From Trichocoleus sp. (GTDB lineage Bacteria; Cyanobacteriota; Cyanobacteriia; Elainellales; Elainellaceae): a stretch of DNA of 64,000 nt. The notes under the pieces were generated by a model that did not search any database, was not told the DNA's origin, and worked only from the letters and a program-made list of their open reading frames with translations. This document shows positions 1 to 64,000 of the stretch, piece after piece. The position numbers and the translations under genes were made by a program. The stretch is from assembly GCA_036702865.1 (NCBI GenBank), contig DATNQD010000087.1:310001-374000 (forward strand). The letters run 5' to 3'. The first letter of the stretch is position 1; every line of letters starts with the position of its first letter.

Positions 1-1022
1 CTGAAGGCATTGATCCAGGCAATTGCCGTTTCCAGTCCATCGACCGCTTTGAAGGTAATGGTGTTGTCGAGAGATGCCTGCGACCACTCGGCGTCCTTCG
101 CTTCGCTCTTAAAAATATCGGGGAATTCGGCGACTAATTCAGCATCGCCCCGCAGCTCAAATCCTTTTTCTTTCAAGCTGTTCCAGAGCATCATTAGTGA
201 AGTAGTGCTGTGCTGGCGGTGAACCAACACTTTCTCGATCGCATTGACTGGATCAGGCTCACCCTGACGGCTATCAAGAATCATCCATCTCGCTACATCC
301 AGGCTGCCTGAGGGCGACCAGTAGAGATAGCAGTTGCCCATCGCAGTTTTGAGAACGGGAGCAGTTGCCTGACGCATCACTTGCTGCACTAGGCTGGCTC
401 TGCCATAAGGAATCACCAGGTTAACGTAGCGATCGAGCGTTACAAGTTCACGGGTCAGATCGCCTTGATCAGAAGGCAAGAGCTGGACAGCATCAACGGG
501 TAAGCCTGCATCCTCCATTGCTAGACGAAGCGTATCAGCAAGAACCTGATTCGAGTGGCTGGCTTCTGTACCGCCCCGCAAGATCAAGCTGTTTCCAGTC
601 CGAATACAAAGCCCAGCAGCAATGGCTCCCAGTTCTGGAAATGCCTCATAGACAAGGGCAATCACGCCTAGCGGCATCAGTTGATGATAGGTCTGGCATT
701 GATCCACCTGAAAGGAAGGCACATTGAGAACCTGCTGAATCGGGTCAGAGAGTTCTGCCAGTCTTTGTAAAATATTCCCGATCGTTTGCAGGCGTTCTGG
801 GGTGAGCTTGAGCCAATCTAAGACCAGTTCTGGAACAGCCATCTCCCGGCTCACTTCGAGATCGAGCGTATTGGCTTCGAGAATGTCATCCTGTCGCTCT
901 CGGAGCGCTTCTGCCATAAGTTGGAGCGCCCGGCCTCGTTCGCTGCCGCGTGAAGCAGACAGAATCAGGGATGCTTGATAGGCTTGATGGGCAGTTGTGG
1001 TGAGATCAGGTGAAGCGTTCAA
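1..1022 (-). CDS. ProA-family (glutamate-5-semialdehyde dehydrogenase-like) protein, 3' end cut by window edge
   Basis: About 340 residues can be read; the C-terminus lies beyond base 1. The family reduces gamma-glutamyl phosphate to glutamate semialdehyde with NADPH in proline synthesis. Recognisable ProA blocks are PLGVIALVYEA, LCIRTGNSLILRGG and DRYVNLVIP. By comparison with E. coli ProA (remembered, aligned by eye) the catalytic cysteine in TCNxxETLLV is here Val259, within PVNAIEKVLV (codon 246-248), and EARPN is EAFPE. The enzyme may therefore lack classical activity and be a diverged paralogue. The start is a TTG at 1022 with AAGGA just upstream, 12 bases after the stop of the preceding gene, so the two are probably co-transcribed. 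An in-frame TAG directly upstream excludes a longer protein. The family call is firm; proline synthesis as the role is not. Confidence 0.8.
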   Translation of the reverse strand, partial: MNASPDLTTTAHQAYQASLILSASRGSERGRALQLMAEALRERQDDILEANTLDLEVSREMAVPELVLDWLKLTPERLQTIGNILQRLAELSDPIQQVLNVPSFQVDQCQTYHQLMPLGVIALVYEAFPELGAIAAGLCIRTGNSLILRGGTEASHSNQVLADTLRLAMEDAGLPVDAVQLLPSDQGDLTRELVTLDRYVNLVIPYGRASLVQQVMRQATAPVLKTAMGNCYLYWSPSGSLDVARWMILDSRQGEPDPVNAIEKVLVHRQHSTTSLMMLWNSLKEKGFELRGDAELVAEFPDIFKSEAKDAEWSQASLDNTITFKAVDGLETAIAWINAF

Positions 1023-1034
1023 GGAAGTCCTTGC

Positions 1035-1442
1035 CTAACGTCTACAAGCAAGCCACAGCATTAAAACCAGCATCATTGACAGCACGAGGGCAGCAATAAC
1101 TCGGAATGTAACACTGGCACTCAACGGCGATTGCAGGGTGGTCAACAGCAGCAGAAAAACCAGCCCAAAGATGACAACCAGGGTAATCGGGAAATAGCTT
1201 CTTGCCAGGCTGGAATGAGCGACATGCCACTGATGCCCTGTCCACCGCCAAGCCCGTTTATAGGGATAAGTGGTCGAGAGCTGTTCAATCACATGACCAT
1301 TTTCTTGAACAACAAATATCTGCTGGCAGCGTGTGCAGCCAAATGCCTCAGTTAGGGCGATCGGAGTCAAAGATCCTCGCCGACGGCAGGGGCAAGGATA
1401 ATCAGTCGTTAAATCAATCTTGTGAACTTTTTGCGGTTGCAC
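1035..1442 (-). CDS. Small zinc-ribbon-like membrane protein, unknown function
   Basis: A 135-residue protein. Residues about 17-40 hold two cysteine pairs, CPC near 17-19 and CTRC near 36-39, spaced like a zinc ribbon. Two hydrophobic stretches follow (about 84-103 and 110-132) and would be membrane helices joined by a short turn. The predicted layout is a soluble metal-binding head anchored by a helical hairpin. The start is GTG with no strong ribosome site, so the N-terminus is uncertain. It lies 12 bases upstream of the ProA-family gene on the same strand, which suggests joint expression. I do not recognise a named family, and no function can be assigned from sequence. Confidence 0.65.
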   Translation of the reverse strand: MQPQKVHKIDLTTDYPCPCRRRGSLTPIALTEAFGCTRCQQIFVVQENGHVIEQLSTTYPYKRAWRWTGHQWHVAHSSLARSYFPITLVVIFGLVFLLLLTTLQSPLSASVTFRVIAALVLSMMLVLMLWLACRR

Positions 1443-1945
1443 AGGTAATTAGAATGCAAAGTCGGTTTAGCTAAATCGTGATTGAAAACGTGAACTCAGC
1501 TCAATATGGTGTCCGAGTTAAGCCAGGTTTCTCAGATCATAAACTTGTTACTTTGCTTTGGCATCGTTACTTTACCTTGGCATTGGAAGAAGCAGATCTG
1601 TCGCCTTGAAAGCCTAACGTCTATCTTGACATTGATGCCGAGCATACCCTAATCCTAATATTCTTCAATTTAGCTCAAATCAAACTCACATCGATGGTTG
1701 TTAACACTCTCTTCAAGGATGCCGATCGTGGAGGGAGCCTGGCTTTATCAAAAAAGCTACTCTACGACTTGATTGAGCTAAACGGATTGCTTTAATTGCA
1801 AAGACTCGTAAGAGCAGGATTAACGGCTACTCTTGGATTAAGCAATGCTAGGTTGGCTAAACCTACCTCAGCCCCTAAAACACTTCCCTATGTAAAACCT
1901 TTATGACAAAGGGATAAATAGGATGTTTTGATTAATAACTTAGTA
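1443..1945. other. Intergenic region, no gene supported
   Basis: About 500 bases between the zinc-ribbon gene and tRNA-Gly. Short open frames exist, including one of about 44 codons from a GTG near 1480 on plus, but none has a convincing ribosome site, family motif or coding character. The tRNA is transcribed into this region from the right. No clear terminator or repeat was seen. Confidence 0.4.
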
Positions 1946-2017
1946 AGCGGGTAACGCGATTCGAACGCGCGACATTCACCTTGGCAAGGTGACGCTCTAC
2001 CACTGAGCTATACCCGC
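1946..2017 (-). tRNA. tRNA-Gly (GCC)
   Basis: On the minus strand the 72-base sequence folds as a cloverleaf. The acceptor arm GCGGGTA pairs with TACCCGC, the D-arm contains AGCTCAGTGGTAGAGC, the anticodon loop CTTGCCAAG gives anticodon GCC, and the T-arm contains GTTCGAATC. The discriminator base is T, and the CCA end is not encoded. It reads GGC and GGU glycine codons. Confidence 0.97.
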
Positions 2018-2213
2018 GTGAGCACATTTATTAATGTCGCAAATTTATCAGATTTTGTCAAGAGCTGGTGAGATTTTGGGTGGGGAGGGGGAATTGGACA
2101 ACAGTAAAATTGGGATAGGCAGTTAATCTGCTCCAGGGTTTACTTACTCGCCTCAAAAGAATTCCCAGCCATCAGACTGGGAACCCAGGAAACAGGACGA
2201 CTCAGGAAGAATT

Positions 2214-2786
2214 TTATTCAGCCTGTTCAGCCGGAATAGCACTCTTGAGGGAGCCAGAAAACTGCGGAGTTGCCGCCCCCAGGCTGTTGCCGTGAGCATC
2301 GGGATTGAGGCTTCTGACCTGACGCATCAAGGTTGCCATCTCGATCGCACTCATGGCAAATTCCCAGCCCTTATTACTTTTGATCCCGGCTCGCTCTAGC
2401 GCTTGCTGCATTGTATCCGTCGTCAAAACGCCAAAGACCACCGGAACACCCGTCTGAAAACTTGCTGCTGCTATGCCTTTCGAGACTTCTGCTCCCACAA
2501 AGTCAAAATGTGGGGTCGAGCCACGAATGACTGCTCCAATACAAATAATTGCATCGTAGCGGTGAGAGAGGGCAAGCTGACGCGCCAATAAAGGAATTTC
2601 AAAACAACCTGGAACCCAAGCGTAATCGACCTGAGTTCCATTTGGACTTGGATCAATACCGTGACGTTTCAAACAATCCTGACATCCTTCCAGGAGTTTG
2701 CCCGTCACCAAATCGTTAAATCGACCAATGACGATCGCAAAACGAAGCGCGTCAGTGTCTGTAAACGTGCCCTCAAAAACTGCCAT
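2214..2786 (-). CDS. ribH: 6,7-dimethyl-8-ribityllumazine synthase
   Basis: Condenses 5-amino-6-ribitylamino-uracil with dihydroxybutanone phosphate, the penultimate step of riboflavin synthesis, in a cytosolic oligomeric shell. Family landmarks are the N-terminal strand IVIGRFN, the WVPGCFEIP loop, the [16 protein letters not shown] segment with the conserved HFD active-site histidine, and [12 protein letters not shown]. At 190 residues it is about 30 longer than typical. The extra is a Ser/Ala/Pro-rich tail after residue about 158, probably disordered. It sits 99 bases downstream of psbZ on the same strand; I recall this neighbourhood from other cyanobacteria. Confidence 0.96.
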
Positions 2787-2885
2787 AAAAGTTTCTCGCT
2801 TGCGTTGCCCAAAAAGGGGATCAAAGTCATCTCATGAAAGCTGTCTGGCTAGAAGTCGATCGCCCATGAGATGCTTCTCTCTAGC

Positions 2886-3074
2886 CTAAACCACAAAGTA
2901 GTTCAAGCCGCCGACCAGCAGGACAAGCAAAACCCACAGCCCTGACCCTAACAGAATCAGCCGCTTCGATTGCTCCCAGTTGCGGGGCGAGGCATAGGCA
3001 ACAGGAACACCAATCACCATGACAAACGACATGATGACCAAAGCTGCCAAGGCAATTTGGAACAGAATGGACAT
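2886..3074 (-). CDS. psbZ: Photosystem II reaction centre protein PsbZ
   Basis: A 62-residue, two-helix thylakoid membrane subunit at the periphery of photosystem II, beside the CP43 antenna. The helices are residues about 3-26 and 38-60, joined by the hydrophilic loop [11 protein letters not shown]. The start is the ATG at 3074, preceded by the strong ribosome site GGGAGGAA with about 6 bases spacing. A longer in-frame reading from 3116 would add 14 residues not seen in the family. It is divergent from the DHH-CBS-CCA gene, sharing a 108-base promoter region, and lies upstream of ribH. Confidence 0.95.
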
Positions 3075-3182
3075 TAATATTTCCTCCCAGTACAGCGACG
3101 GGTATGCAGCAAGCACTGCACCTTAAATTACCCTTGGTAGTAAGCTACCAGAAAGTGTTACCCGCCCGGTAGGTGTTTTTGA

Positions 3183-5927
3183 ATGGACATTATCCTCTGC
3201 CATACCACTGCTGATTTCGATACGTTGGGGGCGGCGATCGGGCTAACTCGTTTGCGTCCGGGGGCAAGGGTAGTGTTGAGCGGGGGATGCCATCCAGCAG
3301 TACGCGATTTTCTGGCGCTGCATCGAGACGAGTATGCCTTAATTGAGCGGCGATCGGTCAACCCGGAGCAAATTCGATCGTTGATTGTCGTCGATACGCA
3401 GTGGCGCGATCGGTTAGGAAAGGCGGCGGAGTGGCTAGATTTACCCGAACTCAGGGTTACGGTATATGACCATCATTTAGATATTGAAGGCGATATTCCG
3501 GCAGCAGAACGGCAGATTGAGGCGATCGGGGCAATCACAACGCTGATTGTAGAGCAGCTTCAGGCACAGCAGATCTGTCCTACTCCAGCGGAAGCAACCG
3601 TGATGGCATTAGGGATTCATGTCGATACAGGTTCACTCACCTTTGACCATACGACCGTCCGCGATGCTGCCGCCTTGACCTGGTTAATGAGCCAGGGAGC
3701 CAATTTACGGACGATTGCCGAATATGTTGAGCCAGGTTTATCACCACAGTTACAAGACCTCCTGACCGTTGCCCTCGATCGGCTACAGAGTGAGAGCATT
3801 CGAGGCTTTACTGCTACATGGGTGCTGCTGCCAGTTGAAGGTCATGTGATGGGCTTGTCGAACTTGGCATCCCGGTTGTTGAGCTTGACAGAAGCGGATG
3901 TGTTGCTGTTGGCGACGCGCTTCCCCGTAGGAGAGATGGCAGAGGAGCGGCTGACGGTGATTGGTCGATCGCGGGGTACAAGCATCTCTTCCCCTGATCT
4001 GGACTTAAGCGAACTGTTCCAGCCGTTTGGGGGAGGTGGACATCCGGGAGCAGCCGCCCTCACCTTGCGCACTGATAAACCAGAAAACATTTTCAACCAG
4101 CTGCTCGAACAACTACGGCAGCAGATCCCCCATCCGCCCACTGCCGAGGAGATTATGTCTTCGCCAGTTCGCACGATCCGACCAGAAACAACGATCGCCG
4201 AAGCCCAGCGAATTCTGTTGCGCTACGGTCATGCTGGATTATCAGTCGTGAATGCAGAAGGAAAGCTAGTCGGCATTATCTCGCGACGCGACATTGACAT
4301 TGCCTTACATCACGGTTTCAGTCATGCCCCGGTTAAGGGCTATATGACGACCAATCTGAAAACCATTACGCCAGATACGCTGCTGCCAGAGATTGAGTCC
4401 TTGATGATGACCTATGACATTGGAAGGCTTCCCGTTCTGGAGGGTGGGCAACTGGTTGGGATGGTCACAAGAACTGATGTGCTGCGACAGTTGCATCAGG
4501 AGAAAGTAGGAGGCAGAGGGCAGAGAACAGGAAGTGGAGAGCAAGGGACAGGGTTACTGCGGGAAGCTTGTTTGTTGCCGGAAGTGGTGCAGGGAATGTT
4601 GCGCGATCGACTCATCCCGGCGCTGTGGGATGTGCTGGTGATGGCGGCGAGAATGACGGAGCAGCGAGGATGGCAGCTTTATGTGGTGGGGGGTGCAGTG
4701 CGAGATATGCTGCTGTCGCAGGCAGGGGAGTCTCATCTATATGACATTGATTTAGTGGTAGATGGCTTTCATCGATCGGCAGATCAGGCAGCAGGGGTGG
4801 AGTTGGCGCGATCGCTCCAGGCAATTTATCCGCAGTCGAAGCTCCAGATTCACGGTCGGTTTCAAACGGCAGCGTTGCTCTGGCACAACGACCCCGAACT
4901 CGATTCTCTGTGGATCGACATTGCCACTGCCCGCACCGAGTTTTATCCTTATCCAGCAGCAAACCCAGAAGTGGAAGCGAGTTCAATTCGTCAGGATCTT
5001 TATCGTCGTGATTTTACGATCAATGCGATGGCAATCCGGTTGACCACACCACGACGCGGCGAACTGCTGGACTTTTTTGGGGGCTTGCTTGACCTGGAAG
5101 CCAGACAGATTTGCGTTCTCCATGCTAATAGCTTCATTGAAGACCCAACCCGGATTTATCGTGCCGTTCGCTTTGCCGTGCGCCTCGGATTTCAGATTGA
5201 TCCGCAAACAGAGGGCTATATCCGTCATGCCATTGCCAGTGGGGTCTATTACCGAATTCAGGCAGAAACGGACAAAACCCCGGCACTGCAAACTCGTTTG
5301 AAACAGGAATTGAAATACATTCTGGAGGCTCCTTACTGGAAGGCGGCGATCCAGCTTTTAGACGATCTGGGAGCGATTTGCTGCATCCATCCTGATCTGA
5401 AGCTGAGTAATTTACTGTGGTGGCAGATGCGTCTGGTCGATCGCTGGCTCATTCGCTTCGATGCCCAAAGAACCCTACAACACTGGCAGGTTTTGCTGGA
5501 GGTGATGCTGACTCATCTGATGCCAGAAGTCCGTGTCTCTGTGGCTGAGCAATTTCAGCTTCCGGCAGACAGTATCGATCGCCTCAGCCATTTTTCTGAA
5601 ATTCAAGCGTTTGTGACTGAGCATCTGCCAAACTGTGAGCGTCCGAGCCAGGTCTATCACCTGTTAAGCGCGTATGATCTGCCCAGCCTCACCCTACTTG
5701 CGATTACGACTCCTCGACCCCTTCGCAAGCGGATCTGGCAATATCTCACCTGTTACTCCACCGTGAAGCCACTCTTAGACGGGAATGATTTGAAGCAGCT
5801 AGGCTATAAACCCGGTCGACAGTACAAGCAAATACTAGATGCAGTATTAACCGCAACGCTGGATGGAGCAGTGAGCGATCGAGCCGCCGCAGAGGCGTTT
5901 GTCATGGCACAGTTTCCAAAACCATAG
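3183..5927 (+). CDS. DHH phosphoesterase / two CBS / CCA tRNA nucleotidyltransferase fusion
   Basis: A 914-residue multidomain protein. Residues 1-310 are a DHH/DHHA1 phosphoesterase module with HTTADFDTLGAA, VVDTQ, the DHH signature VYDHHLD, and FGGGGHPGAAA. Two CBS domains follow (about 322-375 and 385-440), begin EIMSSPVRTI and GYMTTNLKTI, and probably bind adenine nucleotides. After a low-complexity linker comes a class II nucleotidyltransferase head (about 495-700) with GGAVRDMLL, YDIDLVVDG and RRDFTINAMA, then a helical tRNA-binding tail. The C-terminal half should add or repair the tRNA CCA end. The DHH half may hydrolyse a short RNA or cyclic dinucleotide substrate; that part is inference. 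The linker (DNA 4508-4551) is built from purine-rich near-repeats like those common between cyanobacterial genes. Confidence 0.9.
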   Translation: MDIILCHTTADFDTLGAAIGLTRLRPGARVVLSGGCHPAVRDFLALHRDEYALIERRSVNPEQIRSLIVVDTQWRDRLGKAAEWLDLPELRVTVYDHHLDIEGDIPAAERQIEAIGAITTLIVEQLQAQQICPTPAEATVMALGIHVDTGSLTFDHTTVRDAAALTWLMSQGANLRTIAEYVEPGLSPQLQDLLTVALDRLQSESIRGFTATWVLLPVEGHVMGLSNLASRLLSLTEADVLLLATRFPVGEMAEERLTVIGRSRGTSISSPDLDLSELFQPFGGGGHPGAAALTLRTDKPENIFNQLLEQLRQQIPHPPTAEEIMSSPVRTIRPETTIAEAQRILLRYGHAGLSVVNAEGKLVGIISRRDIDIALHHGFSHAPVKGYMTTNLKTITPDTLLPEIESLMMTYDIGRLPVLEGGQLVGMVTRTDVLRQLHQEKVGGRGQRTGSGEQGTGLLREACLLPEVVQGMLRDRLIPALWDVLVMAARMTEQRGWQLYVVGGAVRDMLLSQAGESHLYDIDLVVDGFHRSADQAAGVELARSLQAIYPQSKLQIHGRFQTAALLWHNDPELDSLWIDIATARTEFYPYPAANPEVEASSIRQDLYRRDFTINAMAIRLTTPRRGELLDFFGGLLDLEARQICVLHANSFIEDPTRIYRAVRFAVRLGFQIDPQTEGYIRHAIASGVYYRIQAETDKTPALQTRLKQELKYILEAPYWKAAIQLLDDLGAICCIHPDLKLSNLLWWQMRLVDRWLIRFDAQRTLQHWQVLLEVMLTHLMPEVRVSVAEQFQLPADSIDRLSHFSEIQAFVTEHLPNCERPSQVYHLLSAYDLPSLTLLAITTPRPLRKRIWQYLTCYSTVKPLLDGNDLKQLGYKPGRQYKQILDAVLTATLDGAVSDRAAAEAFVMAQFPKP

Positions 5928-5959
5928 CCCCAATATCCAATTCAAACAAGCTCAAACCA

Positions 5960-6412
5960 TCAGGGGTATAGCTCAGGAATGTATTTTGGATTCAAAAAAA
6001 ATTGGGCACTGTCGGTTACAAGCAGCTCGATCGGGGGGCGTTGCCAGAAGTAGGCGAAGCGCAGCCCGGCATCTGAGCCATTGCCACAAACCTTATGTTC
6101 CCAGCGATCGAGCGTGGGAGCGGGTGCTTCTAGCAAAAAATAGTGGCGACGGGAGGTGAGCTGCGTATCAAGCCAGCATCGCTCAAAAACCCCTAATTTA
6201 CGAATCAGCTTGAGATTTTTCAACCCGCTCTCTTCATCAATTTCTCGATAAAGGGCAGCTTCGATCGATTCTCCAGGTTCAATGCCGCCGCCCGGAACTT
6301 GAATGCCCGCCTCCTCATAGTCGAGATGTTTGAACAGCAGTAGCTCATAACGACCAGAAACCGCTTTGCGAATAATAAATGCGCCAACTCGTTCGGGTTT
6401 AGAGTAATTCAT
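5960..6412 (-). CDS. Nudix hydrolase
   Basis: A 150-residue Nudix domain protein. The Nudix box is complete from residue about 42 (GGIEPGE, then REIDEESGL) and matches GX5EX7REUXEEXGU, so the metal-binding catalytic helix is intact. The family hydrolyses nucleoside diphosphates linked to another group; the substrate cannot be read from sequence. The gene is convergent with the DHH-CBS-CCA gene, 32 bases apart, with no terminator evident. It appears to be a single-gene unit. Confidence 0.9.
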   Translation of the reverse strand: MNYSKPERVGAFIIRKAVSGRYELLLFKHLDYEEAGIQVPGGGIEPGESIEAALYREIDEESGLKNLKLIRKLGVFERCWLDTQLTSRRHYFLLEAPAPTLDRWEHKVCGNGSDAGLRFAYFWQRPPIELLVTDSAQFFLNPKYIPELYP

Positions 6413-6740
6413 GCAGCGAATCGCTCAGTAAATCAATAACTAGGCGAAGATTTAGCTTCAGTTGTTTTATACCTCGTTCCGCAATGACTTTCATTCAGGC
6501 GGTGATTGCGATAGATCTGGTACGGTTTTAAGGTTGTTTTGCATCCGTAGATCTCTGTATCGTCGTAGTAAGCAGGTTTAGAAGAATATCGATCGACATT
6601 GAATAATCGACACTGAATAAAAGAAGGCTCCACGCCTCCAACCTGACTGAATGAGCTTGAATTAGGTTTGCAAGTCGCGTTTGTCAGATGTTTCTCATCT
6701 CTAGCCTGTGTCCTGCCGTTGGTCAAATGGGTGACGCATT
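6413..6740. other. Divergent intergenic region, no gene supported
   Basis: 328 bases between the divergent Nudix and histidine kinase genes. A minus-strand open frame overlaps it (6433-6972) but runs antisense into the kinase gene and has no recognisable domain. The region presumably carries both promoters; I see no clear operator or hairpin. Confidence 0.35.
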
Positions 6741-8333
6741 GTGTATAAGTGGTATTTGCCAACTTTGGGTGAAATTCTGGCTCTGAGCCAGCCAATCCCT
6801 GATCAGGATCAACCATCTCGATCGCCAGCTCAGCAGCGAGTTCGGGCAGAACGGGAATGGAGCGGCGCAATTGCTGCCTTAAATCGTTTGCTGAACGAGA
6901 TTTCAGAGCTTTGCCCTGAGTCATCAGAGCTGCCCCCGATGCGAGGCATGGTGTTATCCGGTCCGGTGCCAATTCTAGAGCAGGCTAACCTCGTCAGCTG
7001 TTTTGCCAGTTGGACATTAACGGTTGTCTCGCCCCAAGAGCGGCTACAGTTGCCTTCTGCGGAGAATGCGCTGACCTGTCGATCAGACTCTACACCTGCA
7101 ACACTGCCGTTGATGTCGAGCGATCCCCTGGCAGCAGAACAGTTTTGCCTAGTTTTAACTGCAGAATTCAGCTTGGTCATGGCATTGGGAGAGACGATCG
7201 CTGGTGATCCAGTTTTTCGATTTTCGTTTGAGCCAGAAGTGATTACGCAGGCATGGCGCACGCTACAAGCCCGTCTGAAGCTAACCACTTCCCCTGTGCT
7301 GCCGACGCTCGAATCACTAGTTGAGCAATTTGCTCCGGTTGTACCCGACTATCGCACTGTAATGCAGTTCAGCCGTCTGATGCTGACCAACTTACCTGAT
7401 CCTGTGGATCTAGAGAGCGATCGTCCCTTGCACCGAATTCAGCAGACCTTTGAAGGCACAGCCGCCGCGCTGCCAAGACAAACAGCCGTCGATGTTGCTA
7501 AATCAGTCAAAGCAAAAATGGCGGCAGATCGATCGACTTCCGGCAAACGGTCTCAGAAAACAATTCGACTTGAGCCAGTGCTGTCCTGTCCGATCGAGCC
7601 ACTTCGAGAAGAACGCGAAGCCGAAGCAGGTGCGGATACTGAATTACTCCAGGCAATTGCGCATGAAGTCCGGACACCCCTGACAACCATTCGTACCCTA
7701 ACCCGGCTGCTGCTGAAGCGCAAAGACCTCAATCCAGATGTGCTGAAACGGCTGGAAACGATCGATCGAGAATGTACCGAACAGATCGATCGGTTTAGCC
7801 TGATTTTCCGCGCTGTGGAATTGGAAACAAACCAGACCCGCAGCCCACTCTCGCCGCTCTCGCCCATCTCTCTCACCCAACTCCTTCAACAAAATGTGAC
7901 TCGCTGGCAGCAGCAAGCCAGCCAACACAGCCATACGCTAGAGGTGAGCCTGCCCCAGAAGTTGCCGATGGTCGTAACTGATCCAACAATGCTTGACCAG
8001 GCACTCACAGGATTAGTCGATCGCATCACTCATAGCCTCCCGCCTGGTAGTCGAATTCACATGCGCGTCACGCTTGCCGGACATCAGCTCAAGTTGCAAT
8101 TTGAATCTCACCCACAGGGCGAAACTGGAGACGACAAAGCCAAATTTGGCTTCATGCCAACCCTAAAATCGATCGGACAACTGCTGATGTTCCAGCCGGA
8201 AACCGGAAATCTCAGCTTGAATATGTCAGTGACCAAAAATTTGTTTCAAGCACTGGGCGGCAAACTCATTGTGAAGCAGAATCCGCAGCAGGGCGAGATT
8301 TTGACTATTTTTCTGCCTCTGGAAACTCGATAA
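6741..8333 (+). CDS. Atypical sensor histidine kinase: His box kept, ATP-binding domain degenerate
   Basis: A 530-residue protein without membrane segments. Residues 1-290 are an uncharacterised sensory region opening MYKWYLPTLGEILALS. The dimerisation/His domain starts near 300 with an intact H-box, AIAHEVRTPLTT, acceptor His308. In the C-terminal domain the asparagine of the N-box is missing, no DTGxG or GxGLGL glycine loop is visible, and only the terminal GGKL and GEILTIFLPL strands resemble a kinase. By sequence it should bind ATP poorly or not at all, so it may receive phosphate from another kinase or act as a scaffold. The start is GTG at 6741. It stands alone, upstream of serS by 222 bases. 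Confidence 0.8.
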   Translation: MYKWYLPTLGEILALSQPIPDQDQPSRSPAQQRVRAEREWSGAIAALNRLLNEISELCPESSELPPMRGMVLSGPVPILEQANLVSCFASWTLTVVSPQERLQLPSAENALTCRSDSTPATLPLMSSDPLAAEQFCLVLTAEFSLVMALGETIAGDPVFRFSFEPEVITQAWRTLQARLKLTTSPVLPTLESLVEQFAPVVPDYRTVMQFSRLMLTNLPDPVDLESDRPLHRIQQTFEGTAAALPRQTAVDVAKSVKAKMAADRSTSGKRSQKTIRLEPVLSCPIEPLREEREAEAGADTELLQAIAHEVRTPLTTIRTLTRLLLKRKDLNPDVLKRLETIDRECTEQIDRFSLIFRAVELETNQTRSPLSPLSPISLTQLLQQNVTRWQQQASQHSHTLEVSLPQKLPMVVTDPTMLDQALTGLVDRITHSLPPGSRIHMRVTLAGHQLKLQFESHPQGETGDDKAKFGFMPTLKSIGQLLMFQPETGNLSLNMSVTKNLFQALGGKLIVKQNPQQGEILTIFLPLETR

Positions 8334-8534
8334 ATTTGGGTTTTAGGGCAAGGCTACCGCACGAAAAATATGGGGTTTGGGTTGTTTAGCCGCAGATCGC
8401 ATCATGATTAAAAGATTTTGATTATGCCCATGGGGTAGGCATCGCTTCTCGATCCCCATCTGAATTTCCTTCCTCCTCCCTCCTCCTTCATCCCTGACTC
8501 AAGCTATCCTGGTTTATTGGCAGAAAGACTGTAA

Positions 8535-9833
<1,299 letters not shown>

Positions 9834-10191
9834 CAGGTGATGGGCACTGAGGAGATAAGTGCAACGAAGTTGGGCGGGTTAAACTCGCCCTTGGTTGTAT
9901 TTGAACATTGTTGTATTTGAACATTCAAGCTTAAGATTTTTTACAAAAAGTTAATATTCATCAAGAGGATGTAAAGGTATCATTACGGAATAATTCTTTC
10001 GATTTGAGGAAGGAATTATTTTAGTCACTTCGTGTGACCTCCTTTCCAACGTCTCTTTTGAGCTTCTGAACTTTGAGTTCGAGAGGCTGGTTTTGAGTCT
10101 GGTCTTGCTCTTCTGTTTTCCTTAAGTGCTTACCTAACGCGATCGATCAACCGATCGTCCTGATTCAAGATCACACTTTCCCCATTTTCAG
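9834..10191. promoter_or_regulatory. serS downstream region and structured leader of the glycosyltransferase cluster
   Basis: Several structures are visible. (1) Hairpin at 9872-9890, GGGCG/CGCCC around a 9-base loop, 38 bases after the serS stop. It is followed only by a T-rich but mixed tract, so it may be a weak terminator. (2) A perfect 16-base tandem duplication, 9894-9909 and 9910-9925. (3) Inverted repeat AATAATTC (9989-9996) / GAATTATT (10013-10020). (4) A compact hairpin GTCAC-TTCGT-GTGAC at 10024-10038. Items 3 and 4 lie about 150-200 bases before the next start codon and could form a 5' leader structure or a small RNA. Function is not known. Confidence 0.5.
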
Positions 10192-11448
10192 ATGCTCAAT
10201 ACCCAACAACATGAACTGTTAGATCCGCCATTTGGGGTGCTTCAGATTTCCCGAACGCCTCAACACCGAGACCCTTATCAGCGAGTCTCCTCAGAACTTA
10301 CCCATCCAATTCGGTTTTCATTAGTTCTACCAACCTATAACGAACGGGAGAACATTGAGTCCGTTGTCAAGCGGCTCACCCGGATCCTCGATCGCGCCCT
10401 CCCAAATGACTACGAACTAATTGTCGTTGATGACGATAGCCCCGATCGAACCTGGGAACTGGCTCAGTCGCTTAGGTCTCAATATCCTCAGTTGCAGGTG
10501 ATGCGCCGCCAGCAAGAGCGCGGACTTTCTACCGCAGTCATCCGGGGTTGGCAGGCAGCCCGAGGTCAAGTATTAGGCGTAATTGATGCCGATCTACAAC
10601 ATCCGCCAGAAGTGCTACTTCAACTCTTAGAGCAGGTCGATCGCGGAGCAGATCTGGCTGTTGCGAGTCGTCATGCGGATGGTGGCGGGGTCAGTACCTG
10701 GAGTGCAACTCGTCGCTTTTTGTCTCGTGGAGCGCAGACGCTCGGTCTAGTGCTACTGCCTCAGGTTCTCAGCCGAGTCACCGACCCAATGAGCGGCTAC
10801 TTTCTCGTCAGGCGTAGCGCTATTGCAGATGTCAGGCTCAACCCGTTGGGCTACAAGATTCTAATTGAAGTGTTAGGGCGAGGGCAGGTCGATTGCATTG
10901 CCGAAGTTGGCTATGTCTTTCAGGAGCGTGAGGTCGGTGAAAGCAAAGTTACCTGGCGGCAATATCAGGAATATCTGCATCACCTGTTGCGGTTACGCAT
11001 CGACTCTGGGCGGTTAGGGCATTTGAGCCGACGGTTTAATTTTCCGATCGGTCGCTTTGTCCGTTTTGGGTTTGTAGGGCTAACCGGGCTGATTGTCGAT
11101 ATGGGAGTGCTGTACCTCCTCTATGACGAACTGGGTTTGGGACTGACGCGCAGCGCTATCATCGCCGCCGAAGTTGCCATTCTCAATAACTTTTTCTGGA
11201 ACGATCGCTGGACGTTTAGAGATCTCTCCCAGCAGCAACGATCAGGACGACAAACCCTCAAGCGTTTGCTGAAGTTCAATGTGATTTGCCTGATGGGGTT
11301 GATCCTGAAAGTCCTGCTATTGAACGTGCTGTTTAACGGCTTACACTGGAACGCTTATCTGTCAAACTTTCTGGCGATCGCAATTGTCACAATCTGGAAC
11401 TTTTGGATCAACTTAAAGCTGAACTGGCGCGTGACTCAAGTTAAATAG
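10192..11448 (+). CDS. Dolichol-phosphate mannose synthase-like GT2 glycosyltransferase with C-terminal GtrA domain
   Basis: A 418-residue fusion. Residues about 40-260 are a GT-A catalytic domain of the polyprenyl-phosphate sugar synthase type, with VLPTYNERENI, VVDDDSPDRTW and the metal-binding DADLQHPPE. Residues about 285-410 are a GtrA domain of four hydrophobic helices, beginning RFVRFGFVGLTG and containing NNFFWNDRWTF. The family moves a sugar from a nucleotide donor onto a polyprenyl phosphate, and GtrA domains are thought to help flip or hold the lipid-linked sugar. It is the first of three same-strand glycosyltransferase genes, 56 bases before the second. The upstream leader is long and structured. 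The actual sugar is unknown. Confidence 0.88.
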   Translation: MLNTQQHELLDPPFGVLQISRTPQHRDPYQRVSSELTHPIRFSLVLPTYNERENIESVVKRLTRILDRALPNDYELIVVDDDSPDRTWELAQSLRSQYPQLQVMRRQQERGLSTAVIRGWQAARGQVLGVIDADLQHPPEVLLQLLEQVDRGADLAVASRHADGGGVSTWSATRRFLSRGAQTLGLVLLPQVLSRVTDPMSGYFLVRRSAIADVRLNPLGYKILIEVLGRGQVDCIAEVGYVFQEREVGESKVTWRQYQEYLHHLLRLRIDSGRLGHLSRRFNFPIGRFVRFGFVGLTGLIVDMGVLYLLYDELGLGLTRSAIIAAEVAILNNFFWNDRWTFRDLSQQQRSGRQTLKRLLKFNVICLMGLILKVLLLNVLFNGLHWNAYLSNFLAIAIVTIWNFWINLKLNWRVTQVK

Positions 11449-11504
11449 TTCAGCCAGACCAGCATCAGAATTTCAAGCCCTCACAAATTAACTTCCCGAT
11501 TATT

Positions 11505-12992
11505 ATGTTGCAGACAATACGCAAGCAGCAAAATCTCGTTTTGCTTGCCCTTCTTGCCGCGACTTTTTTATGCGCCCTGCTAACGGTTGGCGGACTGATT
11601 AGCTACTTCCAGGGCATCATGGGCGAAGAGTATCGATTTAACAATGTCGCTTATGGTGGACTGCATCTCGTCCGAGCCATTGCTTCAGTTGCTTACCTGA
11701 CACTTTGTTTGATTTATCTAGTTTGGTTGGTCGAGCAACATCCTGTCCCCAATACTTTTAAAGAGATTGTGCAGCATTGCCTGCCATTTTTGCTGCTGGC
11801 TGGGATCGCTTACCCTCTGAGCAATGATATTTATCTCTACTTGCAATATGGGCTGATGGCGCTGAACGGGCTCAATCCTTACATTACACCTGCGATTGAT
11901 GCCTCAACGATTCTATCACCATTGGTAGATTGGCCTCAAACTTCTACCTATGGACCGATTTCATTGGCATTTTTTATTGCTTCGGCATCGGTTGTGCCTT
12001 TGAGCCCAGTGTTAGGGGTTTATTTGTTCAAAGTTTTCTGTGTGCTGGTTTATTGCCTCAATGGTTATCTAATTTGGCGATTGCTACCAGAAACTGTGGC
12101 TCGAAATCGGTTGACGATGGCGTATTTGCTCAATCCGTTTTTGCTGATTGCCCAGATTGCCGATGCCCATGTTGATATCCTGCTCACAACCAGCGTCATT
12201 GTTCTCGTTGGCTGTCTTTCCCACCGCTGGTATATTGCTGCTGTTCTTGCTTTGGTCGCCGGATTCTTCACTAAAACTCTGCCGATCCTGTGGCTGCCGA
12301 TCGTCATCAATTTTTTGATTCGACGCGGACGCTGGCAAGAACTGGCAGTTGCGGCAACAGCAAGCGTGATGATTGCGATCGGTTTGATTCACAGTGCCCT
12401 GCCCAATTTCGCTGCCTGGCAAAGTTTGCTGAATCCAGGAGTTTCTGGGCTGACCGCCCGATCGATCCATCATTTAGTCAGCTTATTCCTGACTGTTTTT
12501 GGGGGATTGAGCGTTGAAGCAACGCGATCGGTTGTGTCTCAGCTTGCCCTAATCACGTATTCTGGGTTTCTAGTGTTTTACCTCTGGACGCTGCTTAAAC
12601 CCTACCTGCGACGACAGTATTCCGAATCAAATTTAGTCACTGATCTGGGCTGGGTTGCCCTGGTGCTATTTCTCTATGCCACGCCCTGGCTGATGTCCTG
12701 GTATGGCTCCTCACTCTTAGCAATTGCTGTCTTGAGTGTGAATGCGCCTCTCTTTTGCCTGACAACGCTGGTCTTCGGTCTATCAAACGGCGTCATTTTT
12801 GGGGCAGGCAGCGGTCTCACAGCACTCAGCATTTTTGCCAGCCTGTTCGCTATTATCCCAGCAACACTGGTCATTGTCTTTCGGCAGCGAGTGTTACAGA
12901 TTTGTGCACCAATTCTGGCTCAGCTTCAACTTATCAAAGCCCGATCGATCGATCCCGTTCCGCTTCCCACACCAACATCCCCTTTGCGATAG
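11505..12992 (+). CDS. Polytopic membrane glycosyltransferase (GT87/MptA-like)
   Basis: A 495-residue protein with about a dozen hydrophobic helices, so an integral membrane enzyme. The segment SNDIYLYLQYGLMALNGLNPY resembles the first-loop signature of GT-C enzymes such as actinobacterial mannosyltransferases, where an acidic residue (here Asp107 region) near the outer face is catalytic. GT-C enzymes take sugars from polyprenyl-phosphate donors, which fits the synthase encoded just upstream. The gap to the upstream gene is 56 bases, so co-transcription is likely. Substrate and acceptor are unknown. The family assignment is by motif and topology only. Confidence 0.7.
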   Translation: MLQTIRKQQNLVLLALLAATFLCALLTVGGLISYFQGIMGEEYRFNNVAYGGLHLVRAIASVAYLTLCLIYLVWLVEQHPVPNTFKEIVQHCLPFLLLAGIAYPLSNDIYLYLQYGLMALNGLNPYITPAIDASTILSPLVDWPQTSTYGPISLAFFIASASVVPLSPVLGVYLFKVFCVLVYCLNGYLIWRLLPETVARNRLTMAYLLNPFLLIAQIADAHVDILLTTSVIVLVGCLSHRWYIAAVLALVAGFFTKTLPILWLPIVINFLIRRGRWQELAVAATASVMIAIGLIHSALPNFAAWQSLLNPGVSGLTARSIHHLVSLFLTVFGGLSVEATRSVVSQLALITYSGFLVFYLWTLLKPYLRRQYSESNLVTDLGWVALVLFLYATPWLMSWYGSSLLAIAVLSVNAPLFCLTTLVFGLSNGVIFGAGSGLTALSIFASLFAIIPATLVIVFRQRVLQICAPILAQLQLIKARSIDPVPLPTPTSPLR

Positions 12993-13211
12993 TTTCCTTC
13001 CTTTGTCATTTCGCCCTATACAGCAATGGGCATGTTTTAAAGCTTCATCCTTTAACTTGCTTGTGGTGATTTCCCTCAGTCCCGCTTAAAAAGGCTTTGA
13101 AACGTTTGATTCCCTTACTTTTATTCCCCTACTAAAGTGTTCCGGGGATTGGAACAAAGGGTCTTTCAGTATTACCTATCTCCTGTCATCTGCCCCCTGT
13201 GAGTAGAGAAA

Positions 13212-14540
13212 ATGATGCTAGTTAAAAGACTTAGCCAATCTCGACACTTATTCCTCCTGCTGTTGGCGCTGGCGCTGTCAGTGCGGATTGGAGCAAGTTT
13301 AGCGTTAGGGGCAGTTCGTTCTGACCCCAGTTTCCTGGATATGGACGAGCAGGAATATTATCAGTACGCCGGAGACCTGCTTCGAGGCGAATACCAGTTC
13401 AGTTCACGCCGAACCTTAGGTCATGTTGTCGTCATTGCGCTCTATCGACTACTCAGCTTTGACAATTTCACCGTAACTCAGCTATTTACAACTGCTGTCT
13501 TCAGTCTGGCTGCTCCACTAACGTACCTGTTAGTCCGACGCATTACGAGAAACCATCTGGCAGCAGCGATCGTGGCAGTTTTGGTCATTTTCTGGCCCCC
13601 CTACATTTACTATGGCAATTCGCTCTACAGCGAAACGACTGCTCTGCCAATGTTTACTGCTTTCTTGCTGCTGCTGCCGCGTGGCTCAATTTTGGCGGTT
13701 TCACCCGATGGCAGTTGGCGGCGTTGGGTTGGGTGTGGGGTGCTGCTCGGACTCTGTATGCTCATTCGCCCGATGTATTTGATATTTGTCCCCTTTGCCG
13801 TGCTGATTGTGGTTCTAGAAGAACTTCGGTGGGCAACTGCCCTGCGTCACGTTGGAGTTTTTCTGGCAGGCTGTGCGATCGTCCTTTTACCCTGGTCAAT
13901 TTACATGAGCAGCCATACAGGCGTGCCAATTTTGGTGAGTGCAAATGGCGGCGAAACGATCAGCGGCGGCTTAAACCCTAGATTGGTGGAACATGGCTAT
14001 CAAACAGTGATAACACCCGATGGACGAGTCACCTGGACAGGTCCAGGAAAATGGCTATCGATCTATGACTCAGGATATTTGAGTTTGGCAGAACAAAACC
14101 TACCTTACGTCGAGCAAGATAAACTCTTGAAGCAGCGCACCCTCAGCTGGATTAGCCAGCATCCTGCGGAAACCTTCTATTTGCAGGCAGCAAAACTGCT
14201 TTATATGTGGGGATTTTATCCCTTACGATTCGATAAACAAACGCTGTTGGGCAGCCTCCCCACTATTTTGGCGCTGGTGCTCAGTGTTGCTTCACTGCTG
14301 CGCTTCCGGCACTACAGTCGGCACCTTTGCCGATTTTGGCTCTTACCCATTTTTGTCTCTAGCGTCGCTTTCGTGAGTTGGGGCAGTTGGCGGTTTCGGC
14401 AACCCGGAGACTTAGGGCTTCTAGTGCTGAGCACACTTTTCCTTCTATCTCTCTTTATCCAACCACCTGACCTGATTCGATCGCCCAGATTCCCCGCCAT
14501 CAATTTGCCCCGAATCCGGCAACCCAGTTTGAGAGCATAG
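13212..14540 (+). CDS. GT-C membrane glycosyltransferase, PMT/ArnT-like (GT39/GT83)
   Basis: A 442-residue polytopic membrane protein. After the first helix an acidic loop, FLDMDEQEYYQYAGDLL, carries the Asp/Glu residues typical of the PMT_2 family. Further helices contain the usual ILVSANGGETI-type periplasmic loop near residue 245, and there are about 10 predicted helices. The family uses lipid-linked sugars to modify proteins or lipids on the outer face of the membrane. It follows the other two glycosyltransferase genes after a 219-base gap that may hold its own promoter. A role in protein O-glycosylation or envelope lipid decoration is inference. Confidence 0.78.
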   Translation: MMLVKRLSQSRHLFLLLLALALSVRIGASLALGAVRSDPSFLDMDEQEYYQYAGDLLRGEYQFSSRRTLGHVVVIALYRLLSFDNFTVTQLFTTAVFSLAAPLTYLLVRRITRNHLAAAIVAVLVIFWPPYIYYGNSLYSETTALPMFTAFLLLLPRGSILAVSPDGSWRRWVGCGVLLGLCMLIRPMYLIFVPFAVLIVVLEELRWATALRHVGVFLAGCAIVLLPWSIYMSSHTGVPILVSANGGETISGGLNPRLVEHGYQTVITPDGRVTWTGPGKWLSIYDSGYLSLAEQNLPYVEQDKLLKQRTLSWISQHPAETFYLQAAKLLYMWGFYPLRFDKQTLLGSLPTILALVLSVASLLRFRHYSRHLCRFWLLPIFVSSVAFVSWGSWRFRQPGDLGLLVLSTLFLLSLFIQPPDLIRSPRFPAINLPRIRQPSLRA

Positions 14541-14601
14541 AAAACAGGGATCAGGTTAGTGATTTGCTCCTGGTTTGCTCCGATTCCCTATCCCTTACTG
14601 T

Positions 14602-16248
14602 TCAACCTTCTTGATCGTCTTTCGATTCTTGATAAATTGGCAGCAGGACGTTAAATACAGTTCCTTCCCCAGGCTTACTTTTCACCGAGATTGAGCCACC
14701 GCTACGGAGCACCAGGAGTTGAGCGATCGTTAGCCCTAAGCCAACACCAGTATCATCTGAGCCATGGCGAGTGCGATAGAACCGATCAAAGATTTTGGGA
14801 ATCTCGCTGGCAGCAATACCAATTCCGGTATCTCGAAATTCCATTTGGATGGAATTGTGCTGCTGTCTTGCCTTCACCCAAACCTGACCTCCAGGGGGCG
14901 TATATTTGATGCTGTTGTGGAGCAGGTTGATCACAATCTGCCGCAGCCAGGAAAGTGTCGAGGAAATCGGAGGCAGGTCTTCAGGCACGGTATAGGCTAA
15001 GCGCAGTCCTTTTTCTTCTGCCAAAGGCTGATAAGTGCTGACCACGCCCGGTACAACATCGCTCAAGCGCAGTGGCTCTTTAGGAACTTGCTCTCCCGTT
15101 AGCTCAATTTGAATCAGCGATAGCCCACTGGTAATTAAAGAACTCTGTCGATCGCACTCCTGGCTGAGCATCTCCATATAGCGCTGTCGCTGTTGGGGCT
15201 TCAGGTTTGGTGAATTGAGCAACGAGAGCGCCGTCTTCATGGTTGTTAACGGGGTACGCAGCTCTTGCCCCAGGTTTTGGATGAACTCATTTTTAAGGCG
15301 GATCGTGGTGAGCATTCGCTCATTTTCCTGCTGCATCTCCGAGGATTGCTTTGCCCGCTGGCGATCGACCGAGCTACCTCGCCAAATTTCTTCTTGCCGC
15401 TGAATCTGTTTTGCGAGCACTGTTCCCATCAACGATGGGCTTTGTGTCTTCGCCCAACCCTGTTCTTGAAGCTGCTCCCAGGTGACCAGCAAGCGATCGA
15501 GGTCAGCATCAGAACTGGTAACCGGCTGACCATAATAAATCGCCCGATTAATACCTTCCAACACCGTTTGCAAAGTATTGGCATCAAATGAGCAAAGCCC
15601 CAGCAACGGATGTTTGCGCTCCAGGTTATCTTCTGTGCCCCCTGGTTTTGCCCCTGCTTCTGCGGTCGCTTCTAAGCGGGGACGGCTCGATCGAGGACGA
15701 TGCGCCAGCACTAAGCCATAAAATTCAGCGGCGACTACCAGCACAAAATATTCCCGTTTGAGCTGGCTCTCGGCAGCAAGCGGTAAATAATGCACGACTG
15801 CTTGCTCTGACGGTGGCTTTTGTGGCGTTGCTGGCAAGATGAGATCATCAATGATAGTGATATCTGCTGAATCTCCTTCCCATAGCACAGCAGACTCTCG
15901 ATCGGGGCGCAAAGGTTTCACCTGACGATGGGGAAGTGAAGCAGTGCTCATCTGCTCAGCTCGTGGTTTAGGTTGCCCTTCCAAATCGTCTTGCTGAGAT
16001 TGGAGCAGATAGATCGGGTAGGAAATCTGCGCTGATTGGCAAAACTCGTTTAATTCTGACTGCCAGACTTCTCCCTTGGGGAGTTTGATCCATAGTGTCG
16101 CAGGTATTTTTTGTTCTAACAAAAAGTCGAAAAGAATTTCCACCATTGACTTAAAGGTGGTCGGACTCATCTGAATCGACTGAGGAGCAGGATCAGCGCT
16201 GAGGGCTAACTCATAAAGCGACGCATCAGAGGGGCGTGAGGCTGTCAT
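14602..16248 (-). CDS. DICT-type sensor histidine kinase lacking the acceptor histidine
   Basis: A 548-residue protein with no membrane segment. The N-terminal part (residues 1-210: SLYELALSADPAP, then ATLWIKLPKGEVWQSEL) resembles cyanobacterial DICT sensory domains. A helical dimerisation domain starts near 318. Its H-box reads NLGQELRTPLTT, so the phospho-acceptor position is Gln328 (codon 15265-15267) where other kinases have His. The ATP-binding domain is intact: N-box LLHNSIKYTPPGG, G1 FRDTGIGI, F-box IFDRFYR, and G2 GVGLGLTIAQL. It could bind ATP but not autophosphorylate in the usual way. I recall cyanobacterial relatives with the same Gln, so it may be a family trait. It lies 131 bases downstream of murE, same strand. 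Confidence 0.82.
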   Translation of the reverse strand: MTASRPSDASLYELALSADPAPQSIQMSPTTFKSMVEILFDFLLEQKIPATLWIKLPKGEVWQSELNEFCQSAQISYPIYLLQSQQDDLEGQPKPRAEQMSTASLPHRQVKPLRPDRESAVLWEGDSADITIIDDLILPATPQKPPSEQAVVHYLPLAAESQLKREYFVLVVAAEFYGLVLAHRPRSSRPRLEATAEAGAKPGGTEDNLERKHPLLGLCSFDANTLQTVLEGINRAIYYGQPVTSSDADLDRLLVTWEQLQEQGWAKTQSPSLMGTVLAKQIQRQEEIWRGSSVDRQRAKQSSEMQQENERMLTTIRLKNEFIQNLGQELRTPLTTMKTALSLLNSPNLKPQQRQRYMEMLSQECDRQSSLITSGLSLIQIELTGEQVPKEPLRLSDVVPGVVSTYQPLAEEKGLRLAYTVPEDLPPISSTLSWLRQIVINLLHNSIKYTPPGGQVWVKARQQHNSIQMEFRDTGIGIAASEIPKIFDRFYRTRHGSDDTGVGLGLTIAQLLVLRSGGSISVKSKPGEGTVFNVLLPIYQESKDDQEG

Positions 16249-16379
16249 GGATAATAAATATTGAGTTAATGAAGGAAAGATAACAGGGGCTTAGATATAT
16301 ATAACGATATTGAGACTCAAATCGCTGTCCCGCTATCATTTTCTCTACATTTCTCATCCTTTGCCTCGCCCCCAACACT

Positions 16380-17882
16380 TCACTGCTTTATTCTTGCTGC
16401 CAGTGCTGCAGTTGCCTGCTCTCGATCGTCAAAATGCACCTTCTCTGTACCCAGAATTTGATAGTCTTCATGTCCTTTTCCGGCAATTAAAACACCATCT
16501 CCGGGCTGTGCCTGCAAAATTGCCGTCCGAATTGCCTCAGCTCGATCGGCGATCACTGTTGGCTGAACGGTTGTGGGAATGCCTGCCACAATATCTTGCA
16601 AGATGCGCTGAGGGTCTTCAGTTCGTGGATTATCTGACGTGACTACTGCCCAATCTGCGAGTTCTGCCGCAATTGCTCCCATTTTAGGACGCTTGGTTCT
16701 ATCTCGATCGCCGCCACACCCAAACACACAGATCATTCGTCCCGCGATAAACGGACGCGACGCCCGCAACAGGTTTTCTAAGCTATCGGGCGTATGGGCG
16801 TAGTCTACGATAACGCTGATGTCCTGATTTGGCGCAACCTGCACCTGCTCCATGCGTCCCGGCACACCCTGAAAAAGCGGTAGCGCTTGAGCGATCGTTT
16901 CCAGACCGACTCCCAAGTGCAAAGCTGTTCCCACCGCAGCCAGCAAATTAGCAATGTTGTATTGCCCGACTAATGGCGATCGGAAGGCGATTTCTCCCTT
17001 CGGTGTATGGAGAATGCCGCGCACTCCATCTGCCTCACAGACAAGATCACTTGTCCACAAATCAGCCGTTGCGTCTTGCACACTGTATGACCAAACGCGA
17101 TCGGTAGCCAGACGCTCAATAATCCGGCGACCATAGGCATCATCCAGATTAACGATCGCTCGTCCTGTCAGGTAATCCGGACTAAACAACAGTGCCTTGG
17201 CATTGAAATAATCTTCGAGGTCTTTGTGATAGTCCAAATGGTCTTGCGTCAGGTTTGTAAAAACTGCCACCTCAAATGGACAGCCCAACACTCGCCCCTG
17301 AGCCAGCGCATGAGAACTGACCTCCATCACTGCAGACTGCGCCCCTGCCTTGACTGCCTCTGCAAGCTGTTCTTGAAGTTCTACAGCAAAGGGAGTCGTA
17401 TGAACGGCGGTCTGCTGATAGCCTGCCCATCTGGCATAAAGCGTACCAAACAGAGCGGTTGACTGTTTTGCTTGAAGCAGTAAAAACTCGATCAGATGAG
17501 TAGTCGTGGTTTTGCCGTTGGTTCCCGTAACGCCCACCAGCTTTAGCTTTCGCGCCGGAAAATCGTAAAAGGCGGCGGCTGCCTGAGCACAAGCCTGCCA
17601 CATATCAGAGCAAGGAATGACGCAAGATTTCTGTAGATCGGATGAGGGAGCCTGTTTTTGGGCAGCAGCAGGAGAAACCAGTGCCGCAATCGCCCCGGCT
17701 GCAATCGCACTTGACCAAAAATCTCCTCCATCGACTCGCGTTCCAGGCATCCCAATAAATAAATCCCCTGGTTGACAAGTATGAGAATTGGTTGTCAATC
17801 CGGTTACATCTGCATCCAAGGCTGGATGATCCGGCAAAGCGATCGACGCTGGAAGACGGGTTAACAGTTCTCTAAGCTTCAT
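16380..17882 (-). CDS. murE: UDP-MurNAc-L-Ala-D-Glu:meso-diaminopimelate ligase
   Basis: 500 residues. Adds the third amino acid of the peptidoglycan stem peptide in the cytoplasm, using ATP. Visible features are the P-loop GVTGTNGKTTTTH near residue 118, YAHTPDSLENLL, FGCGGDRDRTKRP, and TSDNPRTEDPQ. The DNPR motif near residue 410 marks diaminopimelate rather than lysine specificity. It is the last gene of a minus-strand run that starts with the rodZ-like gene and includes the small protein and glutaredoxin genes; the gap to the glutaredoxin gene is 63 bases. Confidence 0.97.
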   Translation of the reverse strand: MKLRELLTRLPASIALPDHPALDADVTGLTTNSHTCQPGDLFIGMPGTRVDGGDFWSSAIAAGAIAALVSPAAAQKQAPSSDLQKSCVIPCSDMWQACAQAAAAFYDFPARKLKLVGVTGTNGKTTTTHLIEFLLLQAKQSTALFGTLYARWAGYQQTAVHTTPFAVELQEQLAEAVKAGAQSAVMEVSSHALAQGRVLGCPFEVAVFTNLTQDHLDYHKDLEDYFNAKALLFSPDYLTGRAIVNLDDAYGRRIIERLATDRVWSYSVQDATADLWTSDLVCEADGVRGILHTPKGEIAFRSPLVGQYNIANLLAAVGTALHLGVGLETIAQALPLFQGVPGRMEQVQVAPNQDISVIVDYAHTPDSLENLLRASRPFIAGRMICVFGCGGDRDRTKRPKMGAIAAELADWAVVTSDNPRTEDPQRILQDIVAGIPTTVQPTVIADRAEAIRTAILQAQPGDGVLIAGKGHEDYQILGTEKVHFDDREQATAALAARIKQ

Positions 17883-17945
17883 GACGACAACTCCTTACAC
17901 CAGGATGGAAAGAAGGACATTTCATTGCTCATCCCTATCTTGCGC

Positions 17946-18227
17946 CTATTCTGCCTTATTCTCTGAATTCTGCAAGTACCGCTGTAATAATCGTTCGATT
18001 TGTAATAGGGAAGCGCGAGGAGAAATGCGGGGCAGGGCGATCGGTGTTTGAGTCTCTGACAGCAGATGGAGCACTGGAATCTCATACTGATACGCCTGAA
18101 ACCAGTCCTCACGGGTTGTAATATCGCGGATTTCCAGGTCAAACGGCACTGACTGGACTTGCGCTAACTTTTCTTGCAGCCCTTCGCAGAGATGACAGCC
18201 AGGTTTGCTGTAAAGAACTAATCGCAT
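17946..18227 (-). CDS. Glutaredoxin-like (DUF836 family) protein
   Basis: A 93-residue single-domain thioredoxin fold. The N-terminus MRLVLYSKPGCHLCE holds the CxxC pair Cys11/Cys14, and a conserved cis-proline segment, EIPVLHLL, follows near residue 50. It probably acts in dithiol-disulfide exchange in the cytosol. An open frame continues upstream to 18386 but would overlap the preceding gene and break family length, so the ATG at 18227 is preferred. It lies 7 bases after the upstream small gene and upstream of murE. Partner proteins are unknown. Confidence 0.85.
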   Translation of the reverse strand: MRLVLYSKPGCHLCEGLQEKLAQVQSVPFDLEIRDITTREDWFQAYQYEIPVLHLLSETQTPIALPRISPRASLLQIERLLQRYLQNSENKAE

Positions 18228-18234
18228 GAACCGC

Positions 18235-18498
18235 TCATTCGCTCTCTGATGGGGCATTTTGCTCTTGCTGGAGCAGCGTCTCTTTGGAGTCACCCCAATA
18301 GGCACTGTATGTCCAGAGTTCGTTGCTGCCCTTTGGCTCAACTGACCAACGGTAAATCGCTGACTTTGGATCAATGCCAATCTCAAGCAGTTTTGCGCCC
18401 ATGTAATATTCCATCTGGCGTTTTGCCATGTCTTTCATCCCGCTCGATTTATTCTTTTCGATCGTTTTAGACATGTGTGCTTGAGTTGGTTTTGCCAT
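18235..18498 (-). CDS. Conserved-looking small protein, unknown function
   Basis: 87 residues, soluble, with a Lys-rich N-terminus and then a compact region, YYMGAKLLEIGIDPKSAIYRW, followed by WTYSAYWGDSKETLL. The acidic C-terminus is probably flexible. I recall proteins of this type in cyanobacteria but know of no assigned role. The 7-base gap to the glutaredoxin gene indicates one transcript. An internal ATG eight codons in is an alternative start. Confidence 0.65.
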   Translation of the reverse strand: MAKPTQAHMSKTIEKNKSSGMKDMAKRQMEYYMGAKLLEIGIDPKSAIYRWSVEPKGSNELWTYSAYWGDSKETLLQQEQNAPSESE

Positions 18499-18582
18499 GT
18501 TGCCTTTAAGGAGTTTCGTCTGAAATATATGTTTGTGAGGCTAGTCGTTTACTGTCCTGCTGCCCCTGATTCTGTGGCTGCA

Positions 18583-19437
18583 CTATCTATTGGTATCAGT
18601 ATCGGTTGTGCCGTTTCCTGGAGCCGTAAAGGTCAATTCTCTGACGATACCGGGAGCACCCATGATTTTGGCATCACTGCCATTGAAGGAAGTTGAAACA
18701 GCCCCCGCATTACCCGCTACGATCGTCAGTTCTTGCTTTGCTGTCCAGGTGCGCTGTGTTCCTTTGGGGAGGGTTCCTTCATAGTCTAAGTTGCCGTCCA
18801 CTGTGACCTGGAGCCAAGCCGCATCGCTCAAGCTTGTGGCAACTGTAATGGGGGCAGCGCCAGCAGCAGGCTTAGGAGAGACAGCAGCAGTTCTTACAGG
18901 GGCGGAAGCAGGGTTGGGAGAAGCAACAGGAGCCGCGCTAGTCGTTGGAGCCGTTGGGGCTGGTTTAACAGTCGATGGGGTGGAACGCTGAGGTTGAGCA
19001 AAGAAGCGAGATAGCCCATAAACTAGTGCACCTACCAACAGCACAGCAACACCGCCATAAAGCAGGGGCGATCGATGGTGATCGGAGAGCCGGGGAAATT
19101 CAAATGAGTCTCGCTGAAGCGCGTTAGGGGAGGGATCAAAGCCATCATCTTGTCTTGGCTCTGGGATCATCATTTGCCGCTGAACTGGAAAACTTTGAGA
19201 GAGTTCGCTGCCATCTAGCCCCAGTGCTTCACCGTAACGACGAATAAACCCTTGCACAAAGACAGGTTCTGGAAGGATATCTTCATGTCCAGATTCCAGC
19301 GCACGCAGAATTCGTAGGGGAATATAGGTTTTAGCAGCAATCTCTTCAAGCGATCGGGCTTGATCCAGCCGAATCTGTTGCAGATATTCCCCAATCGCTT
19401 GCAACTGTTCACTCTGCGCTGTGTCTAAATTACCCAC
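18583..19437 (-). CDS. RodZ-like protein: HTH domain, membrane anchor, DUF4115
   Basis: 284 residues. Residues about 10-75 form a RodZ-type helix-turn-helix (IGEYLQQIRLDQARSLEEIAAKTYIPLRILRALE, split here: recognition part AAKTYIPLRILRALE). A single transmembrane helix lies near 127-148, followed by a Pro/Ala/Thr-rich linker. A C-terminal DUF4115 domain starts at WLQVTVDGNLDYEG. The expected topology is a cytoplasmic HTH, one membrane pass and a periplasmic beta domain. RodZ links MreB filaments to cell-wall synthesis in rods, and the nearby murE is consistent with an envelope role. It is divergent from the response regulator gene. Confidence 0.82.
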   Translation of the reverse strand: MGNLDTAQSEQLQAIGEYLQQIRLDQARSLEEIAAKTYIPLRILRALESGHEDILPEPVFVQGFIRRYGEALGLDGSELSQSFPVQRQMMIPEPRQDDGFDPSPNALQRDSFEFPRLSDHHRSPLLYGGVAVLLVGALVYGLSRFFAQPQRSTPSTVKPAPTAPTTSAAPVASPNPASAPVRTAAVSPKPAAGAAPITVATSLSDAAWLQVTVDGNLDYEGTLPKGTQRTWTAKQELTIVAGNAGAVSTSFNGSDAKIMGAPGIVRELTFTAPGNGTTDTDTNR

Positions 19438-19930
19438 GCTTTTGATCCCCTGATCGACCTACAAAACTTAACACGGTTAATACCTTAATCCGTTCGCTGA
19501 CGTCTTTTCAAGCTGGAATCGAAACAAAGGCTGTACTTTTACTTAGATCGTTTTACAGATCAATAGAACAATAGCGGTTGACACTGCCTCAACTAATTAT
19601 TAAATTATTGTTAAGTCACCTGAATTGGGAGCATCAAAGCGCTTCCTGACCGCCAATTGAATAACCTGAAACATAGGCACTATTTAGATTTAAGGATATT
19701 ATCCTGATCGTTCTTCAACTTAATTACAGAATTATTTCCTAATTGAAAGCGGTAGAATTGTAACACAGATTACAAAATAGATTCGACTCACTCATTCCTC
19801 AGTAAAAAGATTGCTACTGCGAAAGAGCTGACTTAGTTGAATCTTGAGTATCTGTTTTCCTCAACAACATTCTCTGCTCAGGTAATGCCTCTCGTTAAAT
19901 TTTCAGGTATGTCCTAATGTGGAGTCTCCA
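19438..19930. promoter_or_regulatory. Divergent promoter region with NtcA/CRP-like palindrome
   Basis: 493 bases between the rodZ-like gene (minus) and the response regulator (plus). At 19578-19583 TTGACA is followed after 17 bases by TAAATT (19601-19606), a plausible plus-strand -35/-10 pair. At 19758-19775 lies a perfect TTGTAA-N6-TTACAA palindrome containing GTA-N8-TAC (19760-19773), the consensus of the cyanobacterial nitrogen regulator NtcA; CRP-type factors bind related sites. No good TAN3T box sits 22 bases downstream on either strand, so class II activation is not supported, and repression or a CRP-like regulator is possible. No gene is seen here. Confidence 0.5.
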
Positions 19931-20371
19931 ATGACGATTCAGGATATTACATTCTTCGCCAAACGAGAAATTGCCCAGGCAATTCACCAACCATTGGTCT
20001 TGGCAATTGACGATGACGAAGACAATCTGCTCCTGATGAAATATGCTCTGGAGGCATTTCATTGCGTTTTTCTGGGCAGAACAACAGGTCTAGGTGCTCT
20101 ATCGCTAGTACAGGCTTGTCAACCGAATCTGATCCTGCTGGACATTGTGCTGCCTGAGTTCAGCGGCGTTGATCTGCTCCATCAGCTCAAGCAGAACAAG
20201 CAAACTCGGCAAATTCCTACCGTTGCAGTCACGGCTCTTGCGAGAAGCCAGGATCGAAAGGCATTTTTAGCTGAAGGATTTGATGATTACCTCAGTAAGC
20301 CCTTTTCCATCGACGACTTAGAAGCTTTAGTCCAGACTTACTGTCATTGCTCTACTCATGCTCGGCATTAA
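19931..20371 (+). CDS. Single-domain response regulator
   Basis: 146 residues from the ATG at 19931, which is preceded by GGAG with 6-base spacing; an upstream in-frame GTG at 19919 is less likely. The receiver domain spans about residues 23-140. The acidic pocket is AIDDDEDN, the phospho-acceptor Asp lies in LILLDIVLPEFSG, a conserved Thr/Ala follows in VAVTALA, and Lys in LSKPFSIDDL. No output domain is present, so it may act through protein contacts or phosphorelay. It overlaps the DUF2294 gene tail-to-tail by 20 bases. No cognate kinase is adjacent. Confidence 0.92.
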   Translation: MTIQDITFFAKREIAQAIHQPLVLAIDDDEDNLLLMKYALEAFHCVFLGRTTGLGALSLVQACQPNLILLDIVLPEFSGVDLLHQLKQNKQTRQIPTVAVTALARSQDRKAFLAEGFDDYLSKPFSIDDLEALVQTYCHCSTHARH

Positions 20372-20777
20372 GCTCGGCATTCAAAGAGTGACCCCGTCGA
20401 ATGACAGTAGGAGTGCGAGTGCGAGGTGCTGTTTCTAAAATCACGATCGCCCCTGTCCTGCCAGTCTCCAATGTTGCATTGCTGAGCAGGTCAAGCACCT
20501 TTACCCCTAATATGTCTTCAATGAGTTCTTTCAAGCGCGGTTGAAGCGATTTATTCAGGTCATTCCGTAGCTGTTCGGCAAGTGTTTTTTTGCCTTCTCC
20601 CAGCAAAAGCTGTTCAGGTTGGGTAATTGAATCTTCAATAATGATTGCCAGCTTTTCATCAAACAGTTGACAGGTCACTCGACTCGGTTGATGCCCAAGA
20701 TGACTGCGGTACAGTGCTTGAATCCGTTGGGACAAGGTTCTCTCAATCTGCCCCCGAGTTGGAGTTGTCATCTCCAT
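20352..20777 (-). CDS. DUF2294 domain protein
   Basis: 141 residues covering one DUF2294 domain: an N-terminal helix (RGQIERTLSQRIQALYRSHLG), a central strand pair (CQLFDEKLAIIIEDSIT), and a helical segment ending DILGVKVLDLLSN. The biochemical function of this family is not known to me. The gene is convergent with, and overlaps, the response regulator gene by 20 bases, so antisense effects between the messages are possible. Confidence 0.75.
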   Translation of the reverse strand: MEMTTPTRGQIERTLSQRIQALYRSHLGHQPSRVTCQLFDEKLAIIIEDSITQPEQLLLGEGKKTLAEQLRNDLNKSLQPRLKELIEDILGVKVLDLLSNATLETGRTGAIVILETAPRTRTPTVIRRGHSLNAELNAEHE

Positions 20778-21042
20778 GAAATTTCCTACCAGTAAATATG
20801 ATTGCCGTCTATCAAAATAAATATGAAATAGATAAAGGCATGAGCAGTAGAGGGAGTCATCTTTCGCTTAAAAAATGAACAGTACAGCTCAATCTTGAAT
20901 TAATATTCTGAATTAATTGCCGGGGCAGTTTAAATATAACGATTGGCTGACGCTGTTCAGAGCAGCCTATAGAGGGATCTTGCAAAAAAGCGACTCTGCC
21001 CTAAGAAATAGTTTGAAACCTGTCGGATCCAATACAGCGAAT

Positions 21043-21681
21043 TCAGGTTCCAGGACGGTTTTGCAGCGCTTCGCCCATGTAAGCTCGATCGCCCAGAATC
21101 TCCAACATTGGACCATGAACATCAAACTTAACCACACTCACTGACCCTGCCAATGCATTGATCCGATCTCGGTAGCGTCCGATATCAATGCCCAGCAAAC
21201 TACAAAGAATGATGCGGATTGTGGCTTTGTGTGACACGACCAGCACATTACCGTCAGCATGATTTGCCTCAATTTCAGCAATTACCAGAGCAGCACGGCT
21301 GGAAATTTGTACCGCAGTTTCGCCCCCGGTCGGGGGGTTCCAGGCAGGCTCAGTTAGCCATCGTATATAGGCTTCGCCAAAGTTGGCTTTGACATAATCT
21401 ACCGTTTGACCTTCCCATTCGCCATAGCGAATTTCTTTTAGCCCATCGCGCAACTGCATTTCTATACCGAGCGCCTCACAGAGCGGTTTTGCTGTAGCGA
21501 TCGTGCGCTTCATTGGGCTAGCATAAACCGCAGCCCACGGGGTGGAGCGATAGGTATCTGCAAAGGCTTGTGCCATCAGCATCCCTTCGGGCGTCAGGTC
21601 AGGGTCAATATGACCGCAATAGCCCCCCGTTTGGCTATAAGGAGTTTCCCCATGGCGAAGAAAATAGAGTTTTAGGCTCAT
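21043..21681 (-). CDS. Histidine phosphatase / phosphoglycerate mutase-family protein
   Basis: 212 residues. The catalytic motif LRHGE lies at residues 8-12 (His10 accepts phosphate), followed by DLTPEGMLMAQAFADT, an acidic ELRYGEW-like segment, EIRYGEWEGQ, near residue 84, and the second catalytic histidine in VVSHKATIR near 150. The family includes phosphatases of sugar phosphates and true mutases, and sequence alone does not decide. It is a single-gene unit between DUF2294 and a small hypothetical gene. Confidence 0.88.
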   Translation of the reverse strand: MSLKLYFLRHGETPYSQTGGYCGHIDPDLTPEGMLMAQAFADTYRSTPWAAVYASPMKRTIATAKPLCEALGIEMQLRDGLKEIRYGEWEGQTVDYVKANFGEAYIRWLTEPAWNPPTGGETAVQISSRAALVIAEIEANHADGNVLVVSHKATIRIILCSLLGIDIGRYRDRINALAGSVSVVKFDVHGPMLEILGDRAYMGEALQNRPGT

Positions 21682-21735
21682 TGCTGCTTTATCACTTGCA
21701 TCGCATTAAATCGCATTAGAATCCATTGCATTAAA

Positions 21736-22080
21736 CTATTCACCCTCTTCTCGCCGCCGGATGCGGTAAATCTCGTTGTTCACTCCCAGCGAAGTCATGA
21801 CAGAACGAGCATGGAGAACGCGATCGGCAACCGAGAGAGAATCACTGAGAACGCCATAAAGCGTTAATTCTGCATCAACAGATTTGAGTTCTGTCATTAA
21901 GGCTTCTTCTTGAGCCTCTGTTGCAACCTCTAACTGGTTGACAATATTACTGCGGCGAATTTTATATTCTGAATAGCAATTTTTGAAATATTCGTGAAGC
22001 TGCCTCACCATCGAAGCAACAGACTGTTCACTCTCTAAAAAATCAGTGTTATCAGTGAACGTTGTATTATTCGTTGTCAT
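21736..22080 (-). CDS. Small helical protein, unknown function
   Basis: 114 residues, no signal or membrane segment. The middle (about 22-95) is strongly helical and charged, with heptad-like hydrophobic spacing suggestive of a coiled-coil hairpin; the first 20 residues are Thr/Asn/Asp-rich and likely disordered. No recognised family. It lies 54 bases upstream of the phosphatase gene on the same strand, so joint expression is possible. Confidence 0.55.
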   Translation of the reverse strand: MTTNNTTFTDNTDFLESEQSVASMVRQLHEYFKNCYSEYKIRRSNIVNQLEVATEAQEEALMTELKSVDAELTLYGVLSDSLSVADRVLHARSVMTSLGVNNEIYRIRRREEGE

Positions 22081-22229
22081 ATCGCTACATTTATGGAAAT
22101 TTTTTCTTAAACATATCTCAAACCGGAAAACGGGGATTGTGCATCAGGGCTGATCTCTAGCAACAGACTAATCATCAGCGATCGCTTGCTGTCGATCTTG
22201 CCGCTCCGCGTCCCCGCATCCCTGCTGCT

Positions 22230-23408
22230 CTAGCTTACTTTTGCCAGTTGCAGCACTGCCCCCAGACCTGCACCCATTTCCTCAGCCGTGATCTTGCCGT
22301 CTTTGTTCATGTCCAGCGCATCGAAAACGGCATCTGTGCCCAGCCACTCTTCCCGGGTAATAAAACCATCACCATCCATGTCATAGAGATGAAAGATATC
22401 CTCGGTCATGTGGGTCAGGCTATCATTGCTGTCGAGACGAGCGAGGCGGGCTGCCAGAAGTTGCTCCAGGGTTTCGAGTGCTTTGGTAAAGCCTTTGATC
22501 CCTTCGTCAAGCTTTTCAAATGCCATTCGATCTTCAGCATGCATCCGATCGAACGTGTCTTTGTCGATTGAAATTTTGTCGATCGAGGCATCAGGCGCCT
22601 TTGCCGGATCGAGCTTGCGAGGTAGGTCAGCTTCAGTGGAATGCAGTTCTGCCAATAGTGCCGGAGAAATGGTCAGCAGGTCACAGCCTGCCAGTTCTGT
22701 AATCTCGCCAATATTGCGGAAGCTGGCACCCATGACCTCAGTTTTGTAGCCAAATTTTTTGTAGTAGGTGTAAACCTGAGATACAGACTGGACGCCCGGA
22801 TCTTCGGTGGCAGCGTAGGTGCGTCCAGTTTCTTTTTTGTACCAGTCCAGAATTCGCCCAACAAACGGAGAGATCAGCGTTACCCCTGCTTCGGCACAAG
22901 CGATCGCCTGATGTAGCCCAAACAATAGGGTTAAGTTGCAGTGAATTCCTTCTTTTTCCAGCACTTCTGCTGCTTTAATGCCTTCCCAGGTAGAGGCGAT
23001 TTTGATCAGCACTCGATCGGGAGAGATGCCTGCTTTCCCATATTGGGCAATGATTTCGCGTCCTTTGGCAATGGTTGCTTCAGTGTCATAAGACAAACGA
23101 GCATCGACTTCGGTTGAAACGCGACCAGGAATAATTTGCAGAATTTTTAGCCCAAATGCAACTGCCAGTCGATCGAATGCCAGCGTCACGACTTCTTGCG
23201 CCGTTGCACCCTCGCCCAGTTCAGCCTTCGCTTGTTTCAGGGTTTCATCAACAACTTCCTGATATTCCGGCATCTGCGCCGCTGCGGTAATCAGAGAAGG
23301 GTTAGTGGTTGCATCGCGAGGGGTAAATTTCTCGATCGCTTGGATATCGCCCGTATCAGCGACAACGATCGTCATTTCCCGTAATTGTTCCAGCAAACTT
23401 TTAGCCAT
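22230..23408 (-). CDS. tal: Transaldolase with C-terminal EF-hand pair
   Basis: 392 residues. Residues 1-320 are a TalB-type transaldolase, moving a dihydroxyacetone unit between sugar phosphates in the pentose phosphate pathway. DATTNPSL is near residue 30, the Schiff-base lysine lies in [12 protein letters not shown] near 138, and [11 protein letters not shown] follows. Residues about 340-385 contain two canonical EF-hand loops, [12 protein letters not shown] and [12 protein letters not shown], each with Asp at positions 1, 3 and 5 and Glu at 12, so Ca2+ binding is likely. Calcium control of flux or of assembly is inference. The fusion is, as I recall, present in other cyanobacteria. It is a single-gene unit. 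Confidence 0.94.
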
Positions 23409-23672
23409 TACTTTGTCCTTACCGTGAGGGGTTTTAAAGTCTGAGCGGGGTTCTTCTTCCTAGGATGCTTTTTAATCAACAAAGTTGTTTTCTATCTCAG
23501 GTTGCGATCAGGTGAAGCGCCGCAATTCCATCAACCTTCGCCGCCATCATAGCGTTGCTCTTTGTCTCTCAGAGGATTTTTTCCAAAGATTTCCGGATTG
23601 GCGATCGGCTAGGCTGTGGCTACCGGGGCAGGAACTCCTAAACTGGAGACATTTGCTTTGCCGTTGTCACCC

Positions 23673-24884
23673 ATGCCACAACGATCGCGCCCTTTTTACC
23701 CACCCAAGCTCAACCGTCCTTTTGTTTGGAGTCTCCAAAAGATTGCACCCTGGCTGGTTCGTTGGCAGTCGCAGGTAGAATTGCTGATTAGCTCTGATCC
23801 AACGGTGCCGCTGGAAATGCTGAAGTCACAATCCTGCCTTTTGGTTTGCAACCACCCTAGCTTTCACGATCCCAAGGCATTGTTTCTTCTGTCATCCAGG
23901 TTAGAAGAACCTTTTTACTATCTAACTGCCTATGAGCAGTTTAAGGGGCTGCAGGGCTGGTTTTATCAGCGGCTCGGAGCTTATTCAATCCGACGGGGAT
24001 TAGCCGATCGAGACAGCATTTCCCAAACGCTAGAACTCCTGCAACAGCCTGCCTGTAAACTTGTCATTTTTCCCGAAGGCGGCTGTTCTTTTCAAAATGA
24101 TACTGTGATGCCGTTCCGCTCTGGAGCAATTCAGATGGCACTTCAGGCAATGGTGCGTCAGGTAAAGCAGGGTCATGCTGTTCCTGACCTTTATGTCATT
24201 CCCGTTAGCCTCAAATATCGCTATACCGGTAGAATGACCCCCGTGATCAGACGGACTCTGAAGCGGTTGGAAGAGAAGCTTGGATTACCTGCCAAAGGCG
24301 ACTTATATCAGCGGTTGCGACTGGTGGCTGAGGCAGTGCTGATCCACTGTGAGCAAGAAACCAAACTAGAGCCTGCCCAAGGCCAGAACTGGAACCAGCG
24401 TATTCTCAACTTAAAAGCGGAAATTCTCGATCGCTGTGAAGCACGCTTAAGCCTGACCCCAACCACAGGAGAACCGAACCGGGAGCGCGTCTACCGAATT
24501 TTGAATGCGCTCAATACGAAGCCAAATATCGCCCTGGACAATGGCATTGATACCTGGGATGTCATGTTTCGAGCCGTGATGCGTGTCTTAAACTTTGATG
24601 CAATTTATGATGGCTACGTTGCCGCCAAGCCGACCCCTGAACGCTTTCTGGATACGTTAATCCGTCTGGAACGCGAGGTCTTTCAAATTGACCAGCCTCC
24701 TGCGAAGGGACACCGACAGGCATTTTTGCGAGTTGGCGCCCCTGTGAACCTGAAAGACTACTTTGCAGCCTATAAAACCGATCGCACAACCACCGTCAGC
24801 GAACTCACGCAACAGATTCAGCAGACCGTGCAGAACAACCTGGATACTCTAGCAGAAGCTACCGCAAGAGGTATTTCATGGTGA
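23673..24884 (+). CDS. PlsC-type 1-acyl-glycerol-3-phosphate acyltransferase family protein
   Basis: 403 residues from the ATG at 23673; a GTG at 23616 would add 19 residues and neither start has a strong ribosome site. The acyltransferase signature NHPSFHD (NHx4D) lies near residue 70, and the second motif FPEGGCSFQND near 150. Catalysis uses the His/Asp pair to move an acyl chain onto a lysolipid at the membrane. The C-terminal 200 residues are an extra helical region not found in minimal PlsC enzymes. The acyl acceptor is unknown. The gene ends inside the convergent DUF2141 gene (26-base overlap). Confidence 0.85.
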   Translation: MPQRSRPFYPPKLNRPFVWSLQKIAPWLVRWQSQVELLISSDPTVPLEMLKSQSCLLVCNHPSFHDPKALFLLSSRLEEPFYYLTAYEQFKGLQGWFYQRLGAYSIRRGLADRDSISQTLELLQQPACKLVIFPEGGCSFQNDTVMPFRSGAIQMALQAMVRQVKQGHAVPDLYVIPVSLKYRYTGRMTPVIRRTLKRLEEKLGLPAKGDLYQRLRLVAEAVLIHCEQETKLEPAQGQNWNQRILNLKAEILDRCEARLSLTPTTGEPNRERVYRILNALNTKPNIALDNGIDTWDVMFRAVMRVLNFDAIYDGYVAAKPTPERFLDTLIRLEREVFQIDQPPAKGHRQAFLRVGAPVNLKDYFAAYKTDRTTTVSELTQQIQQTVQNNLDTLAEATARGISW

Positions 24885-25281
24885 TAGAGATAAAATTATG
24901 GTCTGGCGTGAGGTCAAAGGCAGCTTTTTGGAAAGCAGGCACCCCTCGCCAAATTTGAGGATTGCCTGAAAACCCAATTCCTTCTTTGGGAATGCCAAGC
25001 GCATTGCAGTTGAGCTGACCATCCATATTTTCGTCGTGGTGAACGGTGATGGCATATCGACCACAGGGCAAAGCAGGCAGTTCAATTTCAAAGGGAATTG
25101 CATCGATTGGAAAGCTGCCCGATCGAATTGCCTGATTCGGATCGCTCGGAAAGCCATTGGCGCTGGCAAATAGAGCAACGTTCACAACACCTTTGCGGTT
25201 ATGAAGCCCAGTCAACTCAACAATTAAACTCTGGCGCGTCCGGGCAGAAGAGGCTTGACTCAAGACTTGGGAACGTTCCAC
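24859..25281 (-). CDS. DUF2141 domain protein
   Basis: 140 residues covering one DUF2141 domain: strand-rich, with LIVELTGLHNRKGVVNVALFAS, the conserved ALPCGRYAITVHHDENMDG and GIPKEGIGFSGNP. The HHDEN(M)DG stretch looks metal-binding. Family members are usually exported, but here the N-terminus shows no clear signal peptide. Function is unknown. It is convergent with and overlaps the acyltransferase gene by 26 bases. Confidence 0.8.
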   Translation of the reverse strand: MERSQVLSQASSARTRQSLIVELTGLHNRKGVVNVALFASANGFPSDPNQAIRSGSFPIDAIPFEIELPALPCGRYAITVHHDENMDGQLNCNALGIPKEGIGFSGNPQIWRGVPAFQKAAFDLTPDHNFISITMKYLLR

Positions 25282-25411
25282 AGCAATTTCTCAGTAAAGG
25301 TACGCAAAAGAGACACAGCAACCGTAATAATTTTCTTAAAATCGCATGGAGTTTGTACGATCGCAATCCCTTCGATCCGAAATTTTACAGAGAGGACGGG
25401 AACGCAGGTTT

Positions 25412-26767
25412 TTATGCCTTAACAGGGGATTTAGAGTGCTCAGGGACGTGGTATTCTCCAGCCGTATCAATATCGACTTCCATCAGGGTTGCCTCCCCGG
25501 TGATCAGTCTGGCACCACGACTGCGCGTGAAATAGTTCCAGCCCCACTGGATCATCACGATCAGCTTATTGTCAAACTCAATCAGGTAATAAATATGGGC
25601 AACTACCCAGACAATCCAGGCAAAGAAGCCTGAAAACTTGATGAAGCCTAAGTCAACCACCGCTTCGTTTTGCCCAATCACTGCCAGACTACCAAAATCA
25701 GAATAGCTAAAGGCAGGTAAGGTTTGTCCTTGAAGTTGTTGGGGGATCAGCCGCGCCACATACTGACCCTGCTGCATGGCCACAGGCGCAACTCCGGGTA
25801 AGGGTTTGCCCTCTTGATGGGCGTAATGCGCTAAGTCCCCGATGACGAGAATATTTGGATGTCCGGGAATGCTCAGATCAGATTCGACAATGACTCGACC
25901 CGATCGATCGAGCGATGCCCCGGCTCGCTGTTGTAGCACCTCACCCATTGCCGATGCCTTCACTCCCGCTGCCCATAAAACGGTTCGCGCTGGGATTTGT
26001 TCGATCGTCTCTCCTTGCTTTGCCGTCACAACATCATTTTCGATATTGGTAACAAGGGTTTTCGTCCGCACCGTTACACCAAGCTTTTCTAGCGATAGAG
26101 CAGCTTTCTCAGAAAGTTCAGGTGAGTAGGGCGGCAGAATTCGATCCATGCCTTCAAGCAGCAGAATTTCGGCATCCTTTGTGTTGATGTTGCGGAAATC
26201 TTTGATCAAACTGTGGTGCGCCAGTTCAGCGATCGCCCCTGCCAGTTCCACCCCAGTTGGACCCCCTCCAACGATCACAAAATTCATCCAGGCACGCCGT
26301 TTTTCGGGATCAGTCTCTTTCTCAGCGGCTTCAAATGCCATAAAAATGCGGCGGCGAATTTCCAAGGCATCTTCTACGGTTTTCAGTCCGGGTGCAGTCG
26401 ATCGCCACTGATCATTGCCGAAATAGTGATGGCTGACGCCAGTTGCCACAATCAGCGTATCGTAAGGCTGCTCCAACCCTGGCATGATCACGACTTGGCG
26501 ATCGGGATCAATGTCGATCACTTCTTCCATCAACACATGCGTATTTTTGTTGCGGCTGAGGATGCCCCGTAAAGGCGAAGAAATATCTGCTGGAGAAAGG
26601 GTTCCGGTTGCTACTTGATAGAGCAACGGCTGAAACAAATGAAAGTTCCGCTTATCAATCAGCGTGACTTGAACAGGCGCATCGCCTAACTCTTTCGCTG
26701 CATATAATCCACCAAAGCCACCCCCAATAATGACTACCTGATGAACAGGCTCGGTGCGATCGATCAT
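25412..26767 (-). CDS. Type II NAD(P)H:quinone oxidoreductase (NDH-2)
   Basis: 451 residues, a two-Rossmann flavoprotein. The FAD-binding motif VVIIGGGFGGLYAAKEL is at the N-terminus, and the NAD-binding motif VIVGGGPTGVELAGAI starts near residue 163. GDLAHYAHQEGKPLPGVAP near 300 closes the FAD site, and the amphipathic C-terminus containing WIVWVVAHIYYLIEF is the expected membrane/quinone contact. NDH-2 moves electrons from NAD(P)H to plastoquinone without pumping protons and, in cyanobacteria, has been linked to redox sensing. It appears to be a single-gene unit. Confidence 0.92.
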   Translation of the reverse strand: MIDRTEPVHQVVIIGGGFGGLYAAKELGDAPVQVTLIDKRNFHLFQPLLYQVATGTLSPADISSPLRGILSRNKNTHVLMEEVIDIDPDRQVVIMPGLEQPYDTLIVATGVSHHYFGNDQWRSTAPGLKTVEDALEIRRRIFMAFEAAEKETDPEKRRAWMNFVIVGGGPTGVELAGAIAELAHHSLIKDFRNINTKDAEILLLEGMDRILPPYSPELSEKAALSLEKLGVTVRTKTLVTNIENDVVTAKQGETIEQIPARTVLWAAGVKASAMGEVLQQRAGASLDRSGRVIVESDLSIPGHPNILVIGDLAHYAHQEGKPLPGVAPVAMQQGQYVARLIPQQLQGQTLPAFSYSDFGSLAVIGQNEAVVDLGFIKFSGFFAWIVWVVAHIYYLIEFDNKLIVMIQWGWNYFTRSRGARLITGEATLMEVDIDTAGEYHVPEHSKSPVKA

Positions 26768-27105
26768 GGCAACTAAGCTCCTTATGTCATTGAAATCTGG
26801 GCTTGGGTAATCACGAGGCGGGAATTTTGGCTCAATTTATCTTTCTGTAGCGGCATTTCATCCAGAAGCATCCTGTCTTCAGGGATCTTGCTTCCCATAC
26901 TCCCCACCCTCTATTAGAGCAAGCTTTGAAAAAACTCGCCCCTGCACTAATTACTCATCAACATTCCCGTAACTCACCAATACTCCCGTTACTCACCAAT
27001 ATTCCTGGCGACCTCTGCCCTTGGGTGCAGCTTAACTCAACTTAACAAAAACTTGGGTAGCAGGTGCTACGAGTCATCAAGATTTGCAGAGACTTTAAGG
27101 TAGGT
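26768..27105. other. Intergenic region with degenerate short tandem repeat
   Basis: 338 bases between the C-DES stop and the NDH-2 start, both on minus. At about 26950-27005 three imperfect copies of a 19-20 base unit occur (core ACTCACCAATA followed by TTCCCGTT-like spacer). The rest holds no supported gene; the end near 26770 must contain the NDH-2 promoter. Confidence 0.45.
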
Positions 27106-28314
27106 TTACTGAAACTGCTGAATTTTCTCAATCAAGCGATCGATTTCTGCTTCTAATGTGAAGTAATGAACGCAAGCTCGAACACAGTCTGGGTCAAGGA
27201 TGGTTCGCAGCAACAAGCCCTGTTGTTCTAAGAATTGCGCGAGTCGAGCATGAATGCCCCTTTCCTGAGGCGTAAGTTGAAATGAAACCAGCCCTGAATC
27301 AGGCGGAGCGGTTCGGAGACAAGTAACGAGAGGAATTTCCTGAAGCTTTTCCCAGAGATAGCGGCTCAAATCTAGAATGCGCTGATAGCGGGCTTCGGTA
27401 GTGCCCCAAGAGCGGTGCAGGTCGATCGCTTCTCGCAGTCCGGCATAAAGCGCATAATCCGATGTGGCAATTTCAAACCGACGACCATCCGGTTGCCACC
27501 CAGTTGGGTTGCCTTTCGCGTCTTTGGTAATGCTGCGCCAGCCAACAAAGGTAGGGTTGAGACTTTCTAGCGCTTGCGGTCGGACGTACAGTCCCCCAAT
27601 TCCGGCTGCACCACAAAACCATTTATGACCCGTGAAGGCATAGAAATCGACGTCTAGTTCTGCCAGATGGAGCGGCAGCATCCCGACAGATTGGGCAGCA
27701 TCTACCATCAATAAAACTGGAACGCTGAGAGTTGGGTGAGCATGGCAAACTGCGGCAATTTCCTTGAGCGGTAGCACCTGACCTGTATTCCAGAGGACAT
27801 GACTAATCGCAACCATGCGCGTTGTTGGTTTCAGGGCTTGCTGAATGACAGCGATCGGATCGCCTCCATTTAAGGTAGACAACAGTGGACAGGTCGTAAT
27901 TTCAATGTCAAACCGTCGCTGAATTTCTTGTGCTGCTGCAATCACCCCCGGATGCTCACAGTCTGACAGCAGCAAATGATCCCCGGCTCGCCAATCGATC
28001 CCCCAAAGCGCAATGTTACAGCCTACCGTCACATCTTCGGTTAGCGTTATTGTGGCAGGCTCTACGTTCAACTCAGCAGCGATCGTCTCTCGCGTCTTCT
28101 GTTCTTCCTGCATGATCCAGCGATTTGCTTCCCCTGAAAAAGGACCGATCGCTTGAATCTGCTGGTGGGCTTGAGCAATCGCATCGATCGCCCGTTGGGG
28201 CATGGGTCCCTGACCGCCATAGTTAAAGTAAGTCTTGGTTTGCAGGGATGGAAATTGCTGACGGTATTGGTCAAGGTCAGCCAGGTTGAACCGAGAGGAG
28301 ACAGCTTGCGTCAT
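27106..28314 (-). CDS. L-cysteine/cystine C-S lyase (C-DES type), PLP-dependent
   Basis: 402 residues from the ATG at 28314; 16 codons further upstream also stay open. It matches, from memory and along most of its length, the Synechocystis C-DES enzyme. Shared segments are TKTYFNYGGQGPMP, ITLTEDVTVGCNIALWGIDW, LSDCEHPGVI, SHVLWNTGQVLPL, TGHKWFCGAAGIGG (PLP lysine), FVGWRSIT and RTILDPDCVRACVHYF. That enzyme splits cystine to cysteine persulfide, pyruvate and ammonia, and can supply sulfur for iron-sulfur clusters. It belongs to the class V aminotransferase fold. It is divergent from the TM0106 nuclease gene. Confidence 0.9.
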   Translation of the reverse strand: MTQAVSSRFNLADLDQYRQQFPSLQTKTYFNYGGQGPMPQRAIDAIAQAHQQIQAIGPFSGEANRWIMQEEQKTRETIAAELNVEPATITLTEDVTVGCNIALWGIDWRAGDHLLLSDCEHPGVIAAAQEIQRRFDIEITTCPLLSTLNGGDPIAVIQQALKPTTRMVAISHVLWNTGQVLPLKEIAAVCHAHPTLSVPVLLMVDAAQSVGMLPLHLAELDVDFYAFTGHKWFCGAAGIGGLYVRPQALESLNPTFVGWRSITKDAKGNPTGWQPDGRRFEIATSDYALYAGLREAIDLHRSWGTTEARYQRILDLSRYLWEKLQEIPLVTCLRTAPPDSGLVSFQLTPQERGIHARLAQFLEQQGLLLRTILDPDCVRACVHYFTLEAEIDRLIEKIQQFQ

Positions 28315-28520
28315 AAAGCAGGGATGGGAGAGGCGATCGGAATTGTAACAAGTTTGTCGCATTTCCGTGGGGAAGCCGGACTAGAAATCGTCCAAATTTG
28401 GAAATTCAGGTTAAATTCATAGAAAGCAACGGTGTTAATTTCCCTTCATGATTGCCAGGACGATAACCACTGTGATGCATTGCTGGAATGGGCAGTTCCC
28501 CTTTCATTTAAGGGAGGACT

Positions 28521-30116
28521 TTGACTGCTAACCCTCACCGACCTGATTGTGTGGGGGCTGAAGCATTGCCAGCCTCACTGGTTCTAGTGTCCAATTCTCC
28601 GGCTGCTGCGGGTCATCTACCGCTTCTGATCCCCGATGTAGCTGAAGTAGAACAAGCCATTTGGCTCACAGACGAGCTTTTGTTTAGCTTCCAGCGATGT
28701 CACCGCAAAGCATTTCTGGAGGTTTATGGCGATCGAGAGCAGCGTGATCCACCCAGCGATTATTTGCTCAAGCTGCGGCAAGACAGTCTTAATCATCAGG
28801 CGGAAGTGTTAGCAGAACAACCTGCCGTGAAACCAGAATATCCGGCTCGGGATTGGGTTGCTGGAGCTGCCGCAACCTTAGCGCTCATGCAGCAGGGGGT
28901 CGATCGCATTGCCCAAGGAATTCTGCAAGTGACGCTGGATAATGGCATTTGGCTGGTGAGTTCTCCAAATTTGCTGGTGAAGCAGCCTGGACAGTCTATT
29001 TTTGGCGATTGGATTTATGCCCCGATCGACATTCGCCTGGGGAAGCGTCCGAAGCTTGACTATCAGATCATTGCTGCTTTCCATGCCTATGTACTGGCAG
29101 CAGTGCAAGGAGCTTGGCCAGAAACCAGTTGGTTAATTCTGCGCCGACGTGGAGCATACGCTGTTAACCTGCCCGAAGTTCTGCCACGGATGCAGGAAAC
29201 GCTTCAGGGCTGCATGGAAACGCTGCTGAGTGAAGAAGAACCTGAAGTATTCATCGCCAATAATCGCTGTGATCTCTGCTACTGGTACAGTCATTGTTAT
29301 GGCATCGCCCAGAGCCAATCGCATCTGTCGCTTTTGCCCGGAGTTACGCCCAGCCGCTACACCTATCTAAAAGAGCATCACCTCACCACACTCGAAGACT
29401 TAGCCACTGCTGATCCCAAACGGCTCGAATCCTTGCCCGGTTTTGGACCCCACGTCGCTCATCGCATTATTCGCCAAGCCCGCGCCACGCTCCACAATCA
29501 GGCACTGCCGCACCAAGTTCCGCCTGAGCCGATCGACTATCCGCTCCTTTCTACTACCGAACTTCCCACTGCCCCAATCGAGCTTTACTTTGATATTGAA
29601 GCTGTCCCCGAACAGAATCTCGTTTATTTACATGGCGTTTTAGTCGTCGATCGCCTCAGCCAAACTGAAACCTTCCATGCGCTGCTGGGAAACAGCCAGA
29701 AAGATGAAAAACGAGTTTGGCAAGAATTTCTTGATCTGGTCTGGCAATATCCAACTGCGCCAATTTTCCATTTCTGCCCCTACGAACTTCAGACTGCCAA
29801 GCGACTCGCCGAAACCTACGGTCCTCATTCTAGGATGGATGCCCTTCTGCGCCGATTTGTCGATCTGCATGAGCGGGTGACTCGTGTTGCCATCCTCCCT
29901 GTCGAAAGCTACGCGCTGAAACCGATCGCTCGTTGGGTAGGCTTTGACTGGCGCGACCCTGATGCCAACGGGGCTCAATCCATTTGCTGGTACGACCAGT
30001 GGATGCAAACTGGCGATCGACAATATTTAGAAGCAATTCTCCGCTACAACGAAGATGACTGCCGCGCAACTTACTGGGTAAAAAATTGGTTGGTTCAGTT
30101 TTGTCAGGGAGGATGA
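28521..30116 (+). CDS. TM0106-family RecB-like nuclease with RNase H-like C-terminus
   Basis: 531 residues. Residues about 45-265 are a PD-(D/E)XK RecB-like nuclease: the catalytic region reads APIDIRLGK. One cysteine in RCHRKAFLEVYG and three in CDLCYWYSHCYG give the four-Cys pattern of iron-sulfur nucleases such as AddB. Residues about 285-330 are a helix-hairpin-helix (LATADPKRLESLPGFGP). The last 180 residues are RNase H/exonuclease-like, starting ELYFDIEAVPE with the DxE pair and ending NEDDCRATYWV. The start is TTG at 28521, directly after the strong site AGGGAGG. Its role in DNA metabolism is not known, and it has no obvious partner gene here. Confidence 0.85.
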   Translation: MTANPHRPDCVGAEALPASLVLVSNSPAAAGHLPLLIPDVAEVEQAIWLTDELLFSFQRCHRKAFLEVYGDREQRDPPSDYLLKLRQDSLNHQAEVLAEQPAVKPEYPARDWVAGAAATLALMQQGVDRIAQGILQVTLDNGIWLVSSPNLLVKQPGQSIFGDWIYAPIDIRLGKRPKLDYQIIAAFHAYVLAAVQGAWPETSWLILRRRGAYAVNLPEVLPRMQETLQGCMETLLSEEEPEVFIANNRCDLCYWYSHCYGIAQSQSHLSLLPGVTPSRYTYLKEHHLTTLEDLATADPKRLESLPGFGPHVAHRIIRQARATLHNQALPHQVPPEPIDYPLLSTTELPTAPIELYFDIEAVPEQNLVYLHGVLVVDRLSQTETFHALLGNSQKDEKRVWQEFLDLVWQYPTAPIFHFCPYELQTAKRLAETYGPHSRMDALLRRFVDLHERVTRVAILPVESYALKPIARWVGFDWRDPDANGAQSICWYDQWMQTGDRQYLEAILRYNEDDCRATYWVKNWLVQFCQGG

Positions 30117-30223
30117 GTTGTGAGGAATGGGTGCGTCAAATTGGGAGACAAAAATGGGCAGACAAGATGCCTACCCAACAAGATTTTTACTAAAATTTTT
30201 ACGAAACTTTCTCCAGCCTGGGT

Positions 30224-31072
30224 CTAGCGAATCGCGCTCACTTTGGTTCGATAGGCAGCATTATCTAAGCCCTTGCCGACGTTTCCGCTCGCGGGATCGA
30301 TCGATTGATTCAGGGCAGTAATTCGATCGCGGACTGCTGGGTGAGTGCTGAGGAAGGAGGGCACCGAGCCTTGATTCAACAGCTTTTCCATAAAGGCGAT
30401 CATGGCTCCGGGAGCATAACCAGAACGGCGGAGGTTGGCTAATCCTCGTTGATCCGCTTCCATTTCATCTTGGCGGCTATTCGGACGGTTTAAAGCCAGT
30501 TCTACACCTAAGCGCACTGCTGCATTAGTATCAAGTCCAGCTGCCGTCATCAAACCAGCCTGGAGTGCCCCCTCTCGCATCTTCTTCACTGCATGACGAG
30601 CCGCAATATGTCCGATTTCATGGCCAATGACGCTGGCAAGCTGGGCCTCGTTGTCGGCAGTTTTGAGTAGCCCAGTAGTGACATAGACATAGCCACCCAT
30701 CGTGGCAAAAGCGTTGACCTGACTGCTATCAACCACTTGAAACTTATAGGGGATGTTGGATCGATCGCTGTAGGGAGCTAACCCCTGCCCGACCTGATTC
30801 ACATAGTTTGCAACCGCTGAGTTGGGATAGAGCTTGATCTCTTGACTCACTAATGCTTGATTAATTTGCTGACCGAGTGACACTTCCTGGCGATCGGACA
30901 AGGTGGAAAGCTGAACAACTTGTAACCCCCGCAGCAGCAAATCTACCCAAGGTAAAGCCTGAGACGCTTGGGGTGTCGTGACAACCACGCTGACTGCGGT
31001 GAAGCAAGCAATTAGACCATATAGCCAACGACGACGCAAATAAGCAGAAAGGCGATCGAGAGGGTTGAACAT
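30224..31072 (-). CDS. M48-family metalloprotease
   Basis: 282 residues. An N-terminal hydrophobic segment (about 15-40) ending in ASQALP acts as signal or anchor, so the enzyme faces the periplasm or lumen. The zinc site is VIGHEIGHIAARHA near residue 145 (HExxH), with the third ligand in DEMEADQRGL near 200. The layout resembles single-domain Oma1/BepA-like proteases involved in membrane protein quality control. It is divergent from the DUF4330 gene, 198 bases apart. Confidence 0.9.
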   Translation of the reverse strand: MFNPLDRLSAYLRRRWLYGLIACFTAVSVVVTTPQASQALPWVDLLLRGLQVVQLSTLSDRQEVSLGQQINQALVSQEIKLYPNSAVANYVNQVGQGLAPYSDRSNIPYKFQVVDSSQVNAFATMGGYVYVTTGLLKTADNEAQLASVIGHEIGHIAARHAVKKMREGALQAGLMTAAGLDTNAAVRLGVELALNRPNSRQDEMEADQRGLANLRRSGYAPGAMIAFMEKLLNQGSVPSFLSTHPAVRDRITALNQSIDPASGNVGKGLDNAAYRTKVSAIR

Positions 31073-31270
31073 AGCGTAGAACAGCAGGTAAAGACTGAAT
31101 GGATCAGGAGTTTCCAGTCAACTGGACGTCGAAGTAAAACTTTTTGTTTCAGTGATGGAGTATTAGCTTCAAGAATGCCCTGTTTGCGGCGACGAAAGAT
31201 CTGCTTGATGATCCCAAATCGCCTACAATGTTCTTGCTCTTCTTTCATGCCCGGATCACGGTTGACAGAC

Positions 31271-31804
31271 ATGGCTATCTTAGATTCTAAGGGTCGATTA
31301 TTCGGCAAAATCAGCATTCTGGACTTAGGTGCGGGTCTGGTGATTCTGCTTGCTGTCTTTGGTTTGTTCCTGCTACCGGGAAGTGGTGGATCAGTGGCGC
31401 AAGTCGGTTCTGCAACGAAGCCGATCGAAGTAGATGTGATTGTCCGAGGATTAACAGTGCGTGACCCTGCGGCCTTAGTTCAATCGCTTCAGGACGAGAA
31501 GAAGACAAACATTATTATTCGGAATCAGCCTTACGGACAGGTGGATGTGCTGAACGTTCAGCAGTTGCCTCGCACCGTTGCTGTCCCCCAACCTGATGGT
31601 TCTGTGAAGCCCTTTCCCGACCCTCGCCCCGAATTGAACTACACAGTAGACATGATGGTGACGCTGGGTGGGAATGCCCAGGTTGTGGATGATGGTCCTG
31701 TTTTAGGCAATACCAAAATTAAAGTTGGGACGCCGCTGGAGCTAGAGGGATTGACCTATCGCTTTAATGCGCCTGTCATTGGCGTGAGAATTAAAGATAA
31801 GTAA
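31271..31804 (+). CDS. DUF4330 membrane-anchored protein
   Basis: 177 residues. A short cytoplasmic start, MAILDSKGRLFGKISILD, leads into one transmembrane helix (about 19-38), then a beta-rich extracytoplasmic domain (VEVDVIVRGLTVRDP-like, then LNYTVDMMVTLGG). The ATG at 31271 is chosen because the longer frame from 31175 would add 32 Cys/Arg-rich residues unlike the family. Function is unknown. It ends 13 bases before the macrodomain gene, so the two are likely one transcript. Confidence 0.82.
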   Translation: MAILDSKGRLFGKISILDLGAGLVILLAVFGLFLLPGSGGSVAQVGSATKPIEVDVIVRGLTVRDPAALVQSLQDEKKTNIIIRNQPYGQVDVLNVQQLPRTVAVPQPDGSVKPFPDPRPELNYTVDMMVTLGGNAQVVDDGPVLGNTKIKVGTPLELEGLTYRFNAPVIGVRIKDK

Positions 31805-31817
31805 TTGATTGCTCTTC

Positions 31818-32351
31818 ATGTTCGACAAACTCTCGATCGTCCTGGGTGATATTACGCAGCAGTCAATTGATGCGATCGTCAATGCGGCGAATCATTCCCT
31901 ATTAGGAGGTGGCGGCGTAGATGGGGCAATTCATCGGGCAGCTGGATCAAAACTGCTAGAAGAGTGTCGAAAACTCAACGGCTGTGCGACTGGCGAGGCA
32001 AAAATCACCCACGGCTACAATCTACCTGCAAAGTGGGTCATTCATACCGTAGGTCCAGTTTGGCAAGGTGGCGATCGAAATGAAGATGAGCTGTTGGCAC
32101 AGTGTTATCGCAACAGTCTGCAATTAGCCAGGCAATACCAGATTCAGACGATCGCTTTTCCGGCAATTAGTACCGGGATCTATGGCTTTCCGCTGGAGCG
32201 TGCTACCCTCATTGCCTTAACCGAAGTTGCTCAATTCGTTCAAGTCCACCCGTCAATTGAGGTCGTTCGGTTTGTCTGCTTCAGTCAATCTGCCTATGAC
32301 TGCTACTTCAGTGCTCTAGAATCCCTCAAAGCCAACCTTCAACAAAATTAA
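31818..32351 (+). CDS. Macrodomain protein, probable O-acetyl-ADP-ribose deacetylase
   Basis: 177 residues, one complete MacroD/YmdB-type macrodomain: [19 protein letters not shown] (the catalytic Asn-Ala-Ala-Asn), [14 protein letters not shown] (phosphate loop), and [15 protein letters not shown]. The family removes ADP-ribose or acetyl groups from ADP-ribosyl substrates in the cytosol. ATG at 31818 is preferred to a TTG three codons earlier. It is 13 bases downstream of the DUF4330 gene and 87 bases upstream of the large regulator. Confidence 0.92.
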
Positions 32352-32438
32352 CCTAACTAAGGCAAGGCTTCGGCATAGCCTGAACAAAGGAAAGTTCTCA
32401 GTTGACACTGGTTAGAAAACTCCAGAAGCGAGGGGAAT

Positions 32439-34961
32439 ATGGCGATCGATCGCATTCAGTGGCTTCGTGAACAGACTGCACTGGCGTCGCTATCAGAGGA
32501 GCTATTAGCAGCACTTGCTGATCAGGTTCAGGTGGAATTGGTTCAGGCAAATCGGCGTTTGTTTTTAGAAGACACACCGCCCTCGGCACTCTACATCCTC
32601 AGGTCAGGACATCTGGAGGCATATCACACCAGTTTCGATAGCCCTGCGACTGCCAGTAGCCTGCTGCCCGGATCAATTCTTAACTTAAAAGAGCTGCTGC
32701 TTGACCAGCCTGCGGCACAAACCGTCAACACCCTGGATGACTGCGAGTTGTGGGTGATTCCGCGCGAATCTTTTGTCCAGCTCGTGCAGCATTATCCCGA
32801 AATCAGCCGCACTTTTTCGCGTCAGCTCGCTGCCGAACTTGAGCAGGTCACCTCTCAGCTGGCATTTGAGCAAGAACGCCAAACTGCCCTCCGCCCTTAT
32901 CTTGTGCCCAGGGTGAAGCGGGGAGTGATTGGGTCAAGCCGCTATGCCATGCGACTGCGCCAGGATATGAAAAAAGCAGCGATCGATCGTTGTCCAATTC
33001 TGATTTTTGGAGAGCCAGGACTCGGAAAAGACAATATTGCTGCCCTCATTCATTTTGGGTCGAGCGATCGAAAGCAGCCCTTGATTAAAGTCAACTGCGA
33101 CACCCTCCAGATCAGCGGCATTGACTTGTTTGGACGGGCAGGCGGTAAGCCAGGGCTGCTGGCATGGCTGGGTTCAGGAACGCTCATGCTGAACAACGTG
33201 CAGGATTTCCCAAAACCCCTGGAAGCCAAACTGCTTCGTCTACTATCCAGCGGAGAATATACGCCTATTGCCCGTGAAGGTGAACCCGAACCCCCTGTGC
33301 AGCAGTCTCAGGCAAGGATCATCATGACCTCCGAAAAGGCGATGCCGGAGATCGAGCGAACGCACTGCTCACATGTGATCAAAGTTCCGCCCTTACGGGT
33401 TCGCAAGACAGACATTGAGGCACAAATTAAGTACTACATCACCCTTTATTGCCGCACCAGAGGCTTGCCTCAACCACAAGTTTCACCAGAAGCAATTCGA
33501 CGGCTCCAGGGCTACGATTTTCCGGGCAACTTTGCCGAGCTAGAAAGCCTGGTGGCACGGGCGATCGTTCAGTCCAACGGGGCACCCACGCTTACCGAAG
33601 AGGTGTTCTGGTCAGTTCGCAGCAAAGGCAGACGATTTCGGCTGAATCTGCTCAATGTCTATCCCCAACTGCGACAGTTTCTCCGAAGCCCCTGGTGGCC
33701 AGATCGAATCAACTACGGCATCGTCGTCTGGCTGTTTCCAATCATTGTGGCGATCGGTTTTCTGGGTCCGCAAAGCCGAGATGCAAACGTGGCGCTCAAT
33801 TTGTTTTGGGCTTGGTGGTGGCCCCTCATCTTGATCCTTTTTCCGTTTGTTGGCCGCAGTTGGTGTGCAGTTTGTCCGTTTATGATTTATGGCGAACTGA
33901 GCCAAAAGCTATCGCTGAAGCTGTTTCCGCGCCAGTTACTACCCTGGGCAAGACAACCCGCAGAAAAATGGGGCGGCTGGTTTCTGTTCGGGCTGTTCGC
34001 TCTGATCCTACTCTGGGAAGAACTCTGGAACCTGGAAAACACAGCCTATTTATCAAGCTGTTTACTGCTGCTGATCACAGCGGGTGCAGTCATCTTTTCT
34101 CTCCTGTTTGAGCGTCGCTTCTGGTGCCGCTATCTCTGTCCGATCGGTGGCATGAACGGCATGTTTAGCAAGCTTGCCATAATCGAACTGCGAGCCCAGC
34201 AGGGTATCTGCGCTGCAACCTGCAAAACCTACCACTGCTACAAAGGCGGACCGGCTGAAGGTGAAGGCATGGACACGGGCGGCTGCCCAGTTTATTCCCA
34301 TCCGGCGCAACTGGAAGACAATCGAGACTGCGTTCTTTGTATGACCTGTCTTAAGGCTTGCCCTCATCGATCGGTGGAGCTTAATTTGCGTCCTCCCGGC
34401 ATTGAACTCTGGACAAGCCACAAGCCTACTGGCTCAGAAGTTGCACTCTTGCTGCTGTTGCTGGGCGCAGTTTTTTTGCACCGAATTCCGGAAATTGCCG
34501 ATCGCCTCAATGTGGCAATCAACCTGAACCACTTTGGTACTCATGCTGGAGTCTCGGTTCTGGCATTACTCATTCCCACAGCGATCGTTCTACCCGCCTA
34601 TGGGTTGATGCAGTGGGTCGATCGCCAGATCAAACCCCGCCCTTTCCTGGAATTAGCTTATGGCTATCTGCCACTCTTGCTGGGAGGAAGCCTTGCTCAT
34701 TATTTGCGTCTGGCATTAACTGAAGCCGGACGAATTCTACCCGTGACGCTGGCGACCTTGGGCATTGGGACGGTTCCTGTACCAAGCATGGTTGCCGATC
34801 CTGCTGTCATTGCTTTCCTGCAAGGAGTGACTTTGATTGCAACTGCCCTGCTGAGTATGGCGCTTACTCAAAAAATTGCTCGTCAGCCTTTCTGGAACTT
34901 ATTGCCTCAGCATCTGGCGATCGGCACCTTGACCCTCATGCTCTGGCAAATCATTGTCTAA
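32439..34961 (+). CDS. cNMP-binding / sigma-54-activator-like AAA / NapH-NosR-type polyferredoxin fusion
   Basis: 840 residues. Residues 1-135 are a Crp-type cyclic-nucleotide-binding fold. Residues about 155-385 resemble the AAA domain of sigma-54 activators: GEPGLGKDNIA for Walker A, KVNCDTLQISGIDLFGR, PPLRVRKTDIEAQI and DFPGNFAELESLV. However, the GAFTGA loop is absent, Walker B reads GTLMLNNVQD (DE replaced by NN), and the usual Arg after PGN is Ala. No helix-turn-helix follows. From about 420 come membrane helices with WCAVCPF and WCRYLCPIGG, a cysteine-rich loop (CAATCKTYHC), and a ferredoxin motif CVLCMTCLKACP, as in NapH/NosR. It is probably a membrane redox protein with a regulatory head. 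Electron donor and acceptor are unknown. Confidence 0.82.
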   Translation: MAIDRIQWLREQTALASLSEELLAALADQVQVELVQANRRLFLEDTPPSALYILRSGHLEAYHTSFDSPATASSLLPGSILNLKELLLDQPAAQTVNTLDDCELWVIPRESFVQLVQHYPEISRTFSRQLAAELEQVTSQLAFEQERQTALRPYLVPRVKRGVIGSSRYAMRLRQDMKKAAIDRCPILIFGEPGLGKDNIAALIHFGSSDRKQPLIKVNCDTLQISGIDLFGRAGGKPGLLAWLGSGTLMLNNVQDFPKPLEAKLLRLLSSGEYTPIAREGEPEPPVQQSQARIIMTSEKAMPEIERTHCSHVIKVPPLRVRKTDIEAQIKYYITLYCRTRGLPQPQVSPEAIRRLQGYDFPGNFAELESLVARAIVQSNGAPTLTEEVFWSVRSKGRRFRLNLLNVYPQLRQFLRSPWWPDRINYGIVVWLFPIIVAIGFLGPQSRDANVALNLFWAWWWPLILILFPFVGRSWCAVCPFMIYGELSQKLSLKLFPRQLLPWARQPAEKWGGWFLFGLFALILLWEELWNLENTAYLSSCLLLLITAGAVIFSLLFERRFWCRYLCPIGGMNGMFSKLAIIELRAQQGICAATCKTYHCYKGGPAEGEGMDTGGCPVYSHPAQLEDNRDCVLCMTCLKACPHRSVELNLRPPGIELWTSHKPTGSEVALLLLLLGAVFLHRIPEIADRLNVAINLNHFGTHAGVSVLALLIPTAIVLPAYGLMQWVDRQIKPRPFLELAYGYLPLLLGGSLAHYLRLALTEAGRILPVTLATLGIGTVPVPSMVADPAVIAFLQGVTLIATALLSMALTQKIARQPFWNLLPQHLAIGTLTLMLWQIIV

Positions 34962-35628
34962 CTTGTCTAGTTCGCAAATTAGTTTCACCGTTACCTTTGC
35001 GACTATCTTGAGGGCATCATTTCTTCAATAGTGGAGAAACAATGGAAAGAAGGTAGATGCAAATCTATTTTCAACAGCTCTACCGATCGCACGTCTAACT
35101 CAAAAGATTCTTTGAATCAGAGCCGAAACCCTTGAATTAGACTGAATTAGACAGCTTTATTTTTATCGACTGCTGCACCAGAATTAGCGGAAAACTGAAC
35201 AGTCTGCTGGATTGATGGCTCAACTTTGCTGCTAGAACTTAAGCGATTTACTTTAGCACCAGTTTGATAAGGAATCTTGGAATTCATTGCTTTAATCCTT
35301 TGAGTGTACAAGCTGTTAGCATTCTAGTCGCTCGAAAAAAAATGTGTAGTTCGGTTATTGCAACCAATGTTATTGCGACCAATATTTGGAGAACTACGCT
35401 ACTTTTTCTTTCGATTTACATTGTTAATCTAAGTGATTAATTAACAGTTTGAATGACGGGAACTTTTTTGCACACCGACTTTAGGAGTGTCTTCTCAGCA
35501 ATTGCATCCTCTTTTGAAGTAAGCGAATTGATATAGCTAAATCGGCATAGTCCGGTGCGAGTACCTCACTTTATTTAAGGGATCGATCGCGCTTTCTGCC
35601 ATAAGTTGTAGTTCGCTTTGCTGTGCCT
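34962..35628. other. Intergenic region containing a small ORF and tandem repeat
   Basis: 667 bases between two convergent genes. It contains the small minus-strand ORF listed separately (35147-35287). Upstream of that ORF is a tandem direct repeat, GTTATTGCRACCAAT, at 35354-35368 and 35369-35383, of the size of a regulator half-site pair. An eight-A run lies at about 35336-35343. No other gene is supported. Confidence 0.5.
35147..35287 (-). CDS. Candidate small protein, 46 residues
   Basis: Reads ATG to TAA on minus: starts MNSKIPYQTGAKVNRLSSSS and ends AAVDKNKAV. It is preceded by AAGGA with about 8 bases spacing. The peptide is polar, Ser/Lys/Gln-rich, without cysteine or a hydrophobic core, so probably disordered. 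It sits alone in a long intergenic region, behind tandem 15-base repeats that could be regulator sites. I recognise no family. A chance frame cannot be excluded. Confidence 0.4.
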   Translation of the reverse strand: MNSKIPYQTGAKVNRLSSSSKVEPSIQQTVQFSANSGAAVDKNKAV

Positions 35629-35985
35629 CTAGTCTGTCATTCCTTTCTCCGGAGCGATCGGCACAACATACACTGCTGTTCCATAGCAAAGCACTTCTGT
35701 CACCCCGGGCGCTACCTCTGTCGCGTCATATCGCACCCCAATGAGCGCATTTGCCCCAACCTGTTGAGCATGGCGAATCATCAACTCATAGGCTTCCGAT
35801 CGCGCCCGCTCACAAAGTTCTGTGTAGAGCGTAATATTTCCTCCCACCAGCGTTTGTAGCGAAGCCCCGATACTGCCAACTACACTACGCGAACGAACCA
35901 CAATTCCCCGCACCACTCCCAGATTACGGCTAACCCGATAGCCACTTAGCTCCAGCGCCGTTGTCACCAATCGATGATCTACCAC
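35629..35985 (-). CDS. YbjQ/UPF0145-family protein
   Basis: 118 residues covering one YbjQ domain: [21 protein letters not shown], then [25 protein letters not shown] and an ending strand [10 protein letters not shown]. Members form pentamer-like rings and are sometimes called heavy-metal-binding, but a role is not established. The start is GTG at 35985, preceded by the near-perfect ribosome site AGGAGGA with 8 bases spacing. It is divergent from accA. Confidence 0.88.
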
Positions 35986-36215
35986 TACTTCAGTCCTCCT
36001 TAAGAAAGCTAAAAAAAGAAGGCTAAAAAAGCTAATAAATCGACTTCATCTCACCACTCATGCGCCGCCACCGACTCTGCCAAGATCCTAAGTGAGATAC
36101 ACTATATCTTTAGAAATGTTAAAAGCAGCTTGCAGCAGTTCCCCATTAGCGCGGTTGCTTGCTTCAGTCGGCATTCTGCTTGTCGTCGCTGTCTCATCGC
36201 TCGTTCATAATCACT

Positions 36216-37199
36216 ATGGTAAGCCCCGATCGCAAACCGATTCTCCTAGACTTTGAAAAGCCTCTGGTAGAGCTAGATTCACGCATTGCTCAAATCCGGG
36301 AACTGGCAGAAGAAAACGATGTCGATGTTTCTGACCAGATCCGCCAATTGGAGGCGCGTGCTGTGCAACTGCGTCAGGAAATTTTCGGTAGCCTCACCCC
36401 TGCCCAACGGCTTCAGGTTGCGCGTCATCCTCGCCGCCCCAGTACGCTCGACTATATCCAGGCAATCACTGACGAATGGATCGAGCTACATGGCGATCGA
36501 ATGACAGGTGCAGACGATCGGGCGTTGGTGGGTGGAATTGCGCGGTTGGCAGGTCGTCCGGTTGTTATGCTGGGGCATCAGAAAGGACGCGATACCAAAG
36601 ATAATGTCAGCCGCAATTTTGGCATGGCGTCGCCTGGGGGCTACCGGAAAGCGATGCGTCTCATGGATCATGCCAGTCGGTTTGAGATGCCAGTCATTAC
36701 TTTTATTGACACACCCGGCGCTTATGCAGGGCTAGAGGCAGAAAGGCTGGGTCAGGGTGAAGCAATTGCCTTTAATTTACGGGAAATGTTTCGTCTTGAT
36801 GTGCCAATTATTTGTACGGTGATTGGGGAAGGCGGTTCGGGTGGTGCGTTGGGGATTGGAGTCGGCGATCGGTTGATGATGTTTGAGCACTCTGTTTACA
36901 CCGTTGCCAGCCCTGAAGCCTGTGCCGCCATTCTATGGAAAGACGCAGCTAAAGCTCCTCAAGCCGCAGAAGCGCTGAAGATTACGGCAACTGACCTGAA
37001 ATCACTCGGCATTCTCGACCACATCTTGCCAGAACCGATTGGTGGCGCTCATGCTGACCCGCTCACAGCAGCCGCAACTCTGAAACAAGCTCTCCTCGAA
37101 AATCTGCAAGAGCTAAGCCAGATGACTCACCAGCAGCGGCGCGATTTACGCTATCAAAAGTTTCGCCGAATTGGGATGTTTACTGAGGTTCCGGCTTGA
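36216..37199 (+). CDS. accA: Acetyl-CoA carboxylase, carboxyltransferase alpha subunit
   Basis: 327 residues from the ATG at 36216; the frame is open to 36159 but the family starts here. With AccD it moves the carboxyl group from biotin to acetyl-CoA, giving malonyl-CoA for fatty-acid synthesis. Visible are [81 protein letters not shown] and [16 protein letters not shown]. It appears to be a single-gene unit, divergent from the ybjQ-like gene. Confidence 0.97.
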
Positions 37200-37854
37200 A
37201 CCTGCTGCCCAATGGCATCCAAATGGTATTGGGGTGACAGCAAATGAGCCTTGCTGAATCAAGGGGTGAAGTTGCGAACGGAGTTCCTGCATCGCCTCCT
37301 AGATGCCCCAATTTTGCAGGACTTTGAAGACCTGTTCTTCTCCAGGTTAAGGAGCTAGGACGCAAAGCATATTTGGATTCAGCAACGCTCAATTCGTTAG
37401 CCTGCTTCCGGCCTTGCCGATTCAAGCGCCCTCAGAAGACTGGAAATTTTGGCAAGCTCAACGAATTTAAGCGAGATCAGGCGAAACATACTGCAACAAT
37501 GTTTTAAGATCAACAAAGAACACTGGAATTACTTATCAATGAAGTAAAAAGAGACTGAGTGGCAACAGAGTTTCAGACTCACCTTCAGCAGTGTTATAAT
37601 CTTTATGTAACATTTCTTTACAAGCTCACTGCGTCTTAGCCAAACTAAAAATCAACTGAATCAACTGCTCAGTTTTTTCTCATCGATATCTTATCTGAGC
37701 AGTTTAGTTTTGAAATTGGTTGAAACTCATTTTCTATCCAAGTTCACAGATTGTTTGAACGGTTTGATTGGACGCATCAATATTGCTTACTTTGCCATCC
37801 ACAATCGATTAAACCTGAAACTTCTATGACTTCAGCAAGAATTTGGAAAACTGC
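37200..37854. other. Long intergenic region, possible gene remnant
   Basis: 655 bases between accA and the SDR gene. From about 37290 to 37500 a plus-strand frame reads without a start codon after a TGA, giving VLLQVKELGRKAYLDSATLN and on to about 37505; neighbouring frames contain stops. It may be a decayed gene or chance. A -10-like TATAAT lies at 37595-37600 with a weak -35 17 bases before it, about 255 bases before the SDR start. No firm feature otherwise. Confidence 0.3.
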
Positions 37855-38580
37855 ATGACTGCCTCAACCAATCAATGGGCTTTGATTACTGGCGCAAGCA
37901 GTGGGATTGGGAAAGCAACTGCCCTCGCCTTTGCAAAAGCCGGAATTAACCTTGCACTTGTGAGCCGTTCCCAAGATGCCCTTGCCTCTGTTGCGCAAAC
38001 GGCAGAAGGTTTTGGTGTTAAAGCGAGAACCTACCCGCTTGATCTGGCAAATCTTGAGCAGGTTAAATCGCAGATTGCAGCGATCGATCAACAGACTCCC
38101 ATTGATGTTCTGGTGAATAATGCTGGCATTGGCTATAACACAGGCGACCTGCTGGATACGCCCTTATCCGATTGGCAACAGGTCATCAACCTGAACCTGA
38201 CCAGCGTTTTTCAGGTTGTTCAGGCAGTATTACCAGGAATGCGGCAACGACAGCAGGGAACGATTGTCAATGTTGCCTCAATTGCCGGTTCTCAGGCATT
38301 TCCGGGCTGGGGAGCTTACAACGTCAGCAAAGCCGGACTCATTTCACTGTCCAAAACGCTTGCCGTTGAAGAACGCCCTCATGGAATTCGTGTCGTTACG
38401 GTTTCTCCTGGAGCAACAAACACATCCATCTGGGATCAGGATACCGTTCACGCAGACTTCGATCGCACTCGCATGTTGACTCCAGAGGTGGTTGCAGAAA
38501 CCATTCTTTATGCTGCCACGCTCCCAACTCATGCAGTGATTGAGGAATTATTGCTAATGCCCAGTGCGGGGGCACTTTAG
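37855..38580 (+). CDS. Short-chain dehydrogenase/reductase
   Basis: 241 residues from the ATG at 37855 (a TTG four codons upstream also stays open). Classical SDR: NADP-binding TGASSGIGKATALAFA at residues about 12-27, NNAG near 88, catalytic Ser in VASIAGSQ, and YNVSK (Tyr-x3-Lys) near 154. It lies 51 bases upstream of folE, so it is probably in the same unit. That pairing suggests a pterin reductase of the sepiapterin/dihydropteridine type, but the substrate is inference. Confidence 0.9.
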   Translation: MTASTNQWALITGASSGIGKATALAFAKAGINLALVSRSQDALASVAQTAEGFGVKARTYPLDLANLEQVKSQIAAIDQQTPIDVLVNNAGIGYNTGDLLDTPLSDWQQVINLNLTSVFQVVQAVLPGMRQRQQGTIVNVASIAGSQAFPGWGAYNVSKAGLISLSKTLAVEERPHGIRVVTVSPGATNTSIWDQDTVHADFDRTRMLTPEVVAETILYAATLPTHAVIEELLLMPSAGAL

Positions 38581-38631
38581 CCTTTGGTCTCTCTTACCTG
38601 ATTTCAACCTTAGATCTACCCTAAACTCACT

Positions 38632-39366
38632 ATGACTATCGCTTCTCCCAACGGTTTCAACGGCAGCCAAAATCCTCATGCAAAGGATTCTACCGTCGCT
38701 GATCAAACGAACAATACTGCTCGTGTTGTCCCGACTCGCCCCGATCGCACCACCATTCAAGGACAGGAAGCCAAGCTTCACCCCACACCCGAAAATGCGA
38801 AAGAGGAAATGATGGCAGCAGTGCGATCGATGATCCTTAGCGTTGGTGAAGATGCCGATCGAGAAGGGCTGCTCAAGACTCCGAAGCGCGTTGCTGAAGC
38901 GATGCAATTCCTGACGAGCGGATATCAGCAGTCGCTCGAAGAACTCGTCAATGGCGCTATTTTTGACGAAGGGCACAATGAAATGGTGCTGGTGCGAGAC
39001 ATTAATTTCTTTAGCCTGTGCGAGCATCACATGCTACCGTTTATGGGTCGTGCCCATGTTGCCTATATCCCTAACCAGAAGGTTGTGGGGTTGAGTAAAC
39101 TGGCTCGAATCGTTGAAATGTATTCTCGTCGGCTGCAGGTGCAGGAACGTTTGACGCGCCAGGTTGCAGAAGCGATTCAAGAAATTCTGGAGCCGCGCGG
39201 TGTGGCGATCGTGATGGAAGCAACTCACATGTGTATGGTGATGCGAGGCGTCCAAAAGCCCGGTTCCTGGACAGTGACGAGCGCAATGGTTGGTGTCTTT
39301 CAAGATGATTCTAAAACTCGCGAAGAATTCTTGAGCTTGATCCGGCACCAGCCTGCCTTCTTCTAA
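38632..39366 (+). CDS. folE: GTP cyclohydrolase I
   Basis: 244 residues. Converts GTP to 7,8-dihydroneopterin triphosphate, the entry to folate and biopterin. The first about 65 residues are a low-complexity extension; the core starts [18 protein letters not shown]. Zinc and active-site residues are in LCEHHMLPF (Cys and His), [21 protein letters not shown] and [14 protein letters not shown]. It follows the SDR gene by 51 bases and ends just before a strong terminator. Confidence 0.97.
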
Positions 39367-39402
39367 AAGTTGCTAAAAGTTGGTTGATACTGTTTCATTG
39401 AT

Positions 39403-39422
39403 GGGGCTTATGCCCCTTTTTT
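39403..39422 (+). terminator. Rho-independent terminator of the SDR-folE unit
   Basis: GGGGC (39403-39407) pairs with GCCCC (39412-39416) around a TTAT loop and is followed by six Ts, then more T-rich sequence. It lies 36 bases after the folE stop and ahead of the convergent AI-2E transporter gene. Confidence 0.85.
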
Positions 39423-39430
39423 GTTTTTTA

Positions 39431-40585
39431 TTAATTTTCTGGATCAGCAGCACGATCGTCTTCCAAGTTTGATGTTTCTCCCGCTGGCAGCAGAGGAATC
39501 GGCTCAGGTACGGGGGGAACGATCGGGTCGGGTTCGGGTGCAGCAGCAACGACAGGGGACGGTCTGCCCCATTTGTCCAAAATGTCGGTCACTAATATTT
39601 CTTGAATCAGCACCTTTGCCACAACCGCGAGGGGCAAGGCTAACAAAAGCCCCATAAAACCAAATGAACTGGCAAAAAAGATTTGAGCCGCCAGCGTCAG
39701 GGCAGGCAGAAGCGATACTTGGTTCGCCATTATCGTTGGCGTAATCCAGTAGGACTCTAAGTTCTGGATCACAAGGTAGAGAATCGCGACTGCCAGGACT
39801 TTCCAGGGAGCATCAAGTGCTGCCACAGTTAGCGGAAAGACCATGCTAAGCGTTGGACCAATATTGGGAATAAAGTTGAGCAGTCCTGCCAGGAGCGCCT
39901 GTGCTAACACAAACGGAATTTGCAGCGCCCATAGCCCGATCGCACTGAGTAATGCAACCACCGTTGAGCTAATCACTGCGGCTCCCATCCAGCTTTCCAG
40001 GGCTGACTCACACTCAAGCAATACTTGATCGGCTCGGGGCCGATAAAAGCGGGGCAAAACCTGGATAAAAGCTCGACGGTAAGAACCGGGGTCAGCCAAT
40101 AGCATCAGCGTTAGCACGGCCAGCAGAAAAAGCTGCACCAAGGTAGAGAGCGAATTGGTAAACAGCGCCAGAAAATTCGGCACAACCAGACGGATCAGGG
40201 GCTGAAGTTGATTCGTCAGGACTGAAGCATTCGGTAATTCAACCTGCGATAGCCAAGCAGGACGGCGATTCAGCCAAAACTCTAGCCAATCGACCACTCG
40301 CACCACACCGCGCGGCAGTAAAGCCAGCAGTTCCAAAAACTGGCTAATAAAAGGCGGCACAATTAGGTAAATCACCAGGCCAATCAGGACAATGGTTAGC
40401 CCGATCGTCAAGGGCACAGCCCGACCCCGTCGTATCCCTAGCTTCCGAAGTCGCTGCACTACACTATTCATCGCAGTTGCCAGCACGATCGCAGTAAACA
40501 GCAGCAACAGCATCTGCCGAATCTGCCACAGAATGATCAAAATAATGACAACACAAATCAGGCTGAGCCACTGACCAAATTTCAC
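39431..40585 (-). CDS. AI-2E family transporter (PerM-like)
   Basis: 384 residues from the GTG at 40585, which follows AGGAG with 8-base spacing; an open frame to 40627 lacks such a site. The hydrophobic pattern is two N-terminal helices, a soluble amphipathic part near residues 125-190, then about five helices, as in the PerM/TqsA family. LNFIPNIGPTLSMVFPLT is a family hallmark near residue 240. The C-terminal 45 residues are Pro/Glu-rich and probably cytoplasmic. Transported substrate is unknown; autoinducer export in the family name should not be assumed here. Confidence 0.85.
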   Translation of the reverse strand: MKFGQWLSLICVVIILIILWQIRQMLLLLFTAIVLATAMNSVVQRLRKLGIRRGRAVPLTIGLTIVLIGLVIYLIVPPFISQFLELLALLPRGVVRVVDWLEFWLNRRPAWLSQVELPNASVLTNQLQPLIRLVVPNFLALFTNSLSTLVQLFLLAVLTLMLLADPGSYRRAFIQVLPRFYRPRADQVLLECESALESWMGAAVISSTVVALLSAIGLWALQIPFVLAQALLAGLLNFIPNIGPTLSMVFPLTVAALDAPWKVLAVAILYLVIQNLESYWITPTIMANQVSLLPALTLAAQIFFASSFGFMGLLLALPLAVVAKVLIQEILVTDILDKWGRPSPVVAAAPEPDPIVPPVPEPIPLLPAGETSNLEDDRAADPEN

Positions 40586-40698
40586 CTGCAAGTCTCCTAA
40601 GCAGAAGGCAAACCAACACTCAACCAATTTATCAGGGAAGAGGAGCAGGAGGACTGCCCATCGTTTGTTGAACGAACCTACTGCCGACTATCAGTTCG

Positions 40699-41328
40699 CT
40701 AGATTCGACTGAGCCAGGCGATCGCTTCTCGAATCCAGGCTTCGGCGTTATCAACTTTAGAAAGGGCGGTGCTTTGTCCAACTGCTTGCAGGGCATGGGT
40801 AATTTCGTCGCTGCTGTAGCCCAAGGCGAGTAAGGTCATCTCGACATCTTCCTGGATTGCCGGAACAGGGGCAGCGCTGGGAGTCGCGCCTAAGCTAGAT
40901 TGATTGCGCCATTCTGCCAGCTTGGTTCGCAGTTCCAGGGAAATGCGTTCGGCAGTTTTGTTGCCAACTCCGGGCGTTTTGGAGAGAAGGCGAATATTGC
41001 TGGTGACGATCGCCTGGACAACATCTTGCAGACCCAGGGCATCGAGTAGAGCCATTGCCATCTGAGGACCAACCCCACTGACGCTAACCAGTTGTCGAAA
41101 TAAATCTCTTTCAGAGGGTGAACCAAAACCAAACAACACCATCTGATCTTCTCGCGTTTGCAGGTGCGTGAAAATTTGCGCTGTTTCACCCACTTCGGGT
41201 AGCTGCTGCATTAGGCGGGGCGTAATTTGAATGTCATAGCCGATCGCGTTGGTTTCCAAGGTCAAAAGCACTCGATTACTGCTGACCTTTTGAACTCCAG
41301 CAATAATTCCCTTTAAGTAACTGATCAT
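40699..41328 (-). CDS. ruvA: Holliday junction branch migration complex subunit RuvA
   Basis: 209 residues. The tetramer binds the four-way junction and loads the RuvB motor. The N-terminal OB-fold starts MISYLKGIIAGV. Two helix-hairpin-helix motifs follow, in LVSVSGVGPQMAMALLD and LLSKTPGVGNKTAERI. A flexible linker leads to the C-terminal RuvB-contacting domain, MTLLALGYSSDEITHAL. RuvB is not in the window. It lies just upstream of the AI-2E transporter on the same strand. Confidence 0.96.
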   Translation of the reverse strand: MISYLKGIIAGVQKVSSNRVLLTLETNAIGYDIQITPRLMQQLPEVGETAQIFTHLQTREDQMVLFGFGSPSERDLFRQLVSVSGVGPQMAMALLDALGLQDVVQAIVTSNIRLLSKTPGVGNKTAERISLELRTKLAEWRNQSSLGATPSAAPVPAIQEDVEMTLLALGYSSDEITHALQAVGQSTALSKVDNAEAWIREAIAWLSRI

Positions 41329-41368
41329 GTAAAAAATTGAATAATAGAAAGCACAGATTTAGTACATT

Positions 41369-42052
41369 TTAACTATTGTCTTCCAGGATCAGTTCGATCG
41401 CCATTTCACCATTCGGCAATCGATCGACCCGACCCACAGTAATGCAGTCCAGTGATGAAACACACCAATTTGCAGCAAGTTCTCTAGCAGGATAAGTCGT
41501 TGCAACTGCGATCGATCGCATTCCGGCTGCCTGGGCTGCTTGAATTCCCACTGGCGCATCCTCAATGACAATACAAGCTTCAGGGGCAATGCCAAGTCGT
41601 TGAGCTGCTTTGAGATAACCTTCAGGATGAGGCTTATAGTGACTCACTGCCTCTGTGGTAATCAGCACTTCTGGAATCGATAGCCCCACATGAGCCAAAC
41701 GACTGGTCGCGATCGGGATATTGCCCGACGTCACAATTGCCCAGGCTTCTGGTGGAATCGTCTGAAGCAAGTGAGATGCACCGGGAGCCTCAATCACGCC
41801 TTCCAGGTCGATCGTTGCAAGTTCATCGAGTTGGCGGGCTTCAGTTGCAATATCGAGTCCAACATTGAGCTGTGGAGCCACCAAACGCATCGTGTCGATC
41901 GTCGGACGACCATGCGAAATTTGCAGCAGCGCTTCGGCATCCAAGCCATGGGCGATCGCCCAGTTGCGCCAGAGGCGTTCAACGCAAGGAGTAGAATCTA
42001 CCAGGGTTCCATCCAGGTCAAAGAGGACTGCGGCACAGTTGATCGTTGCCAT
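41369..42052 (-). CDS. HAD-family sugar-phosphate-type phosphatase
   Basis: 227 residues. HAD motif I is FDLDGTLVDS near residue 10 with nucleophile Asp and acid Asp. The Thr/Ser of motif II is in AIVTSGN, the Lys is in YKPHPEGY, and the motif IV acids lie in VIEDAPVGIQAA. The helical cap in motif I-II (subclass IA) resembles beta-phosphoglucomutase and 2-deoxyglucose/glycerol phosphatases. A sugar or glycerol phosphate is the likely substrate, unproven. It lies 63 bases downstream of aspS and upstream of ruvA, same strand. Confidence 0.88.
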   Translation of the reverse strand: MATINCAAVLFDLDGTLVDSTPCVERLWRNWAIAHGLDAEALLQISHGRPTIDTMRLVAPQLNVGLDIATEARQLDELATIDLEGVIEAPGASHLLQTIPPEAWAIVTSGNIPIATSRLAHVGLSIPEVLITTEAVSHYKPHPEGYLKAAQRLGIAPEACIVIEDAPVGIQAAQAAGMRSIAVATTYPARELAANWCVSSLDCITVGRVDRLPNGEMAIELILEDNS

Positions 42053-42115
42053 TGGCTAAATACCCCTTGCTGATGACCTTACGATGACCGGAACGATGAC
42101 CGAAGCGCAGTTTGC

Positions 42116-43903
42116 TCAGGCTTTTGGTTTTGTAGTGGTTGCAATATGCAGTTCCTTCAGTTGCTTGCCGTCCACTTCCGAGGGGGCATTGGTGAGCAGG
42201 CATTTGGCTTGCTGTGTTTTGGGGAATGCCATTACATCGCGGATCGACTCTTCTCCAGCCAGAAGCATGACCAGGCGATCGAGCCCGTAAGCAATTCCAC
42301 CATGAGGCGGCGTACCATACTCAAACGCTTCCAGCAAGAAACCAAACTTACTGTATGCCTCTTCCGGCGATAAGCCGATCGTTTCAAACACCTGCTGCTG
42401 CAACTCAGGCTGATAGATCCGCAAACTACCGCCGCCAATCTCAAAGCCATTTAGCACCAAATCATATGCCTGAGCATGAGCCGTCTTCAGGTCATGTGCC
42501 TCTTCGGGGAAAGGCGCGGTGAAGGGGTGATGCAGTGCTTCCAGCCGCTTTTCGTCTTCGTTCCACTCAAACATCGGGAACTGAGTCACCCAGAGCAAAT
42601 TAATTTTGTCTGGAGGAATTAGATTGAGTTCACGGGCAACGACTTGGCGGAGGCGATCGAGCGTTTTATTAACGGTAGGAGTATCGCCCGCCCCAAACAG
42701 TAAGAGGTGTCCGGCTTGAGCACCAGTGCGTCGGAGCAGTTCTGCTTTCTGGTCTTCACTCAAGTTGTCTTTGATAGCGCCGATCGTGTCAATTTCGCCG
42801 CCTTCTCGCACCCGGATATAAGCAAGCCCTTTTGCCCCAACGCTGGTTGCCTCGTTGAACAAATCCCCACCGGGCTTAATCCGTACATTAGAAATGGCAT
42901 CGTTGCCGCCCGGAATCGGCAGAACTTTGACAATACCACCGCTGGCAACCGCACCAGAGAACACCTTAAAGCCAGAGTCTTTCACCAGATCTGAAACATC
43001 GACCAATTCCAGCCCGTAGCGCGTATCTGGCTTGTCAGAACCGTACCGATCCATAGCTTCCTCATAAGTCAGGCGCGGAAAAGGACGCGGAATGTCAATC
43101 CCTTTGACCTGCTTGAAGATGTGGCAAACAAGTTTTTCGTTGAGTTCCAGAATTTCTTCCTGGTTCATAAAACTCATTTCCATGTCCAACTGGGTGAACT
43201 CTGGCTGGCGATCGGCTCTTAAATCTTCATCGCGGAAGCATCGTGCCACTTGATAGTAGCGATCGAACCCAGACACCATCAGGATTTGCTTGAAGAGCTG
43301 CGGCGACTGCGGCAAAGCAAAAAACTCTCCGGGGTTCACACGGCTCGGAACCAGATAATCTCTTGCGCCTTCAGGCGTGGAGCGGGTCAGGACAGGCGTT
43401 TCAACTTCGATAAAGCCTTCCCCATCTTCTAAGTAGCGACGGACGGCTTTAATCACCTGATGCCGCAACTGCAAATTTTGGCTCATGCGTTCTCGCCGCA
43501 AGTCCAGATAGCGATATTTCAGGCGCAGATCTTCCCGCACCGACTCCTGTTCTGCAGTGGAAACTTGAAACGGCAACTGCTTCCGCACCGCACTCAATAG
43601 TTCGATTTGATCAGCGTAAATTTCGACCTCACCTGTCGGGAGACGAGGATTCAGAGACTCTGGCGGACGCTTGCTGATGCGCCCCGTCACTTTGACCACA
43701 TACTCGTTTCGCAGATCGTCGGCTGCTTGATAAGAAGTAGGAGTTCGTTCAGGGTCGCTGACAATCTGAGCAATGCCGGTTCGATCGCGCAGATCAATAA
43801 AAATCACGCCTCCATGATCGCGGCGACGATCGACCCATCCAAACAGGGTGACTGTCTCTCCAACGTTCTCGGCTCGGAGTTGTCCGCAATAATGGCTACG
43901 CAT
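42116..43903 (-). CDS. aspS: Aspartyl-tRNA synthetase
   Basis: 595 residues from the ATG at 43903 ([20 protein letters not shown], the usual cyanobacterial start); the frame is open to 43957 but the extra is not family-like. An N-terminal OB anticodon-binding domain is followed by the class II core with [20 protein letters not shown], the bacterial GAD insertion (about 285-420), and [20 protein letters not shown]. It charges tRNA-Asp. It is downstream of sipA on the same strand with a 105-base gap. Confidence 0.96.
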
Positions 43904-44008
43904 GGCTGGCTTTATCGCTTGATAGAAATTCAACAAAACTTTTCTATTATCGGTCATTCCGGCACGTCTTTACGGTTCATTCGTGCCCAATTGTCAGGAC
44001 TGGACTAC

Positions 44009-44236
44009 TCAAGACTGGATTACTTCAATGTATTGACTCTCCATCAGAAATACCCCTCGCGCAAACTTGACGCCCCAATAGTTACCCGGACGACGATCCA
44101 TCACAATTCCTTCTTCACCTAAACGAATCACGTTCGGCGGACGCAGCATCGGCATCGGATCAGCCGTTTTGACATAGGGGGGCAGAGCAACAACCGTCAC
44201 TCGATCGCCGACAGAAAACTGTTTGCTTTCAGACAT
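44009..44236 (-). CDS. sipA: Regulatory protein SipA (DUF3148)
   Basis: 75 residues, a small SH3-like beta protein. Family blocks are VALPPYVKTADPMPMLRPP, GEEGIVMDRRPGNYWGVKF and FLMESQYIE. In Synechococcus SipA binds the histidine kinase NblS, which controls high-light and nutrient-stress genes, and enhances its autophosphorylation. NblS is not in the window. The gene lies between aspS and cbiX on the same strand, with a terminator separating it from cbiX. Confidence 0.92.
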   Translation of the reverse strand: MSESKQFSVGDRVTVVALPPYVKTADPMPMLRPPNVIRLGEEGIVMDRRPGNYWGVKFARGVFLMESQYIEVIQS

Positions 44237-44252
44237 TCGCTATTCCAGGCTC

Positions 44253-44281
44253 AATAAAAAATGGGGCAGGCAAGCCACCCC
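44253..44281 (-). terminator. Rho-independent terminator after cbiX
   Basis: On minus, GGGGTGGC-TT-GCCTGCCCC forms a stem (44263-44281) followed by ATTTTTTATT (44262-44253). It lies 25 bases after the cbiX stop and just before the sipA start, so it insulates sipA from the cobalamin-controlled message. Confidence 0.8.
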
Positions 44282-44306
44282 AAAAAATTCAACGAATCAA
44301 AACAAA

Positions 44307-45392
44307 TTAGGGAACCTGCCAGATTCTTTGATGATACTGTTCTGGCTCTGCATAAGGATCTTCTGCACCATGTTGATGTCCGTGCCCGTGATCATGCCCA
44401 TGATGTCCATGCTCATGCCCGTGATGCCCGTGGTCATGGCTGTGATGCCCGTGATCGTGCCCGTGAGGCCCGCCCTGACCAACCGCTGCCAGACGGAACT
44501 TACACATCTCGCAGTTCATCTGCACCTGCCCCAACTGAGTTTCAATTTCTCGATCGCGCAGCACATGAAAGAGTTGAGGATGCATCCCCATTTCAGGCAG
44601 GCAGGAAATCAAGAGATCGGGATAAAGCTCCTGCTGTTGCGCCGTAATATCAAAAATTTTCTTGACGAGCGCCCCTGTAAACAGGAAGTAGGGCAGGACG
44701 ATGACCCGCTTGGGTTGATAGAGCCGGGCACGCCGGAAGCCTTCTTCTAAGCGGGGATGCGTGATGCCAATAAAGCAAGTTTCAACCGTGTTATAGCCGC
44801 TGCCTTCCCAAACGATGCGTGCCATTTTATAGACATCACCGTTGGCATCAGGATCGCTAGAACCACGACCCACAAACAGCAAAACTGTCTCACTGCGAGA
44901 AATTCCTTCTGGGTTCCACTGTGGCTGATCAAGTTCTTCCAGGCGAGTCTGCCAGAGATCGAGCAGTCCGGGCGTAATGCCAAAATGTCGCCCATAGTGA
45001 AACTTGACCTGGGGATGCCGTTGCCGAGCGCGATCGAGTTCGTTGGTGACATCAAACTTGTTATGTCTTGCCGCAAATAGCAGAATCGGCAGCACTGAGA
45101 GGTCAGTGTAACCTTGCTCAACACATTGATCCACGCCTTGCTGGATGGAGGGTTCGGTCAATTCCAAAAAGCAGGGAACCACCGGACGAGACTGATCAAG
45201 TGCCTGATATGCAGCAGCAAAGTCGAGTAGACCCTGTCTGCCATCTGCATCGCGGCTACCATGCCCAACCAGCAGTACCGGACGTTGAATTGCGAGCGGC
45301 GCGAGTGAAACTGAATCGACAGCAGTTCGATCGCTCAAATCAAGAGAATCAAGCGGCGTAATGTCAGAAAAACGATGCCTAGAAATTACCAT
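44307..45392 (-). CDS. cbiX: Sirohydrochlorin cobalt/ferrochelatase, CbiX type with His-rich tail
   Basis: 361 residues from the ATG at 45392; a TTG at 45401 lies closer to the GGAAGGAG ribosome site and is a credible alternative. Two repeated chelatase domains are seen: the first has [15 protein letters not shown] and [15 protein letters not shown]; the second has [16 protein letters not shown] and [15 protein letters not shown]. The C-terminus has a run of His-Asp/Gly-His repeats (about 320-350), likely for metal storage or delivery. The enzyme inserts Co2+ (or Fe2+) into sirohydrochlorin in cobalamin or siroheme synthesis. A cobalamin riboswitch directly upstream supports cobalt as the substrate. 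Confidence 0.93.
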
Positions 45393-45439
45393 AATATTCA
45401 ATGAACTCCTTCCCCGTGCAACGCAGGAAATAGAGTGAA

Positions 45440-45655
45440 ACACCAGCAAGACGGCATTCTGGCTTCAGGGATAATTTAGCGTTGAGGGTTTAGCACAATC
45501 TAGCTTTCGGGGGTCGCACCTTATCGCTTGATTTCTATTCTGACCACCCACTTTTCACTCCGTTTATCCCTCACAGTTGCGGCACAGCGTCGGACTCTCA
45601 CCGAACTTTCCCGCGCTTGCGGCTATTCACGTTTGCCTCGTTATCTTAGCCCATT
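45440..45655 (-). promoter_or_regulatory. Cobalamin riboswitch
   Basis: Read on minus, the leader contains the conserved core: GCGGGAAAGTTCGGTGAGAG, TCCGACGCTGTGCCGCAACTGTGA, and, 120 bases later, the B12 box AAGCCAGAATGCCGTCTTGC (45446-45465). The arrangement (P3/P4 arm, junction, then B12 box ahead of the start codon) matches the adenosylcobalamin riboswitch class. It ends about 40 bases before the cbiX ribosome site. Binding of cobalamin would be expected to shut down cbiX translation or transcription. The 5' limit is approximate. Confidence 0.92.
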
Positions 45656-45752
45656 GCCGCACCGGATCCATTGCCTCCAGATCGATTGCCTGAGTACGTT
45701 GTGATCAACCTGACACCATCTGCTAAAGACTACCCAAAGCTTCCGGCAGTGG

Positions 45753-46019
45753 CTAACGAGGCAAGTTGACTCGCACAGGTAAAGCAGGACGATTGCTCCG
45801 CTTAGGAGGCAGTTCGGCAGTCATTGCCCGATCGCCAGCATTCCATCGGGGAATTTTGCGTTCAGGCTCAGGATAAAACCGTTCGAAAGCAGTCTTGGCA
45901 GATTGATTTGTGACTCGAGCCACCAGCGGAACAGAGTTAAATAGAGCCAATGTTCCACAGGCAGACGCAGCAAAAAGGCTAATTGACAACAACTTTGTCG
46001 TGATAGATGAATGACTCAT
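45753..46019 (-). CDS. Exported small protein, unknown function
   Basis: 88 residues. A basic start and hydrophobic stretch (residues about 8-30: LLSISLFAASACGTLALF) look like a signal peptide or single anchor. The remainder is basic and proline-rich, without recognised domain. It is a stand-alone gene upstream of the riboswitch region on the same strand but separated from it by about 100 bases. Confidence 0.5.
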   Translation of the reverse strand: MSHSSITTKLLSISLFAASACGTLALFNSVPLVARVTNQSAKTAFERFYPEPERKIPRWNAGDRAMTAELPPKRSNRPALPVRVNLPR

Positions 46020-46313
46020 TGGTGCAATATTCCTTAACCTGCAATTTAAATGACCAGTCTACAGCTTATGTTAACTTTTTGTTAAGTAGCGTATAGAAAT
46101 CTACCGCTGGTCGTATATTTAATCCGCTAAATTGCCTTAGCAGAATTGAGACGCTTGCAGAATCAGGTCTTGAGCAGATAAATCGCAGCAATTGATTGCA
46201 CCAAACTGTATTAAACGAACAACCCCGATCGCAATGGATCGCTTAAGCTGCTTACATTCAGGCTGAAGCAGATTAGTCTGAAGAAGATATCTCGCAAATG
46301 GGTAAGGGGTTCG

Positions 46314-46931
46314 ATGGATCTCTCCATCTTTGTCCGCACGTTCGTAGCCGTTTTTGTTCTAGCAGATGCGTTAGGCAATGCACCGATTTTCCTGATCCTG
46401 ACAAAAGGCATGGAACCGCCTGAGCGAAACCGAGTGGTCGATCGCGCCAGTATCGTCGCTACGGCAGTCATCCTGGTATTTGCCTTCACAGGACAAACCG
46501 TTTTGAACTATCTGCATATCAGCATGGCGTCCCTTCAGGCAGCCGGAGGCTTGTTGCTGCTGCTGATTGCCCTGGACATGCTCAACGGGCAGTTAAATGA
46601 ACCGATCGTGGAACAGGGACGCGACGTTGCCATTACCCCACTCGCTCTGCCCCTGCTGGCAGGCCCTGGAACCCTAACCACCGTCATGCTTCTGGTTTCT
46701 GAATCGCCGCAAGCCCATATCAGCGTTGCCGTTGGCATTCTCGCCGCCATGATTGTTACCTGGTTCATCTTCCGGCAAGCCAACCTGATCGATCGCTTGA
46801 TTGGTGCAGAAGGCGCAGTCATTGCAACTAAACTTTTAGGGTTTTTATTGGCAGCTCTAGCGATCGAAATTGGCAGTGCTGGAATTCGAGAACTGCTGCT
46901 GACCCAATCAACCCATCTGGGATGGGGATGA
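46314..46931 (+). CDS. MarC-family integral membrane protein
   Basis: 205 residues, six predicted membrane helices. Family features are FLILTKGMEPPERNRVVDRAS near residue 22, AGGLLLLLIALDMLNG, and the central ALPLLAGPGTLTTVMLL. The role is uncertain; the link to antibiotic resistance in the family name was withdrawn for E. coli. The start is ATG at 46314, preceded by AAGGGG with 5-base spacing. Confidence 0.88.
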   Translation: MDLSIFVRTFVAVFVLADALGNAPIFLILTKGMEPPERNRVVDRASIVATAVILVFAFTGQTVLNYLHISMASLQAAGGLLLLLIALDMLNGQLNEPIVEQGRDVAITPLALPLLAGPGTLTTVMLLVSESPQAHISVAVGILAAMIVTWFIFRQANLIDRLIGAEGAVIATKLLGFLLAALAIEIGSAGIRELLLTQSTHLGWG

Positions 46932-47073
46932 GGAGCAAGCTTGAGGGCAAGATGAACGCAGAGCATACCCCGATCGGACAAAAAACTGGCAAACTGAGGA
47001 ATGGATCAGGCGCATTGTGAACTAAGATTGCTTGCCCCTGACCTATGACCTCTGAACCCCTGACCCCTGACTT

Positions 47074-48165
47074 ATGCTAAGAGCCGGAATTGTCGGACTG
47101 CCCAACGTAGGCAAATCGACCCTTTTTAATGCTGTGGTAGCGAATGCAAAGGCGGAAGCTGCAAACTTTCCGTTTTGCACAATCGAACCAAATGTGGGCA
47201 TCGTGGCTGTGCCCGATGAGCGGCTGCAAGCTCTAGCAAAAATTTCTAGTTCGGCTGAAGTGATTCCTGCCAGAGTCGAATTTGTTGATATTGCCGGATT
47301 GGTGAAGGGAGCCAGCCAGGGTGAAGGACTGGGCAACCAGTTTCTGGCGAATATTCGAGAAGTGGATGCAATCCTGCATGTGGTGCGCTGCTTCGACAAT
47401 GACGACATTATTCACGTTGCAGGCTCTGTTGATCCAGTGCGAGACATGGAGATCATTAACCTGGAATTGGCACTTTCGGATCTGTCGCAAATTGAAAAAC
47501 GGATCGATCGTACCCGCAAGCAAGCCCGTACCAGTAAAGAAGCGCAAGCCGAACTCGCAGTGCTCGAAAAACTGCAAGCCGTCCTCAATGAAGGCAAACA
47601 GGCAAGACAAGTTTTGCTCGCCGAGGAGGAAGAAAGCCTGATCAAAACATTGGGTCTCCTGACGCGTAAACCGATCATCTACGCCGCCAACGTCTCAGAA
47701 GATGATTTGGCAAGCGGCAATGCCTGGGTTGAGCAAGTGCGCGAAGTTGCTAAACAGGAGAACGCTCAAGTTGTCGTTGTATCTGCTCAAGTCGAATCCG
47801 AGTTAGTCGAACTCCCTCCAGAAGATAGAGCCGAATTTTTGGCATCTCTGGGCGTAGAAGAAGGCGGTCTTAAGTCCCTCATTCGTGCCACCTACGAACT
47901 CCTTGGGCTCCGCACCTACTTCACCACTGGACCCAAAGAAACCCGCGCCTGGACTATCAAAGCCGGAATGCTCGCCCCCCAAGCCGCAGGCGTAATTCAT
48001 ACTGACTTTGAGCGGGGCTTCATTCGTGCTGAAACCGTCGCTTACCAGGATCTCGTGACGACAGGCTCCATGACCGCTGCCAAAGAAAAAGGCTTAGTCC
48101 GGAGTGAAGGCAAAGACTACACAGTTCAAGAAGGCGATGTCATGCTGTTCCGATTCAACGTGTAG
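47074..48165 (+). CDS. ychF: Redox-regulated ATPase YchF (Obg-like)
   Basis: 363 residues. P-loop GLPNVGKSTLFNA at residues 8-20, switch region DIAGLVKGASQGEGLGNQF, and coiled-coil helices near 130-195. The C-terminal TGS domain ends KDYTVQEGDVMLFRFNV. YchF prefers ATP over GTP, binds ribosomes and responds to oxidants. It is convergent with the amidase gene. The 40 bases before its start hold repeats of CTGACCxxTGACC type, common between cyanobacterial genes. Confidence 0.96.
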   Translation: MLRAGIVGLPNVGKSTLFNAVVANAKAEAANFPFCTIEPNVGIVAVPDERLQALAKISSSAEVIPARVEFVDIAGLVKGASQGEGLGNQFLANIREVDAILHVVRCFDNDDIIHVAGSVDPVRDMEIINLELALSDLSQIEKRIDRTRKQARTSKEAQAELAVLEKLQAVLNEGKQARQVLLAEEEESLIKTLGLLTRKPIIYAANVSEDDLASGNAWVEQVREVAKQENAQVVVVSAQVESELVELPPEDRAEFLASLGVEEGGLKSLIRATYELLGLRTYFTTGPKETRAWTIKAGMLAPQAAGVIHTDFERGFIRAETVAYQDLVTTGSMTAAKEKGLVRSEGKDYTVQEGDVMLFRFNV

Positions 48166-48224
48166 AGTCAGGAGACGCAAGGGCTAGAAATTCCTTTGAG
48201 TTTGCCAATCCAGTTCCCTCATCC

Positions 48225-50150
48225 TTACCTCCCCTGCTGCAAGTACTGAAGCACTCCCCGGACGATCGCATTTGCCATCTGGCTCTGCCATTGAGAACTG
48301 GCAAGGCGGGGGGCATCCTCGCTTCCGGTCACAAAACCAATTTCAACCAGCACAGCAGGCATCGTCGTTTTGCGGAGTACATAAAACCGGGCTTGTCGGA
48401 CACCGCGATCGGTCATCCCCAGGCTGCTGATGATGCTCTGCTGGATGACTCCGGCCAATGCCTGTCCACTGGAAAAATAGTAGGTTTCAACACCGTTGAC
48501 ATCAGGACGATCCAGGCTGAGGGAATTGGCATGAATGCTGACAAATAGGGTTGCGTTGCTCTGTTCTGCAAGCTGGACGCGTGGCTCCAGTTCAACCTCG
48601 GTATCGTCACTACGAGTCAAGATCACCTGAACTCCTTGCTGCTGCAACAGTTGGGCGACTTGCCGTGAGACGTTTAGCACAATGTTGGCTTCTTGAATTC
48701 CATTAATCCCCACGGCTCCAACATCAACACCGCCATGCCCTGGATCAATCACAACCACAGCTCTACCCTGGGCCAATCTAGGTAATGGTGCGTTTGAGCT
48801 TGATCTGGGAGTTAAAGCTTGCCCAGAAGAACGATTACTCATCAGGGGGGCTTGAACTGAAGGAGGGTTCGATCGCTGCAACTCCAGTGCGAGCAGCTGC
48901 GGACTGACGGCATTTAATGTGCCAAACCTTACTCCAGATGCAGGCTGAATCGAAACCACCACCTGATTGCCTTCGTCTTGCCGCAATCTAACTCGAATCA
49001 AAGGGCTATTTTCTGTCAGACGTGGACCTGTTACCTGATTGGCAAGCTGCGCCGGAGCTAATACCACCTGATAGGTTCCCCCCTGCCAGCGAGTTGTAAA
49101 GGCCACAGGACGATCGGAGGTAATTAGCAATTGGTTGTTGACTGGGTTTAGCTCAACGCCTTGAACCGTTGCCATCGTTTCTGGCTGAGCCACAGCGAGC
49201 GGAGGAGGAGCCGCAGCACTCGCATTCGGGCGGGCAGGAGCAGGTAGACGGTCTACTGGACGGGCAAGACGGGGAGTAGGAGTTTCAGCCTCAGGTTCAC
49301 GCCTTGTTGGGCTTGTCGTTCTACTACTTGTCGTTCTGCTACTTGTCGTCTGACTGTCTGCAGTTCTGCTATTTGCCATGGGAAGCATAACAATTCCACC
49401 CAAATTACTCACGGTTGCCTGCCAGTCGCCGCTGTTAGAAGCAACCTCCATCAATAGCTGTACCGTTTGTGGATCGCTGGTTGATTGGCTTAGTTGAACT
49501 CGATTCACCCCAAATCGATCGATCTGGACTTCTGTTTGGGTCAATTGAGCCGACAGCACTGCATTTTGCAAATTCACCCTTACTGAACGCCGATCGCGGC
49601 TCCTTTCCACTTTGATCTCAGGAGCGCCACCTCTAGTCCGGACAAATAGCCCATCATCAGTAATCTGAATTCCTTCCACCTGAGCGACCGCAAGATCAAC
49701 TGGCGCAGGCGGTGAACTGGTTGAGGAAGAGGCTGGAGATGAGGCGATCGAATCTGCCGTTAGCCGTTGCGGTTCTGGGAGTTGGACAGTCCATTGGGTT
49801 GGAGAAGCGCCGCGAAACCGAACCTGTTGAGGATCAATCGTATAGCCGGAAGAAAACTCCACCACAATTCGAGTTGTGGCAGCATCCAGTCGTCCCACGC
49901 GAATTTGTCGAATTGCCCCGCCAACCAAACGGCTCGTCGGAGCTTGAACACGATCGATTCCCGGTAAGTCAATGACGAGTCTTGCTGGGCTGTTTACGAG
50001 TTGGGCGCGAGGCTGTACGCTTTCATCCGTACTAAATTCAAGTTGATTTTGATTGGCGTTAAATCTCCATGTCGATAAACTCCCTGCTTCTGCCGGAACT
50101 GCAACAGCAAGGACACTCATTAAACCAAGCAATAAACACCGAATCTTCAA
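48225..50150 (-). CDS. AMIN-domain N-acetylmuramoyl-L-alanine amidase (AmiC type)
   Basis: 641 residues with an N-terminal signal peptide (LLLGLMSVLAVAVPAEAG). Two or three AMIN-like beta domains follow (about 25-135, 160-265 and 325-430). The catalytic Amidase_3 domain (about 465-640) has the zinc ligands in VVIDPGHGG (His), QEANIVL (Glu) and SIHANSL (His), plus the catalytic Glu in AVLVEIGF. It splits stem peptides from glycan strands in the periplasm, needed in cyanobacteria for septal wall processing and cell-cell channels. A Thr/Ser/Arg-rich linker (near residues 268-285) comes from an in-frame 15-base tandem repeat at about 49312-49350. Confidence 0.92.
   Translation of the reverse strand: MKIRCLLLGLMSVLAVAVPAEAGSLSTWRFNANQNQLEFSTDESVQPRAQLVNSPARLVIDLPGIDRVQAPTSRLVGGAIRQIRVGRLDAATTRIVVEFSSGYTIDPQQVRFRGASPTQWTVQLPEPQRLTADSIASSPASSSTSSPPAPVDLAVAQVEGIQITDDGLFVRTRGGAPEIKVERSRDRRSVRVNLQNAVLSAQLTQTEVQIDRFGVNRVQLSQSTSDPQTVQLLMEVASNSGDWQATVSNLGGIVMLPMANSRTADSQTTSSRTTSSRTTSPTRREPEAETPTPRLARPVDRLPAPARPNASAAAPPPLAVAQPETMATVQGVELNPVNNQLLITSDRPVAFTTRWQGGTYQVVLAPAQLANQVTGPRLTENSPLIRVRLRQDEGNQVVVSIQPASGVRFGTLNAVSPQLLALELQRSNPPSVQAPLMSNRSSGQALTPRSSSNAPLPRLAQGRAVVVIDPGHGGVDVGAVGINGIQEANIVLNVSRQVAQLLQQQGVQVILTRSDDTEVELEPRVQLAEQSNATLFVSIHANSLSLDRPDVNGVETYYFSSGQALAGVIQQSIISSLGMTDRGVRQARFYVLRKTTMPAVLVEIGFVTGSEDAPRLASSQWQSQMANAIVRGVLQYLQQGR
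49312..49356 (-). repeat. 15-base tandem repeat inside the amidase gene
   Basis: Two close copies (49312-49326 and 49327-49341) and a diverged third of CTTGTCGTTCTACTA on plus. They encode Thr-Ser-Ser-Arg-Thr-type repeats in the linker between AMIN modules, and the frame is preserved. Confidence 0.85.
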
Positions 50151-50932
50151 GCAGTTTCACCTTACGTATCTCAACGACGAGAGCGTGATGACTCATCAAC
50201 TGGGCTAACTTCAAACCACAAATCTAGCAGCTAGGTTAGCTGAAGATCGCTCCTTCAACACTACCCCTTGCCCCACAACTGATTTTCTGCAAAATTGCGT
50301 CATTCGATTCTAGGGCAACATGACTGATACAACACAAGTCGATTTCGCCTCATTCATTTCCTCTCATAAAAGCCCAACTCAAAGCCCAACTTAAAGCTCA
50401 ATTGAGTTGAGCTGCCGAACAAGCAAATTTAGGCAGAATCGGGAAATTTAAGCTTCGCTGTGAACTTATAAAATACCTAGCCAATAAATTCCAGCCGATT
50501 GATGACCGTAAGGGCAAGGTTTGGAGTGATGCGATCGCTCAAACGGTCAAATGCTGTGATTTTGGCTAAATCTGCTGCAATATTCAGGTATTGTTTTTCC
50601 CAGAAATCTCCTGAAGTTGAAGGAGTCAGATAACGTGCAACCTCAAACTCAGACGATGCGAAATGGTAGGCACACTATCAATACCCTTCTACCCTTGCTG
50701 CTCACCCCAAATTTCGCTGTTGCAAATCCCTATATTCTGTTGCAACTCTTAATGTTTCTGGTTCCTGGGAAGCTCTATCCCTTGGTAGACTAAGGGACGT
50801 AGAAGATTCTAATTTTTTACACACCACTTAGCCGCAAGGCTGTCACCCACTTTAAAGTCAGCAGCCTCGCTCCTGGTTTGCTTGAATAACTGGGGTTTGG
50901 GCATAAAACAGCAGTACGAGTATAAGGTACAC
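50151..50932. other. Long region upstream of acsF with a small ORF and an open frame on the other strand
   Basis: 782 bases. On plus, the small ORF at 50635-50793 is listed separately. On minus, 50674 to 50477 is open for 65 codons. It reads with strong coding character (EFEVARYLTPSTSGDFWEKQ, later FDRLSDRITPNLALTVINR), but it has no ATG or GTG, its only TTG is late, and a TAG lies just upstream; it looks like a gene fragment or coincidence. A HIP1 octamer lies at 50531-50538. No clear terminator was seen. Confidence 0.4.
50635..50793 (+). CDS. Candidate small hydrophobic protein, 52 residues
   Basis: GTG at 50635 is preceded by GAAGGAG (50619-50625) with 9-base spacing, a strong ribosome site. 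After a polar start (VQPQTQTMRNGRHT) comes a hydrophobic segment, TLLPLLLTPNFAVANPYILL, and further to MFLVPGKLYPLVD. It could be a one-helix membrane protein, or an exported peptide with a cut after AVA. It lies 140 bases upstream of acsF on the same strand and could be co-transcribed. It resembles no small photosystem subunit I know. Antisense to it at the 5' end is the start-less minus frame. Confidence 0.4.
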   Translation: MQPQTQTMRNGRHTINTLLPLLLTPNFAVANPYILLQLLMFLVPGKLYPLVD

Positions 50933-52009
50933 ATGGTAGATTCTCTGAAAAAACCTGACACTGCAGAGCTTCGACCTGGGGTTAAGGTTCCATCCAAAGA
51001 CACTATCCTCACCCCCCGGTTCTATACCACCGACTTCGACGAGATGGCGAAGATGGACGTCTCGCTCAACGAAGAAGAACTAGAGGCTCTCATGGCGGAG
51101 TTTCGGGCTGATTACAATCGCCATCACTTTGTGCGGACTGAAGATTTTAATCAATCTTGGGATCATATTGATGGTGAAACCCGACGCCTATTCGTTGAAT
51201 TTTTGGAGCGGTCTTGCACGGCTGAGTTTTCCGGCTTCCTCCTTTACAAGGAACTTGCTCGTAAGCTGAAAGGCAAGAATCCAGTCCTAGCAGAAGGTTT
51301 TAACCTGATGTCACGCGATGAAGCGCGTCATGCAGGCTTTCTGAACAAGGCAATGTCTGACTTTGGGCTACAGCTCGATCTGGGCTTTTTAACAGAAAGT
51401 AAGAGCTATACCTTCTTCAAGCCCAAATTCATTTTCTATGCCACTTATCTGTCGGAGAAAATTGGCTACTGGCGATACATCACCATCTATCGTCACCTGG
51501 AAGCAAATCCTAACGATCAGATTTACCCCATCTTCAAGTTCTTTGAGAACTGGTGTCAGGATGAGAACCGCCACGGTGACTTCTTTGATGCCGTGATGAA
51601 GTCTCAGCCGCAAATTTTGAACGACTGGAAAGCGCGTCTCTGGAGCCGTTTCTTCCTGTTGTCAGTATTTGCCACGATGTACCTGAATGATATCCAGCGA
51701 TCGGGCTTTTATCAGTCAATCGGGCTGAATGCACGCGACTACGATATCCACGTCATCCGCAAAACCAACGAAACTGCTGGACGGGTCTTCCCGCTTATTC
51801 TTAACGTCGATCATCCTATCTTCTTCAAGCTTATGGATGAGTCGGCTGCGGCAAACTTGAAGATCGCTGAAATCAGCAACTCCGATGCACCCGGATTCGT
51901 GAAGCTGCTGCGGAAGCTGCCCCTCATCGGCAAGATTGGCGTTAACATGCTGCGCCTCTATGTGATGAAGCCGATCGATACGGCTCGTCTTGAGGGTTCG
52001 GTTCGTTAA
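50933..52009 (+). CDS. acsF: Mg-protoporphyrin IX monomethyl ester oxidative cyclase (aerobic)
   Basis: 358 residues from the ATG at 50933, preceded by AAGG; the frame from 50882 would add 17 residues unlike the family. A di-iron enzyme that uses O2 to form the fifth ring of chlorophyll. Iron-binding motifs are RDEARHAGF near residue 130 and [11 protein letters not shown] near 215, each with a Glu upstream. It acts at the membrane with accessory subunits not found in this window. It is followed by a strong terminator, so it is a short unit. Whether this is the main or a low-oxygen paralogue cannot be told. Confidence 0.96.
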
Positions 52010-52034
52010 TTTGGCTCTATCCCTTTAATAACCT

Positions 52035-52064
52035 GCGGTTCTGCCTGGCGGAGCCGCTTTTTAT
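52035..52064 (+). terminator. Rho-independent terminator after acsF
   Basis: GCGGTTC (52035-52041) pairs with GAGCCGC (52051-52057), then TTTTTATTT. It starts 25 bases after the acsF stop. Confidence 0.85.
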
Positions 52065-52147
52065 TTGCCGCTGAATCAAGAAAACTAAGAAAGATTGTTT
52101 TTGCCCTTGCCACTTTCCTAAACCGAGCGCTATACTAGATGAGGCGA

Positions 52148-52224
<77 letters not shown>

Positions 52225-52232
52225 AATAAGTA

Positions 52233-52267
52233 AAAACCTGTATCCTAAACCGATGCAGGTTTTTTGC
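52233..52267 (+). terminator. Rho-independent terminator of tRNA-fMet
   Basis: AAAACCTG (52233-52240) pairs with CAGGTTTT starting at 52256, followed by T-rich sequence. It lies 9 bases after the tRNA 3' end. Confidence 0.8.
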
Positions 52268-52337
52268 TTTTAAAGCATTTTCCTAAACTAGCTAGAAACC
52301 TTAAAGGTGATGTGCTAGTTCAGGCAGCAAGCATTGA

Positions 52338-52366
52338 ATCAAAAACTCCGCCACAATGGACGGAGT
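52338..52366 (-). terminator. Rho-independent terminator of the GT2 gene
   Basis: On minus, ACTCCG-(10-base loop)-CGGAGT (stem 52345-52366) is followed by TTTTGATT. It lies about 100 bases after the glycosyltransferase stop. Confidence 0.75.
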
Positions 52367-52467
52367 ACGATAACAGCTCTTTTTAGCAGAACTAACACCC
52401 GAATCAACACCCTAAGAGGCAGAGAATTAGACCCTCAAGGTGAAATGGGGTTGGGAAGTCTTAGAGG

Positions 52468-53436
52468 CTACCAGTAACGGCTTTTGAGCCTCCAGGCAAG
52501 ACTGCCAAACTCTTGATCTCGAATCCCTTTAAGGGAAAGCACATAGCAGTAGCAGTAAACGACAAACTGCACGACGTCTTTGAGGGAAAAGAGCGATCGC
52601 ATCACAAAAGAAGGATCAAACTTGGGCGGCTCAAATTTCTTCGCTAAATATTGCGTAAACCAATCGGGGTTCGTTTGAAACAAGTTCATTGAAACGAGCT
52701 TCGCGTGGTTGCCGCCACCAAAAATATTTCGCATACAGTAATCCACTTGACCCTGCACATATCCCCCCGTAATGGTGCGTTTACGGCAGGCAAGCCAGTA
52801 GCTAAAGTTTCGATCGCGTGGGGTTGAACCAGAACAAACTGTAACGGTGCTGCACTGCTGCAAATAGCCTTTGCGATCGCCCGTCTCAAAATCTGTTTCA
52901 TACCAGTTTGTGACAGCTGTTACAAGCACATATGTATCATCCATCACAATGCCTTTCGGAATTGCGATATTGCGGAGGATGCTACCACGGGCAGCGTAAC
53001 ATTTACCGTCGAGCCGATGGGCGACTAAGTTGCCTTTGCGGTCAATAACTTTGCCAGCACAAAGACGGCTTTCAGGGTTTTGTTCGAGTCGTGTAATCAG
53101 TTCAGTCAGGCCATCACTATTAACAATCGTCACATCGGCATCGAGCAGAATGTAATAGTCAGCCTCTTTTTCGGCTTGATGCACAAAATAATTCCAAGCA
53201 GCACATTTATCAGCGATCGGTAGTTCTACAACCTGACTTTTGACGCCCAATTCTACAAAGTCGGCAATTTTTTGCCTGGACACTGCCGCCATATTATCGG
53301 TTGAGCCATTTGAAACAACCGTAACCGTAATTTCGTAGTTCTTTTGCAGCAGTATTTGCTTTTTCAGTGAGTCTAAAAGTTGGCTCACTCCCAATTCTTC
53401 GTTGTAACCGAGAATACCGATTGCGATTTTTTTCAT
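52468..53436 (-). CDS. Family 2 glycosyltransferase
   Basis: 322 residues. The GT-A fold starts IAIGILGYNEELGVSQLLDS, with VVSNGSTDNMAAV near residue 40 and the metal-binding LLDADVTIV near 97. The C-terminal part (about 280-305) has a hydrophobic stretch, VVQFVVYCYCYVLSL, that may touch or cross the membrane. The substrate is unknown. Upstream lies a long intergenic region and downstream a terminator, so it is transcribed alone. Confidence 0.87.
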   Translation of the reverse strand: MKKIAIGILGYNEELGVSQLLDSLKKQILLQKNYEITVTVVSNGSTDNMAAVSRQKIADFVELGVKSQVVELPIADKCAAWNYFVHQAEKEADYYILLDADVTIVNSDGLTELITRLEQNPESRLCAGKVIDRKGNLVAHRLDGKCYAARGSILRNIAIPKGIVMDDTYVLVTAVTNWYETDFETGDRKGYLQQCSTVTVCSGSTPRDRNFSYWLACRKRTITGGYVQGQVDYCMRNIFGGGNHAKLVSMNLFQTNPDWFTQYLAKKFEPPKFDPSFVMRSLFSLKDVVQFVVYCYCYVLSLKGIRDQEFGSLAWRLKSRYW

Positions 53437-53915
53437 TTCCGTTTTGTGGGGAAATACTGATCAGTTAACTTACTTGCTTAAAATTGACTGCTCGCACCAA
53501 TTCCGTCAAAACAGAACTGAAGTTGTATTACATATCACAACAGTTTGCCTAACTAGGAACGTTTTAACACTGATTCCAAGCTAATTCCAGCAATAAATTG
53601 CTTTATCAAAGAATTGCCGAATTAACCTTTGATTGCCATCTAACCTAAGGTAGAGAATCAATTAATTCAACTTGTAATGTCTCAACAATTGGACAGAAAT
53701 TTCTATTTTTGTGAGTAAAAAATCCGGAGGACAAAGAAGCAACCTGAATACAACTACTAATTTTTTCTTGATGTAAAACTTCAGTACGGGTGAGGGAACA
53801 CCGAGCAATGTTACTGATAAAACATCAGTAGAGAGAGACATCCGTACAACACAAAGCCCCCTGAATTTAGTAGATTTAGTAACAGGAAGACCTGACTCTT
53901 AATCCTTCAACGCTT
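53437..53915. promoter_or_regulatory. Divergent promoter region between GT2 and GTPase genes
   Basis: 479 bases, A/T-rich. Inverted repeat ACTGAT (53813-53818) / ATCAGT (53824-53829) with a 5-base loop lies about 87 bases before the GTPase start and may be an operator. No gene of useful length is supported on either strand. Confidence 0.35.
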
Positions 53916-55376
53916 ATGACTCCTTTGTTGCGGCGTCCGATTCTCATTGGTGGGCTTGGTTTAACTTTCGGCACATTAGCACTGGGCAGCCTGGACTCTA
54001 CCCTTTCTCATTGGGGAGGACCGATTGTCTGGGGCACGATCGCACTTGGCTCGGGTCTATGGTGGCTCCAGCAGCGCAGCACAAAGCTGGTTGACCTGCC
54101 CAAGTTACCCCTGACCCCGATCGATCGCTCTGCGGTAGACCGAGCATTTGCCACCGTTGAACAGCGGATTCAGCAGTTGAGTGCTGAGATGGGAGCAGAG
54201 AATGCCGAAACAGAGGCACCGATCGTTGCCTTACGCCAGCAGCTAACAACTCTGACTCAAAGCCTCGAACGCCAGCAGCTTCAGCTTTCTGTTATGGGAG
54301 GACGAGCGGTTGGAAAAAGCACCATCTCCCACCTCCTACAGAATCATGGCTTACCGACTGATGCCCTGGATGTCCAGCAAGCCGTCAGTTCAGAACCGAT
54401 CCAATCTAGCCCCACTGAGATTCAGGATGCAGATGTCGTCCTGTTCTTGACGACTGGAGATGTCACCGATTCTGAGTTTCAAACTATCCAAAACCTGATC
54501 GCCCAGCGGCATCGCGTCTTATTGCTCTTTAACAAGCAAGATCAGTACCTACCAGACGATCGTCCAGTCATTTTGCAGCGGCTTCGCCAGCGAGTCGAAG
54601 GTCTGTTACCCACAGCAGATGTTTTGGGAATTTCTGCCCAGCCTGCGCCTGTGAAAGTTCGGCAGGTACAAGCCGATGGATCAACGCAAGAGCGGCTCGA
54701 ACATCCAGTAGCCGACATTCAGGCCTTACAAGAGCGCTTAGGGCATATTCTGACCCACGAAACGCAACAGCTTGTCTACGCGACTGTGTTTCGGCAGTCT
54801 CAGGCACTTCTACGAACAGTGCAGACAGAGCTAAACCGGGTTCGGCGCGATCGAACTCTGCCAGTCATTGAGCAATATCAATGGATCGCTGCTGCAGCCA
54901 CCTTTGCTAACCCAGTTTCAAGCCTTGATTTGCTGGCAACTGCAACCATCAACGCGCAGCTAATTATGGATCTAGGCGCAATTTACCAGCAAAAGTTCTC
55001 CCTAGAGCAAGCCAAAACCATTACTGGCACCCTGGCAGGCCAAATGGTGAAGTTAGGGCTGGTAGAAGTAGCCAGTCAGGCGATCGCCCCCCTGCTCAAA
55101 ACTCATGCGCTCACCTACGTTGCCGGAGGCTTATTGCAGGGCATTAGTGCAGCTTACCTAACGCGAGTTGCAGGCTTGAGCTTGGTGGAATATTTTGAGG
55201 AGCAAAGCTATCTGCCCGAAGCCGAACGCTCTGGATTCCAGATCGATCGCCTCATCCAAAAAATCAAGTCTGTGTTTGAGGATAATGGGCGATCCGTTTT
55301 TGTCCAAAATTTGGTGAAGCAGGGCATTGAGCGACTGGTGCCGCGATCGGGATCTGTTGCTCCGAGCCAGGTGTAG
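53916..55376 (+). CDS. DUF697-type membrane GTPase
   Basis: 486 residues. Two N-terminal hydrophobic segments (about 8-27 and 34-50) are followed by a GTPase-like domain with P-loop GGRAVGKST near residue 129. A DVVLFLTTGDV segment stands in place of the usual switch, and LLFNKQDQ serves as the NKxD base-recognition motif. The C-terminal part (about 330-440) is a helical DUF697 domain that probably lies in the membrane (YVAGGLLQGISAAYLTR). Function unknown; some relatives act in membrane remodelling. It is followed by the TrkA-type gene, 184 bases on. Confidence 0.82.
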   Translation: MTPLLRRPILIGGLGLTFGTLALGSLDSTLSHWGGPIVWGTIALGSGLWWLQQRSTKLVDLPKLPLTPIDRSAVDRAFATVEQRIQQLSAEMGAENAETEAPIVALRQQLTTLTQSLERQQLQLSVMGGRAVGKSTISHLLQNHGLPTDALDVQQAVSSEPIQSSPTEIQDADVVLFLTTGDVTDSEFQTIQNLIAQRHRVLLLFNKQDQYLPDDRPVILQRLRQRVEGLLPTADVLGISAQPAPVKVRQVQADGSTQERLEHPVADIQALQERLGHILTHETQQLVYATVFRQSQALLRTVQTELNRVRRDRTLPVIEQYQWIAAAATFANPVSSLDLLATATINAQLIMDLGAIYQQKFSLEQAKTITGTLAGQMVKLGLVEVASQAIAPLLKTHALTYVAGGLLQGISAAYLTRVAGLSLVEYFEEQSYLPEAERSGFQIDRLIQKIKSVFEDNGRSVFVQNLVKQGIERLVPRSGSVAPSQV

Positions 55377-55560
55377 TAGAATCCAGGGCGAGCGAAACAA
55401 CTGGCAAAACTTGAAGAAACCAGTGGGGCGGGCATTTTGTCTGCCCTGTTTTGTTCGTCCATCTGACAACTTTACGCCTCCTGTCACCAGGTTCCTCTGT
55501 CCCCGACCCCCTATCACCTGCTATAGAGTAGAGCCACAGCACTCAAAAAGGGATATCAGG

Positions 55561-56241
55561 ATGTACGTTTTGATTGGTGGAGCCGGATTAATTGGGCTGA
55601 ACTTAGCACAGCAGCTTGTGGACTTAGGACATACGATCGCCCTGATAGACATCAACCCCATTGCCTGTCGCTATGCCCGTGAGCAGCTAGGCGTGATGGC
55701 ATTTGAAGGAAGTGCCGTCAGTACAGAACTCTTGATGGAAGCCGGAATCCGCAAAGCAGATGCAGTCGCCGCTGTGTTGCGCGAAGATGCCTTGAATTTG
55801 GCAATGGTGGCACTGGCAAAACATTATGGTGTACCTCAAATTCTGGTGCGAATGCGCCATCGTGATTTTGCCGAACCCTATCGCATTGCCGGAGCCACAT
55901 CGATCATCAATGCAGTTGATCTGGCAGTCTCCACGATGGTTAACGCGATCGAGTATCCCCAGGTAGAATCGATGATGCACTTCGAGCAAGGACAGATTGA
56001 AGTCTTGAAGTTGCCGATTCCGGCTTACTCGCCGATCGCAGGATTGAGCCTCGCCCAGATTGCTCAAGATCCATCATTTCCAGAAGGTCTGCTGATTATT
56101 GGCTATCAAGTCCATCCGCATGAGGATCTCGTTATTCCCAATGGCAACACCGTGATCGAGGTCGATTCAACTGTGCTAATGGTGACAAAACCAGGCGCAC
56201 TGCATCAGGTTATCGATTACATGCAGGGAAGTGAGAAGTAA
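55561..56241 (+). CDS. TrkA-type NAD-binding K+ transport regulator
   Basis: 226 residues from the ATG at 55561 (preceded by AGGGATATCAGG); an upstream frame from 55327 overlaps the GTPase gene and is not used. An N-terminal RCK/Rossmann domain (GGAGLIGLNLAQQLVDLGH, then IALIDINPIACRYA) is followed by a C-terminal TrkA_C domain (about 140-215). It would gate a potassium transporter or channel in response to nucleotide. No channel subunit lies beside it; the CPA1 antiporter is convergent. Confidence 0.88.
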   Translation: MYVLIGGAGLIGLNLAQQLVDLGHTIALIDINPIACRYAREQLGVMAFEGSAVSTELLMEAGIRKADAVAAVLREDALNLAMVALAKHYGVPQILVRMRHRDFAEPYRIAGATSIINAVDLAVSTMVNAIEYPQVESMMHFEQGQIEVLKLPIPAYSPIAGLSLAQIAQDPSFPEGLLIIGYQVHPHEDLVIPNGNTVIEVDSTVLMVTKPGALHQVIDYMQGSEK

Positions 56242-56346
56242 GCGAGAACAGGGGGACGGGGGAGAAGATTTTTGATCAGGAATCTCATATCGCTCAAATG
56301 CTGTGTCCATATTCCGCTCACCCAGCCCCTACTCGCTGTCCCCTGC

Positions 56347-57948
56347 TTAATCCTCAGTCAGTTTGAGCAGCTTTTCATCAATCTGGCGTAGCTGATCGCG
56401 CACCAGTTCTTCAGAGAGAATGCCCTGTCGGACTGCGTTGTTCAATGCCCCTTTTTCAACAAGCAGTAAGCGGCGGTAGATGCCATTGAGCCGGGAGGAG
56501 TTAGCTAACCCGATCGTCGTATCAATCGTCCACTGGTTGTACAAATCACGCAGGCGCTTTTCTGCTTTGGCAATCTGAATCTGGTAGGTCGATCGCATTT
56601 CCTCATAAATCGCTTTGGGAAGGACGCCTGACTTCAGCATACCGTCAAGTTCATCTTGAGCCGCTTTCGCAGTAATTAGCTGTGCCCGCAGTTCTTCTGT
56701 TTTTTGTTGGGCAGGCGAGAAAGCCGTAAGTTTGAGGCGTTTCACAATCCAGGGAAGGCTGAGCCCTTGAACCACCAGCGAGAGCAAGACCGCTCCAAAA
56801 ACGATCGTAATCAGGTAGCTGCGTCCGGGCAGACTAGTCGGCAAACTGAGCGCCAGTGCCATCGACAGAGAGCCTTTGATGTTGCCTAGAAAAAGAGTAT
56901 GCTGCCAGCGGATTGGAATGGGGCGATCGAACCAGCGCAGAATGAGTAGAAGCGGATACACTGCCAGCACACGCCCGATCTGATATGCCAGGATTGCCAG
57001 CAGAACGGTTGGAAGCGTCTGCCAGAAGGGAAGCAACTCGACCTCGACCCCAATCAACAAAAAAATGAAGGTATTGACGCCAAACCCGGCATATTCCCAA
57101 AAGCTATAGAGCGTCACCCGGTTGGAGGCAGAGACCCGGCGAGACAGCCCCACATTTCCCACCATTAAGCCAGCCACCACAACAGCCACCACGCCCGACA
57201 CATGCAACAGATGCCCGACCTGAAAGGCTCCCAGCGCCAATGCCACCGTTAACAGAATGCTAGTCAGGTTATCTTCTGACCGGGAGAAAAAAGCTGCTCC
57301 TAAGTAGCCCAACACTAGCCCGACTGCCGTTCCGCCCAGAATCACAACGAATAATTCTTGAATGCCATGACTTAAAGTGACTGAGCCCGTTTCGTATGAC
57401 TGCAAGATCAGGTTAAACAGCACCAGTGCCACACCGTCATTAAACAGGCTCTCTCCTTCAACGATCGTCGTTAACCGGGAGGGAACAGCGACTTCCTTGA
57501 AGACAGCGATCACAGAAACCGTATCGGTAATCGCAAGAATAACGCCCAACAAAAGAGCCGGTGTCCAGGCTAGACCTAAGGCAAACTTTAGCCCAACGGC
57601 AGTCACGCCTGCGGCAATTGCCACACCTGGCCCCGCTAACAGCGAAATTGGCTTAATCGTGCTGCGAAGCCGACTGATGTCGGTGTTAATGGCTGCCTCA
57701 AACAGGAGAATTGGCAAAAACAAATTGAGAATGAGGGAGGAGTCTAAGCCAACGCGATCGGGAATGAAATTGGTAATAGCTAGACCTGCTAACACCAACC
57801 CAGTTACATAAGGAATGCGGAACCAGCGAGACAAGAGAGCAACGCCTGTCGCTACCAGAAGCAGGAGGATCCAACTGATGACAAGTTCTTCAATGCTGCC
57901 TTGGGAGGGGAAGTTGACTTGCTGAATACTGGCAAGTACGGAATGCAT
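56347..57948 (-). CDS. CPA1-family Na+/H+ antiporter
   Basis: 533 residues from the ATG at 57948. About 12-13 helices occupy residues 20-420, with the transport motif in EGESLFNDGVALVLF (Asn-Asp pair) near 165 and RIPYVTGLVLAGLAI at the start. The last 110 residues are a cytoplasmic helical tail. The family exchanges Na+ or K+ for H+ across the plasma or thylakoid membrane. It follows cobB by 12 bases and is probably on the same message, though no functional link is evident. Confidence 0.9.
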   Translation of the reverse strand: MHSVLASIQQVNFPSQGSIEELVISWILLLLVATGVALLSRWFRIPYVTGLVLAGLAITNFIPDRVGLDSSLILNLFLPILLFEAAINTDISRLRSTIKPISLLAGPGVAIAAGVTAVGLKFALGLAWTPALLLGVILAITDTVSVIAVFKEVAVPSRLTTIVEGESLFNDGVALVLFNLILQSYETGSVTLSHGIQELFVVILGGTAVGLVLGYLGAAFFSRSEDNLTSILLTVALALGAFQVGHLLHVSGVVAVVVAGLMVGNVGLSRRVSASNRVTLYSFWEYAGFGVNTFIFLLIGVEVELLPFWQTLPTVLLAILAYQIGRVLAVYPLLLILRWFDRPIPIRWQHTLFLGNIKGSLSMALALSLPTSLPGRSYLITIVFGAVLLSLVVQGLSLPWIVKRLKLTAFSPAQQKTEELRAQLITAKAAQDELDGMLKSGVLPKAIYEEMRSTYQIQIAKAEKRLRDLYNQWTIDTTIGLANSSRLNGIYRRLLLVEKGALNNAVRQGILSEELVRDQLRQIDEKLLKLTED

Positions 57949-57960
57949 GGGCAATGAGGA

Positions 57961-59400
57961 TTAGGAGTTAGGAACGAAGGGGAGAGCGCTGGCTTGGGTA
58001 AACCGGGTACAGGCTTCCAGGAAGCGGTAAGGAATTTGAGGGGTTGCCCCCCAGTGGAGATGAACGTAGGAGGCTTGAAGCTGATGGCACTGCCAGCCTT
58101 CCGGTGGGATCGATCGATCGGCATCATAGTTTTGCAGCAGGTAAAGCGGGTTTGTTGGCAGTTGGGTTAGCTGCGATCGGTGAAACTCATGCCCCCAAAC
58201 GATCGATCCTTTGGGTAGAAGCAGGCTTTCCTGTTGCGCCGTTGCTCGCCGATAACCCAGCGTCAGCCGTTTGCCCATTTGGGCTACCGTTGGCAAAACA
58301 CCAACCATCTCGAAGGACTGGTCTGAAAAATCTGTAATTTGCTGACTCAAGTACATCAGCCCACCACATTCCGCATAGGTTGGCATCCCAGACAAAACTG
58401 CCGATCGCACCGCTGCTCTTGCCCGTCGATTTTCACTCAGTTCTGCAGCAAACACTTCTGGGAAACCGCCCCCAAAGTACAGCCCACTCACATTTTCGGG
58501 CAGGGCTTCTGCCAAAGGACTCCAAAGCAACAACTCTGCCCCCAATGCCTCCAGCAGTTCTAAATTATCCGCGTAGTAGAAGCTAAAGGCGCGATCGAAC
58601 GCAACTGCAATTCTGGGTTTTTGGTCGGCAAAATTGCGAGAGAGCAGGGAATCAGGTCTGACAGAAGAATTTTCTTTCCCCTTCTCTGTTTCTCTGTACC
58701 CTGTTTCTCTGTACCCGGTTTCTCTGTACCCTGCTAAAAGCGGCAATAGCCTCGCCCAATCAAAACAGACTTCCGCCAAACTCGCCAACTGATCGATCAA
58801 TCCTTCCATCTCTGGCAGTTCCGCTGTGGGCACCAGTCCAAGGTGACGATCGGGAATCGTGATTTCTGCCTGGCGATGCAACACTCCCAAAATTGGGATA
58901 TTTAGCGGTTCCAGTGCTGTTTTCAGCAGGTCGAGGTGACGATCGCTGCCAACCCGGTTCAAGATGATGCCAGCGAACTCCAGCCTTGGATCAAACGATC
59001 GATAACCATGAACGATCGCCGCAACCGAGCGAGAAAGGCGGCTACAGTCTAGCACCAGCAAAATCGGCCGATGCAGCAGCCGAGCAATATGCGCTGTGCT
59101 TGCCCAGTCTGAGGCTCCAGTTGCTCCGTCAAATAAGCCCATGACGCCCTCAATCAGAGCATAGTCAGCAGATTGGGCATGACGCTGAAAGCAATCACAA
59201 ACGTAGGTTTCTGAGGTCAGTAACGGATCAAGGGTGCGGCAGGCACGTCCGGTAACATAGCGGTGAAACATCGGATCGATGTAATCTGGACCCACCTTAA
59301 ACGACTGCACTGATGCCCCCCGCCGCCGTAATGCTGCCAGCAAAGCCAGGGTTATTGTCGTTTTACCTACACCGCTCCGATCGCCTGCAATTACAACCAT
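57961..59400 (-). CDS. cobB: Cobyrinate a,c-diamide synthase
   Basis: 479 residues. Amidates the a and c side chains of cobyrinate with ATP and glutamine in cobalamin synthesis. The N-terminal P-loop domain has GDRSGVGKTTITLAL and FKVGPDYIDP; the C-terminal class I amidotransferase has YAECGGLMYLS (nucleophile Cys) and later SYVHLHW. Between them, residues about 226-247 hold three copies of the pentapeptide GYRET, from a perfect 15-base tandem repeat at 58688-58732, then a charged linker. The product supports the same pathway as cbiX. Confidence 0.93.
   Translation of the reverse strand: MVVIAGDRSGVGKTTITLALLAALRRRGASVQSFKVGPDYIDPMFHRYVTGRACRTLDPLLTSETYVCDCFQRHAQSADYALIEGVMGLFDGATGASDWASTAHIARLLHRPILLVLDCSRLSRSVAAIVHGYRSFDPRLEFAGIILNRVGSDRHLDLLKTALEPLNIPILGVLHRQAEITIPDRHLGLVPTAELPEMEGLIDQLASLAEVCFDWARLLPLLAGYRETGYRETGYRETEKGKENSSVRPDSLLSRNFADQKPRIAVAFDRAFSFYYADNLELLEALGAELLLWSPLAEALPENVSGLYFGGGFPEVFAAELSENRRARAAVRSAVLSGMPTYAECGGLMYLSQQITDFSDQSFEMVGVLPTVAQMGKRLTLGYRRATAQQESLLLPKGSIVWGHEFHRSQLTQLPTNPLYLLQNYDADRSIPPEGWQCHQLQASYVHLHWGATPQIPYRFLEACTRFTQASALPFVPNS
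58688..58732 (-). repeat. 15-base tandem repeat inside cobB
   Basis: Three copies of GTTTCTCTGTACCCT (plus-strand reading) at 58688-58702, 58703-58717 and 58718-58732; the middle copy ends in G instead of T. The unit is a multiple of three, so the reading frame is kept and copy number could change without frameshift. It encodes GYRET repeats between the two CobB domains. Confidence 0.95.
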
Positions 59401-59634
59401 CTCAAATTCCGTCTTTCATCTAATTTGCTGTTTATCGTTGAGCGTTTTATCTCTCGATGAAGACTAAGCAAATGTTCCATATTGCCATGCTTTAGACTGA
59501 AACTGAGATCCCGCAGAACTGCTATAACACAGTAGAACATAGAAGCGAAGGGATCTTGTACCTTTGTTTTCCACAGTAATTTCACAAATTTCACAATAAT
59601 TCCGCAGTAATTCTGCAGCATAAGGAGTAAAGAC

Positions 59635-60633
59635 GTGGCAGAAGCAAAGCCGACTATTTTAGTGACAGGTGGAGCCGGATATATTGGCTCTCATGCAGTC
59701 TTAGCCCTTCAACAAGCGGGTTATCAAGTGGTTGTGCTGGATAATCTGGTTTATGGGCATCGAGAACTCGTTGAATCAGTGCTTAAAGCAGAACTAGTCG
59801 TGGGTGACACAAACGATCGGGCTCTGCTCGATCATCTCTTCAGCACGCATGACATTGCTGCCGTCATGCACTTCGCTGCTTATGCCTATGTTGGCGAGTC
59901 GGTTACAGAGCCTGCGAAGTATTATCGCAACAACGTTACTGGAACACTGACTCTGCTTGAGGCAATGGTTGATGCAAATATCAAAAAATTTGTGTTCTCC
60001 TCAACCTGTGCCACGTATGGTGTGCCTAAAACTGTCCCCATTCCTGAAGATCACCCTCAAGATCCAATTAATCCCTACGGCGCTACCAAGCTGATGGTGG
60101 AGCGCATTTTGGCGGACTTTGATCCGGCTTATCAACTCAAATCCGTTTCTTTTCGCTATTTCAATGCCGCCGGAGCCGATCCCAATGGACAACTTGGGGA
60201 AGACCATGAGCCGGAAACTCACTTAATCCCGCTGATCCTGCTGACAGCGATGGGTAAGCGCGATGCTATTTCCATCTTTGGTACAGATTATCCGACTGCT
60301 GATGGAACCTGCATTCGAGATTATATCCATGTCGCTGACCTCGCTGCCGCTCACGTTCTGGGCTTAGAGTACTTGCTCAACGGGGGCGATAGCCAACTCT
60401 TCAACTTGGGCAACGGCAGCGGTTTCTCGGTGAAGGAAGTCATTGAAGCCGCCAGAGCTGTGACTGGAAAACCGATCAAAGTCATCGAGTGCGATCGTCG
60501 TCCTGGAGATCCGCCTGCATTAGTAGGGAGCAGCGCCAAAGCAAGACAAACACTCGGCTGGCAGCCCAAATACAACGACATTCACCAAATCCTTACCGAT
60601 GCCTGGAACTGGCACCAAAAGCGTCACACCTAA
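59635..60633 (+). CDS. galE: UDP-glucose 4-epimerase
   Basis: 332 residues, starting with GTG at 59635 after AAGGAG. Interconverts UDP-glucose and UDP-galactose for envelope sugars. An extended SDR: NAD-binding VTGGAGYIGSHAV at residues 9-21, SSTCATYG near 122 (catalytic Ser/Thr), NPYGATK near 147 (Tyr-x3-Lys), and RYFNAAGADP near 172. The promoter must lie in 59401-59634, shared divergently with cobB. Its stop overlaps the stop of the convergent transporter gene. Confidence 0.95.
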   Translation: MAEAKPTILVTGGAGYIGSHAVLALQQAGYQVVVLDNLVYGHRELVESVLKAELVVGDTNDRALLDHLFSTHDIAAVMHFAAYAYVGESVTEPAKYYRNNVTGTLTLLEAMVDANIKKFVFSSTCATYGVPKTVPIPEDHPQDPINPYGATKLMVERILADFDPAYQLKSVSFRYFNAAGADPNGQLGEDHEPETHLIPLILLTAMGKRDAISIFGTDYPTADGTCIRDYIHVADLAAAHVLGLEYLLNGGDSQLFNLGNGSGFSVKEVIEAARAVTGKPIKVIECDRRPGDPPALVGSSAKARQTLGWQPKYNDIHQILTDAWNWHQKRHT

Positions 60634-61583
60634 TCACCAGCCATCAGATCCCCGCTCTCTTGCCGCAGATTCTTTTCCCTTGTCCCCAATGCTGCCACAG
60701 CAACCCCACCCAAAATCACGATCGCTCCAGCAATCACCATGCCTCCCGGATTTTCCTGAAACACGATCGCCCCTAGAAAACTAGACCCCACTGGTTCTGC
60801 CAGAATTGCCAGGGTAACGAGGGTTGGCGAGACCCAACGGACTGCCCAATTGAGGCTGGTATGCCCGATCAGTTGGGGGAAGAGTGCCATCAGGAAAATA
60901 TAGCCATAAACCGGGATTGGATAGCCTGTATAAGCTGTACCAAACAACAGTGGCAACGGCAGCAGCAGGAGAGCCGCAGTGGTGTAGGTCAGGGTGATGT
61001 GATGGCTGATTGTTAACCCTCGACGTTGGGCTTCCCGCCCCAGCAAAAAATAGAGACTGACTGCCCAAGAACCGACTAACGCCAGGAAATCACCCAGTAG
61101 TGGATTGCTTGCCGTATTCGCAGTTCCCGCACCCCCGATCGCGACGAGTAATCCACCCACCAGGGTGATCAGAATGCCAACAACCGTCAGCAGACGCGGC
61201 TTCTCTCCAAACCATAGCCATGACAGTAAAGCTACCCAAACTGGATTCGTAGTTACCAGCGTTGCGGAAGCGGCGATCGAGGTATAAGACAACGAAGTAA
61301 TCCAGGTGGCAAAGTGGACTGCCAGAAATAGCCCTGCGGCGATCGAAAACAGAGCAGCAGAAGATCGGAGCGTCACGACTGAAAAGCCTCGCCAAGCAGG
61401 AATCAGTGCCAGAGCCGCTAAGGTCAGCCGAGCTGCTGCTAAAACCAAACTAAACCCCACTCCCTGTACTCCCGCCGCTTGCAGCGCCAACCGAATAAAA
61501 ATTGCGGCTGCAGAGACTGAAAAAACCCCGATCGTCAGGATAGAACCAATCTGCCACCGAGTGGGACGCGCAGAAGATGTCAT
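60630..61583 (-). CDS. EamA/DMT-family transporter
   Basis: 317 residues, ten predicted membrane helices in two EamA repeats (about 20-160 and 170-300). Typical segments are SYTSIAASATLVTTNPVWVALL and SLNWAVRWVSPTLVTLAILAEPVGSS. A small-molecule exporter or importer; substrate not predictable. Tail-to-tail with galE, overlapping by 4 bases. Confidence 0.88.
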   Translation of the reverse strand: MTSSARPTRWQIGSILTIGVFSVSAAAIFIRLALQAAGVQGVGFSLVLAAARLTLAALALIPAWRGFSVVTLRSSAALFSIAAGLFLAVHFATWITSLSYTSIAASATLVTTNPVWVALLSWLWFGEKPRLLTVVGILITLVGGLLVAIGGAGTANTASNPLLGDFLALVGSWAVSLYFLLGREAQRRGLTISHHITLTYTTAALLLLPLPLLFGTAYTGYPIPVYGYIFLMALFPQLIGHTSLNWAVRWVSPTLVTLAILAEPVGSSFLGAIVFQENPGGMVIAGAIVILGGVAVAALGTREKNLRQESGDLMAGD

Positions 61584-61667
61584 AACGAATGCGGGGGCAG
61601 GTCTAATCTACCCTAAATTAAAGTTTGAAGATTGAAGTCTGATTAAGATTCGATCGAGATTGAAACC

Positions 61668-62945
61668 TTAGCGAGGTGGACGACGACGCTGCAAAAACTC
61701 AGGAATATCAAGCCCGGGTTTTGTCCGAGGTTCTTGAGCAGGCGGAATCGAGGTTGAAGGTGGAGTCAGCGGCGATGGCGGAACCGATCGCTTCATCGGA
61801 GCAACTCTTGCTGCCTGAGCCGGAGGAGCTTGAGGCTCTGTTGAGAAGCCAGTCGCAATCACCGTAATTCTGACTTCTCCCTGGAGACGATCGTCTAACA
61901 CTGCTCCAAAAATAATATTGGCATTGGGATCAACTGCTTCGTAGATGATTTCGGCAGCAGAATTGACTTCATGCAGCGTTAAGTCATGCCCCCCAGTAAT
62001 GTTAAAGACAACCCCTTTTGCCCCATCGATCGAGGATTCTAGGAGCGGCGAGGAGATTGCTGAAGTTGCAGCTTCTCTGGCTCTCGATTTACCAGAACCC
62101 ACGCCAATGCCCATCAAGGCTGAACCTGCATCTGCCATGACTGCCCGCACATCGGCAAAGTCCACGTTGACCAAACCCGGAATTGTAATGATGTCGGAGA
62201 TGCCTTGAACCCCCTGCCGTAAGATATCATCTGCAACGCGAAAAGCTTCTTGTACTGGCGTTTGCTCAGAGATGACCGTTAACAGTTTGTCATTTGGGAT
62301 GATGATGAGCGTATCCACTCTCGACTGGAGCGCTGCGATTCCCTCATCAGCTTGAGAGGTGCGACGCTTGCCTTCAAAGGTAAAAGGACGAGTCACCACA
62401 CCCACCGTTAAAGCACCAATTTCTTTGGCAACTTCTGCGACGATCGGGGCTGCTCCTGTTCCTGTACCGCCTCCCATTCCTGCCGTAATAAATACGAGGT
62501 CAGCGTGGTCTAGGGCTGCAGCCACCTCATCGCGTGATTCTTCAGCCGCTTTTTGCCCGATCGCCGGATTTCCACCTGCGCCCAATCCACGGGTCAACTT
62601 CTGCCCAATTTGCAGGCAATTCAACGCGTCGGCATAGGTCAACGCCTGAGCATCTGTATTAATTGACCAAAACTCGACCCCTGATACCTCACTAGCAATC
62701 ATGCGGTTTACAGCATTACAGCCACCGCCACCAACCCCAATGACCTTAATTTTGGCTACGCTACTTGGCACAATCTCTCCACTCCTGGTTTCTTCGCCCA
62801 GTGCGCCTCTGACATCACGAACTTGTCCCAAGTGTACCCCAGAGTTCGTTCCAAAAGGGTTTGTCGTATTCATTGGTGTCGAAAAATTACCCTGACTTTC
62901 GTCGGGAGAATCCGTACTGTTATTTAATCTACTATTAAACGCCAT
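61668..62945 (-). CDS. ftsZ: Cell division protein FtsZ
   Basis: 425 residues. Tubulin-like GTPase that forms the division ring. The nucleotide-binding start is [19 protein letters not shown] near residue 66, the tubulin signature [16 protein letters not shown] near 155, and the T7-loop [11 protein letters not shown] near 260. A variable linker (about 370-410) precedes the conserved C-terminal peptide [13 protein letters not shown] that binds partners. An N-terminal extension of about 60 residues is rich in Asn/Ser/Asp/Thr. It follows ftsQ on the same strand after 387 bases. Confidence 0.97.
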
Positions 62946-63332
62946 TGGGATTTAGAAACGACTGATACAAAGACTTTTCAATACCGATGATTCTAGACAA
63001 CTATAGGGTAAGTTGCGGGAAAAACCAAACAGAAATCTATGTTACTGAACAGTTTTTAGTTAAGTGAATCCCGCGACTCAGGCTATGTTTCATGCAACAA
63101 ATCGTGAACTTAATCATGTTATCCTCCCTGAGGAAGATTCTTCAATTGAATGCAGTTTTTCTGCGATCTAACTGGGATCTTATAGGGCATGAGTGATGCT
63201 AGAGATTTCTCTAGACGCAGCAAGAGAAGCAATGTCTGGGTTTAAATATTGATAATTTGGGTTCGCTCCTAATTTGAGCAAAAACACGAAGAAATCTAGT
63301 AATAAGATAACTTTTACCGATTCATTGTTTAT
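62946..63332. promoter_or_regulatory. ftsQ-ftsZ intergenic region
   Basis: 387 bases, presumably with the ftsZ promoter on minus. A near-perfect inverted repeat CTAGAGA-TT-TCTCTAG lies at 63199-63214, about 250 bases upstream of the ftsZ start. No gene seen. Confidence 0.35.
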
Positions 63333-64000
63333 TCAGGGCGTTTCTGGCTCCATTGCAGGCTGATTCTCTTCAGCAGACTGGTTTGATAAATCCGGTTCCA
63401 TGGAGGACGTTGATGAATCATCAGTTGTGCCAGCAGATACCCCAGCAGGCAAACTCGCACCAGCAATCTTGAGTAAAGGCGTATCAGGATTCGTCAGATC
63501 AATGTAGGCAACGTGAGTCAGGTCTATTTGTTTTGAAACGTCACGCATTCGATCGAGCGTCTGCAACTGCTCTGGGAACCGAGAGCTATATGAACCTAAG
63601 TGCACGGCTCCCAACTCTGTTTTCAGAATGAGGTTGGCAGGATCGCGCCAGTCTAGCTCAGAAATTTTGACCGGGCTACGGCTAATTTGTTGATAAATTG
63701 TTGCCCAGACTGCCCGCTGAGAGTCTTGAATTCCAATCAACTTTAAGGTGGGTAGAGGGCGGGAGCCATGCAGCGCCATGTAATTTTTGTAGGGAATAAT
63801 GGTTCCCCGCTCATCTAAAAATGCTGTTGGTTCCAGGCTTCCACCCGCTTGATTTGCTGGAGCAAGCGCCTCATAAACAGTTACAACCGGATAGCGTTCT
63901 TGAATCCGAATGGTGAGACTGGGCGGAAACAACCGACGCGATACAGAAGCCTCTGCAATTGGAGCCTGTGACTCCAGATGATGCACGATCGTTTCAGGAC
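63333..64000 (-). CDS. ftsQ: Cell division protein FtsQ, 5' end cut by window edge
   Basis: About 221 C-terminal residues are visible. They cover the end of the POTRA domain (VSRRLFPPSLTIRIQERYPV) and the FtsQ beta domain with ALHGSRPLPTLKLIG, SELDWRDPANLILKTELG and DLTHVAYIDLTNPDTPLLK, then a Ser/Thr/Glu-rich tail. FtsQ is a bitopic membrane protein that links the early and late divisome. An internal GTG at 63986 is not the true start because family sequence continues to base 64000. The order ftsQ-ftsZ agrees with other cyanobacteria. Confidence 0.88.
   Translation of the reverse strand, partial: PETIVHHLESQAPIAEASVSRRLFPPSLTIRIQERYPVVTVYEALAPANQAGGSLEPTAFLDERGTIIPYKNYMALHGSRPLPTLKLIGIQDSQRAVWATIYQQISRSPVKISELDWRDPANLILKTELGAVHLGSYSSRFPEQLQTLDRMRDVSKQIDLTHVAYIDLTNPDTPLLKIAGASLPAGVSAGTTDDSSTSSMEPDLSNQSAEENQPAMEPETP

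Follow-up and report, generated by a model that had tools for sequence, protein, structure and literature searches.

A cyanobacterial gene joining a Crp-type fold, a pseudo-AAA domain of the sigma-54-activator type and a NapH-like membrane iron-sulfur domain: a candidate membrane electron-transfer protein

Introduction

The locus considered here raises the question of what purpose an AAA domain of the sigma-54-activator type might serve in a cyanobacterial protein, placed between a Crp-type fold and a membrane iron-sulfur domain: according to the available text of PMC3162934, none of the 29 cyanobacteria sequenced at that time had sigma-54 or activators of it. The gene lies in a 64,000-nucleotide stretch of Trichocoleus sp. 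DNA, the whole of which is hereafter called the window, and a preliminary description had read it as a case of a transcription-factor domain recruited to control membrane electron flow. No account of the fused protein was found in the literature searched, which lay mostly outside the subscription journals, and the available text of PMC1858693 names Fer4 and cNMP just as extra domains of cyanobacterial regulators.

Architecture of the Fused Gene

Positions 32439-34961 (+) of the window constitute a single open frame of 840 aa with an ATG start, and profile searches confirmed that it fuses three parts: a fold of the Crp type, an AAA+ domain of the kind found in sigma-54 activators (bEBPs) and a membrane domain resembling NapH. 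Pfam matched cNMP_binding at residues 35-119 (8.7e-15), Sigma54_activat at 164-303 (2.1e-16), AAA_lid_14 at 320-382 (1e-10) and Fer4_5 at 543-579 (2e-9), a second ferredoxin-type motif being matched at sub-threshold level only, and NCBIfam assigned the AAA part to families of bEBPs, the best of them NorR (2.4e-28). In the predicted model of the whole protein (mean pLDDT 78.6, pTM 0.51), a Crp-type barrel, a long helix in the place that we take to be that of the Crp dimer helix, and the AAA domain are accompanied by some nine helices in the membrane. As had been claimed, an HTH is missing: no such family was matched by Pfam in the 840-aa protein, the C-terminus of which is a membrane helix in the model. 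The features, all on the forward strand, are as follows.

32439..34961, +, whole gene, 840 aa: Crp-type fold, bEBP-derived pseudo-AAA domain and membrane protein with putative [4Fe-4S] clusters (ORF, ATG start; Pfam, NCBIfam, model)
32541..32795, +, Crp/cNMP-binding fold, residues 35-119, lacking the canonical phosphate-cassette Glu and Arg (L83, A92) (Pfam; alignment columns; register from solved relatives)
32799..32900, +, long helix, residues 121-154 (model)
32910..33623, +, residues 158-395, AAA domain with the fold of sigma-54 activators and without a GAFTGA loop (Pfam, sequence and structure matches)
33009..33032, +, residues 191-198, unaltered Walker A motif of the window copy, GEPGLGKD (alignment)
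33192..33197, +, Walker B position, residues 252-253, NN replacing DE (alignment)
33522..33539, +, PGNFAE, residues 362-367, with Ala366 in the place of the sensor II Arg of GNxREL (alignment)
33693..34106, +, TM helices 1-4 of the NapH-like core, residues 419-556 (NCBIfam, alignment, model)
33864..33878, +, first membrane-edge motif, C476-x2-C479-P480 (Cys invariant in 122/122)
34125..34142, +, second membrane-edge motif, C563-x3-C567-P568 (Cys invariant in 122/122)
34209..34364, +, two putative [4Fe-4S] ligand sets: C591, C595, C600, C616; and C631, C634, C637, C641 (invariant in 122/122)
34431..34955, +, C-terminal membrane helices beyond the NapH-like core, residues 665-839, with no Pfam match (model)

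Distribution and Subfamilies

A scan of the phylum gave matches at 1e-20 or better in 105 of 386 genomes, 104 of them, all from the window's class, containing members of the family, a few through partial or split matches; because the family extends to 104 of 386 genomes, the fused gene is neither a one-off nor decayed. Split copies occurred in G342 and G257, and internal stops in G116 and G324. The 105th genome, G106, matched through the AAA part alone, by virtue of a separate double-AAA, bEBP-like protein. When the 104 genomes were sorted by hand, about 78 were placed in the main subfamily, 20 in subfamily 3, and six held subfamily 2 only.

The first alignment set comprised the window protein and 80 relatives (the best 80 of 371, more distant ones falling outside the set), which shared 59-79% identity over nearly full length. 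A further 41 loci from other genomes and plasmids brought the total to 122 sequences including the window, 121 of which possess the AAA core, L166 being a fragment devoid of it that was placed in subfamily 2 by its lid sequence. Subfamily 3 corresponds to 20 genomes of family f19, mostly small, in which the match begins past the Crp head; 11 of the 20 contributed sequences for comparison, and Pfam found no cNMP domain in either of the two subfamily-3 proteins scanned. The f19 loci (e.g., L136-L143) have seemingly lost the Crp-type head while retaining the pseudo-AAA and membrane parts. Main-subfamily copies starting past the head were recorded in G119, G109, G014, G193 and G346.

Trees of the AAA and membrane parts, constructed from 45 sequences with L166 excluded and no outgroup, each placed subfamilies 2 and 3 on one side of a branch with 100/100 support. 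The placement of subfamily 3 differed between the two trees, the membrane tree carrying the tool's warning of long branches meeting. A single old fusion would be the simplest reading and is compatible with both domain trees.

Outside the cyanobacteria, the plasmid records searched yielded a membrane-part relative in Deinococcus ficus (33%) without the soluble half, and weaker membrane-part matches in haloarchaea, Azospirillum, rhizobia and others. The Azospirillum gene (L170, 2748-5191), a distant membrane relative, lies directly after a gene for an FTR1 iron permease, which we take to be an FtrD-like place.

Losses in the Crp-Type Head and the AAA Domain

The claim of a cNMP-binding head held with respect to fold and failed with respect to ligand residues. 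A channel cNMP domain could be superposed on the modelled head with a Z of 17.6 (rmsd 2.1, 134 residues aligned), yet at positions 83 and 92, which in a register taken from PDB alignments correspond to the phosphate-cassette Glu and Arg, neither residue was present in any of the 81 aligned sequences: position 83 was L, V or F, and position 92 was A, T, V, I or P. With both canonical residues gone, binding of cyclic nucleotides by the head in the usual manner is improbable. Only 6% of its columns were invariant, the threshold being set at 98% of the 81 sequences.

The AAA part resembles bEBPs (FleQ, NtrC, NorR and PspF) and VpsR in its fold and lid, in its PPLRxRxxDI and PGN segments and, in the window copy, in Walker A. 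FleQ aligned with the modelled domain with a Z of 20.8 (rmsd 4.0, 228 residues), and VpsR was the top PDB match by sequence (1.6e-22 to 3.9e-22). Unlike bEBPs, the window protein lacks GAFTGA, the Walker B Glu and an HTH, and its genome gave no RpoN match. The losses of GAFTGA and of the Walker B acids that had been described for the window copy extend throughout the family, GAFTGA and the Glu at the second Walker B position each being present in 0 of the 121 sequences that have the AAA core, so that homologues with an active, GAFTGA-bearing ATPase and a DNA-binding domain were not encountered among them. Walker B reads NN in 80/81 of the first set and in 16/18 further main-subfamily members, and DN in 7 of the 11 subfamily-2 sequences with an AAA core, the Asp being kept in 9/11 of subfamily 3. 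Within Walker A, residue 196 is Glu in 56/81, the window copy keeping Gly. In VpsR, which is independent of sigma-54, Walker B is altered to ND and GAFTGA is absent in the alignment.

By way of contrast, the reported loss of the Arg following PGN was true of the window copy but not of the family as a whole. In the 81-sequence set, 48 members have Lys at this position, 12 have Arg and 21 have some other residue; Arg was retained in 11/18 further main-subfamily members, and hence in a mere 23/99 of the main subfamily, unlike bEBPs, and in 10/11 subfamily-3 sequences. The key losses being family-wide, the case for the preliminary description is for the most part stronger than had been claimed.

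Because the Walker B Glu and GAFTGA are gone, the AAA part looks non-catalytic, and to judge from the aligned sequences the loss of the ATPase is common to the whole family. The domain is nevertheless under purifying selection: comparison of the window with L016 gave a pN of 0.123 against a pS of 0.750, of which only the contrast counts because synonymous sites are near saturation. Invariant columns, by the same threshold as for the head, made up 32% of the AAA lid and 20% of the core. The window's genome contained eight matches to PF00158, the present gene being the best at 64.5 bits and the next 31.9.

Sigma-54 in the Genome and the Phylum

A search of the window's genome for rpoN, the presence of which had been named as grounds for doubt, was made with a single family, the RpoN DNA-binding family PF04552, and gave 0 matches; of 14 named genomes used as a control, 4 were positive, those of E. 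coli and B. subtilis among them. Across the phylum, 11 of 386 genomes matched at E 0.001, and two exceeded the cut-off (G125 and, as a borderline case, G224). In G125, the match (62 bits, positions 33-159) falls within a 202-aa ORF (L173, 2959-3567, -) that has an RpoN-box-like stretch; the ORF could be either a relic or a domesticated fragment. The separate G106 protein (L161, 5683-7662, -; 660 aa) has two tandem sigma-54-activator AAA domains that score 447 bits to Sigma54_activat, and G106 is not one of the 11 genomes matching the RpoN family.

The Membrane Iron-Sulfur Domain

The NapH/NosR-like character ascribed to the membrane module was borne out, the best family match being NapH/MauN (TIGR02163, residues 470-648, 2.4e-13; 50 bits, or 52 for the membrane part, against a curated cut-off of 213) with NosR a weak one. 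Like NapH/MauN, the protein combines in its membrane core a pair of Cys-Pro motifs with two putative [4Fe-4S] ligand sets; it differs in the addition of C-terminal helices and a large N-terminal fusion. Twelve Cys residues were invariant in 122/122 aligned sequences, window included, and residues 561-660 formed the most conserved segment, with 74% invariant columns (at least 98% of the 81 sequences), compared with 49% in TM1-4 and 22% in TM5-9. The motifs suggest two [4Fe-4S] clusters. Since the TM2-TM3 and TM4-TM5 loops were found, by eye, to be rich in K/R, the clusters and the AAA half would lie on the cytoplasmic side. The family match, the invariant Cys, the conserved segment and the charged loops all favour a role in the conduction of electrons.

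Several observations detract from such a role. The first motif is CX2CP rather than the CX3CP of NapH/MauN (the second is CX3CP). The Fe-S loop (579-660) was modelled at a pLDDT below 50, and comparison of the membrane model with the PDB gave no Foldseek match at E 0.001 and a best VIA-align Z of 6.6; because the loop is poorly modelled, the missing PDB match says nothing about a new fold. The candidate haem ligands H681, H754 and H825 are conserved in the main subfamily and were rejected on not being kept in all subfamilies. As these His residues are not kept everywhere and TM5-9 is less conserved, the sequences do not point to a particular site for haem or quinone.

For comparison, the available text of PMC5928378 describes NapH as proposed to draw electrons from quinol, with Cys motifs required for partner binding and electron transfer, and describes Cys-Pro membrane motifs in NosR and RdhC/PceC. 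Unlike NosR and RdhC/PceC, the window protein has no FMN-binding domain detectable by Pfam up to E 0.1. Elsewhere in the window's own genome, L003 (G000:C67:104904-105323) and L004 (G000:C86:56029-56457) gave weak matches to the membrane part (E 2.7e-4 and 0.002, respectively) and may be other Fe-S membrane proteins.

Gene Neighbourhood of the Main Subfamily

Two genes precede the fused gene in the window:

31265..31804, +, DUF4330 gene, preceding the macrodomain gene (Pfam; neighbour in 4/80 relatives)
31809..32351, +, macrodomain gene, ending 87 bp upstream of the fused gene (Pfam; not a conserved neighbour)

A unit comprising these genes had been thought possible, but the macrodomain gene occurred in the flanks of 0/80 relatives and DUF4330 in those of 4/80, the flanks of 73/80 extending at least 1.5 kb upstream; these counts refute a conserved operon, and with DUF4330 near 4/80 relatives the arrangement is at most a local one. 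The largest true neighbour cluster embraced no more than 18/81 loci, bigger clusters overlapping the gene itself. No electron donor or acceptor gene was a conserved neighbour in the main subfamily, which counts against a conduit. NtcA sites (GTAN8TAC) within 300 bp upstream were found for 4/81 genes compared with 6.0 expected from shuffles and so gain no support, and a promoter and terminator scan returned nothing exceeding shuffles.

Subfamily 2 and Sulfur-Related Neighbours

Subfamily 2 consists of 12 loci, two on plasmids (Pseudanabaena galeata and Aulosira laxa) and ten on genome stretches, and together with its linkage to cysteine synthase is a new observation. In 7/12 of these loci a cysK gene of the same orientation follows at a distance of 6 to 535 bp, in favour of an electron-carrying role; in 5/12 none follows, which tells against it. 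Within 600 bp downstream, cysK was found in 0/98 main-subfamily loci (93 of which have at least 1.6 kb downstream) and in 0/11 of subfamily 3; a cysK-like gene lies farther away or inverted in four main-subfamily loci (L041, L045, L146 and L148).

Other neighbours of subfamily 2 included rhodanese-type genes at 5/12 loci, nitronate monooxygenase at 3/12, and psbA at 3/12, the last also being found near a main-subfamily gene (L151). At L130 and L133, which are closely related to each other, nearby CCG, Fer4_8 and flavoprotein genes are read as Hdr-like; genes for a DUF4405 protein and a weakly DUF2202-like protein likewise lie within about 5 kb upstream, on the gene's strand and running towards it. 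At L135, a NifH-family gene is situated 1.8 kb downstream. The Aulosira copy (AP018309.1, 73018-75732) is recorded as a 'nitrogen assimilation regulatory protein', a name that suits the AAA part alone. According to the available text of PMC8002359, sulfide inhibits photosystem II, and psbA and SQR play roles in cyanobacteria.

Discussion

The reading that we prefer, and to which we would give roughly even chances, is that of a membrane electron-transfer protein whose former transcription-activator half serves as a non-catalytic scaffold or gate; it derives from the NapH-like core taken together with the suggested cytoplasmic placement of the clusters. On the pattern proposed for NapH, two [4Fe-4S] clusters facing the cytoplasm, together with the two membrane-edge Cys-Pro motifs, would relay electrons between the quinone pool and a carrier in the cytosol. 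Both soluble parts, Crp-type and AAA, would descend from a transcription activator no longer able to hydrolyse ATP, contact sigma-54 or bind DNA, and would now constitute a cytosolic scaffold for oligomerisation and docking, which may gate the conduit. Subfamily 2 would fulfil the same role in sulfur or low-oxygen gene sets, often beside cysteine synthase. The architecture, the conserved Cys, the lost motifs, the selection on the AAA domain and the cysK linkage are established; the single ancient fusion, the clusters, the quinone partner, the direction of flow and the scaffold role are presumptive. The initial suggestion of a transcription-factor domain that controls membrane electron flow is a plausible hypothesis.

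A bolder and less probable form of this proposal, which we offer tentatively, is an ancient cyanobacterial electron valve in which a whole Crp-bEBP regulator was captured as a pseudo-enzymatic scaffold for a membrane Fe-S conduit. A further form of the valve, plasmid-borne in two or more strains, would link the metabolism of sulfide and cysteine with the quinone pool of photosynthesis where conditions are sulfidic or micro-oxic.

NosR, MauN and CcoG are thought to act as maturation or assembly reductases, and the alternative that fares best, albeit a rather improbable one, is that the present protein works in this way too, delivering electrons that serve to build or protect a metal centre, while its AAA half provides a chaperone-like scaffold. 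The nearest family models accord with such a role, as does the adjoining iron permease gene of the distant Azospirillum relative, and the genes near subfamily 2 for cysteine synthase, rhodanese and Hdr-like proteins would suit sulfur handling; the main subfamily, however, has no conserved client gene alongside, and the AAA part is without the residues for ATP-driven remodelling.

A second alternative, unlikely but like the first a serious rival, casts the protein as a redox sensor, the Fe-S/Cys membrane part sensing oxygen or the redox state of quinone and the Crp/AAA half relaying the output to partners through its oligomer state. The bEBP/Crp descent of that half, the purifying selection on its AAA part and the want of a conserved redox partner gene beside the main subfamily are all compatible with sensing, but eight ferredoxin-type Cys plus two membrane Cys motifs would exceed a sensor's need, Pfam detected no DNA-binding or known output domain, and no conserved signalling neighbour was seen.

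A sigma-54-independent transcription regulator resembling VpsR, for which the leading PDB sequence match speaks, is very improbable in a protein that has no HTH and ends in the membrane. That the gene is decaying or a gene-model artefact, as the split copies and internal stops might suggest, is scarcely credible given one open frame in the window, the nearly full-length identity of the best 80 of 371 relatives and the low pN relative to pS.

Among the 386 sampled genomes of the phylum, 104 retain a sigma-54-activator AAA domain in the form of a conserved pseudo-ATPase, within what is likely a redox membrane protein. If the preferred reading of electron transfer is right, the family would furnish an extra, unassigned component of the cyanobacterial electron-transport network. 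Its cysK-linked form directs attention to physiology involving sulfide or low oxygen, and the family would also illustrate clearly how a transcription-factor domain can be put to use in a role other than transcription.
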